From an uncultured SAR86 cluster bacterium (GTDB taxonomy: Bacteria > Pseudomonadota > Gammaproteobacteria > Magnimaribacterales > D2472): a stretch of 40,778 nucleotides of DNA. The translations under genes were made by a program, and so were the position numbers. The stretch covers positions 1 through 40,778 of the forward strand of contig CACPCZ010000010.1 in the NCBI GenBank assembly GCA_902632555.1, in the 5' to 3' direction. Under the pieces are notes generated by a model, which saw only the letters and a list, made by a program, of their open reading frames with translations, did no database searches and was not told where the DNA came from. Shown here one piece after another: positions 1 through 40,778 of this stretch; positions within the stretch are counted from its first letter, which is position 1; every line of letters begins with the position of its first letter.

Positions 1-369
1 ATTACAATAGCCCATTATTGGTTCGGTGATGGCTCTTGTATACCAGGACCTATCAAGAAAAGAAATTTCTCCTTCTTTTGGTAAAGCTTTGCTCCATCTT
101 TGGAACCAATGTGATGATTCCCATTTGGTAGGAATGCCAAGTTGAACATAGTTGAAGTGTTGCGGCCTTAAATATTCAGAAAAGAATTTTATAGCAGTAC
201 TTTTTCCTGCTGTATCTCTTCCTTCAAAAACTATACATATTTTTCTATTATTTTTTATGACATCTTCTTGAAGTTTAAGAAGTTCAATACGAAGCTTTCT
301 TTTCTCACGATCATATGCTTTTGCATCTAATCTTTTATACTCACTTTGATCAAGAAGGACAAGACTCAT
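1..369 (-). CDS. ppk2: Polyphosphate kinase 2 (PPK2) family, N-terminal part, cut by window edge
   Basis: The reverse-strand frame begins with ATG at 369 and runs without a stop to base 1, so about 123 N-terminal residues are visible. PPK2 enzymes move phosphate between polyphosphate and nucleotides in the cytoplasm. The Walker A region reads FEGRDTAGKSTAIKFF, close to the family's EGRD-A-GK signature, and a later DRSWYTRA segment matches the conserved DRSWY block. The gene is divergent from the phosphate transporter across 134 bp, so both promoters must lie in that gap. The PPK2 subclass and its preference for ADP, AMP or polyphosphate synthesis cannot be decided because the C-terminus is missing. 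Confidence 0.9.
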   Translation of the reverse strand, partial: MSLVLLDQSEYKRLDAKAYDREKRKLRIELLKLQEDVIKNNRKICIVFEGRDTAGKSTAIKFFSEYLRPQHFNYVQLGIPTKWESSHWFQRWSKALPKEGEISFLDRSWYTRAITEPIMGYCN

Positions 370-437
370 AATTACCTAATAAATTTCTAAATTTTAACTA
401 AAAGCAGACAAAATTAAATCACATAAAGTTTTTCAAA

Positions 438-455
438 TTGCCACATATCTGTAAC
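438..455 (+). promoter_or_regulatory. Candidate Pho box upstream of the phosphate transporter
   Basis: The 18 bases TTGCCACATATCTGTAAC match 14 of 18 positions of the enterobacterial PhoB consensus (two CTGTCA-type half sites separated by an A/T linker). The right half, ATCTGTAAC, is the better one. The site ends 48 bp before the pit start codon, with AT-rich -10-like sequence about 10 bp downstream, which is the usual PhoB-activated arrangement. It also lies in the shared promoter gap of the divergent polyphosphate kinase. The match was made by eye and the lineage's own PhoB motif is unknown. Confidence 0.4.
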
Positions 456-503
456 ACAGGAATTATTTAATTATATCGTTAATTAATAACTTTAATTTAA
501 ATT

Positions 504-1751
504 ATGGAAAACTTATTTTTAGATCCAACAATTATTCTTCTTATTGCAGCTTTTGCTGGTTTTTTTATGGCTTTTGGGATTGGTGCTAACGATGTAGCAA
601 ATGCAATGGGAACTTCAGTTGGAAGTAAAGCAATTACATTTAAACAAGCTATATTTATTGCTGCAATATTTGAATTCTTAGGGGCTTACTTAGCCGGTGG
701 GGAGGTTACTTCCACCATTCGTAAGGGAATTGTATCTCCTGATTTGTACGTTGGTAATGAAAATATTTTTATAATTGGAATGATGTCTGCGTTATTTGCC
801 GCAGCAACATGGTTACTTATTGCTAGCTCTAGAGGATGGCCAGTTTCAACAACACACTCAATTGTTGGATCTATAGTTGGGTTTGTTATTGTTTCAATGG
901 GTTTTGCAGCAGTTTCTTGGGGCAAGGTTGGAACTATAGCTGCAAGTTGGGTAGTTTCTCCTGCTGTATCTGGAACTATGGCATTCTTAATTTTCTTAAG
1001 CGCTAAAAAATTGATTTTAGATAGAAGAGATCCAGATCAAGCAGCAGTATCTTTGATACCTTTTTATGGATTTTTTGTTGCTGTAATTATAGGTCTTGTA
1101 ACTGCAAGAAAAGGATTGAAGCACGTTGGACTCCCTTTAACAGACAATGAAGTTGTTCTAGTGACAATTGGTTTTGGAGTAGTTGTCACAATTGTTACTG
1201 CAATTCTATTAAATCTAAACAAAGATAAAATTAAAGAATACGGTGTTGAATCAGCTTTTGCTATTTTGATGATTGTAACTGCGTCAGCGATGGCTTTTGC
1301 TCATGGATCAAACGATGTTGCAAATGCTATTGGACCGATGTCAGCCATAATAAGTGTTGCCTCAGAAGGAGCAATAGGAGCTAAGGCAGCCGTTAGTCCA
1401 TGGGTTTTGCTAATAGGTGGTATAGGTATTGTTTTCGGATTGGCAATGCTCGGTGGAAGAGTAATTAAAACAGTAGGTAGTAAAATTACTCATTTAACAC
1501 CAAGTTTAGGTTTTTCTGCCGAAATGGCAGCAGCATCAACAGTTGTAGCTGCAACTTATATAGGTTTTCCAATATCAACAACACACACATTAGTAGGTGC
1601 AGTGATAGGAGTTGGGTTGGCAAAAGGTGTCTCTCATTTAGATCTTGGTTCTATTGGAAGAATTGTTCTTTCTTGGGTTGTAACAATCCCAGCTGGAGCA
1701 AGCCTAACGATATTATTTTATTTCTTATTAAAGACAGTTTTTGGGGTTTAA
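504..1751 (+). CDS. pit: PiT family inorganic phosphate transporter
   Basis: A 415-residue polytopic inner-membrane protein of the PiT family, which imports phosphate with protons or sodium. The two inverted family repeats are visible: GANDVANAMGTSVGSKAI near residues 27-44 and AHGSNDVANAIGP near 268-280, each followed later by a GWPVSTTHS or GFPISTTHT signature. There is no long central cytoplasmic loop, so this is the compact bacterial form rather than an eukaryote-like one. It is the first gene of a pair with the porin 6 bp downstream and has a Pho-box-like site upstream. The coupling ion cannot be read from the sequence. Confidence 0.93.
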   Translation: MENLFLDPTIILLIAAFAGFFMAFGIGANDVANAMGTSVGSKAITFKQAIFIAAIFEFLGAYLAGGEVTSTIRKGIVSPDLYVGNENIFIIGMMSALFAAATWLLIASSRGWPVSTTHSIVGSIVGFVIVSMGFAAVSWGKVGTIAASWVVSPAVSGTMAFLIFLSAKKLILDRRDPDQAAVSLIPFYGFFVAVIIGLVTARKGLKHVGLPLTDNEVVLVTIGFGVVVTIVTAILLNLNKDKIKEYGVESAFAILMIVTASAMAFAHGSNDVANAIGPMSAIISVASEGAIGAKAAVSPWVLLIGGIGIVFGLAMLGGRVIKTVGSKITHLTPSLGFSAEMAAASTVVAATYIGFPISTTHTLVGAVIGVGLAKGVSHLDLGSIGRIVLSWVVTIPAGASLTILFYFLLKTVFGV

Positions 1752-1757
1752 TTCCAA

Positions 1758-2678
1758 ATGAAAAAATTTAAGCATTTAAGTACTGCTTTAGCTATTTTAT
1801 TTTTTTCTTCCGATCTAATTTCTGATATTACATTTTACGGAAAGATAAATACTAGTTATGAAAGCACTGATAAAAATTCTAAAACAGACACAGATTTTAA
1901 AAACAATGCCTCAAGGCTTGGTATAAAAGGTAAATTTGATTTAAATGAAAATTTAAAAATATCCTATCAATTTGAAAACGAAATTGATCCAACTGATGGA
2001 AGAGGAAGGGCAGATGGTGAACAGGTATTTAAAGAAAGAAATACCTTTATAGCAATCGAGGGAAATTTTGGAAAAATATTTACAGGAACTCATGATACAG
2101 CTCTAAAAATTGCTCAATTGAAAGTAGATTTATTTAATGACACTAGAGCTGATATTAAATATCTTTTTCAAGGTGAGAATAGAATGAACAGTTTTGTCGG
2201 CTACACAAGTCCAGAAATAGTTAAAGGACTTAAATTAACCATTAATTCTATAAGCCAATCAACAGGTTCATTTGATTCGTACTCACTGAATTACTCAAGA
2301 GGGTCTGTGAAGTTAGCTTTTGCATCAGACTCAAACGGGAAAGGCTATGACAATCTAAGAATTGCATCAACCTTTCCAATTGATACCTTAGGTGTTGATG
2401 TTGGAGTTCTCTATCAATCCACTAAAAAATTATCTACGGGCATAACCGAGAAGGGACATTTAATTAGTCTTAAGAGAAAAGTTTCAGATAAGGGTAGTGT
2501 ATATCTTCAAGCAGCAAGCTCTGATATTAAACTTGAATCAGGAAAACAAAATTCCTTAGGTTATACGTATAAGATTTCAAAAGTTGCTAAAGTATTTGTT
2601 CACTACTCCGATTTAGAAAATGATAATAAATCTAAGAATGCTGAATATGTTTCAGTTGGTTTTGAATATAAGTTTTAA
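1758..2678 (+). CDS. Outer-membrane porin (Gram-negative general porin type)
   Basis: A 306-residue protein with an N-terminal signal peptide (basic start, hydrophobic stretch to about residue 22) followed by ITFYGKINTSYE, the usual first strand of trimeric porins. Alternating polar and hydrophobic strands fill the rest, and the C-terminus SVGFEYKF ends in phenylalanine as BAM substrates do. It starts 6 bp after the phosphate transporter and is very probably co-transcribed, suggesting it admits phosphate or small phosphate esters to the periplasm. Anion selectivity is inferred from context only; no OprP-like arginine ladder was identified. Confidence 0.85.
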   Translation: MKKFKHLSTALAILFFSSDLISDITFYGKINTSYESTDKNSKTDTDFKNNASRLGIKGKFDLNENLKISYQFENEIDPTDGRGRADGEQVFKERNTFIAIEGNFGKIFTGTHDTALKIAQLKVDLFNDTRADIKYLFQGENRMNSFVGYTSPEIVKGLKLTINSISQSTGSFDSYSLNYSRGSVKLAFASDSNGKGYDNLRIASTFPIDTLGVDVGVLYQSTKKLSTGITEKGHLISLKRKVSDKGSVYLQAASSDIKLESGKQNSLGYTYKISKVAKVFVHYSDLENDNKSKNAEYVSVGFEYKF

Positions 2679-2685
2679 AATATAA

Positions 2686-2716
2686 AAATAGGGTGTTTTG
2701 CACCCAATTTATGCTT
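2686..2716 (+). terminator. Likely intrinsic terminator after the pit-porin pair
   Basis: GGGTG TTTTG CACCC forms a 5-bp stem with a 5-base loop at 2691-2705, extended by four A/T pairs after one mismatch. It lies 12 bp after the porin stop and is followed by T-rich sequence. The stem is short, so termination may be partial. It separates the transporter pair from the TetR gene. Confidence 0.55.
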
Positions 2717-2758
2717 TTTTACGATTTACTTTTTTCAACATTTGTCCATAATTAATAT

Positions 2759-3355
2759 ATGGACCATATTGCTAAACAAGAGAGAAGTAGAAAAAGAATT
2801 GAAATTATTTTAGAGACAGCAGAAAAAATCCTTCTAGAAGATGGCATCGATCAAATAACAATTGCAAATATATCAAATCGCTCAGGACTAAAGAGAACTT
2901 CAACCTATAAATTTTTTCAAACTCCTGAGGCAATTAAATCAATGCTGATCTCAAATTACCTTAATATGTGTGCGTTGGACTTTGAAGAGAAGACATCAAA
3001 TATCAATACATCTGAACCCTCTGTTGTTGTTATGCGATCTGTTGAAATTTTATTTAATTTTTATTCTGAACATGAATCAGCTCAAAAATTATTGTTATCT
3101 AGTTCTGTTATTTTACCTGTCGAGAAAGAACCTTTTCACATCCTCTCAAGCAAAATTCAATCTTTTGTTGAAATGAATATATCTCTTCCAGATATCTTTA
3201 ACAAAGATGGAGTTTTTCGGGTTATAACTCAGATAATATTATCAATTTTTTCCCTCAACACTAAAGAAAGTGGATCACTTAATGAGGTTGGCAAAATTGA
3301 AGCGCACCGGGCGGCTCATGCTTATTTGCTCAATTGGCTTAAACAATCTAGCTAA
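2759..3355 (+). CDS. TetR family transcriptional regulator
   Basis: A 198-residue protein with a TetR-type N-terminal DNA-binding domain at about residues 8-55: an ETAEKILLEDGIDQITIANI segment, then NRSGLKRTSTYKFFQ as the recognition helix-turn-helix, with the usual aromatic pair after it. The C-terminal ligand domain has no recognised family. It starts with ATG 80 bp after the porin and stops 7 bp before the phytase, so it probably shares a transcript with the phytase and may control it or the flanking phosphate genes. The effector is unknown. Confidence 0.88.
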   Translation: MDHIAKQERSRKRIEIILETAEKILLEDGIDQITIANISNRSGLKRTSTYKFFQTPEAIKSMLISNYLNMCALDFEEKTSNINTSEPSVVVMRSVEILFNFYSEHESAQKLLLSSSVILPVEKEPFHILSSKIQSFVEMNISLPDIFNKDGVFRVITQIILSIFSLNTKESGSLNEVGKIEAHRAAHAYLLNWLKQSS

Positions 3356-3362
3356 GAACTAT

Positions 3363-4415
3363 ATGAAATTATATAGACTAACTAAGTTTGTTCTGAGCAT
3401 TTCTTTGATATCAAGCATCTCTTTAAATGCACAGAATACAATCTATGCAAAATTTGAAACTCCACAAGTAACCATTACAGGCAATGCAGATGATCCCGCG
3501 ATATGGGTCAATCAGTTGGAACCAAACTTTTCAATAGTTTTTGGAACAGATAAATACAATGGAATTTACTCATACAACCTTAAAGGGGAAGTTATTGGTT
3601 TTGCATCGGCAGGTAGAATAAATAATCTTGATATTCGTACTCTCAATGATACAAATTATTTCTTTGGAACTAATACTGGTTCAAATACTGTAGACCTATG
3701 GATATATAAAGACTCTATTTTGACTAATGCAGCAAAGGCAAAGAAATTTGCTTTATCAGATAAATCTGAATATTCCGAAAAAACAAATTTTTTAGCTTAC
3801 GGAATTTGTGCAGGCATAACTGCTAATAATGAAATTATTGCCTTTGTTACAGAGGCAAAAGGCCCAAGAATTCAATTATGGAAATTTAACAACAATAATT
3901 TGAACTTACTGGCGACTTTTAATAATGATAATGCCTCTGAATCCGAAGGTTGTGTATTTGATGATGAAAATATGACTCTTTTTGTATCCGAAGAAAATGC
4001 AAGAGGAATTATAAGATCTTATAGTTTGACTAATACATTTGAATTAACAGATATGGTTAAAATTGATGATCGTCAGAGAAATATTGTTGGTGATCCAGAG
4101 GGATTAGCTTTATATAAAACTTCTAAAAATGATGGATACTTAGTAGCATCCTCTCAAGGTAATAATACTTTTAATATTTATCAAAGGAACTATCCGCATG
4201 ATTTTATATCAAGTTTTGTGGTCGGTGACTCTGATTTAATTGATGGTGTAAATGACACCGATGGCATTGAAATAAAAAACAACTATTTTAATGAAGACTT
4301 TCCAAATGGAATCATAGTAGTTCAGGATGGAAAGAATACGGGCAATGTTATTAAATCAAAAGAGAACTTTAAATATATTTCTCTTGATCAGCTTCAACAT
4401 ATAATCGGTTTATAA
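3363..4415 (+). CDS. Secreted beta-propeller phytase (3-phytase)
   Basis: A 350-residue protein with a signal peptide (about 1-24, ending SLNAQ), exported to the periplasm or surface. Beta-propeller phytases release phosphate from inositol hexakisphosphate and need calcium. Family hallmarks are the first blade motif DDPAIWVN (about 38-45), the ESEGCVFDDENMTLFVSEEN segment, and DPEGLALY later in the propeller. The open frame extends upstream to 3270 inside the TetR gene, but the ATG at 3363 is chosen because a clean signal peptide begins there and it lies 7 bp after the TetR stop. Its last six bases overlap the convergent hydrolase. The length fits the family. Confidence 0.88.
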   Translation: MKLYRLTKFVLSISLISSISLNAQNTIYAKFETPQVTITGNADDPAIWVNQLEPNFSIVFGTDKYNGIYSYNLKGEVIGFASAGRINNLDIRTLNDTNYFFGTNTGSNTVDLWIYKDSILTNAAKAKKFALSDKSEYSEKTNFLAYGICAGITANNEIIAFVTEAKGPRIQLWKFNNNNLNLLATFNNDNASESEGCVFDDENMTLFVSEENARGIIRSYSLTNTFELTDMVKIDDRQRNIVGDPEGLALYKTSKNDGYLVASSQGNNTFNIYQRNYPHDFISSFVVGDSDLIDGVNDTDGIEIKNNYFNEDFPNGIIVVQDGKNTGNVIKSKENFKYISLDQLQHIIGL

Positions 4416-5519
4416 ATTTTCTATAAAATTTAGTATGTCTTTTGATAAAGTTTCAGGCTTTTCAAGAGCAGCAAAATGCCCTCCATCATAAATATTCCAT
4501 TGAACAACATTGTATATTTCTTCGGCCCATGCCCTTGGAGGAGCTATTAAGTCTCTCTTAAATACTGCGCCAGCCATAGGTTGTGAAATTTTTTCAAATG
4601 AAAAACCCAAGTCTCCATTTTCTTTATAAATTCTAGCAGAGGAAGTAATTGATTCTGAAAACCAATAAAGCGAAATAATAGCTTGAACCTCTTCATCAGA
4701 AACAACCAGTTTATTTTCTTCGCCATCAAACCAGCCATAAAACTTTTCAACTATCCATGCAGCAAGCCCAATAGGGGAGTCATTTAAGGCATATCCAATA
4801 GTTTGAGGCTTTGTCTTTTGAATTTCGTAATATCCAAAACCTTCTTGTTTATATTTATCATAGTTACTTAATAATTTTTCTTCCTCTGGTGAGACTCCTT
4901 CATTTGGATCCTTATCAGCAGGAGGCCAAGCAAGAACCATATTAGAATGGAGACCAATACAGTTATCTGGAAAGAGTTCAGCCATCCACTTACTTATAGT
5001 TGCACCCCAATCACCGCCCTGAACTATATATTTTTTATAGCCAAGAGCCATGATTAATTCATGCTGTATTTTTGCCATTTCTTTTGAATTCATACCAGGT
5101 TTTGAGGGTTTATCTGAAAAACCAAAACCTGGCAATGCCGGACAGATTATATCTATAGCCTTAGTCGAATCAGCATGCAGCATTGGGATTATTTTGATAA
5201 ATTCTTGAACACTACCAGGCCAGCCATGAGTCATTATTATTGGCAGCGCATCTTTAGAATTAGATTTTGAATGAAGAAAATGTATCTTTAAACCAGAGGA
5301 TGATTTAAAGCTATAACTACCGATATTATTAATCTTTTCCTCATGAGTTCTCCAGTCAAATTCGTTTAACCATTTATCCGAAAACTGTTTAAGATAACTC
5401 ATATCAGTCCCATGAGACCAATTTTTGTTTATCTCATCAGGCCATCTAGTAAGTTCAATTTTTTGCTTTAATAGATCTATATCTTCATTAGACACATCTA
5501 TATTGAATTCATTAATCAT
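4410..5519 (-). CDS. Epoxide-hydrolase-like alpha/beta hydrolase with EHN domain
   Basis: A 369-residue protein with the epoxide hydrolase N-terminal (EHN) region at about 1-110 and an alpha/beta hydrolase fold behind it. The oxyanion motif HGWPGS is at about 98-103, the nucleophile Asp170 lies in QGGDWGA, and His348 in GGHFAALEKPE completes the charge relay. An aspartate rather than serine nucleophile supports epoxide hydrolase chemistry over esterase. It resembles microsomal/juvenile-hormone-type enzymes; the substrate is unknown. There is no signal peptide, so it should be cytoplasmic. It is a single gene, convergent with the phytase and divergent from dedA. Confidence 0.85.
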   Translation of the reverse strand: MINEFNIDVSNEDIDLLKQKIELTRWPDEINKNWSHGTDMSYLKQFSDKWLNEFDWRTHEEKINNIGSYSFKSSSGLKIHFLHSKSNSKDALPIIMTHGWPGSVQEFIKIIPMLHADSTKAIDIICPALPGFGFSDKPSKPGMNSKEMAKIQHELIMALGYKKYIVQGGDWGATISKWMAELFPDNCIGLHSNMVLAWPPADKDPNEGVSPEEEKLLSNYDKYKQEGFGYYEIQKTKPQTIGYALNDSPIGLAAWIVEKFYGWFDGEENKLVVSDEEVQAIISLYWFSESITSSARIYKENGDLGFSFEKISQPMAGAVFKRDLIAPPRAWAEEIYNVVQWNIYDGGHFAALEKPETLSKDILNFIENL

Positions 5520-5594
5520 TTATTAATTTTGATGTTTTAAATAATTTATATCAATACTTTTCTTCATTGAAGTAAAATATATATCTTAAATATT

Positions 5595-6098
5595 ATGTTT
5601 GAAAATATAGAAGCATTTTTAACGGCTAATTCTCAATATGCTTGGATTGCGGTATTCCTTTTTGCTTTTTTAGAATCCTTTATTTTATCTGGTGTAATTG
5701 TATCGAGTGCAATCTTATTTTCAGTATGCATATTTGTCTATAACATGGAATTAATGCCGCTTTACTTGATTGTTCCTGTTGCATCATTTGGAGCACACGT
5801 AGGTGATATGTCAGGCTTTCTTTTTGGTAAAACCGTTGGCCCTAGCTTGTTATCTACAAACTTTATGGCTAAAAGAGAGAAGATGATTAAGAGAGCTCAA
5901 AGCTTTTTAGACAAAACTGGATCCTATACAGTTTTGCTTGGAAGATTTGTTCCAGCAATTCGTCCAATTGTTCCTTTTTTGCTTGGTATTTCTGGTTTAA
6001 AAGCTGTAAGATTTTATTTAGCAGATTTAATTGCTTGTTTCTGCTGGGGCGTAGCCCTGGGATTTTTGGTGACAGGAGTGGGCTCATTAATAGGATGA
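5595..6098 (+). CDS. DedA family (SNARE-associated) membrane protein
   Basis: A 167-residue polytopic inner-membrane protein. DedA proteins are implicated in undecaprenyl phosphate or phospholipid flipping and membrane homeostasis. The family core is visible: the re-entrant segment FLESFILSGVIVSSAIL near 23-40, GAHVGDMSGFLFGKTVG near 66-82, and the signature GRFVPAIRPIVPFLLGIS near 116-133. It is somewhat shorter than the roughly 200-residue E. coli members, mainly at the N-terminus. It leads a dedA / 62-residue protein / HIT gene run with 3-4 bp gaps, indicating one transcript. No clear Shine-Dalgarno precedes the ATG. Confidence 0.88.
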   Translation: MFENIEAFLTANSQYAWIAVFLFAFLESFILSGVIVSSAILFSVCIFVYNMELMPLYLIVPVASFGAHVGDMSGFLFGKTVGPSLLSTNFMAKREKMIKRAQSFLDKTGSYTVLLGRFVPAIRPIVPFLLGISGLKAVRFYLADLIACFCWGVALGFLVTGVGSLIG

Positions 6099-6102
6099 AA
6101 AT

Positions 6103-6291
6103 ATGTTAAGTATCTTTATATTAGTTGTGAGTACTATTGCTCTAATCTATTTCTTAGCTCAACTTGTGAAAGCAAAAAAACAAGGAAGACTGATGCAAAC
6201 ACTAAGAGATCTTTTAATAATTTTTCTAGCAATATGCATGACAGCAGCTATCTTTTATATAGGCTTTAGAGTTTTTAGAGTGTTTTTATAA
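6103..6291 (+). CDS. Small two-helix membrane protein, function unknown
   Basis: A 62-residue protein with two hydrophobic helices (about 2-20 and 37-58) joined by a basic linker (KAKKQGR), which predicts that the linker is cytoplasmic. It starts 4 bp after dedA and ends 3 bp before the HIT gene, so it belongs to that transcript. I do not recognise the family. Its placement supports a real gene and suggests a membrane accessory of DedA, but that is inference from context only. Confidence 0.7.
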   Translation: MLSIFILVVSTIALIYFLAQLVKAKKQGRLMQTLRDLLIIFLAICMTAAIFYIGFRVFRVFL

Positions 6292-6294
6292 TTC

Positions 6295-6636
6295 ATGTCA
6301 AAAACTTTATTCGAAAAAATTATTGATAGAGAGATATCGGCAGATATCATCTTTGAGGATGAATTATGTATTGTTATCAAAGATATAAGCCCCCAAGCTC
6401 CAACTCATCTTTTGATAATACCCAAAAAAGTTATTCCTAAGTTATCTGACTCAACGGAAGATGATAAACAGATTTTAGGACATTTGATGCTAGTAGCTGG
6501 AAAGATTGCAGATCAACTCGGATTAGATGAAACCTTTAGATTAGTTATTAATAATGGTGCAAAAGCTGGCCAAAGCGTCTTTCACCTACACTTACATTTA
6601 TTGTCAGGTAGACCGCTTAATTGGCCTCCTGGTTAA
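6295..6636 (+). CDS. HIT family (histidine triad) nucleotide-binding protein
   Basis: A 113-residue cytoplasmic protein of HinT type, which hydrolyses nucleoside phosphoramidates and similar adducts. The triad HLHLHL (His97, His99, His101) follows the usual Q-S-V-F, and the C-terminal GRPLNWPPG is the conserved tail. The N-terminal block F-x-KI-I-x-x-EI-x-A-DI-I-x-E-D is also typical of HinT. Length matches the family. It is third in the dedA run, 3 bp after the small membrane protein, and its stop TAA is shared tail-to-tail with a 32-residue reverse gene. Confidence 0.93.
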   Translation: MSKTLFEKIIDREISADIIFEDELCIVIKDISPQAPTHLLIIPKKVIPKLSDSTEDDKQILGHLMLVAGKIADQLGLDETFRLVINNGAKAGQSVFHLHLHLLSGRPLNWPPG

Positions 6637-6731
6637 AAAAATAAATAAGCACTTAAGCCAAGTATAAATACAATAAAACCTATACCTGTAGCAAAATAAG
6701 CGCCTAATTTTAGCGTTGAACCATCGTCCAT
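6633..6731 (-). CDS. Very small single-pass membrane protein (32 aa)
   Basis: The reverse strand from ATG at 6731 encodes 32 residues: a polar start (MDDGSTLKLG) and one hydrophobic helix from about 11 to the end, finishing AYLFF. An AGGGG Shine-Dalgarno-like run lies about 7 bp before the ATG, stronger than at most neighbours. Its stop overlaps that of the HIT gene in a TTAA, a pattern repeated at other convergent pairs here. No family is recognised. It may be a membrane peptide of a larger complex; protein-level evidence is absent. Confidence 0.5.
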   Translation of the reverse strand: MDDGSTLKLGAYFATGIGFIVFILGLSAYLFF

Positions 6732-6824
6732 TTAAATACCCCTATTAAAAATATAACAAAAAGATTTTCATTTTCAATAGATTTTTTAATATAAAATAGA
6801 TGTAAATTAATTAAACTTCTTATT

Positions 6825-8084
6825 TTGAATAACCCATCAACTAAAAGATTTACACGAGAGATAAAAGCTTGGGTTTCTTACGATCTTGGTAATTCTGCTT
6901 TTGCAACAACTGTAGTGGCAGCTTTTTTCCCTATTTTTTATAATCAATATTGGGCATCAAATATTGATTCTGTTGTCTCAGCTCAATACCTAAGCTGGAC
7001 ACTGGTAATTTCAAATCTAACGTTGTTGTTTACAGCACCTCTTATCGGAGCTCTAACAGATATAAGTAAAACCACCAAAAAATTGTTTATATCTATGGTA
7101 GTGATTTCAATAATATGTGTAGCTTTATTGTATACATTAGAAGCAGGTTCTTGGCTTTATGCTTTAGTTTTCTTTGGAATAGCTAACTATTTCTTTTCGG
7201 CATCAAATGTTCTATATGACAAGATTCTTGTCCAAATTGCTTCCCCAGATTTATTTTCTAAAATCTCTGGGTATGGATTTGCTTGGGGCTATTTTGGAGG
7301 TGGATTCTTATTTCTAGTTAATGCACTCATGAGCCTATACCCGCAACTATTTGGTTTAGAGTCTCAAGCAGAGGCAATAAGATGGTCATTTATTACCGTA
7401 TCAGTCTGGTGGTCTATATTCTTAATACCTTTAGCTATTACTTATGAAGATAAAACTACAAAGGTTATAAAAAATAATCTATTTTTAAGTTCATTCAAAA
7501 ATATATTTACAACATTAAAGTCTATATCTAAGTACAGAAATGCTTTTATTTTTTTGCTCGCATTTTTTTTATTCATCGACGGAGTTCATACAGTAATGGC
7601 ACTAGCTTCAACTTTTGCTCTTAATCTTGGCCTAGAATCTAGTTCAATTATCATTGCACTTTTACTAGTTCAATTCATTGCCTTTCCCTCAACTTTAATG
7701 TGGTCTTACGTTGGAGAAAAATATAGCGATAAGTTTGTAATCAACTTTTCTATTTTTATATATATTGGGATAATTATTTTCACCTTCTTTTTGACTAGCG
7801 CAACTCAATTTTACGTTTTAGCTGGGCTTGTTGGTTTTGTTCAGGGTGGTATTCAGGGAAGTTCAAGGGGCCTCTTTGCAAAATTAATTCCTCCTGAAAA
7901 AGCTGGAGAGTTCTTTGGAATTTTTAATACTTTTGGCAAGGCAGGTGCTTTTATAGGCCCAGCACTAGTTGGCATCTTTTTAGTTGCATTTAATAATGTT
8001 AGGATAAGTCTTCTTCCAATTTTAATTTTGTTTATTCTTGGACTTTTAGTCCTATATTTTGTAGAAACCGATGAAGTTATTTAG
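6825..8084 (+). CDS. UMF1 family MFS transporter (Atg22-like)
   Basis: A 419-residue protein with about 12 transmembrane helices. The N-terminal KAWVSYDLGNSAFATTV block followed by FFPIFYNQYW is characteristic of the UMF1 branch of the major facilitator superfamily, related to the vacuolar effluxer Atg22. Bacterial substrates are unknown. The start is a TTG at 6825: no in-frame ATG occurs before the conserved block, and an upstream ATG at 6800 is followed at once by a stop. No Shine-Dalgarno is visible. The 3' end overlaps the next small gene by 14 bp. Confidence 0.85.
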   Translation: MNNPSTKRFTREIKAWVSYDLGNSAFATTVVAAFFPIFYNQYWASNIDSVVSAQYLSWTLVISNLTLLFTAPLIGALTDISKTTKKLFISMVVISIICVALLYTLEAGSWLYALVFFGIANYFFSASNVLYDKILVQIASPDLFSKISGYGFAWGYFGGGFLFLVNALMSLYPQLFGLESQAEAIRWSFITVSVWWSIFLIPLAITYEDKTTKVIKNNLFLSSFKNIFTTLKSISKYRNAFIFLLAFFLFIDGVHTVMALASTFALNLGLESSSIIIALLLVQFIAFPSTLMWSYVGEKYSDKFVINFSIFIYIGIIIFTFFLTSATQFYVLAGLVGFVQGGIQGSSRGLFAKLIPPEKAGEFFGIFNTFGKAGAFIGPALVGIFLVAFNNVRISLLPILILFILGLLVLYFVETDEVI

Positions 8085-8259
8085 TCCAAAATATATAATT
8101 TTTTACAGTGTGCTTGGCTTAATTACTGCTTTTACGATTATTCCTTTTATAAGAAGTTTGATAGATTATTCAATTGGAGTTGAAATATTGATTTCATCTG
8201 CAATTGTTCTGCCCATGTATGCATTAATAACAAGATTATTAAAAAAATATTTAGATTAG
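8071..8259 (+). CDS. Small two-helix membrane protein, function unknown
   Basis: A 62-residue protein with hydrophobic helices at about 9-26 and 34-53 and a basic C-terminus (RLLKKYLD). Its ATG lies inside the end of the UMF1 transporter gene (14-bp overlap, different frame), implying translational coupling, and its stop overlaps the convergent phosphodiesterase by 4 bp in TTAG. No family is recognised. The coupling makes a partner role with the transporter plausible. Confidence 0.65.
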   Translation: MKLFSPKYIIFYSVLGLITAFTIIPFIRSLIDYSIGVEILISSAIVLPMYALITRLLKKYLD

Positions 8260-8987
8260 CGTTTAAGGGTTTCGAAAAGAAGCTTTGGCCTATCAGTTAT
8301 TATCCCATCAACGTTCAATTTGATTAAATATTCAAAAGTTTTTTCGTCATTTATAGTCCAAACCATTATTTTAAGTCCTTTTGAATGAATAAAATCAATA
8401 AATCTTTTAGAAACTATTTTGATTCCATAATAAGTCATTGGGATTTGCAGACAATCTCCCCTAAGATCGCCTCTATATATATGCCAGCTTGCTAAAAGCG
8501 TTTTAAAAACCTCATTTGGACCCATTGAAATACATAAGTTAGGATTTAATGATCTTACTAGCTCAAGTCTTTTACTATTGAAACTTGCTATACAAACTCT
8601 ATTTGATACATCAAGTTTATTTATAACATCTAAAGCCGGTTTTACTACCTCATCTGTTTTAAAATCAATTTGAAAAAAAAGATTTGGGAATCTTTCAAGA
8701 GTTTCACTTAATTTTGGTATTTTTTTATTCTCAAAAATATTTAGATCATCAATTTCTTCACTTGAGAGGTCATTAAATTTTATTTGTTTATTTAGAATTC
8801 TCGACAAGTCATCATCGTGAAAAATATATGGAACGCCATCAGAAGATGCCTGAACATCAGTTTCTATAAATTCGCATCCAATAGACTCAGAATATTTAAA
8901 TGATTCTATTGTATTCTCGAATGATTCTTCAGCACCACCTCTATGAGCCAGTACTTTGAGACCTTTGTATTGCAGATATGCTTTCAT
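8256..8987 (-). CDS. Glycerophosphodiester phosphodiesterase
   Basis: A 243-residue GDPD-family enzyme that splits glycerophosphodiesters into glycerol 3-phosphate and an alcohol. Seen are AHRGGAEESFENT (catalytic His15, metal ligands near Glu20 and onward), FIETDVQ (Glu42, Asp44), then FHDDDLSR with His57 as the second catalytic histidine. There is no signal peptide, so it is cytoplasmic, like UgpQ, recycling headgroups from imported or internal phospholipid breakdown. Length is typical. It is divergent from the acyltransferase, whose promoter must overlap its 5' end. Confidence 0.92.
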   Translation of the reverse strand: MKAYLQYKGLKVLAHRGGAEESFENTIESFKYSESIGCEFIETDVQASSDGVPYIFHDDDLSRILNKQIKFNDLSSEEIDDLNIFENKKIPKLSETLERFPNLFFQIDFKTDEVVKPALDVINKLDVSNRVCIASFNSKRLELVRSLNPNLCISMGPNEVFKTLLASWHIYRGDLRGDCLQIPMTYYGIKIVSKRFIDFIHSKGLKIMVWTINDEKTFEYLIKLNVDGIITDRPKLLFETLKR

Positions 8988-9049
8988 GCATCGATATTGT
9001 ATACATTATTACTGTAAAATATCTATCATTTGGTATCTGGTATAGCGCT

Positions 9050-10162
9050 GTGAATAAATTCGATTCAATAAGACCATATAATGATGATGAAGTTAATCAA
9101 GTTTTAGTTGATTTGTCGAATAATCGTAGATTTCTAAAAATGCTTCTTGAAACAGGGGAATTCTCATATTTAAAATATTTTCCTTTTTCTAGAAAAATCT
9201 TAAGTATTTTTCTTAGAAGAAGGACTAAAAATATTATCGACGTTACATCCTACCAAAAATTGTTTGAGAACATTGTTACAGATGTTGTAGAAAAATCTAT
9301 TAATGAATTTACATACAGTGGTCTTGAAAATATCTCTTCAAATAAGAGTTATTTATTTATTTCAAACCATAGAGATATAACTTTAGATTCTGCATTATTA
9401 AACCTTATATTGCATCAAAATAATTTAAAAACTACCAACAATGCGGTTGGAAACAATCTTTTAAGTGAAAAATGGGCCTCAGATTTAATGAGACTAAATA
9501 AAAGTTTTATTATTGATAGAAGTGATAAAACCAAAAGGGAAATATATAAAAGCTTAAATCTTGCATCAGAATTTATTCATGAATCAATCTTAAATAAAAA
9601 TGAATCAATATGGATTGCTCAAAAACAAGGAAGATCAAAAGATGGTAATGATTACACCGATCCTTCTGTAATAAAGATGATTCACTTAAATGCTAGAAAG
9701 AAAATCCCTATTCATAAATATTTAAATTCTTTAAATGTTGTTCCAGTTTCAATTTCATATGAGAAAGATCCAAATGATGTTCGAAAAGCAAATGAATTAT
9801 ATCTTACAGATCTTAATCAAGAATATATTAAGGAACCTAAAGAAGATTTAATAAGTATTGCTGAGGGTATTAGAGGTCAAAAGGGTAATGTTCATCTTCA
9901 TGTTGGAAGAGTTATCAATTTTGAAAATGATTCATACGAGCAATGTTCTGAAGAAATTACTTTGGCAATAAAATCTGAATATAAAAATCATGCCACAAAT
10001 TATGCCGCAGCAATTATTCAAGGCAAAAACACTAACATTGGTAGTTTTTCAAATCACGACATCAATGGAGCCGTAAATTATTTGACTACAAAAACGAATG
10101 AAATGCCTGAAGAAATGCAGTCATATTTTTTAAGTCAATACAGCAGATCATTAGAACTATAA
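9050..10162 (+). CDS. PlsC-type glycerolipid acyltransferase
   Basis: A 370-residue protein if begun at the GTG at 9050, giving the family-typical N-terminus NKFDSIRPYNDDEV. An ATG at 8978 in the same frame adds 24 hydrophobic residues that overlap the reverse phosphodiesterase and are probably untranslated. The acyltransferase core is at about 95-240: the catalytic histidine in SNHRDITLD (a His-x5-Asp variant of HX4D), NNAVGNN, then IWIAQKQGRSKDG in place of the usual FPEGTRS block. It probably acylates glycerol 3-phosphate or lysophosphatidate. It is a single gene ending at a large inverted repeat. Confidence 0.8.
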   Translation: MNKFDSIRPYNDDEVNQVLVDLSNNRRFLKMLLETGEFSYLKYFPFSRKILSIFLRRRTKNIIDVTSYQKLFENIVTDVVEKSINEFTYSGLENISSNKSYLFISNHRDITLDSALLNLILHQNNLKTTNNAVGNNLLSEKWASDLMRLNKSFIIDRSDKTKREIYKSLNLASEFIHESILNKNESIWIAQKQGRSKDGNDYTDPSVIKMIHLNARKKIPIHKYLNSLNVVPVSISYEKDPNDVRKANELYLTDLNQEYIKEPKEDLISIAEGIRGQKGNVHLHVGRVINFENDSYEQCSEEITLAIKSEYKNHATNYAAAIIQGKNTNIGSFSNHDINGAVNYLTTKTNEMPEEMQSYFLSQYSRSLEL

Positions 10163-10225
10163 AAGGTAACAAAACAGTTTCTTAAACTTTAGGGGGGTGC
10201 ATAGGACCCTGTTTTATCACCTTTT
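10161..10225. terminator. Inverted repeat, probable bidirectional terminator
   Basis: Arms AAAAGGTAACAAAACAG (10161-10177) and CTGTTTTATCACCTTTT (10209-10225) are near-perfect inverted repeats, 7 + 7 bp of pairing around a weak 3-bp centre. A G-run and CCC within the loop could make an inner hairpin. It fills the gap between the convergent acyltransferase and ammonium transporter genes and has T-rich flanks on both strands, so it may stop transcription from both sides. Confidence 0.5.
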
Positions 10226-10239
10226 ATAATATTTATTAT

Positions 10240-11523
10240 CTATAAGCTATATCCTTGTTCGTTATGTTCAAAAATATCAAGGCCTTCTTCTTCACCCTCA
10301 TCTGAAACTCTAATTTCAGTGAACATGCTTAAAGTTCTTAAAATTAAGTATGTTGCTATGATTGTCCATAAACTAATCACAAAAACGCCCTCTAACTGAA
10401 GCATAAGTTGTGCGAAAGTACCTTCTTCTGAAATACCAGCAGCTCCAGAACCTAAAAATCCATCAGGACTTCCAACTAATGCAAGCATTATTATTCCAAG
10501 AATTCCTCCAACACCGTGAACAGGAAATACATCAAGCGAGTCGTCTATTTTGAAATATGATTTAACTAATTGCGTTGCATAAAAACAAACAGAACCTGCT
10601 AGCAATCCAATTAATAAAGCACCTGATGGACCAACTGTTCCCGACGCTGGTGTAATAGTAGCTAAACCAGATACCATTCCAGTTGCAATACCAATCATGG
10701 TAGCTTTTCCAGACTTAATCCATTCAATTGTCATCCATGTCAAAGCTCCTACAGAAGCGCTTATATGAGTGACTAACATTGCCATTCCAGCTGAACTATC
10801 CGCAGCAACTGCGCTTCCGGCATTAAATCCAAACCATCCAACCCATAGCATTGATGCTCCTATCATCACCATTGTTCTGTTATGTGGCGGCAGGGGTATT
10901 TTATTAAATCCTTTTCTTTGACCAAGATATATAGCAGCTACTAGAGCACCTAAGCCACAAGTTGCGTGCACCACAAGCCCACCAGCAAAATCAATAACTC
11001 CTTTAGATCCTAAATATCCGCCTCCCCAGACCATATGGCATGCTGGAATATATACAAAAGTAAACCATGCAACTGAAAACATACACATTGCAGAAAATCT
11101 CATTCTTTCTGCAAAAGCACCTACAACTAATGCAGGAGTAATAATTGCAAATGTCATTTGGAATGTAATAAAAACTGATTCCGGCAAAGTTCCACTCATC
11201 GAGCCTCTATCGACACCATTCAAAAACGCAGCACTTAGATCGCCAATAAAAGCACCATCTCCTTTAAAAGCAAGGCTGTAACCATAAACAACCCAACATA
11301 CTGACATAAGACAGGCTATTGAAAAACATTGCATCAGAACAGATAACACATTTTTTGATCGAACCAACCCACCATAAAAAAGTGCTAGCCCAGGTAATGT
11401 CATCAACAAAACCAAAGCTGTAGAAGTTAATATCCATGAGGTATCACCTGAATTTAAATCATCAGCAAACCCGAAAGGAACAAAAATTAAAGTTGTTATT
11501 CCTAATAGTATTTTATAAATCAT
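10240..11523 (-). CDS. amtB: Ammonium transporter (Amt/MEP family)
   Basis: A 427-residue inner-membrane channel for ammonium. A cleavable signal peptide ends near MxxFGFADD, followed by the family start LVLLMTLPGLALFYGGLVR. The pore histidines are visible in VVHATCGLGA and FPVHGVGGILG, with an ACHMVWGGG segment between the helices. Length fits AmtB. It is the last gene of torF-glnK-amtB, 11 bp after glnK, with a good GGAG Shine-Dalgarno (GGAGTAATTATG). Pairing with a PII protein means its flux is gated by GlnK trimer binding when nitrogen is plentiful. Confidence 0.95.
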   Translation of the reverse strand: MIYKILLGITTLIFVPFGFADDLNSGDTSWILTSTALVLLMTLPGLALFYGGLVRSKNVLSVLMQCFSIACLMSVCWVVYGYSLAFKGDGAFIGDLSAAFLNGVDRGSMSGTLPESVFITFQMTFAIITPALVVGAFAERMRFSAMCMFSVAWFTFVYIPACHMVWGGGYLGSKGVIDFAGGLVVHATCGLGALVAAIYLGQRKGFNKIPLPPHNRTMVMIGASMLWVGWFGFNAGSAVAADSSAGMAMLVTHISASVGALTWMTIEWIKSGKATMIGIATGMVSGLATITPASGTVGPSGALLIGLLAGSVCFYATQLVKSYFKIDDSLDVFPVHGVGGILGIIMLALVGSPDGFLGSGAAGISEEGTFAQLMLQLEGVFVISLWTIIATYLILRTLSMFTEIRVSDEGEEEGLDIFEHNEQGYSL

Positions 11524-11534
11524 AATTACTCCTT

Positions 11535-12468
<934 letters not shown>

Positions 12469-12507
12469 AAAAAAATCTCCATATTAAAATACTTACACCT
12501 AGATATA

Positions 12508-12523
12508 TGCAATTTGTATGCCA
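12508..12523 (-). promoter_or_regulatory. Sigma-54 promoter for torF-glnK-amtB
   Basis: On the reverse strand the sequence TGGCATACAAATTGCA carries the -24 GG and -12 GC elements with exactly 10 bases between them, as in the TGGCAC-N5-TTGCW consensus (one mismatch). The predicted start of transcription falls near 12497, about 29 bases before the torF ATG. The downstream genes are classic NtrC/sigma-54 targets. No good NtrC site was seen in the short upstream gap. Confidence 0.75.
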
Positions 12524-12588
12524 AAAAAAATCTTTTTAAAGATCTTGTTTTGAAGTTATAATTTTCAACCAACAAAAAGGAAAATATT

Positions 12589-13359
12589 ATGAATTTAAAA
12601 GATAAAGTCGCTTTGGTAACTGGTGGAGCTTCTGGATTAGGTCAAGCAACTGTTGAAGATTTTGTATCTAAAGGTGCCAAGGTTGTAATACTAGATATAA
12701 ATGAAGATAACGCAAATAAAATAATTGAAAATCTTGGTGATGATAATGTAATGTTTATTTCTACAAACATTATGGAAGAACAGCCAGTTGTTGATGCTGT
12801 AAATAAAATTAAAGAGAAATTTGGTGCTCTTCATATTGCAGTGAACTGTGCTGGCACAGGATATCCTGGGAGAATATTGGGTAAAGAGGCGCCTCACCCG
12901 TTAGATGCGTTCCAATTTATTATTAACCTAAATTTAGTTGGTACATTTAATGTTATGAGACTTGCTGCGGAACTAATGGATAAAAATGAACCTGATGAAA
13001 AAGGCGAGAAGGGTGTGATTATAAATACTGCATCTGTAGCAGGTTATGAAGGTCAAATTGGTCAATCTGCTTACAGTGCTTCTAAAGCTGGTGTGATAGG
13101 TCTTACACTAACTGCTGCAAGAGACCTTGCAAGACATGCTGTAAGGGTTTGCACTATTGCCCCTGGTATATTTGATACTCCTCTAATGCAACTAGCTCCT
13201 GATAAAGTAAGAGATCCATTATTAGAATCTACTCAATTTCCTCATAGATTTGGTCAGCCAAAAGAATTTGCAGAGTTAGCTGTTCATATAGTTGAAAACT
13301 CATATCTTAACGGAGAAACAATCAGGCTCGATTCAGGTATGAGGATGAAGCCAAGATAA
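12589..13359 (+). CDS. SDR dehydrogenase, 3-hydroxyacyl-CoA dehydrogenase type (HSD10-like)
   Basis: A 256-residue classical short-chain dehydrogenase. The NAD(P) motif TGGASGLGQA is at 11-20, an acidic residue ending strand beta2 (LDIN, Asp36) indicates NAD preference, NCAGTG is at 86-91, and the catalytic Ser149, Tyr162 and Lys166 are present. The long CAGTGYPGRILGK loop, the MDKNEPDEKGEKGVI insertion and the PGIFDTPL segment are typical of HSD17B10-like enzymes that oxidise 3-hydroxyacyl-CoAs, including branched ones from isoleucine. It is monocistronic with an AGGA site 9 bp upstream. The exact acyl substrate is not decidable. Confidence 0.88.
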   Translation: MNLKDKVALVTGGASGLGQATVEDFVSKGAKVVILDINEDNANKIIENLGDDNVMFISTNIMEEQPVVDAVNKIKEKFGALHIAVNCAGTGYPGRILGKEAPHPLDAFQFIINLNLVGTFNVMRLAAELMDKNEPDEKGEKGVIINTASVAGYEGQIGQSAYSASKAGVIGLTLTAARDLARHAVRVCTIAPGIFDTPLMQLAPDKVRDPLLESTQFPHRFGQPKEFAELAVHIVENSYLNGETIRLDSGMRMKPR

Positions 13360-13491
13360 TTATTGAGCTGCAACCCAATAGGTAGCAGCTATAACAGCTA
13401 AGACAATAAGAAAAAAGATTACTCTTGCATCACTTTTGCTATCTTCATTAGCTTCTTGCGATTCATAATATTCTTTATAATCATCTTTCAT
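13360..13491 (-). CDS. Small single-pass membrane protein (43 aa)
   Basis: The reverse strand from ATG at 13491 encodes 43 residues: an acidic, hydrophilic N-terminus (MKDDYKEYYESQEANEDSKS) and one helix (about 24-42, VIFFLIVLAVIAATYWVAAQ). A strong Shine-Dalgarno GGGGAG sits within the stop of the upstream reductase gene, 2 bp before the ATG region, so the two are coupled. Its stop is back-to-back with that of the SDR gene. No family is recognised; spacing, Shine-Dalgarno and composition all support a real gene. Confidence 0.65.
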   Translation of the reverse strand: MKDDYKEYYESQEANEDSKSDARVIFFLIVLAVIAATYWVAAQ

Positions 13492-13493
13492 AA

Positions 13494-14477
13494 TTACTCC
13501 CCGTGTTTAATAACAATTCTTCCAATTTGATTTCCATCTAAAATTTTATTAACTTCTGAATCAATTTTATCAATAGGCACTATTTTTGTTTGGTCTTTTA
13601 AATTTAAAGACCATTCGTTTGATAATAAATTCCAGAGCTCATTTTTTAATGATAAAGACGATTCTGCTGAATCGATGCCAGACAATTGAACACCTCTCAA
13701 GATAAATGGAAATACTGATGATGTAAACATAGCTCCAGCAACATTTCCGCAACAAGAAACGACACCATCATTATTAACCATAGAAACTATTTTTGAGAGA
13801 ATATCACCACCAACAGTATCAACGGCACTGGCATATATACCTTTATCCAGAGGCTTTACAGGCTCACTCATATATTCATTTCTTAAAATTATTTTAGATG
13901 CACCCATTGAATGAAGAACTTCATCTTGATCTTTTTTTCCGGTGATTGCATGGACCTCATATCCTAATTTTGCTAATAAACCCACTGATATTGAACCAAC
14001 ACCTCCAGTAGCACCAGACACTAAAACAGGAAGATCATTTGATATATTTGCATCTGTGATTTTTTTTACACATGCTGCTGCAGTAATTCCAGCTGTTCCA
14101 TAACTCATCGCATCAATATCATTTAAGGAATTTGGACATTTAATAACCCAATTAGATGGTAAATGAACGATTTCACCAAAACCTCCTGGAACTGCCATGC
14201 CGATCTTATATCCTGTAGCTAAAACACGATCACCAATTGAAAAGTTGGAGGAAGATGTCTCTATAATCTCACCAGCAACATCAATACCAGGAACAAAAGG
14301 ATAAGATCTTACAACTCCTTTTGCGCCAGATGCAGCTAGCGCATCTTTATAATTTAAAGAAGAGTAAGAAACTTTAATTAAAACATGATCTTGTTCAACA
14401 GAGGGCCTATCAAGCTCTACCATTGATCCTGAAAAGGAACCATTATCTTCATTTATTTGATAAGCCTTATATTTCAT
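13494..14477 (-). CDS. acuI: AcuI/YhdH family NADPH-dependent acryloyl-CoA reductase
   Basis: A 327-residue medium-chain reductase without the structural zinc cysteines. It has the family features YSSLNYKDALAASG near 38-51, the PFVPGIDVAG segment, an AxxLAT-like GDRVLATGYKIG, and the NADPH motif SGATGGVGSISVGLLAKLG near 154-172, followed by ITGKKDQ typical of NADPH users. Members reduce acryloyl-CoA to propionyl-CoA, detoxifying acrylate formed from DMSP or 3-hydroxypropionate. It starts 1 bp after trxB and continues into the 43-residue gene. The specific substrate is inferred from family membership; other quinone-oxidoreductase roles remain possible. Confidence 0.8.
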   Translation of the reverse strand: MKYKAYQINEDNGSFSGSMVELDRPSVEQDHVLIKVSYSSLNYKDALAASGAKGVVRSYPFVPGIDVAGEIIETSSSNFSIGDRVLATGYKIGMAVPGGFGEIVHLPSNWVIKCPNSLNDIDAMSYGTAGITAAACVKKITDANISNDLPVLVSGATGGVGSISVGLLAKLGYEVHAITGKKDQDEVLHSMGASKIILRNEYMSEPVKPLDKGIYASAVDTVGGDILSKIVSMVNNDGVVSCCGNVAGAMFTSSVFPFILRGVQLSGIDSAESSLSLKNELWNLLSNEWSLNLKDQTKIVPIDKIDSEVNKILDGNQIGRIVIKHGE

Positions 14478-15455
<978 letters not shown>

Positions 15456-15493
15456 TTATGCCTATAATTACAATAAATTAATAAAAAATTTGT

Positions 15494-17797
15494 ATGCCTC
15501 CTTATATTAAAAATACACTCTTGAATTTTTTTAGTTTTTTTCTAATAGCGTTTTCTTTATATATTTTTATTTCATTAGTTTCATATGATGTAGCAGATTC
15601 AGGATTTTTTAATAAGAATTCAAACACTACTATTAATAATCTTGGTGGTCCTCTCGGAGCATCAATATCAGATTTTATGTTTACACTTATAGGATACGGG
15701 AGCTATCTTTTGTTATTGATTGGAACAGTTTGGGCTGTTCAAAGTTTATTAATTGATGATAAATACAACTCCTCACTTAAAGTAATTGTAAGATTGTTGA
15801 GCTCAGTGTTTTTAATACTATGTTTTTGCAGCGTCACAGAATTTTATCTTTCTGAAAATTTTGGGGGTGTTGTTGGAGAATATTTATTAAGTTTTCTTTC
15901 AAATTCAATAGGTGATATTGGAACTTTAATATTTCTTATTGTTTTAGCAATTCCAGCTATGTCTTTCTCATTTAATTTTTCTTGGTTAACTGTCATAGAT
16001 AACTTTGGTAAAGTTCTGATTAGATTATTTGAATTACTTTTAAATTTTCTTAAGACATTTTCAAAAAATCTGAGTAAATTTCTAACCTTTGTATACTCTA
16101 AACTGAAGACGAGATTAGGCAAAGCAAGAGTTAATGCTAAAGAAAAAAAAATACAGAGTTCTATAAAATCTAAAATTAATAATGAACCCCAAATAAATGA
16201 AAAAGTAATTACAGATGTCTCGTCTGGATCAAAGCAACCCGATTTACCAATTAAAGACGAAATAGAATTTAAAGAGGTACCTAAAGACGATCTAAATCAA
16301 GAAGTTAAAGAAAAAAAGGAAAAAGCTGTAATGCCTAGTACTGAGTTGCTCGATAGGGCGCTTGATGATGGCAGCTCTTTATCTGAGAGTGAATTAAACC
16401 AAATAGCGTCTCTTCTGGAAACAAAACTTGAAGAATTTGGAATCGAGGCTACTGTTGAGTCAGTGCTTCCTGGACCAGTTGTTACTAGATTTGAAATTCA
16501 ACCTGCTCCAGGAACTAAAGCAAGCAAAATTACTAATATTGCTCAAGATATTGCAAGATCCTTATCCGTAAGCAGTGTGCGAGTTGTTGAAGTTATCGAA
16601 GGAAAATCTTATGTGGGTATTGAAATACCAAATAACAATAGAAAAATGGTTAGGCTTACTGAGATTTTGAGTTCTAAAGCATTCAAATCATCGCCATCAA
16701 ACCTAAGCGTTGCACTTGGTCAAGATATTTCAGGCAATCCAATTGTTGTTGATCTAGCTAAAATGCCTCATTTGCTGGTAGCAGGTACAACCGGTTCAGG
16801 TAAATCTGTTGGACTAAATGCGATGTTGCTTAGTCTTTTATTTAAATCAGATCCTGAAGAGGTAAGATTAATTTTAGTTGATCCAAAAATGCTTGAACTT
16901 GCAGTTTATGACGGCATACCTCATCTTCTTACTCCAGTAATAACTGATATGACCGATGCATCTAATGGTCTTAGGTGGTGCGTAGCTGAAATGGATAGAA
17001 GATACAAGCTTATGTCAATGATGGGAGTAAGAAATTTAGCAGGGTTTAATAAAAAGGTTCAGGATGCTGAAAAAAATGGTAAACAGATACTAAACCCCTT
17101 GAATGAGGATGAAGAGGAGTTCTTAGAAGTTTTACCATCAATTGTAGTAGTGGTTGATGAATTTGCAGACATGATGATGCTTGTTGGTAAAAAAGTAGAG
17201 CATTTGATAGCAAGAATTGCTCAGAAAGCCAGAGCAGCAGGAATCCATTTAATTTTAGCTACTCAAAGACCCTCAGTCGATGTGATAACTGGTCTTATAA
17301 AGGCTAATATACCAACAAGAATAGGATTTCAAGTTTCCACAAAAATAGATTCCAGAACAATACTTGATCAGGGTGGAGCAGAGCAACTGCTCGGATATGG
17401 AGACATGCTTTATTTGCCACCTGGTGTTGGCGTTCCTGTTAGAGTTCATGGTGCATTTGTTGGTGATGATGAAGTTCATAGAGTTGTGAATGATTGGAAA
17501 TCAAGAGCTGAGCCTAATTATGTAGATGAGATTACTTCATCAAGTCAAGATACTGGACCAATTCCTGGCTGGTCTGGATCAGAAACAGGTGCATCAGAGG
17601 ATTCGGATGAACTTTATGATGAGGCTGTAAATTTTGTAATTGAATCAAGGCGGGCATCAATATCTGCTGTTCAGAGAAAATTACGTATTGGTTATAACAG
17701 AGCTGCAAGACTAATAGAGACCATGGAAGAGGCAGGACTTGTTTCAGAAATGAGCTCAAATGGTTCTAGAGAGGTTCTAGTGCCAAAAAGAGACTGA
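15494..17797 (+). CDS. ftsK: DNA translocase FtsK
   Basis: A 767-residue septal DNA pump that clears chromosome dimers and activates XerCD at division. The N-terminus has about four transmembrane helices (roughly 10-160), then a short lysine/glutamate-rich linker (200-280), the alpha/beta motor domain with Walker A GTTGSGKS (431-438) and Walker [10 protein letters not shown], and a C-terminal winged-helix gamma domain (about 702-763, [16 protein letters not shown]) that reads KOPS. The linker is far shorter than E. coli's, in keeping with a compact genome. It heads the ftsK-lolA-crcB-serS run. Confidence 0.96.
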
Positions 17798-17798
17798 T

Positions 17799-18284
17799 TT
17801 GCGTTATATATTTTTATTCAGTTTTTTAATAATTCTTAATGTTGAATCATCTTCAATTATTGAATTAAATAATTTTTTTAGCGGAGATCTAACCTTCACT
17901 CAAACAAGTTTAAATAAACGCGAAAACTCAATTGATGAATCTGAGGGTATTTTTTTAAGAAAAGATAACAATTCCATTGTTATAGAAATAATATCTCCTT
18001 TTGAAGAGAAATATTTTATAACAGATGATTACATAGAAATTCACGATTTAGAGTTTGATCAAATAACAAAAATTCCCAAAGAAGAATATGAAAACAATAT
18101 TTTTATAAGTTATTTGTTAAATGGTTTTAATGATTTAAATATTTCTATAAACAATAATTCAAGATCTTTTTTAATTTCAGATGATAATAATTCATACAAT
18201 TTTGAGTTTTTAAATAAAAAAACGCTTCAAGTAAAATTTAAAGATAATATGGATGTTATAAATTTAATTAAATTTTACAAATAA
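17799..18284 (+). CDS. lolA: LolA-like outer-membrane lipoprotein carrier protein
   Basis: A 161-residue periplasmic protein with a signal peptide (to about residue 18). LolA carries lipoproteins from LolCDE to LolB. The sequence is very divergent and asparagine/isoleucine-rich, but FSGDLTFTQTSLNKR (LolA F..F.Q repeats), EGIFLRKDNNSIVIEIISPFEEKYFITDD and the location after ftsK identify it. It is shorter than the roughly 200-residue E. coli form. The start is TTG at 17799, one base after the ftsK stop; no ATG is available before the signal peptide. No rarA follows it, unlike in many gammaproteobacteria. Confidence 0.75.
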   Translation: MRYIFLFSFLIILNVESSSIIELNNFFSGDLTFTQTSLNKRENSIDESEGIFLRKDNNSIVIEIISPFEEKYFITDDYIEIHDLEFDQITKIPKEEYENNIFISYLLNGFNDLNISINNNSRSFLISDDNNSYNFEFLNKKTLQVKFKDNMDVINLIKFYK

Positions 18285-18643
18285 TGTTAATTAACGTATT
18301 AATGGTTGGTTTTGGTGGTGCCTTGGGAGCGATATCAAGATACTTAATCAATGAACTTTTTAACCTTTATATTAACCAATCAGCTTGGGCTGCAACTCTA
18401 ATAATAAACATTACTGGTTGTTTTTTAATAGGCTTATTATTAGGTTCTTATATTTCTAACAAAGATATAATCTTTTATTTTTTTGTAATAGGATTTTTGG
18501 GTTCTTTCACAACGATGTCAGCATTTTCACATCAAGTTATTTTGATTGCAGATTCAAATATTATAGGTGCAGTTTCGTATATAATGCTTACAATTATTTT
18601 AACAATTTTAGCAACTTACATTGGGGCAAGTTTAACAAAATAA
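18284..18643 (+). CDS. crcB: Fluoride ion channel CrcB/Fluc
   Basis: A 119-residue four-helix inner-membrane protein that exports fluoride as a dual-topology dimer. GGALGAISRYLINELF near 9-24 and GFLGSFTTMSAFSHQ near 65-79 match the family's GG-x-GA-x-x-R and G-x-x-TT-S-F-S signatures; Phe residues of the ion track and the N-rich segment NITGCF are present. Its ATG overlaps the lolA stop (TAATG) and its own stop overlaps serS in the same way. No fluoride riboswitch is seen, as expected for an internal operon gene. Confidence 0.9.
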   Translation: MLINVLMVGFGGALGAISRYLINELFNLYINQSAWAATLIINITGCFLIGLLLGSYISNKDIIFYFFVIGFLGSFTTMSAFSHQVILIADSNIIGAVSYIMLTIILTILATYIGASLTK

Positions 18644-19890
18644 TGCTAGATACAAAATTACTTAGAGAAAACTTTGATAGTACAAAAGAGGCTTTATTAA
18701 AAAGGGGATTTCATTTAGAAAAAAATGTTTTTCAGTCTTTAGATGGCAATAGAAAATCATTACAAGTTGAGGTTGAGTCTCTTCAATCTGCAAGGAATAA
18801 ACTATCTTCTGAATTCGGCGAAAAGAAAAAATCTGGTGAGAGTACGGATCATCTCAAAAAACAAGTTGATGAAATAAATTTGAGTCTAAAAACTAAAGAG
18901 GAAGAATTAAATAAATTATCATTAGAATTGAATGATTTTCTAATGGGTATTCCAAACATTCCTGATGAAAGCGTCCCGGTTGGTAAAGATGAAAATGAGA
19001 ATGTTGTTATTGAGCAATTTGGCGAAATTTTAACTTCAAATAAACTTGATCATTTAGAAATTTCTGAAGAAATTGATACTGAGATGGCTGCGAAGCTTGC
19101 TGGTTCAAGATTTGCTGTATTAAAGGGTGATATGGCAAAGCTTCAACGCGCTTTGATAAGTTTTATGTTAGACAACGCGATCAAGAATGGTTATCAAGAG
19201 TATTATGTCCCATTTATGGCTAATGAAGATTCTTTAATAGGTACTGGTCAATTACCAAAATTTGAGGAAGATTTGTTCAGGACTTCAGAAAAGCTTTTTT
19301 TAATTCCTACTGCCGAGGTGCCTCTTACAAACATATTTAGAAATGAATTTATAGATCATAAAGACTTACCAATTAAAGTAACTTCTCATACTCCTTGTTT
19401 TAGATCTGAGGCTGGAAGTTATGGTAAAGATACCCGAGGTTTAATAAGACAACATCAATTTGAAAAAATCGAACTAGTTCAAATCACAAACCCAGATGAA
19501 TCTATGGCATGCTTAGATAGTCTGTTATCAAATGCTTGCGAAGTACTTGATTTGCTTGATTTGCCATACCAAATAATAGAACTCTGCTCGGGTGATCTTG
19601 GTTTTAGTTCATGTAAAACATTCGATATTGAAGTATGGATGCCGAGTCAAAATAAATACAGAGAAATTTCATCCTGCTCAAACTTTTCAGATTTTCAAGC
19701 TAGAAGAGCAAATATAAAATTCAAAAATGACGGAAAAAATCAATTTGTACACACAATCAATGGTTCTGGCTTGGCAGTTGGAAGAACTTTGATTGCATTA
19801 ATTGAAAATAACTATGACGGGAAAAATAAAGTAGTAATACCTAAATCATTGGTTCCTTATTTTGGTTCAGAATTTTTGTTAGTTAATTAA
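18643..19890 (+). CDS. serS: Seryl-tRNA synthetase
   Basis: A 415-residue class II aminoacyl-tRNA synthetase. It starts MLDTKLLRENFDS, with the N-terminal tRNA-binding coiled coil at about 30-105, then motif 1 around residues 150-190 region, the TAEVPLTN block, motif 2 FRSEAGSYGKDTRGLIRQHQFEK near 252-274, and motif 3 NGSGLAVGRTLIALIEN near 369-385. Length is close to the 420-430 norm. It overlaps crcB by one base (TAATG) and the following phosphodiesterase by one base, implying translational re-initiation through the run. Confidence 0.96.
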   Translation: MLDTKLLRENFDSTKEALLKRGFHLEKNVFQSLDGNRKSLQVEVESLQSARNKLSSEFGEKKKSGESTDHLKKQVDEINLSLKTKEEELNKLSLELNDFLMGIPNIPDESVPVGKDENENVVIEQFGEILTSNKLDHLEISEEIDTEMAAKLAGSRFAVLKGDMAKLQRALISFMLDNAIKNGYQEYYVPFMANEDSLIGTGQLPKFEEDLFRTSEKLFLIPTAEVPLTNIFRNEFIDHKDLPIKVTSHTPCFRSEAGSYGKDTRGLIRQHQFEKIELVQITNPDESMACLDSLLSNACEVLDLLDLPYQIIELCSGDLGFSSCKTFDIEVWMPSQNKYREISSCSNFSDFQARRANIKFKNDGKNQFVHTINGSGLAVGRTLIALIENNYDGKNKVVIPKSLVPYFGSEFLLVN

Positions 19891-21125
19891 TGAAATTATT
19901 TTTAATATTTATTTATACAATTTCTTTGAACTTATTTTCTCATGGTAAGGTTAATTCAATTGATGAATTTGAAGACATTGATAGGTTAATTACTTTCCCA
20001 GATACAAAAAATTTTGTTGTAATAAGTTCTGATCTGCATACTCATTCAGCTTTTTCTGATGGTCATGTCTGGCCCAACCTCAGGACAGCTGAAGCACTAA
20101 GAGATGGTATCGATCTTTTGGCCATAACTGAACATTTAGAGCTTCAACCGCACAAAAATGATATTCCTCATATAGATAGAAACAGAGCATATGAAATTGC
20201 AAGAGATTCCGCTGAAGGTGAGGAACTAATTGTGATTAATGGCACTGAAATAACTAGAAAATTTCCTCCAGGTCACATTAATGCTGTTTTTGTAAAAGAT
20301 GCAAATAAGCTAATTAATATTGATAGATCGAAACAACCAGAAGTTGACGAGTATATTGAGGGATTGCCAAAAGATCGTATTCAAGAATATATTGATGAGC
20401 CATGGCTGAATGATGGAGTTCTTGCAGCATTATGGCCAATTGAAGAAACTTTAATAGAAGCAAAAAATCAAGAAGCTTTTGTCTTTTGGAATCATCCAGC
20501 GTGGTCATCTGAAGAAGACTCATCTGATAAATTACTTCATGAAATACACATAGATTTATTCAAACAAAACTTAATTCATGGAATAGAAGTTGTTAATGGT
20601 ATATGGTTTTCAGATGAAGCGTTCCAGATTGCTCTTGATTATGATCTAACGATTATGGGAACTTCAGATGTTCATGGTTTAATCGATTGGGATTACTTAC
20701 AAAGACCCAATGGACATAGATCAGTAACCTTAATTCTTTCAGAGGATAAAACCGAAAAATCAATTAAAGATGCCTTGTTTAAAGGAAGAACTGTGGTTTG
20801 GTACAAAAACATTCTTATTGGCAAAAACGAAAATGTGCAAGAAATTATTAATGCAAGTTTATCAATAAAAAACGCTAACTTTAAAGGGAATACTAATGTT
20901 TTACTTGTTGAGATAGAAAATATTTCAGATGCAAATTTTCAATTGAGAGTTAATGATGGACAATTAATTGAAAATAACCCAAATATCTTTTCAGTAGCGC
21001 CACACGGTATTACGAAAATTGAAATTGGAAACAGTAAAAGTACAAAAGTTAATCTTGGTGTCGATGTATTAAATTCATATATTGCACCAAACATGCATCC
21101 AAGTATTGTTTTGTCGAATCTTTAA
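19890..21125 (+). CDS. Exported PHP-domain phosphodiesterase (Sb-PDE family)
   Basis: A 411-residue protein with a signal peptide (about 1-18, LNLFSHG) and a PHP metal-dependent phosphoesterase domain. SSDLHTHSAFSDGHVWP near 46-62 gives the first metal histidines, then GIDLLAITEHLE, FWNHPAW and GTSDVHGLIDWD supply later ligands. It resembles the Sb-PDE family known from phosphodiester-degrading bacteria. Being exported, it could free phosphate from organic esters outside the cytoplasm. The C-terminal 100 residues look like a beta-rich extra domain. Its ATG overlaps serS by one base. The natural substrate is unknown. Confidence 0.8.
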   Translation: MKLFLIFIYTISLNLFSHGKVNSIDEFEDIDRLITFPDTKNFVVISSDLHTHSAFSDGHVWPNLRTAEALRDGIDLLAITEHLELQPHKNDIPHIDRNRAYEIARDSAEGEELIVINGTEITRKFPPGHINAVFVKDANKLINIDRSKQPEVDEYIEGLPKDRIQEYIDEPWLNDGVLAALWPIEETLIEAKNQEAFVFWNHPAWSSEEDSSDKLLHEIHIDLFKQNLIHGIEVVNGIWFSDEAFQIALDYDLTIMGTSDVHGLIDWDYLQRPNGHRSVTLILSEDKTEKSIKDALFKGRTVVWYKNILIGKNENVQEIINASLSIKNANFKGNTNVLLVEIENISDANFQLRVNDGQLIENNPNIFSVAPHGITKIEIGNSKSTKVNLGVDVLNSYIAPNMHPSIVLSNL

Positions 21126-21138
21126 TCTTTTCATGTTT

Positions 21139-21176
21139 ATTTCAAAAAGGTAACTTTTTTAAGAATCTTTTGAAAT
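21139..21176. repeat. Inverted repeat after the phosphodiesterase, before the TonB receptor
   Basis: The arms ATTTCAAAA (21139-21147) and TTTTGAAAT (21168-21176) are perfect 9-bp inverted repeats around a 20-base centre that holds a smaller hairpin, AAAAAG-GTAA-CTTTTT. It starts 14 bp after the phosphodiesterase stop, so a weak terminator is possible, but it could also be an operator for the receptor gene 70 bp further on. Confidence 0.4.
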
Positions 21177-21245
21177 TCTATGTATAAATTTCTAAATCTG
21201 GATTAGAATCTAGGTAGTGAATAATTATTAACTCGAGAGGATACA

Positions 21246-24200
21246 ATGAAAAAAATTCTACTAGCTTTATTGCCTGTAATTTTTCTTACTACTACCTTAT
21301 CTGCAAACGTTGATACAACTGCGCGTATTAAAGGTTCTGTAAATGTTGATGGTGCTTCAATTGAAGCAGTACACATGCCAACAAATACAACAAAAACTGT
21401 AGTGAGTTCAGCTTCAGGTAACTTTAATATTAACTTCCTTCCAATTGGCGGACCATACAAAATAAAAGTCTCGAAAACTGGATATGTTACTCAAACAATT
21501 GATGTTGCAAGTTTGACAGTAGCAGAGCCACTGAAGATTGCTGTAAATCTTGTTGCTGATGATATAGATGAAGTACAAGTAATTGCATCTAAGGTCTCAA
21601 CATCAAAGGTTAACAGTGGATCAGTTCTTTCAAGCGAAAGAATTGCAAGTATTCCAACTATTACAAGGAATATAGCTGATTATCTTAAGTTTGATCCTAG
21701 AGTGAGCGTCAATGGTGCAAATGCTAGAAGTACTGAGATATCTGTCCTAGGAAAAAATTCAAGATTAAATGATTTCACAATTGATGGAATAAGTTTTAAT
21801 GATGCCTTTGGTCTAAATGATAGCGGTTTCGCAACAATGAAAAACCCTATAAGTATAGATTTTGTCGATGAAATTACAGTAGACATTACACCCTATGATG
21901 TATCAAAAGGTAATGCTACTGGTGGAACAATTACCGCGGTTACCAAAAGCGGAACTAATGAATTTCATGGATCTGTATATACAACATCAAGAGACAAAAG
22001 CAATGTTGGTGATCTTCCAAATGGTGAGGAATATGCCAATTTCGATGAACAAGCTTTAGCTTTAACCTTATCAGGCCCAATTATTAAAGATAAGCTATTC
22101 TTTTTTATTGGTTATGAAGAAAGTGAGGATACTAGGCCTAGTCTTTGGGGAACTGCCGATTCGAATGCAACGAACAAATGGGAAACTACAAGTGCTACGA
22201 TGAATGCTGTTGCAAAACATATGCTTGATACATATGGCTATACTGCTGGATCCTATAACAGTATTACTTTCCCAACTACCCAAGAGCAGTTATTGGTTAA
22301 ATTGAACGGTTCTATTAATCAAGATCATTCTGCTGAATTAATTTATCAGGTTACAGAAGATTCATTTTACTCAAATTATGATAGTTCAGCTGATCCAGTA
22401 TTCTCGAATAATTATTACGAAATACCTCCTGAAACAGAAAGGGTTACCATAAATATATATTCAGATTGGACAGATCGTTTCTCTACAAGAATTCGTTTTA
22501 GCGATCGTTTTTTTGAACAAGACGCAAACTCAGGTGATGGAGGTTACGGTGGGTTATTTCCAGAGTTCCATATTTACGAGGGAGATGAAATTATCTATGT
22601 CGGAAGTGATAGATATAGAGGACATAACCTTATTGAAGTTGATCAACAATTAATGTCAATAAAAGGTAATTTAGATCTCGATAATCACTATATTACATTT
22701 GGATACGAAACTGATTCATCATCTATCTATAACTCTTTTATAAATAGATATACAGGTGAAATTAATTTTGCTTCATTAGATGATTTTTACGCAGGTAATC
22801 ATAATTTGGTTTATACATTTGCTGTATCCACTGATGCCGGAGGACCTTTTTCTCTTGTAAGAGATGATCCTGCTTTACCTGCTGCTAGATTCGATATTGA
22901 TGAAACTATCATGTACATTCAAGATGAATGGCAGGTAAATGATAATCTTAGTATTGCATTTGGTGTGAGACATTATGAGTTTGACATCCCACAACAAGCT
23001 TTACTTAATGAAAGTTATTTAAATAAATTTGGATTTAGAAATAATGCACAAGTTAGTTATAAGATAACTCAACCAAGATTTTCATTCGATATGGATGTAA
23101 GCGAGTCATTATTTGGTAGTAGCGAAAAAATAGTAGCTGCTTCTTTAACTGGTGGCTATGGCTTATTCCATGGAAGATTGCCAAAAGTTTTCTTCAGTAA
23201 TGGTTTTGGTAGAAGTAGTGTTGATACTTTCTATAGCCAATTCTTATATTGTGCAGGACCAATTCCTAATTTAAATTCTGGGGATACAACTGGAGTAACA
23301 GATCCAAGATTCTTCTGGTATAGAAGTAGTGCTTCAACATGTCCTTTAAGGGATGCAGGTAGAGCTTATTGGGGATTCACTCATGGCACAGATCCAAACT
23401 TTGAAGGTCCTTCAACATGGAGAGGTAATGTGAAATTAGATATGTTAACTGCTAACGGTTATGATATATCTGTAGAACTTAACCGTGATATAGTCAGAAA
23501 AGATGTAGATTTTAAAGACTATAACTATACTGTTGAGGGAATTCTTGCTGATGGAAGACCAGTAACAGATAGTAATGAAAACACTTATATTACTAATACA
23601 AGTCATGGTGGCGGATATTCATTAACTACTGCAGTTCAAAAAAGTTTTGATAATGGCCTTGAATTTTATTTAGGTTATACAAACATGGAACAAAGAGATG
23701 TAGCAGCTATGACTTCAGCACAACATAGCTCATCATATGGTTACCAACCTAGAGGTTATGGAGAGATAGTTCCTGCAGCAAGATCATCATTCATGAATGA
23801 GCATAAAATGGTTCTTGCTTTATCTTATACAACTCAAATAATTGGTGACAATGACACTACTTTCTCATTATTGGCAATTAGAAAATCAGGTGAGCCACAT
23901 AGTATTACATTTAATGGCAGATCATTTAATGGTTCAGGTAGAAGCGGATATGACTTAGCTTATATCCCAACTGGAGTTGGAGATCCTAATGTTGTATTTG
24001 CATCAGACGCAGTAGCAAATGATGTTATGGATTTTGTTAATTCAAAAGGATGTATATCAAAATATGCAGGTCAAATAATTCCAAGAAACACATGTGATAA
24101 TCCATGGCAAGGAAGAATTGATCTAAGAATTACACAGGAATTAGCCCTAAACGATAAGGGACATAAGCTTGTAGGATATCTTGATATTCAAAACCTATAT

Positions 24201-24395
24201 AACCTGTTATCTAATTCAAAAGGTTGGGCTCAGGAAGTAAACTACAACGTTAGTAGAGCAATTGACATTAGTGGAGCTGATGACAATGGAAGATATCTTA
24301 TCGACGGTGTTGATACTGATGATAGTTATTTCTTCTCTACAAGTAATGGACAATCTATGTGGCAAATCAATTTTGGTTTAGCATATAGGTTCTAA
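21246..24395 (+). CDS. Large TonB-dependent receptor with N-terminal carboxypeptidase-regulatory-like domain (Oar-like)
   Basis: A 1049-residue outer-membrane receptor. It has a signal peptide (about 1-20), a carboxypeptidase-regulatory-like beta-sandwich at about 22-105 (ARIKGSVNVDGASIEAVHM), a plug domain at about 110-230 (DEVQVIASKVS, FDPRVSVNG, TIDGISFNDAFG, ATGGTITAVTKSGTNEFHG), then a barrel ending QINFGLAYRF with a terminal phenylalanine. This architecture is that of Oar-type receptors for large substrates such as peptides or polysaccharides. A surface loop carries paired cysteines near 676 and 698. It has a GAGAGGA Shine-Dalgarno and its own terminator. The substrate is unknown. Confidence 0.9.
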   Translation: MKKILLALLPVIFLTTTLSANVDTTARIKGSVNVDGASIEAVHMPTNTTKTVVSSASGNFNINFLPIGGPYKIKVSKTGYVTQTIDVASLTVAEPLKIAVNLVADDIDEVQVIASKVSTSKVNSGSVLSSERIASIPTITRNIADYLKFDPRVSVNGANARSTEISVLGKNSRLNDFTIDGISFNDAFGLNDSGFATMKNPISIDFVDEITVDITPYDVSKGNATGGTITAVTKSGTNEFHGSVYTTSRDKSNVGDLPNGEEYANFDEQALALTLSGPIIKDKLFFFIGYEESEDTRPSLWGTADSNATNKWETTSATMNAVAKHMLDTYGYTAGSYNSITFPTTQEQLLVKLNGSINQDHSAELIYQVTEDSFYSNYDSSADPVFSNNYYEIPPETERVTINIYSDWTDRFSTRIRFSDRFFEQDANSGDGGYGGLFPEFHIYEGDEIIYVGSDRYRGHNLIEVDQQLMSIKGNLDLDNHYITFGYETDSSSIYNSFINRYTGEINFASLDDFYAGNHNLVYTFAVSTDAGGPFSLVRDDPALPAARFDIDETIMYIQDEWQVNDNLSIAFGVRHYEFDIPQQALLNESYLNKFGFRNNAQVSYKITQPRFSFDMDVSESLFGSSEKIVAASLTGGYGLFHGRLPKVFFSNGFGRSSVDTFYSQFLYCAGPIPNLNSGDTTGVTDPRFFWYRSSASTCPLRDAGRAYWGFTHGTDPNFEGPSTWRGNVKLDMLTANGYDISVELNRDIVRKDVDFKDYNYTVEGILADGRPVTDSNENTYITNTSHGGGYSLTTAVQKSFDNGLEFYLGYTNMEQRDVAAMTSAQHSSSYGYQPRGYGEIVPAARSSFMNEHKMVLALSYTTQIIGDNDTTFSLLAIRKSGEPHSITFNGRSFNGSGRSGYDLAYIPTGVGDPNVVFASDAVANDVMDFVNSKGCISKYAGQIIPRNTCDNPWQGRIDLRITQELALNDKGHKLVGYLDIQNLYNLLSNSKGWAQEVNYNVSRAIDISGADDNGRYLIDGVDTDDSYFFSTSNGQSMWQINFGLAYRF

Positions 24396-24412
24396 TTATT
24401 ATTAATTAACAT

Positions 24413-24440
24413 AAAGGGCAGTCATACTGCCCTTTTTTTT
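24413..24440 (+). terminator. Strong intrinsic terminator after the Oar-like receptor
   Basis: GGGCAG TCATA CTGCCC makes a perfect 6-bp GC-rich stem with a 5-base loop (24416-24432), followed at once by eight T and preceded by three A. It lies about 20 bp after the receptor stop and is the clearest terminator in the window. Confidence 0.92.
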
Positions 24441-24455
24441 GGTAAAATTTCGCTA

Positions 24456-25358
24456 ATGACAGATAAAGTACCAGAACTATCATTTACTGATATAGAGAAA
24501 GGTGACTCTTTCTCAATCAGAATTTTAAGAGATGCACTCTCTCATCATGGTTTTTTTTCGATAACTGATCACGGACTTTCACAAGATCTAATTGATGAAT
24601 GTTATAGATGTTCAAAAAATTTTTTCGATTTAGATTTTCAAACAAAGAATACGTACAGTTCTGTTGGATCAAAAGGCGCGAGAGGTTATACACCTAAGGG
24701 TATTGAAACCGCAGTAGGTGAAAAAATTGCTGATCAAAAAGAATTTTGGCATCATGGCCCAATTATAGATGATACCTTTGATAAAAATATTCCAGAGAAC
24801 TTATTTATAAAAGAAGTCCCTGAATTTAACGAAAAATTTGATGAACTTTATAATGAATTGCATGAAATAGGCTCAAGAGTCTTATCAGTAATCTCTCTTT
24901 CATTAGGTCTGGGTAAAGACTTTTTTACACCATGGATTGAAAAAGGAAATTCTTTACTTCGCTCTATTCATTATCCGCCAGTTGAAGGTAACACTAATCC
25001 ACATAGAGCTAGAGCACATACAGATATAAATTTAATTACCCTGTTAATTGGCGCTGAAGAGGGCGGACTTGAGGTGTTAAGTAAAGATGGTTCTTGGATC
25101 AAGGTTGAGCCTAGCTCAAATGCAATTGTTTGCAATATAGGAGACATGATGCAGCTAGTTACTGATAAAAATCTTGTTAGTACCACGCATAGGGTAATTC
25201 AAGATATAGAAATTAAATCAAAGCCCAGATACAGCATTCCATTTTTTTTGCATCCAGCTCCATCAATAATGCTTAAGTCCGTATTTAGAGATGATGATGA
25301 AGGAGTTCTTGCTGAAGATTTTCTTGATGAAAGACTTAAAGCAATTAAACTACACTAA
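24456..25358 (+). CDS. Fe(II)/2-oxoglutarate dioxygenase, isopenicillin N synthase family
   Basis: A 300-residue cytoplasmic oxygenase. The iron ligands His188 and Asp190 are in AHTDINLITLL and His245 in STTHRVI; Arg258 and Ser260 in RYSIPFF would hold the 2-oxoglutarate carboxylate. The N-terminal non-haem dioxygenase segment (about 5-115, HGFFSITDHGL) is complete. Bacterial members act on varied small molecules; I cannot assign a substrate. The ATG is 16 bp after the receptor terminator and 3 bp separates it from the nucleoside transporter, so the two form an operon. A TAAAAT box lies 7 bp before the ATG, hinting at a near-leaderless transcript. Confidence 0.87.
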   Translation: MTDKVPELSFTDIEKGDSFSIRILRDALSHHGFFSITDHGLSQDLIDECYRCSKNFFDLDFQTKNTYSSVGSKGARGYTPKGIETAVGEKIADQKEFWHHGPIIDDTFDKNIPENLFIKEVPEFNEKFDELYNELHEIGSRVLSVISLSLGLGKDFFTPWIEKGNSLLRSIHYPPVEGNTNPHRARAHTDINLITLLIGAEEGGLEVLSKDGSWIKVEPSSNAIVCNIGDMMQLVTDKNLVSTTHRVIQDIEIKSKPRYSIPFFLHPAPSIMLKSVFRDDDEGVLAEDFLDERLKAIKLH

Positions 25359-25361
25359 ATT

Positions 25362-26618
25362 ATGAATGTTATTTATGTATTACAGATCATAATTGGTTTT
25401 ATTGGCCTAATTCTTATTGCAATACCTTTTTCCTCTAACAAAAAAATTATCAACTATAGACATATACTTTATGCGATATTATTCCAACTATTTCTGGCAT
25501 TCATTCTTATAAAAATTCCATTTATAACAAATCTTTTCTCTTATTTGGCTGATGGTGTTGCCGCGTTGCAACTTGCTACTGGGAAAGGAACTGAGTTTGT
25601 ATTTGGATATCTTGGTGGTGGTGAGTTGCCATTTGAGTTAGCACAAAAGGGTTCAGCTTTAATTTTTGCATTTTCAATCCTACCATTTATTATTGTTATG
25701 TCTTCAATAACAGCTGCTTTATGGTATTGGGGCATTCTTCCATTCATAGTCAATATTTTTTCAAAAATATGTCAAAAACTTTTTAATATTGGAGGACCTA
25801 TTGGACTTGGCGCTGCAGCCAATGTGATTGTAGGTCAGGTTGAGGCACCCCTGTTAATTCGTCCTTATCTCACAAAACTTTCAAATAAAGAGCTTCTCAT
25901 ATTGATGACGGCTGGAATGTCAACAGTTGCAGGTTCAATTATGGTCGCTCTCGTAAGTATGTTACAACCACAATTTAGTGATCTAAACTTAATACAACAT
26001 TTTTTAACTGCTTCAATTTTGTCAGTTCCTGCAGCGATTTTATTTGCAAATATTTTGATGCCTTCAAATGAAATAACAGATTTTGAAGGCGAAGAGACTC
26101 CCAAAATTTATGAAAATACAATGGATGCTATAACCAAAGGTACAAGAGATGGAACTGATATAGCTATTGGTGTTGGATCTATATTAATTGTATTCATTGC
26201 ATTGGTTTATTTAATTGACTCAGTTTTAGGAATTTTTTCAATATCAAATCAGACTCTTTCTCTGCAAATGATTTTAGGATACGTGTTTGCTCCAATTGCA
26301 TGGCTTATGGGAATTCCATGGGATGAAGCAATAGTATCAGGTAAATTATTAGGAATTAAGACAGCACTCAATGAATTTGTTGCTTATGCAGAACTTGCTA
26401 ACCTTCAGTCCGGCTTGCTATCTGAAAAATCAAAACTTATAACTCTTTATGGATTATGTGGTTTTGCTAATTTCTCATCTGTTGGAATATTGGTCTCTGG
26501 CATAAGCGCAATGTCACCTGAAAGAAAACCAGATCTAATAAAAGTTTCTTTAAAAGCTCTGATTGGAGCAACTCTTGCATCTTGCATGACCGGAACAGTA
26601 ATAGCTTGTTTCGTTTAA
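25362..26618 (+). CDS. nupC: Concentrative nucleoside transporter (CNT/NupC family)
   Basis: A 418-residue inner-membrane protein that imports nucleosides with protons or sodium. The CNT core is visible: FVFGYLGGGELPFEL, GIGIL-type helices, NVIVGQVEAPLLIRPYL near 147-163 with the conserved Q-x-E-A-P, TAGMSTVAGSIMVA near 181-194, and LNEFVAYAELA near 330-340. It is 3 bp after the dioxygenase gene. Together they may take up and modify nucleosides or bases, though this link is inferred from adjacency alone. Its stop overlaps the convergent tspO stop in TTAA. Confidence 0.92.
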   Translation: MNVIYVLQIIIGFIGLILIAIPFSSNKKIINYRHILYAILFQLFLAFILIKIPFITNLFSYLADGVAALQLATGKGTEFVFGYLGGGELPFELAQKGSALIFAFSILPFIIVMSSITAALWYWGILPFIVNIFSKICQKLFNIGGPIGLGAAANVIVGQVEAPLLIRPYLTKLSNKELLILMTAGMSTVAGSIMVALVSMLQPQFSDLNLIQHFLTASILSVPAAILFANILMPSNEITDFEGEETPKIYENTMDAITKGTRDGTDIAIGVGSILIVFIALVYLIDSVLGIFSISNQTLSLQMILGYVFAPIAWLMGIPWDEAIVSGKLLGIKTALNEFVAYAELANLQSGLLSEKSKLITLYGLCGFANFSSVGILVSGISAMSPERKPDLIKVSLKALIGATLASCMTGTVIACFV

Positions 26619-27061
26619 TTATTCAAAACAATAAAAAGATTTAAATATGAGGCAAAAAATAACCATAGAATATATGGTGTATGAATGAATGCAGCAAGTT
26701 TATCTATTTTGAAAGTAATAAAAAATATTTTTATATTAATAAAAATTAATAGCCAAATATCAAGTAGCGATATCACAGGCAAATGAAAATTGAAAAATAA
26801 CCAAGACCATATCGCATTCAAAAATAACTGAACAAAAAAAAGGTTTTTTATAACATCATATGTTCTCCAGAAAGTAATTCCCATTAAGAGATATAAAATT
26901 GGCCAAACAATTCCAAATACATAGCCAGGAGGATTGAAATCAGATTTTATTAGACTTTGATACCATTCATCAGCACCTGTATTAGATGATGCGAGACTAC
27001 CGATAATAAGAGTAGCAAAAACTATTAAACAAGCATTTATTTTTGGATTTATTTTGAGCAT
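26615..27061 (-). CDS. tspO: TspO/MBR family membrane protein
   Basis: A 148-residue five-helix membrane protein of the translocator (peripheral benzodiazepine receptor) family, which binds porphyrins and in bacteria affects tetrapyrrole and stress regulation. Family marks are EWYQSLIKSDFNPPGYVFGIVWPILYLLMG near 32-61 (W-Y-x-x-L-x-K-P-x-x-x-P-P), then NAIWSWLFFNFH near 82-93. It is the last gene of fabH-like / 47-residue protein / tspO; its ATG overlaps the stop of the small gene by one base. It lacks the tryptophan-rich extra domains of some homologues. Confidence 0.92.
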   Translation of the reverse strand: MLKINPKINACLIVFATLIIGSLASSNTGADEWYQSLIKSDFNPPGYVFGIVWPILYLLMGITFWRTYDVIKNLFFVQLFLNAIWSWLFFNFHLPVISLLDIWLLIFINIKIFFITFKIDKLAAFIHTPYILWLFFASYLNLFIVLNN

Positions 27062-27204
27062 TATCTTCTTCTGAAGAATCTGCTTATCGTCTCAGAAATA
27101 TCTCCAAAAAGATTTGAACCTTTCGGTCTTGCTTCAATGTATATATAGAAACCCACAAATACCAGTGAAATTATAAAAACCCAAACTGCATCGTATTCAC
27201 CCAT
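27061..27204 (-). CDS. Small single-pass membrane protein (47 aa)
   Basis: The reverse strand from ATG at 27204 encodes 47 residues: a short polar start (MGEYDAVW), one helix (about 8-25, VFIISLVFVGFYIYIEA) and a basic tail ending RFFRRR, so the C-terminus is predicted cytoplasmic. It starts one base after the fabH-like stop and its TAA overlaps the tspO ATG, which strongly supports translation. No family is recognised. Confidence 0.65.
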   Translation of the reverse strand: MGEYDAVWVFIISLVFVGFYIYIEARPKGSNLFGDISETISRFFRRR

Positions 27205-27205
27205 T

Positions 27206-28321
27206 CTATATTTTCTCAACTATCATTGAGCAAACAGAGTATCCTGCGCCAAATGAACAAATAATACCTTTTTCACCCTTATTTAAGTCGTTATGAAGAT
27301 TAAAGGCAAACATAGATCCGGCACTTGCCAAGTTTCCAAATTTTTGGATTGGAAGTGGTGCTAACGTTTCATCAAAGTCTTCAGAATTAATAATTTTTGA
27401 AACAATTAAATTTATCATTCTGGCATTTGCTTGGTGTAGCCAAAATTTTGATATTTCACTTGGTTGCATATCATTCTCTTTTAATTGATTAGAGATAAAT
27501 TCTGCAACCATTGGACAAACTTCTTTAAAGACACTATTGCCATTTTGGTAAAATAATAGATCTTCCATAGATTTTTCATCTGAGGCAGCTCTGACCAAAT
27601 AACTCCAATCACTTCTAATATTATTTGAAAATTTTGTAATTAACTTCCTATCAAGTATTTTGAAGCAATTCTTTGCGTGTGTTTTATTAGTAACAATTGT
27701 TGCAACACAACCATCTCCAAAAATAAAGTGAATATCTCTTTTTGCATAGTTGACAAATGGAGTTGAAATTTCTGGGTTAATAACAAGAATAGTCTCTGCT
27801 AAACCAGAAGCAATATCACTAAACGCATTATTAATAGCAAAGGTAGTAGATGAGCAGCCAACCAACATATCATATGCATAACCATCAATACCAAGTTGAT
27901 TTTGAATTTCTATAGCGACTGAAGGGTAATTTCTAGCTGCGTGAGAAGTGCCAAGGATGACACCATCTATGTCATTTGGTTGTACATTAGCCTGATCCAT
28001 GGCTTTTTTTGCTGCCTCAATACCTGCTTTTGCATGAATTGATAGCCTAGATTCATCCTCATGCTCTACTAGAGGCATCATTGTTTCTATATCAAGGATA
28101 TTTTTTTTATCAATTACATGTCTTGTTTTAATACCTGATGCCTTTTCAATAAAAGCTGCAGATGAATGCTCTAAGGGTAATATCTCCCCATCATCAATCT
28201 TGCTTTTATTAATTGTATTGAAGTTATCAACATACGAATTAAAAGATCCAACTATCTCATCGTTGGTTATAACATCCTCCGGATACCAAATACCTGTTCC
28301 AGCAATATGAATATTTTCCAT
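27206..28321 (-). CDS. Beta-ketoacyl-ACP synthase III-like enzyme (FabH superfamily)
   Basis: A 371-residue thiolase-fold enzyme that condenses an acyl-CoA with a malonyl donor. The catalytic triad is intact: Cys156 in VGCSSTTF, His296 in WLHQANARM and Asn330 in KFGNLASAGS. It is longer than housekeeping FabH (about 320) because of an N-terminal insertion near 30-60 (NTINKSKIDDGEILPLEHSS), matching the alternative FabH group found in gammaproteobacteria that can use longer acyl-CoAs. It leads a three-gene run with a membrane peptide and tspO and is divergent from an esterase-like gene, 39 bp away. Confidence 0.85.
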   Translation of the reverse strand: MENIHIAGTGIWYPEDVITNDEIVGSFNSYVDNFNTINKSKIDDGEILPLEHSSAAFIEKASGIKTRHVIDKKNILDIETMMPLVEHEDESRLSIHAKAGIEAAKKAMDQANVQPNDIDGVILGTSHAARNYPSVAIEIQNQLGIDGYAYDMLVGCSSTTFAINNAFSDIASGLAETILVINPEISTPFVNYAKRDIHFIFGDGCVATIVTNKTHAKNCFKILDRKLITKFSNNIRSDWSYLVRAASDEKSMEDLLFYQNGNSVFKEVCPMVAEFISNQLKENDMQPSEISKFWLHQANARMINLIVSKIINSEDFDETLAPLPIQKFGNLASAGSMFAFNLHNDLNKGEKGIICSFGAGYSVCSMIVEKI

Positions 28322-28360
28322 AATTATTTCAATAATGTTTGTAAGAGTTTATTATAAATT

Positions 28361-29254
28361 ATGGATTTAAACACCTCTATTAATCATAAAAATATCTATC
28401 AGTTTTTTTCTACTAGTTCAGAAATAAGAGGAATTGTTCATATTTGTCATGGAATGGCAGAGCATATACCCAGATATAAATGGCTTATCGATCAATTAAA
28501 TGGCGATGGCTTTCATGTATTAGCCATTGATCATCGTGGACATGGAAAAAGAATACAAGATGGGTTAAAAGGCTTTTTTGGTGATAAAAACGGATGGAAT
28601 TTGGTAGTTAATGATCTTATCGAATTAGTGAATATAACTCATGATCAGTATCCAGACTTAAAGCAATTTGTTTTAGGTCATAGTATGGGATCATGGATTG
28701 CGCTTAGCGCAATTCAAAAGAATATAAAAATTCATGGCTTAATCTTATCTGGTTCATCTAAAATACCTACATCTTTATTGCGCTTTCAAAAATTTATATT
28801 AATCATTTTAACTTTCTTATATGGAAAAAAGTCATCTGGTAAATATTTTGATGATACGGTTCTAGGTTCATATAACAAATACTTCCGTCCTAACAGGACC
28901 GCAAAAGATTGGATTTCTTCAGATAATTTAAATGTTGACGAATATATTAATGATCCAATGTGTGGTTTTGTTGTTACCAATGGATTATGGCTTGATTTAG
29001 CAAATGGAATGATGGATGTTTTTAATTCAGAAAAATATTCCAAGGTTGATAAAGATCTAAGAGTTTTCTTAATTTCAGGTTCAAAAGATCCAGTTGGACA
29101 AAATGGCAGGGGAGTTTCAAGCTTGCATGAATTCTTAAAAAACATATTTCCAAACTCTTCCTTAGATATTGTAGAAAATGCTCGACACGAAGTGTTCAGT
29201 GAGATAAATAAGAAAGATAATTATTTGAAATTAATGCGATTTATTTCTGGTTAA
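28361..29254 (+). CDS. Alpha/beta hydrolase, lysophospholipase/monoacylglycerol lipase type
   Basis: A 297-residue serine hydrolase. HICHGMAEHIPRYKWL near 27-42 is the oxyanion region typical of the lysophospholipase-like hydrolase family, GHSMGSW places the nucleophile Ser108, FLISGSKDPVG gives the acid and ARHEVFSEIN the histidine. There is no signal peptide. It is a single gene divergent from the fabH-like gene, suggesting lipid turnover. Its stop is directly back-to-back with that of the next, convergent hydrolase. Substrate preference cannot be read from sequence. Confidence 0.85.
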   Translation: MDLNTSINHKNIYQFFSTSSEIRGIVHICHGMAEHIPRYKWLIDQLNGDGFHVLAIDHRGHGKRIQDGLKGFFGDKNGWNLVVNDLIELVNITHDQYPDLKQFVLGHSMGSWIALSAIQKNIKIHGLILSGSSKIPTSLLRFQKFILIILTFLYGKKSSGKYFDDTVLGSYNKYFRPNRTAKDWISSDNLNVDEYINDPMCGFVVTNGLWLDLANGMMDVFNSEKYSKVDKDLRVFLISGSKDPVGQNGRGVSSLHEFLKNIFPNSSLDIVENARHEVFSEINKKDNYLKLMRFISG

Positions 29255-30130
29255 TTAAATGGTTTTAATAATATTTATAAATTCAGTATTTAGCTGCTTC
29301 GGGCTTTCATAATATGGAAAATGCCCAACATCATCAAGTATTGTTATATCATCTTCATTTGCAATCTTTACCAAAACATTATCTGGGTTAAATCTGGCAA
29401 GTTTATCTTTTTCGCTAAAAATAAATTTTATATTTTTTAATTTTCCTATTTGATCTTCACTTAATCTATATGAATTACAAGACTTTAGATCAATTGAGCT
29501 TATTTCTTTTTCAGATTGATTAAATAATCTCTTTAAGGGATAAAGTTTAATTTCTCTTTCCGGGTCATCCTCAACTGTTTTTGTTCCATAAGGCGACTTT
29601 ATTACTCCTTTTGATCTCCCATAGAAACCTGAGCCCATAGTTCCAAATCCTTTGGTTTTAATCTCTGTTTTTGGAAATTTATATATTCCATACTTCATCA
29701 AAAATTCTACTGCTTGATCTAAGTTGCCTTTTGCATAATCAAGTAGCATGTCTCCAACTAGAAAAGGATATGCAATATTCATACAAATGGTAGATTTATG
29801 ATCACATTTTGTAGATAAATCTAGTGCGACCAGTCCGCCCCAGCTATGACCAACAAGAATAGGATTTTTAATTTCTAGTATATTTAATACATTCACACAA
29901 AATTCTGAATGTTCTTCAATTGAATAGAGAATTGGGCCAGATGTATAACCATGTCCTGGCAGATCAAAACCAAGGATGTTGTAGTCTGAGTGAATTGGCT
30001 TAAGATCAATCATTGATAAGACTCTATGATCCATACCGGCGCCAGGAATAAAAACTATAGTTGGTTTTTTTGAATCAAAAGGATTTTGTTCAAAAATATG
30101 CGCTCTATGATTTTCTAAATTTAATTGCAT
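29255..30130 (-). CDS. Alpha/beta hydrolase, unknown substrate
   Basis: A 291-residue serine hydrolase. FIPGAGMDHRV near 27-37 is the oxyanion loop, VGHSWGGL gives nucleophile Ser96, SEKDKLARF carries the acid and DVGHFPYYESP the histidine. It has no signal peptide. Its ATG lies inside the end of the BCCT transporter gene (26-bp overlap, other frame), so it is translated from that message and may process what the carrier imports. An internal cap region rich in lysine and glycine (about 150-200) sets it apart; no close family is recognised. Confidence 0.8.
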   Translation of the reverse strand: MQLNLENHRAHIFEQNPFDSKKPTIVFIPGAGMDHRVLSMIDLKPIHSDYNILGFDLPGHGYTSGPILYSIEEHSEFCVNVLNILEIKNPILVGHSWGGLVALDLSTKCDHKSTICMNIAYPFLVGDMLLDYAKGNLDQAVEFLMKYGIYKFPKTEIKTKGFGTMGSGFYGRSKGVIKSPYGTKTVEDDPEREIKLYPLKRLFNQSEKEISSIDLKSCNSYRLSEDQIGKLKNIKFIFSEKDKLARFNPDNVLVKIANEDDITILDDVGHFPYYESPKQLNTEFINIIKTI

Positions 30131-31592
30131 TTTTGATGATTGAAATTACTAAAAGAATGTTAATGAATATCAATGGTACAGAAAAAATTACTAAAAGCCA
30201 CTTAAATGATTCTCCGCCTCCAATAAACATAATCAATGCTGGTTGAATTACAAGCATTAAAGCAAAAAATAATCTTAGATTTCTTGAAGGTTCATTTTTA
30301 AAGTTCTTCATGGCAGCGGTAGCAAGAATATATGATGAAGAGTCATATGTTGTGCACAAAAATATAATAGATATCAATCCAAACATAATCAAAAATATAT
30401 TTCCATAGTTTATAGATTGTATTGTTTGAACAACAATTGTTTCTAGCCCGACATTGCCAGAGGCATAAATCAACGGTGAATTCAAAATATCGTTTTCAAA
30501 AAGATAAATTGAAGTATTTCCTAAGATACCAATATGTAAAAAACAACCAAGTGATCCTATAAATAAAGACCCAAAAATGATTTCTCTAATCGATCTTCCA
30601 TTAGAAACATTTACGATAAAGGTTCCTACAGCTGGAGCTAAAGCAAAATACCATGCCCAATAAAAAACTGTCCAATCAAGGCTGTACTTAGAAGAACTGA
30701 TACTAAAATCAATATAATTTGAAAACATATAGCCTATTGGCTCAATAGAATTAGTTGTTATATATTTTGTTGGTCCTGTAATGAATACTAGCGATAGAAA
30801 TATTAAAACGAATATTATATTTAAGTTGCTTAACCTTTTAATACCTTTTTGAATACCAAGATAAACACTCGTTCCAAAAATTATCAAACACAAAACCAAG
30901 GCTGAAAAATCAAGAAGAATATTTTTTTTAATAGAAAAAACTTCAGATATCACTGCTGAAATTAATGGAAATGATAAAGTTAACCCTACACCGGCTCCTG
31001 TAAGAATTGCACCTATAAAAAGAAAATCCAATATATTTCTTACAAGACCATTTTGATTTTTAAGCAGTATTCCTGAAAAAGTAAGAGATGAATCTGGTTT
31101 ATTCATAAGTGCAAAAGCAAATGCGATTGTTGGAAGGCAATATATTGCCCAGCCAGTAAGACCCCAATGAAAAAGCGGATAGGCCCTTGATAGAAGTAAA
31201 TTACCATCATAATCATTTGAGACTATGTCTAAAGGATTATTAAAATATGCTAACCACTCAACAGTTGACCAATAAAGTAATGCAGCTCCCATGCCGGTCG
31301 CAAACAACATAGACGACCATGAAAAAAATGAAAATTTTGATTTATTTTCTAAATTTAGCCTTAGTTTGCCTAGTGGAGATAAAGCTACAATTAACAGAAA
31401 AAGAAAAATTATAAAACTTATAATCAAATAATATTTTTCAAAATTAATTGCAAAAAAATCATAGATATATTTAAGAGTTTCAGCACTTCCTTTTATGTCG
31501 CTTAAAACATATGATGAAAGTGAAATTAAAAACAAAAATGTAATTGATATTACGGAAATGTTCCATAAAGGATTTATTTTTAATTTAAACAT
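30105..31592 (-). CDS. BCCT family transporter, variant
   Basis: A 495-residue carrier with about 12 helices, of the betaine/carnitine/choline family, which also takes DMSP. ATGMGAALLYWSTVEW near 97-112 is the glycine-rich helix 3 segment, and WTVFYWAWYFALAPAVGTFI with NVSNGRSIREIIFGSLF follows near 305-345. Compared with well-studied members, the usual WAWW-x-x-W tryptophan box reads WAWYFAL and the E-P after helix 3 reads E-W. Substrate and ion coupling may therefore differ. It is co-transcribed with an alpha/beta hydrolase. Only 25 bp separate its ATG from the divergent nuclease start. Confidence 0.87.
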   Translation of the reverse strand: MFKLKINPLWNISVISITFLFLISLSSYVLSDIKGSAETLKYIYDFFAINFEKYYLIISFIIFLFLLIVALSPLGKLRLNLENKSKFSFFSWSSMLFATGMGAALLYWSTVEWLAYFNNPLDIVSNDYDGNLLLSRAYPLFHWGLTGWAIYCLPTIAFAFALMNKPDSSLTFSGILLKNQNGLVRNILDFLFIGAILTGAGVGLTLSFPLISAVISEVFSIKKNILLDFSALVLCLIIFGTSVYLGIQKGIKRLSNLNIIFVLIFLSLVFITGPTKYITTNSIEPIGYMFSNYIDFSISSSKYSLDWTVFYWAWYFALAPAVGTFIVNVSNGRSIREIIFGSLFIGSLGCFLHIGILGNTSIYLFENDILNSPLIYASGNVGLETIVVQTIQSINYGNIFLIMFGLISIIFLCTTYDSSSYILATAAMKNFKNEPSRNLRLFFALMLVIQPALIMFIGGGESFKWLLVIFSVPLIFINILLVISIIKNAIKFRKS

Positions 31593-31617
31593 TAATAAAA
31601 CTAGAATTTATCAACCA

Positions 31618-32307
31618 ATGATAACAAATATTTATAACTATCCCGAGCTTATAAGAAAAGATAAAGATATAGGTCGATTTTATATTGACTCAAATGAGAA
31701 TCTTGTACCCAGTGTTACAACTGTTTTGAGTAGGACGTCTAAAAAATCAGATTCAATTAAAGAATGGAGAAATAGAGTTGGAGAAGAAGAGGCTGATCGG
31801 ATTACTAAACAAAGTACTGACATCGGAAGCATGGTCCATGAAGCTCTTGAGAATTACCTATATGGAAAAGATTGGGAAAATTTCTCTGATGATAATGATG
31901 GCATGATGGCAAAAAAAATTACACAAAAGTTTATTGAGGTTGGTTTAAACTCCATTTCGGAAGTATGGGGTCTTGAAGTAGGATTGATATTGGATGGCTT
32001 ATATGCAGGAACTGCAGATTGTATTGGTAAGATAAATGGTATTTCAACAATAATAGATTTTAAAACAGCGAGAAGGATAAAGAAAAGAGAATGGATAGAA
32101 GATTATTTTCTCCAATGTTGCGCTTATGCAAATGCACATAATGTGATGTTTGGAACTCAAATTAATCAAGCAACAATCTTGATGGTAGATAGAGATTTAA
32201 TTTTTAGGGAATTTACCGTGAATCCAAAAGAGTTTGATCACCTTACGAAATTATGGAAAAGAAGGTTAATAGAGTTTCATAAAAAATTTAACAATGACAT
32301 ATCATGA
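31618..32307 (+). CDS. PD-(D/E)XK exonuclease, MGME1/phage-type
   Basis: A 229-residue nuclease. LVPSVTTVLSRT near 29-40, KEWRNRVGEEEADRITKQST near 48-67 and GSMVHEALENYL near 70-81 match phage-type single-strand exonucleases related to mitochondrial MGME1. The active site is visible: Glu near 120, Asp134 in AGTADCIG, and Asp147-x-Lys149 in IIDFKTAR, with a following EDYFLQCCAYANAH helix that bears the conserved Gln-x-x-x-Tyr. The frame is open from 31495, but that part would overlap the reverse BCCT gene; the ATG at 31618 gives the family N-terminus. It overlaps the carboxylesterase by 4 bp (ATGA). Confidence 0.82.
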   Translation: MITNIYNYPELIRKDKDIGRFYIDSNENLVPSVTTVLSRTSKKSDSIKEWRNRVGEEEADRITKQSTDIGSMVHEALENYLYGKDWENFSDDNDGMMAKKITQKFIEVGLNSISEVWGLEVGLILDGLYAGTADCIGKINGISTIIDFKTARRIKKREWIEDYFLQCCAYANAHNVMFGTQINQATILMVDRDLIFREFTVNPKEFDHLTKLWKRRLIEFHKKFNNDIS

Positions 32308-33824
32308 AATTTAATATCCTAATTAGCGCGTTAATTATTCAAATCAACCTTTTTAGCGATGTTAGCTTTAGTGTTGATGAGACTAAAATCATTGGGCAAA
32401 TTTCAAATGATAAAAAAACTCAAAGTTTCTTGGGAGTTCCATATGCTGAGCCACCGATAGGAGATTTACGTTGGAAAGAACCAATACCAAAAGTATTTAT
32501 TAAAGATGAATTCTTTGCTGATAGATTTGCCTCTGCTTGCATGCAAGAGGAGAGAATTGTTGATTGGTATAAAGGAGTAGCTATTGGTTTTGGAGGAGAT
32601 CCTAATTACATCTCTAAACCAGACATCAGCGAAGACTGTTTATATCTAAATATCTGGAGACCAAACAATACTTCAGATTCATTGCCAGTTCACGTCTTTA
32701 TTCATGGTGGTGCAAATAAAGCTGGCTGGGCCTATGAACCTAATTATGTTGGTGACAAACTAGCATCAAAAGGAATTATTGCTGTTACAATCTCATATCG
32801 ACTGGGTATTTTTGGCTTCTTTTCACATCCTGAATTATCTAAATCCAATTTTGCTTTGTTAGATATAATATCTGCATTGAAATGGATAAAAAATAACATC
32901 CATTTAGTGGGCGGAGATCCAAACAATATTACTATTGCTGGTGAATCTGCAGGTGCTACAAACATAGAACATCTTCTAGTGTCTGACCTTAGTGCAGGAT
33001 TGTTCAGTAAGGCAATTCATCAAAGCGCTGGATGGTCAATATCATACGAACTCGATAATGAATCTCCTGCAAAAAACGCTTTGAAGTTAGCATTAAAATT
33101 ATCAAGTAATAATGAGGCTTTAAGTATTAATGAATTAAGAAAGATTAATTCAGAAAAAATTCTCGTTACAGCAAACGAGATATTTAAACTGGGTTATTGG
33201 TCAGTTTTAGACAATCATAGTATTAAGAAACCTATTAAAGAATCATTTGCTAATGGTGATTTTCATAATGTAGATTTAATTATTGGTTCTAATGCAGATG
33301 AAGAACTTATGTATATAGATAATGAAAGCTTTAAAGAATTAGTTGAAGAAAGAGAAGAATGGGGCATATATAACAAAGTTATTGATTTTGAAGATTTATC
33401 AAATCACCTTGAAAACGATTTAGAAAGAATTAATTTTGTTTTGTCATCAATTAATTATGTTTGTCCATCTTTTTATATTGCTGATCAAGTTTCATCTGTA
33501 ATAAATAATAAGGTCTGGTTTTATTCATTCGATAAAGTAAGATTTGGTAAAAAAGCCCAAGAGATGGGCGCCTATCACGGGGCAGAATTACCTTATATTT
33601 TTGACACACATGATGCATGGTTGCCAACATCTTATCAAGATGAATACCTCACTAAAATTATTCAAAATTCTTGGTTAAATTTCATGAAAACAGGTAACCC
33701 TAATATTGATGAAATAGATTGGCCAAGACATAAGCCCTCACAATTTAAGGTCTTATCATTTGATAAAGAATTAAATTCAAAAATTCATGATTCTAAAGAT
33801 TTCTGTCTCTCGTTAAATATTTAA
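32304..33824 (+). CDS. Type-B carboxylesterase, exported
   Basis: A 506-residue esterase/lipase of the cholinesterase-like family, with a signal peptide (about 1-18). FLGVPYAEPPIGDLRWKEP near 42-60 is the family start, EDCLYLNIWRP near 110-120 its second signature, and GESAGATN holds the nucleophile Ser215. The catalytic His is likely in AYHGAELPYIF and the acid in the GSNADEE segment. It probably cleaves esters in the periplasm or outside the cell. It overlaps the nuclease by 4 bp, a surprising operon mate, and precedes a TonB receptor. Confidence 0.87.
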   Translation: MKFNILISALIIQINLFSDVSFSVDETKIIGQISNDKKTQSFLGVPYAEPPIGDLRWKEPIPKVFIKDEFFADRFASACMQEERIVDWYKGVAIGFGGDPNYISKPDISEDCLYLNIWRPNNTSDSLPVHVFIHGGANKAGWAYEPNYVGDKLASKGIIAVTISYRLGIFGFFSHPELSKSNFALLDIISALKWIKNNIHLVGGDPNNITIAGESAGATNIEHLLVSDLSAGLFSKAIHQSAGWSISYELDNESPAKNALKLALKLSSNNEALSINELRKINSEKILVTANEIFKLGYWSVLDNHSIKKPIKESFANGDFHNVDLIIGSNADEELMYIDNESFKELVEEREEWGIYNKVIDFEDLSNHLENDLERINFVLSSINYVCPSFYIADQVSSVINNKVWFYSFDKVRFGKKAQEMGAYHGAELPYIFDTHDAWLPTSYQDEYLTKIIQNSWLNFMKTGNPNIDEIDWPRHKPSQFKVLSFDKELNSKIHDSKDFCLSLNI

Positions 33825-33834
33825 AATCGTTATT

Positions 33835-33864
33835 TTGTTTACAAAAATATCAATATTTTATATA
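33835..33864 (+). promoter_or_regulatory. Candidate sigma-70 promoter for the second TonB receptor
   Basis: TTGTTT (33835-33840) and TATATA (33859-33864) are separated by 18 bp and lie about 30 bp before the receptor ATG, followed by a GGGGA Shine-Dalgarno. The region is so AT-rich that similar boxes are common, so this is a modest call. Confidence 0.35.
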
Positions 33865-33894
33865 TTAATATCAGTCATTTAATTGGGGAATTTT

Positions 33895-36186
33895 ATGAAT
33901 ATATTTCACTTACAAAATGCTCACAAAGCATTAAATACACTTACAAAAAAAACACTTTATGCATCTTCTATGATTTTAGCAGCTGTAGCATCTGCTCAGG
34001 AAAACGATCAAGTTGAAGAGGTTATTGTTACAGCACAGAAAAAATCTGAAAATTTACAAGATGTTCCTATCAGTGTAACCAACCTTTCTTCCGATGATCT
34101 TGAAAGTTTAAATATTAGAGATTTTTATGATTATGTAAATCAACTGCCTTCTGTTCAAGCGATTCAAAGAAGACCAGGGGATGGAACTCTTTTTATGAGA
34201 GGAATTTCTGATGGTGGATCAGGCAACAATCAATCATTACAAGGGTCCTCTGTTGCGACATATCTTGACGAAACTCCTGTAACAATGATTTCAGATAATT
34301 TAGAAGTTCATATGTATGATATTGAACGAGTTGAAGCACTAGCTGGACCTCAGGGTACTTTGTATGGAGCTGCATCTCAAGCAGGTAACTTAAAGATAAT
34401 TACAAAAAAACCAACTGGTGAATTTGATTCTGGTTTCAATGTTGGAATTGAAAGAACGTCTAATGGTAGTCCAAGCAATATGGTTGAGGGTTTTGTAAAT
34501 ATCCCACTTGCAAAAAATGCTGCGGTCAGAATAGTCGGCTACGAAGATAAGGATGGTGGTTACATAGATAATGTCCCCGATACATTAAATTATCCATTAT
34601 TTGGGAGCGTAACAAATGCAGATATGGTTGAAGAGGATTTCAATGAATCAATTAAATCAGGTTTCAGGGCAGCCCTCAGGGTAAATCTTGGTGATTCATG
34701 GCTGGTTGATGCATCGGTTGTAGGACAAGAAATGGAAACTGATGGTATGTGGGATCATGATCCAGATAGACTTGGAAACTATAAAATCGGTCGTTTCACA
34801 GATGACTATCAAGATGATGACTTTACAAGGTTTGCATTAACAGTTGAGGGTGATCTGGGTTTTGCAGATCTTACATTTGCAACTTCAAGCATGGAAAAAG
34901 ATTTTGAATCAGTTTCAGATTATTCTCATTACTCTCTTAGCTCAGCATATGTTGAAGCTTACTATACTTGTTATACATACTATTTTTATGCATGTGTTGA
35001 TCCAAGTATGAGTTTTGATAATGACTCAACAGTTGAAACAGATTCGACTGAAATAAGGTTATCTTCTAAAGATAATGCCAAATTAAACTGGATAATTGGA
35101 TCATTTGTTGGTGAACTTGAAACTGACTACAATACAAGGTGGAGAGTAAAAGATCTTCCAGCTGGCGCAACCGTTCCAACCAGCGAAAATGCTTATTATC
35201 AAACAGACCAAGTTAGAGTAGACGAGGAGAAAGCAGTATTTGGTGAACTATATTACCAAATATCTGATAAATTAAATTTAACTGTTGGACACAGAAAATT
35301 TGATTATGATTCTAAATTAAATGGTTTTGTTGGTACTATTTTCTATAATCCAAATCCAACAATGTCTGCAATAGGTGCATTTGCAACTGAAAGACCAGAT
35401 AATATTGATGCTACTCTTTCTGGAAGTGACAGCGTTACAAAGGTTAATCTATCATATAACGTAAATGATAATTCTATGGTCTATGTTTCAAGGTCAGAAG
35501 GATATCGACCAGGTGGAACTAATAGATCTACTGAAGTTGGTGCCACTTATGATCCTGATTTTCTTACAATGACTGAGTTAGGATTCAAGTCTATTATTGC
35601 TGATGGGAGTCTGAGGCTAAATGGTGCGTTCTATCTATCTGAATGGGATGATATTCAACTTGGTTTCTATGATCCAGCAATTTCTTTATTAGCACTTGTC
35701 GACAATGTTGGTAGAGCTGAAAGTGATGGCTTTGAAATAGATGTTAAATATATAGCAAACGATAAACTTTCAATTTCCGGCGGTTTAGCAAAGAATGATG
35801 CAGAGCTTCGAGAAGATTACTTTCTTCAAGGAACTCTTACAGGAGAAAAGGGTCAAGACTTACCGCTAACACCTGACTTAAAATACAATTTGACAGTTAA
35901 ATATGAACCAAATGATAAGAGATCAATTCAATTTAACTATGTATATGTTGATGAAATGTGGAATGAGCTTGATATTAATAACAGAGTTCTTCAAGACAGT
36001 TATGGTCTTGCAAATTTATCATTTTCATTTGAGGTAAATGATAGTTCTTCAGTTCAATTATATATTGACAATGTTTTTGATGAAGTAGCTGAATTATATA
36101 TAAACAATCAAGATGTTTTGACCCTCACGAGCGTTAACAGGCCAATGACTCTTGGACTAAAATATACATGGAATTTAAAAAAGTAA
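33895..36186 (+). CDS. TonB-dependent receptor
   Basis: A 763-residue outer-membrane receptor. After a signal peptide (ending near ASAQ, about residue 37) comes a TonB box EEVIVTAQKK, then a plug domain (about 50-160; LPSVQAIQRRPGDG, GSSVATYLDETPV, RVEALAGPQGTLYGAASQAG) and a barrel ending GLKYTWNLKK, without a final aromatic. This is the iron-complex receptor branch, common in marine heterotrophs for varied substrates. The ATG at 33895 is preferred over a TTG at 33883 because GGGGA precedes it correctly. A loop near residue 355 is rich in tyrosine and has two cysteines (YYTCYTYYFYACVDP). Confidence 0.9.
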   Translation: MNIFHLQNAHKALNTLTKKTLYASSMILAAVASAQENDQVEEVIVTAQKKSENLQDVPISVTNLSSDDLESLNIRDFYDYVNQLPSVQAIQRRPGDGTLFMRGISDGGSGNNQSLQGSSVATYLDETPVTMISDNLEVHMYDIERVEALAGPQGTLYGAASQAGNLKIITKKPTGEFDSGFNVGIERTSNGSPSNMVEGFVNIPLAKNAAVRIVGYEDKDGGYIDNVPDTLNYPLFGSVTNADMVEEDFNESIKSGFRAALRVNLGDSWLVDASVVGQEMETDGMWDHDPDRLGNYKIGRFTDDYQDDDFTRFALTVEGDLGFADLTFATSSMEKDFESVSDYSHYSLSSAYVEAYYTCYTYYFYACVDPSMSFDNDSTVETDSTEIRLSSKDNAKLNWIIGSFVGELETDYNTRWRVKDLPAGATVPTSENAYYQTDQVRVDEEKAVFGELYYQISDKLNLTVGHRKFDYDSKLNGFVGTIFYNPNPTMSAIGAFATERPDNIDATLSGSDSVTKVNLSYNVNDNSMVYVSRSEGYRPGGTNRSTEVGATYDPDFLTMTELGFKSIIADGSLRLNGAFYLSEWDDIQLGFYDPAISLLALVDNVGRAESDGFEIDVKYIANDKLSISGGLAKNDAELREDYFLQGTLTGEKGQDLPLTPDLKYNLTVKYEPNDKRSIQFNYVYVDEMWNELDINNRVLQDSYGLANLSFSFEVNDSSSVQLYIDNVFDEVAELYINNQDVLTLTSVNRPMTLGLKYTWNLKK

Positions 36187-36200
36187 ATTAACCACACATT

Positions 36201-36231
36201 AAAGCCATGTTATTAAACGTGGCTTTTTTTT
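36201..36231 (+). terminator. Intrinsic terminator between TonB receptor and TPR-sulfotransferase
   Basis: AAAGCCATG and CGTGGCTTT form a 9-bp stem with one T-G wobble around a 7-base loop (36201-36225), followed by a run of T. It ends only 6 bp before the GTG start of the next gene, so its downstream arm and T tract take up the whole ribosome-binding region. Confidence 0.85.
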
Positions 36232-36236
36232 AAAAA

Positions 36237-37808
36237 GTGAAAAAAAAAATCCCAAAGCAACTTTATGAAGCTTCTGTTCTCGTAGCATCTAATCAATTAA
36301 AAAAAGCAGAGCCAATTCTAAAAGATTATTTGAAAGATAATCCTTTAGATGTTAACGCCATGAAGTTATTAGCAGATATTGGCATTAAATTTAGAGCATA
36401 TTTTGATGCTGGAAATCTTTTAACAAGAGCGCTTGATCTTGAGCCAAACTTTCATGCAGCAAGGTTGAGTTATGCAAATCTCTTACATGCAAGACAATTA
36501 CCATTTGAATCCCTAAAGCAAATAGAAATATTACTCGAAAACGATCCAAAAAATATTCATTACCTGACATTAAAAGCTGTTAATTATGCACTAGCTAATC
36601 AACATGATGATGCAATTTATTTATTTGAATTAATTGAAAAAAAATTTCCTGGTAACAATCAGCTTTATCTTCATTATGGACATACATTGAGGGCTGTTGG
36701 AAGAATTGATGAAGCTATAAAAGCCTATAAAAGATCAATCAAATTCAAGATAAATTATGGTGAGGCATATTGGGCTCTTGCAAATCTCAAAACTTATGAA
36801 TTTAGTGAATCTGATAAACTAAATATCAATAAACTACTTCATAACAAAAATATTTTAGTAAAAGATTACTATCATCTTCTTTTTGCTCTTGGGAAAGCTG
36901 AGGAAGATAAAAAAAATTATAAAAAATCTATAGCAGCATATATGAAAGGCAATCAAGTAAAAAGCAATGAAGTGCAATGGAATATTGAGAACTTCCATAA
37001 AGATTGTAATGAAATTAAAGAGTTTTTTACTAAAGAGTTCTTTGAAGAGAGAAAACATTATGGGTCTAAATTGGATGATGTTATATTTGTTGTTGGCTTA
37101 CCGAGATCAGGATCAACTCTAATTGAACAAATTTTATCTTCTCATTCTCTGATTGAAGGAACAACTGAACATCAAAATATAATTGCGCTTTCAAGAAAAA
37201 TTTCAAAAAAAAGAAAAGCTTCAGATATATCTCAATATCCAAGTGCATTGTCAAAAATTTCTGAAGAGGATATAAAAATAATGGGTGATCAATATATTAA
37301 CAACACACTAGACCAAAGAGTGACGGATAAACCTTACTTTATTGATAAGATGCCTAATAATTTTATACACATAGGCTTGATTCATCTTATTTTACCAAAT
37401 GCAAAAATAATTGATGCAAGAAGAAATCCTATGGATTGTTGCTTTAGTTGTTATAAACAATTATTTGGATCTGGACAAGGTTTTACATATAGCTTAAACA
37501 GAATAGGAAATTATTATCTTGAATACATTTCACTAATGAAGCATTGGGATAAAGTATTACCAGGAGTAGTACACAGGGTGATTTATGAAGATATGATAAA
37601 TGATACAGAAAATCAGATTAGAAGATTAATTGATTTTTGTGATCTAAGCTTTGAAGAAAGTTGTTTGGAATTTTACAAGAACAAGCGCGCTGTTAGAACT
37701 CCAAGTTCAGAGCAGGTACGACAGCCTATATATAAAAAAGGAGTAGGCCAATGGAAGCATTATGAAGAGTGGCTTTCACCTCTCAAACAAATCCTAGATG
37801 AAAAATAG
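36237..37808 (+). CDS. Tetratricopeptide-repeat sulfotransferase
   Basis: A 523-residue protein of two parts: about six TPR helices pairs at 5-245 (typical NFHAARLSYANLLHA and YLHYGHTLRAVGRIDEAIKAY repeats), then a sulfotransferase domain from about 280 to the end. VVGLPRSGSTLIEQILSSH near 286-304 is the PAPS 5'-phosphosulfate loop and YEDMINDTENQIRRLIDFC the later helix. It probably transfers sulfate from PAPS to a protein or sugar, with TPR giving partner specificity. It starts GTG at 36237 with no Shine-Dalgarno, directly after a terminator. TonB receptor plus TPR-sulfotransferase is a recurrent pair. Confidence 0.87.
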   Translation: MKKKIPKQLYEASVLVASNQLKKAEPILKDYLKDNPLDVNAMKLLADIGIKFRAYFDAGNLLTRALDLEPNFHAARLSYANLLHARQLPFESLKQIEILLENDPKNIHYLTLKAVNYALANQHDDAIYLFELIEKKFPGNNQLYLHYGHTLRAVGRIDEAIKAYKRSIKFKINYGEAYWALANLKTYEFSESDKLNINKLLHNKNILVKDYYHLLFALGKAEEDKKNYKKSIAAYMKGNQVKSNEVQWNIENFHKDCNEIKEFFTKEFFEERKHYGSKLDDVIFVVGLPRSGSTLIEQILSSHSLIEGTTEHQNIIALSRKISKKRKASDISQYPSALSKISEEDIKIMGDQYINNTLDQRVTDKPYFIDKMPNNFIHIGLIHLILPNAKIIDARRNPMDCCFSCYKQLFGSGQGFTYSLNRIGNYYLEYISLMKHWDKVLPGVVHRVIYEDMINDTENQIRRLIDFCDLSFEESCLEFYKNKRAVRTPSSEQVRQPIYKKGVGQWKHYEEWLSPLKQILDEK

Positions 37809-37823
37809 CAAATATAAGATTTT

Positions 37824-37850
37824 TATCTACTAATTAGCTGATATTTTTTT
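37824..37850 (+). terminator. Weak terminator candidate after the TPR-sulfotransferase
   Basis: TATC...GATA arms (37824-37843) enclose a small CTA/TAG stem and are followed by seven T. The stem is AT-rich and interrupted by two mismatches, so termination may be inefficient. Confidence 0.4.
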
Positions 37851-37904
37851 ATATTTCTTACTTTACAATCTTTTCATTAAAGTTTTTAATATATTAATCG
37901 TGAT

Positions 37905-37988
37905 TTGATCCTATTGCCGCGATTAAAAAAAAGAGCTAAAACGGAATTATTCCCAGGATTAAAAAAAGCTTTTAAATATGGAGAATAA
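37905..37988 (+). CDS. Possible 27-residue repeat-built leader peptide before mmuM
   Basis: From TTG at 37905 an open frame of 27 codons ends at TAA 37988, three bases before the homocysteine methyltransferase ATG. Its product holds two 12-residue units, LLPRLKKRAKTE and LFPGLKKAFKYG, that come from a 36-base direct repeat (16 of 19 bases identical at the start of each copy, 37913 and 37949). The GGAG used as Shine-Dalgarno by the next gene lies in its last codons, which would allow coupling. There is no ATG and the length is tiny, so translation is uncertain; the repeats could instead be a DNA or RNA signal. Confidence 0.25.
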   Translation: MILLPRLKKRAKTELFPGLKKAFKYGE

Positions 37989-37991
37989 CCA

Positions 37992-38885
37992 ATGAAACCA
38001 CTTATTTTAGACTCAGCTCTTGGAACAGAGCTTGAAAACCGCGGAGAATACTTACCAAGTTTTAAAACTTCAATTTGGTCGGCTTATTCCTTAATACATA
38101 ACCCAGAGGTTATCAAACAAATTCATATTGATAATATTGAGGCTGGCGCAGATATAATTACAACTTCAAACTATCAAGCGACTCCAGAATTACTTAAAAG
38201 AGAGCCCTCAGCACCGTCTTTTAAGGACTTAGCAAAAAAATCTCTAGAACTTTGTCATGAAGCTGTAATTAAAACAAATACCGATACTAAAATTGCTGGA
38301 TGTTATCCACCTATCCATGTAACCTTTAGGCCAGACCTTACACCAAAAGAAAAAGTTTTAAAAAGTTTTTATAAGCATCTAGGTAAAATTTATCACAAAA
38401 ATGTCGATGTCATTATTTGTGAAACAATGTCTTCAATATATGAGGGCAACATTGCAGCAACAACTGCAAAAGATTTTTCTAAAAAAGTCTGGTTAAGTTG
38501 GACCACTAGAGGTAATAAGTTAAATAGGTTACCAAGCACTGAACTTCTCCATGATGCAATTTTAAAGTCAGTAGATTTAGATATTGATTGTCAACTTGTA
38601 AATTGTGTCCATGCAGATACCGCAACTTTAGCTATTAGTAGATTACAGAAAGAAAAAAGTTTTGGTATATATGCAAATTCATCAGTTTATAAGAAAAACG
38701 AATTAGAGGGCTTTATCAGTGATTCAGATGAGTGGCATTATCATAATCATAAGCATATTAATTCAATTGAGTATGGAGAACATGTTAAGGAGTGGATAAA
38801 CAAGGGAGCAGCAGTTGTAGGTGGTTGTTGTAGAACAACCACCGATCACATTAAAATAATTAAAAAAATTGTTGATAACCTATGA
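37992..38885 (+). CDS. mmuM: Homocysteine S-methyltransferase
   Basis: A 297-residue zinc enzyme that methylates homocysteine to methionine, with S-methylmethionine or a similar sulfonium as donor. The N-terminal LDSALGTELENRG near 6-18, TTSNYQAT near 57-64 and the zinc ligands Cys205 (NCVH), Cys279 and Cys280 (GGCCRTTTDHI) are present. There is no cobalamin or folate domain, so it is the MmuM/BHMT-like short type. A GGAG site is 8 bp upstream. It overlaps the peptidase-E-like gene by 4 bp (ATGA). The methyl donor could also be a betaine or DMSP-type compound; that is open. Confidence 0.85.
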   Translation: MKPLILDSALGTELENRGEYLPSFKTSIWSAYSLIHNPEVIKQIHIDNIEAGADIITTSNYQATPELLKREPSAPSFKDLAKKSLELCHEAVIKTNTDTKIAGCYPPIHVTFRPDLTPKEKVLKSFYKHLGKIYHKNVDVIICETMSSIYEGNIAATTAKDFSKKVWLSWTTRGNKLNRLPSTELLHDAILKSVDLDIDCQLVNCVHADTATLAISRLQKEKSFGIYANSSVYKKNELEGFISDSDEWHYHNHKHINSIEYGEHVKEWINKGAAVVGGCCRTTTDHIKIIKKIVDNL

Positions 38886-39580
38886 GACAGATAATTGCTA
38901 TTGGAGGTGGTGGTTTTGGGAGAGAAATTAATGATCTTAAAATAGAAAAATATATTGTTAACCAAGCTCCTAACAATAATCCTAAAATATGTTTTATTCC
39001 AACAGCAACCGGTGATGATCAAGCATATATTGAAAATTTTTATAAAGCATTTGATTCGCTCGGATGTGAAACCTCACATATAGACTTTTTTAAAAGGACG
39101 ATAAATTTACAAGATCATATCAACCATCAAGATATAATCTATGTAGGTGGAGGCAATACAAAAAGCATGCTTGCTGTATGGAGAGAGTGGGGACTTGATC
39201 AGATTTTATTAGATGCATATAAAAATGGTGTAATTATGAGTGGTGTCAGCGCTGGAGCAATCTGTTGGTTTGAGAAAGGTATAACAGATTCTTGGAAGGA
39301 GCATCAAGCTATTTTGCCTTGCCTTGGTTTTGTCAAGGGGATATGTTGTCCTCATTATGATGAAGAGCCAGAGCGGATACCTTTTGTGAAAGAAATATTA
39401 AATCAAAACAAAATCGATAAATGCATAGCCATTGAGGGTTATTGCGCACTTCATTTGATTGATGATATTGCAAAGTTTGTAGTTAGTTTTGGTGATGGCA
39501 ATAATAGTTACATGGTGACTAAAAATAACTCTATAATAGAAAACAAATTTATCGAAGAAGTAGAGTATATACAGTTATGA
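38882..39580 (+). CDS. Peptidase E (S51)-like protein of the class I glutamine amidotransferase fold
   Basis: A 232-residue protein. IAIGGGGF begins it, IPTATGDD is near 39-46, YVGGGNTKSML near 87-97, and SGVSAGAICWF near 120-130 places the nucleophile Ser123, matching dipeptidase E, which cleaves Asp-X dipeptides. Length fits the family. It is translated from an ATGA overlap with mmuM and its end overlaps the following membrane gene by 4 bp, so three genes share a message. A peptidase role is the default; some relatives act on cyanophycin-like dipeptides. Confidence 0.83.
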   Translation: MRQIIAIGGGGFGREINDLKIEKYIVNQAPNNNPKICFIPTATGDDQAYIENFYKAFDSLGCETSHIDFFKRTINLQDHINHQDIIYVGGGNTKSMLAVWREWGLDQILLDAYKNGVIMSGVSAGAICWFEKGITDSWKEHQAILPCLGFVKGICCPHYDEEPERIPFVKEILNQNKIDKCIAIEGYCALHLIDDIAKFVVSFGDGNNSYMVTKNNSIIENKFIEEVEYIQL

Positions 39581-39951
39581 AAATAGCAAATTCATTATCA
39601 TTAATTTTAGGTTCAGTATTGTTAGTATTATCCATTCAGTGGATTTTTATGCCTTCATCAGCAGCCGAATCTCTTAATATGATCCTTTTAGAAGGTGAGG
39701 GAAGGAATACTCAAATCAGAGACTTTACAGCGCTTTTTCTAGGAACTTCTTCCTTATGCTTTATCACATTTTTTACAAAAAAATATGAGTTTATATTTTC
39801 ATGTGGTCTTTTTTACTTGTATGCTGCAATTTTTAGTATTTTATCTACAAATCACGGAGCAACAATTACATATACATCATTAATCTCTGAGGTAGTATTT
39901 GCTTCTATGGCATTTACTAGTGCTTTTATTTATAAATCTTTAGATCTATAG
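39577..39951 (+). CDS. Four-helix membrane protein, function unknown
   Basis: A 124-residue protein with about four hydrophobic helices (roughly 5-25, 48-66, 73-90, 98-118) and short loops. It starts by a 4-bp overlap with the peptidase-E-like gene, so it is the third gene of the mmuM run. The spacing of a charged loop (EGEGRNTQIRD) between helices 1 and 2 resembles small DUF membrane proteins, but I do not recognise a family. Its end overlaps the convergent nitroreductase by 6 bp. Confidence 0.7.
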   Translation: MKIANSLSLILGSVLLVLSIQWIFMPSSAAESLNMILLEGEGRNTQIRDFTALFLGTSSLCFITFFTKKYEFIFSCGLFYLYAAIFSILSTNHGATITYTSLISEVVFASMAFTSAFIYKSLDL

Positions 39952-40497
39952 ATAACTTACGAAATTTTCTATTTCAAGGCTTGGTACCTTTTTTTTCTCA
40001 CCAGACTCTGTTCCAACGTACAAATAACCTAAAATTTCTTGATGATTCTCAAGATTTAATTCTGCTTGCACTTTTTCATTAAAAGCTAGCTTGCCCGTCC
40101 GCCAAATACATGAATACTTCATCGCATTTAAAGCGAGCATAATATTTTGAGCTGCTGCAGCTGTTGAAAGTTTCTGTTCGATGGCAGGTACTTTTGGATG
40201 TTCTTTAAAAGAATTTACTAATATTATTATCATCGGAGCTCTATATGGAGCATTTTTATATTTTTCAATTACATCAGTAGATAAATTTTTATCATCTTTT
40301 GCAAATTCTTCAAAAACTTTTGATAATTTATCTAAACCTTCATTTTTTACCTCTATGAAGCTGCTAGTTCTCAGCCATGCGTGATCTGGGGCTCTCAAAG
40401 CAGCCTTATATACAATATCCATTTCATCTTTCGAAGGATATGGTTCTGATAGAGCTCTTGCGGAAACCCTATTTAAAATATTTTCTAATGCATCCAT
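39946..40497 (-). CDS. Nitroreductase family protein (YdjA-like)
   Basis: A 183-residue FMN enzyme of the short nitroreductase type. The N-terminal NRVSARALSEPYPSKDEMDIVYKAALRAPDHAWLRTSSF block matches YdjA, with RVS supplying FMN-phosphate contacts and the APDHAWLRTS loop the isoalloxazine side. The C-terminal half carries STAAAAQNIMLALNAMKYSCIWRTG, also conserved. It probably works as a dimer and reduces nitro or quinone compounds with NAD(P)H. It is monocistronic, convergent with the mmuM run. Its start has AGAATAATTATG. Confidence 0.9.
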   Translation of the reverse strand: MDALENILNRVSARALSEPYPSKDEMDIVYKAALRAPDHAWLRTSSFIEVKNEGLDKLSKVFEEFAKDDKNLSTDVIEKYKNAPYRAPMIIILVNSFKEHPKVPAIEQKLSTAAAAQNIMLALNAMKYSCIWRTGKLAFNEKVQAELNLENHQEILGYLYVGTESGEKKKVPSLEIENFVSYL

Positions 40498-40555
40498 AAT
40501 TATTCTTTTATTTATAAGGTTATTAATAAAACATAATTATTGATATGATTAAATT

Positions 40556-40708
40556 ATGTTATATCAAATTGGATTAATTGCCCTAATTATAATTGCTGCT
40601 CTTGTAATCTTCAAAAGATTATCTTCAAAAAAAGATGTAAACGATCTTATCTTTGAAGATGAGATGGAAAAAGAAGAACTTAATTCCATCGACGAAGAAA
40701 TTCTTTAA
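40556..40708 (+). CDS. Small single-pass membrane protein with acidic tail (50 aa)
   Basis: Fifty residues from ATG at 40556: one helix at about 3-19 (YQIGLIALIIIAALVIFK) followed by a basic stop-transfer patch (KRLSSKK) and an acidic tail (FEDEMEKEELNSIDEEIL), predicting an outside N-terminus and cytoplasmic tail. It resembles FtsB- or CcoQ-like small subunits only in architecture; I recognise no family. Its stop TAA is shared tail-to-tail with a reverse gene at the window edge. Confidence 0.55.
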   Translation: MLYQIGLIALIIIAALVIFKRLSSKKDVNDLIFEDEMEKEELNSIDEEIL

Positions 40709-40778
40709 TGATCTATCTCATCTTCAAGTGAGATATAGAATTGTCTGCATGCGAATACAACTATCACTGCAAAAGGAA
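40705..40778 (-). CDS. C-terminal fragment of an unidentified membrane protein, cut by window edge
   Basis: The reverse frame that ends at TAA 40705 stays open to the window end and reads PFAVIVVFACRQFYISLEDE plus three residues, a hydrophobic helix and an acidic tail. The TTAA tail-to-tail stop shared with the forward small gene matches other convergent pairs in this window, which supports it. Too little is visible to name a family. Confidence 0.35.
   Translation of the reverse strand, partial: PFAVIVVFACRQFYISLEDEIDH

Follow-up and report, generated by a model that had tools for sequence, protein, structure and literature searches.

A recurrent TonB-dependent receptor and TPR-sulfotransferase gene pair in a SAR86 lineage, and the possible sulfation of a tyrosine-rich loop

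The receptor, the enzyme and their neighbours

The window, a stretch of 40,778 nucleotides from an uncultured SAR86 cluster bacterium, carries two genes separated by 50 bp on the forward strand: a TonB-dependent receptor (33895 to 36186) and a TPR-sulfotransferase (36237 to 37808), both of which open reading frame coordinates and Pfam matches place where the original prediction had put them. The receptor frame opens with TTG at 33883 and has an in-frame ATG at 33895, giving 767 residues from the TTG. Its N-terminus resembles a signal peptide by eye, and matches to Plug (57.1 bits) and TonB_dep_Rec_b-barrel (96.4 bits) identify it as a TonB-dependent receptor, here assigned to type a of a subfamily partnered with such enzymes. 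Judged by sequence, this subfamily is distinct from other receptors: the genome holds 12 receptor plugs, and its 11 other receptors score at most 154 bits against that of the window, as opposed to at least 200 bits for 69 of 72 partnered receptors. A Tyr- and Cys-rich loop, DYSHY...YYTCYTYYFYAC-VDP, occupies positions 34918 to 35004 of the forward strand (residues 342-370 from the ATG); counted along the 767-residue frame, YYTCYTYYFYAC begins at residue 360, equivalent to residue 356 from the ATG, and the tyrosine-rich loop had thus been correctly located 'near residue 355'. The loop is probably extracellular, because it forms a long connection before a conserved EIRL strand. The best solved match of the receptor profile is the pesticin receptor 4epa, presumably FyuA, which shares the plug and barrel; in that alignment the Tyr/Cys segment falls where the second matched part begins, and no matching Tyr/Cys pattern is present in 4epa at that place. 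We know of no sulfotransferase partner for receptors of the pesticin type.

The enzyme (523 residues, GTG start) is predicted to be cytoplasmic because no signal peptide is seen by eye. Its TPR region, placed by a profile match at about residues 9-184 (36261 to 36788, forward strand), precedes a Sulfotransfer_3 domain (PF13469; residues 283-474, 37083 to 37658, forward strand) supported by alignment and by a Pfam match of 161.7 bits against a curated cut-off of 27. Across 30 aligned sequences G287, P289, R290, G292-L295, E311, D370, K371, R395 and R396 are invariant, L288 and S404 occur in at least 90%, and position 291 is variable. We take these conserved residues to be the PAPS loops and catalytic residues of Sulfotransfer_3; the window's lineage retains them just as others do, leaving the motifs of the active site intact and sulfate transfer as the predicted activity. 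Among solved structures, the CurM sulfotransferase 4gbm, presumably a polyketide-synthase domain, matches residues 276-485 (E 8.2e-6) with no TPR match and has another substrate, and the protein-tyrosine sulfotransferase 8w5z matches weakly over residues 281-506 (E 8.5e-4), leaving the TPR part uncovered. In animals, protein-tyrosine sulfotransferases act in the Golgi lumen. For the TPR part, the best natural match in the PDB is the TPR O-GlcNAc transferase, which likewise joins a TPR superhelix to a transferase domain and acts on protein substrates, albeit with a different catalytic domain and a different donor.

Upstream of the pair lies a carboxylesterase-family frame (32304 to 33824, forward strand) that also adjoins the pair in several type-a loci, and downstream lie frames of the homocysteine S-methyltransferase family (37992 to 38885, forward strand) and of peptidase S51 (38882 to 39580, forward strand), the first a neighbour in several loci of the family and the second in many. 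A BCCT-family transporter is encoded on the reverse strand (30105 to 31592). BCCT genes are found repeatedly close to pairs, both within the window's family and in some genomes outside it.

A recurrent gene pair

The receptor and the TPR-sulfotransferase form a real, recurrent unit, not a chance association. Of 80 receptor homologues in the window's family, 72 are followed by the enzyme within 5 kb, all 72 on the same strand; contig ends were checked for three of the eight unlinked receptors, and a further two start within 5 bases of the first base of their contig, on the minus strand. Within the wider enzyme clade, 66 of 80 named loci, these being the top 80 of 254 matches to an enzyme that has a receptor partner and therefore a sample that leans to that clade, have a receptor within 300 bp on the same strand (receptors cut by contig ends included), against 9 receptor-like genes among 404 other open reading frames of at least 200 residues at the same loci. 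Some genomes occur twice in this sample and one record is labelled Actinobacteria; the best-scoring clade frame was used for each locus, which in L195, L197, L198, L204 and L205 was a second copy and not the one originally matched. The receptor is upstream in 60 of the 66 linked loci and downstream in 6, and this occurrence of both orders indicates that the linkage has outlived rearrangement.

Across 369 gammaproteobacterial genomes, the enzyme clade was found in 11 of 11 with the receptor subfamily, and the subfamily in 11 of 12 with the enzyme clade (Fisher p 3e-20), in two scorings capped at 4 and 2 candidates per genome, which may have missed some. No receptor is seen around three clade enzymes for which 4 kb or more was read on each side. 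Over 52 representative pairs, distances among the receptors correlate with those among the enzymes (r 0.83; 0 of 2000 permutations as high), a correlation that may reflect only shared organism history. The partnered clade is spread over Gamma- and Alphaproteobacteria; soil relatives that carry a pair include Rhodanobacter (L228) and Novosphingobium (L252).

The tyrosine-rich loop and the supply of PAPS

The tyrosine-rich loop is present in 21 of 21 aligned type-a receptors, one having part of the Tyr run replaced, and forms part of a conserved motif, D-Y-x-x-Y ... Y-Y-x-C. Equal presence of the loop in receptors lacking the sulfotransferase, which would have refuted the original prediction, is not what is seen: as a regular expression the motif occurs in 114 of 125 partnered but 3 of 27 unpartnered receptors, the latter comprising 11 from the window's own genome and 16 from elsewhere with no enzyme match in the 10-14 kb read. 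From the 66 adjacent named loci this count took the 59 receptors longer than 700 residues, and the family loop alignment omitted 6 of 72 partnered receptors, three of them short and three from other subfamilies. Among representatives at 60% identity the motif is found in 34 of 42 partnered against 2 of 23 unpartnered receptors (p 2e-8), and the Tyr fraction of the segment is 0.152 in 19 partnered representatives against 0.046 in 23 unpartnered ones (p 1e-7). The single unpartnered receptor with the strict motif (L167) belongs to a genome, G249, that also holds a clade enzyme (L086), with no receptor within the 12 kb read around the latter. Seven receptors of other subfamilies that stand beside related enzymes lack the motif, except for one loose match to the regular expression. 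Nearly all motif-bearing receptors belong to one subfamily, so that descent and function are not separated, and common ancestry accounts for the motif no less well than a common function would. Tyrosine-rich loops can also serve as aromatic sites for ligand binding, and such a loop would be indistinguishable here from that of a modified receptor. Sulfated tyrosines are expected beside acidic residues; the motif does open with such a pairing, D-Y, and tracks the partnered subfamily, a comparison confounded by the descent of that subfamily.

A lack of PAPS synthesis genes in the genome had been named as refuting the original prediction, and for the canonical genes such a lack is what the lineage shows. 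ATP sulfurylase was found in 0 of 61 family genomes, and no match of CysD or CysH grade occurs in them. PF01507 matches in 24 of the 61 (above cut-off in 10, best 29.1 bits, frames of 186-537 residues) presumably represent TtcA- or GuaA-type proteins, none scoring, as we read them, like a true CysH or CysD. The APS-kinase model PF01583 matches in 54 of 61 at just 20.9-37.6 bits, in open frames of 136-158 residues, and at such scores these were dropped as APS kinases; above a stricter cut-off, APS kinase was found in 0 of 4 family genomes tested, as against a true APS kinase in 10 of 10 tested enzyme-bearing genomes from outside the family. The window's own genome is 83% complete, but 19 genomes of the family sample are at least 90% complete. 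No canonical route to PAPS was found in the lineage, which may have another source.

One candidate source lies among the weak PF01583 matches themselves. In six loci read (L016-L019, L056, L077), a PF01583 protein of 135-138 residues overlaps the gene for a nucleotidyltransferase of 129-130 residues, and the two proteins each match phrog_10255, a fused 'kinase' family of phages. This pair might replace the canonical PAPS genes, and across the 61 genomes it is weakly associated with the sulfotransferase (p 0.015, counting the enzyme as present at E 1e-20 and with genera that are not independent). A phrog_10255 member in Stenotrophomonas phage vB_SmaS_Bhz60 adjoins a NADAR gene; for this reason the pair was not counted as PAPS synthesis.

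What the enzyme might modify

The likeliest reading, unproven and put forward tentatively as a possibility, is that of a dedicated two-gene unit in which a cytoplasmic TPR-sulfotransferase sulfates the loop of its receptor before export. The TPR superhelix would hold the freshly made, unfolded receptor while the C-terminal domain used PAPS to sulfate at least one tyrosine of D-Y-x-x-Y ... Y-Y-x-C ... C; once the receptor was exported, the loop would reach the cell surface with its charge tuned for ligand binding. We infer that the enzyme's substrate is the receptor and not a ligand or polymer, with sulfate as the transferred group and tyrosine as the acceptor. In favour of an enzyme that modifies the receptor are the linkage and co-occurrence of the two genes, the distinctness of the partnered subfamily, the loop motif, the correlated distances, the retained active-site residues and the combination of TPR and transferase domains, as in the protein-modifying O-GlcNAc transferase. 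So is the position of other TPR-sulfotransferases beside surface proteins, one next to an autotransporter gene in Enterobacter sp. 638 and one in Asticcacaulis next to a receptor and an Asp/Asn hydroxylase. The lack of canonical PAPS synthesis in the lineage counts against sulfation here; on the proposed reading the lineage would have to obtain PAPS by some means outside the textbook genes. The interpretation first proposed for this locus stands in part: the recurrent unit and conserved loop uphold it, and the missing canonical genes weigh against it. More doubtful is the wider claim that a whole gamma- and alphaproteobacterial receptor subfamily carries sulfotyrosine in its conserved surface loop, placed there by a dedicated enzyme encoded alongside, and that the window's lineage obtains the sulfate donor by unusual means, perhaps through the short kinase and the HIGH-type nucleotidyltransferase. 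If true, surface sulfation of receptors would be a general and directly testable idea, with a bearing on which ligands are chosen and on how phages or colicins recognise their targets. In bacteria tyrosine sulfation is barely documented, and we are aware of no outer-membrane protein whose tyrosines are sulfated in the cytoplasm.

In the accessible parts of the literature searched, RaxST of Xanthomonas was the sole bacterial case of tyrosine sulfation found: a PAPS-dependent enzyme that acts as a tyrosine sulfotransferase in vitro and whose gene accompanies export genes, its substrate being a small secreted precursor peptide and the system being served by type I secretion and by the dedicated PAPS genes raxP and raxQ (PMC4216712, PMC6637879). 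The two systems share a sulfotransferase in a Gram-negative bacterium, its activity at the window being predicted from sequence; they differ in that the window's enzyme has a TPR region, is partnered with an outer-membrane receptor and belongs to a lineage without canonical PAPS genes. No RaxX-type precursor peptide or type I secretion gene was recognised among the listed frames of at least 60 residues near the pair. The open-access search found no paper on the receptor and TPR-sulfotransferase pair, nor tyrosine sulfation of outer-membrane transporters in print; of two related papers, one describes asst genes, of another sulfotransferase family, one with a TonB gene nearby (PMC10932419), and the other merely tabulates a COG label (PMC12494485).

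Rather unlikely, in our estimate, is sulfation of the receptor's cargo, a small molecule or peptide either made and recaptured or modified after uptake, with the loop an unmodified ligand-binding site such as an aromatic cage. The family's neighbouring genes (BCCT, esterase, alpha/beta hydrolase, peptidase S51, gamma-glutamyltranspeptidase, homocysteine S-methyltransferase) do resemble those for uptake and breakdown of small organic compounds, BCCT genes lie near pairs in some other genomes too, and conservation of the loop inside one receptor subfamily is what a binding site would lead one to expect. However, a small-molecule substrate needs no TPR region, no biosynthetic cluster was noticed beside the pair, and the non-receptor neighbours vary, with BCCT in only 4 of the 80 named loci (best 80 of 254 matches) and no common pathway visible. 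That the enzyme modifies some other surface component, a polysaccharide or another exported protein, and that the receptor is merely co-regulated, we consider quite unlikely: more distant TPR-sulfotransferases (L101-L105) do stand away from receptors, one distant relative adjoining a GT8 glycosyltransferase gene, but within the enzyme clade the receptor is by far the commonest neighbour, and none of the pair's immediate neighbours in the window was recognised as a glycan gene.

Very unlikely is the loss of sulfation from the lineage's fold along with PAPS synthesis, the protein now binding PAP or another nucleotide, or acting as a receptor chaperone. The missing ATP sulfurylase, the want of a credible APS kinase, CysD or CysH, and the contrast in APS kinase between family and outside genomes favour such a loss, yet the retained PAPS-loop and catalytic residues argue for retained chemistry, and the lineage presents the puzzle of an apparently intact PAPS enzyme kept without canonical PAPS synthesis. 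Chance neighbourhood of two common gene families was dropped as next to negligible, for though both families are large, with a dozen plugs in this one genome, the linkage (72/80 in the family; 66/80 named loci, best 80 of 254) and co-occurrence (11/11) oppose it.

A dedicated receptor-enzyme pair

The TonB-dependent receptor at 33895-36186 (forward strand), in which plug and barrel domains were found, and the TPR-sulfotransferase at 36237-37808 (forward strand, 523 aa), which carries TPR repeats and a Sulfotransfer_3 domain, are a dedicated pair with a diagnostic loop in the receptor. Their genes are separated by 50 bp on contig C10 of a 1.04 Mb genome (35 contigs, 83% complete, GC 32.5%). Read by eye, a signal-peptide-like segment opens the receptor but not the enzyme, so the enzyme is taken as cytoplasmic. 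No description of such a pair was found in the open-access papers searched.

The window also encodes a second TonB-dependent receptor (21246-24395, 1049 aa, plug match 32.3 bits), for which comparison with the paired receptor listed no similarity. Elsewhere in the genome, a second TPR-sulfotransferase, 44% identical (L057:3599-5008, contig C21), ends at a contig edge, leaving its receptor side out of view, and a third Sulfotransfer_3 protein (372 aa, locus L058) has no TPR match over its length.

Pairing within and beyond the family

The original prediction drew attention to sulfation machinery beside an outer-membrane receptor; the pairing is real, and stronger than one locus could tell. A search with the enzyme at E 1e-3 matched 85 of 107 genomes of the D2472 family, including at least two (G034, G062) where nothing but TPR stretches matched, and receptor homologues occurred in 61 at E 1e-60. 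An enzyme place lies within 5 kb of 72 of the 80 receptor places, always downstream on the same strand; the other eight are on contigs without an enzyme match, the contig end having been checked for three, while two more, on the minus strand, start within 5 bases of the contig start. Three versions of the pair recur: type a (receptor 751-776 aa, enzyme 521-533 aa), type b (receptor mostly 809-890 aa, enzyme 647-696 aa) and type c, where abhydrolase and BCCT genes in opposite orientation sit between the two. A receptor is directly upstream of 21 of 24 examined type-a enzymes (start minus end 26-62 bp); of the remaining three, L106 and L108 sit where a contig begins, and L113 lies next to a receptor truncated by the end of its contig.

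Beyond the family, loci in named genomes were chosen by the enzyme alone, and in 66 of the best 80 of 254 matches a same-strand receptor lies within 300 bp (60 upstream, 6 downstream), in four further within 3 kb, and in ten none is in view, seven being truncated and three having 4 kb or more to either side. Only nine of 404 other ORFs of at least 200 aa in these best 80 of 254 are receptor-like. The loci come from, among others, Rhodanobacter, Dyella, Steroidobacteraceae, Caulobacter, Novosphingobium and Acetobacteraceae. In a set of 369 gammaproteobacterial genomes, 11 were found to carry the receptor subfamily (E 1e-50) and 12 the enzyme clade (E 1e-100), and every one of the 11 is among the 12; the remaining genome (G437) has its enzyme close to a receptor from a different subfamily (L093). 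Of more distant TPR-sulfotransferases, those of loci L101-L105 (28-33% identical) each lack a receptor in the locus, and four others (~28-40% identical; L175, L182, L185, L186) have one. BCCT transporter, esterase, hydrolase and peptidase genes lie near the pair in family loci, but these neighbours do not point to a single general substrate, since a BCCT gene occurs in only 4 of the best 80 of 254.

In L221, L222, L225 and L244, clade enzymes with no receptor in view share an upstream ORF (~437-474 aa), possibly a second context for them. L175, L185 and L186 have a different receptor subfamily, divergently transcribed from the TPR-sulfotransferase and sharing a Tyr/acidic stretch (LEYSYE.FPTFTA...) in the segment before the ELRL strand. 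On an Asticcacaulis plasmid (L082:3444-9599) a receptor, a family-2 sulfotransferase, an Asp/Asn beta-hydroxylase and a TPR-sulfotransferase stand in a row, and hydroxylase-like ORFs lie near pairs in L098-L100 also; on a plasmid of Enterobacter sp. 638 (L085:5431-11695) the row is TPR-sulfotransferase, GT8 glycosyltransferase and autotransporter.

The tyrosine-rich loop

The receptor's Tyr-rich loop, originally suggested as a conceivable target, is found mainly in receptors partnered with this enzyme clade: of 125 partnered receptors, 114 fit a regular expression for its motif, against 3 of 27 unpartnered ones, and of seven receptors from other subfamilies that also have a partner, one does; the strict form (DY..Y...YY) matches 108 of 125, 1 of 27 and none of 7. 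Among 21 aligned type-a receptors, Y347, Y350, Y360, Y361 and Y364 are invariant and Y366 and Y367 are present in 20 (767-aa numbering). With all types pooled (66 partnered receptors), D346 (98%), Y347 (97%), Y350 (100%), Y360 (92%) and Y361 (97%) hold constant positions and the length after YY varies; DYTNY...YYQC...CYSP is the pattern in many of the best 80 of 254 loci. Of the 11 partnered receptors that do not match, most of those inspected keep a loop rich in tyrosine, in which E or A stands in place of D or the spacing differs; for L215 and L250 no such loop was located. The sole unpartnered receptor with the strict motif (L167) has no enzyme match within 5 kb, and its genome also carries a clade enzyme (L086) whose 12 kb read shows no receptor and whose contig begins 2.7 kb off, which would suit a single pair that came apart. 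Common descent alone could produce these counts, because nearly all motif bearers belong to one receptor subfamily, and their p-values handle kinship by clustering at 60% identity only.

Catalysis and the sulfate donor

Thirty aligned enzymes all keep G287, P289, R290, G292-L295, E311, D370, K371, P373-N375, R395 and R396, and nearly all keep S404; from characterised sulfotransferases we assign these residues to PAPS binding and catalysis. Solved sequence relatives of the catalytic part are the CurM sulfotransferase (E 8.2e-6) and a protein-tyrosine sulfotransferase (E 8.5e-4), and of the TPR part O-GlcNAc transferase. Where the original prediction allowed for a sulfated receptor, a sulfated surface polymer or a sulfated substrate, sulfation of the receptor, a putative substrate, by the enzyme is tentatively the single likeliest mechanism.

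Absence of PAPS synthesis genes, named at the outset as evidence against sulfation, was indeed found for the textbook genes. ATP sulfurylase occurs in none of 61 family genomes, and the TIGR00455 cut-off was passed by all 10 enzyme-bearing genomes outside the family and none of four inside; PF01583 matches in 54 of the 61 score only 20.9-37.6 bits, and PF01507 matches in 24 reach 29.1 bits at best. Either the lineage uses another PAPS source, or its enzymes act otherwise, or it cannot sulfate; the first is favoured by the intact enzyme motifs.

On contig C5 of the window's own genome (L056:8068-8860), a 136-aa APS-kinase-like P-loop gene overlaps a 129-aa NMNAT-like nucleotidyltransferase gene. 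The two are only a candidate PAPS source: the short kinase has the probable APS kinase 2yvu as its best solved match (E 2.2e-7), whereas its partner resembles NMN adenylyltransferase and the phage form of the two adjoins a NADAR gene. The kinase retains residues that we take to be APS-binding. The kinase model matches in 54 of 61 family genomes. Of 369 gammaproteobacterial genomes, four, including two family members, carry the nucleotidyltransferase, as do five phage records.
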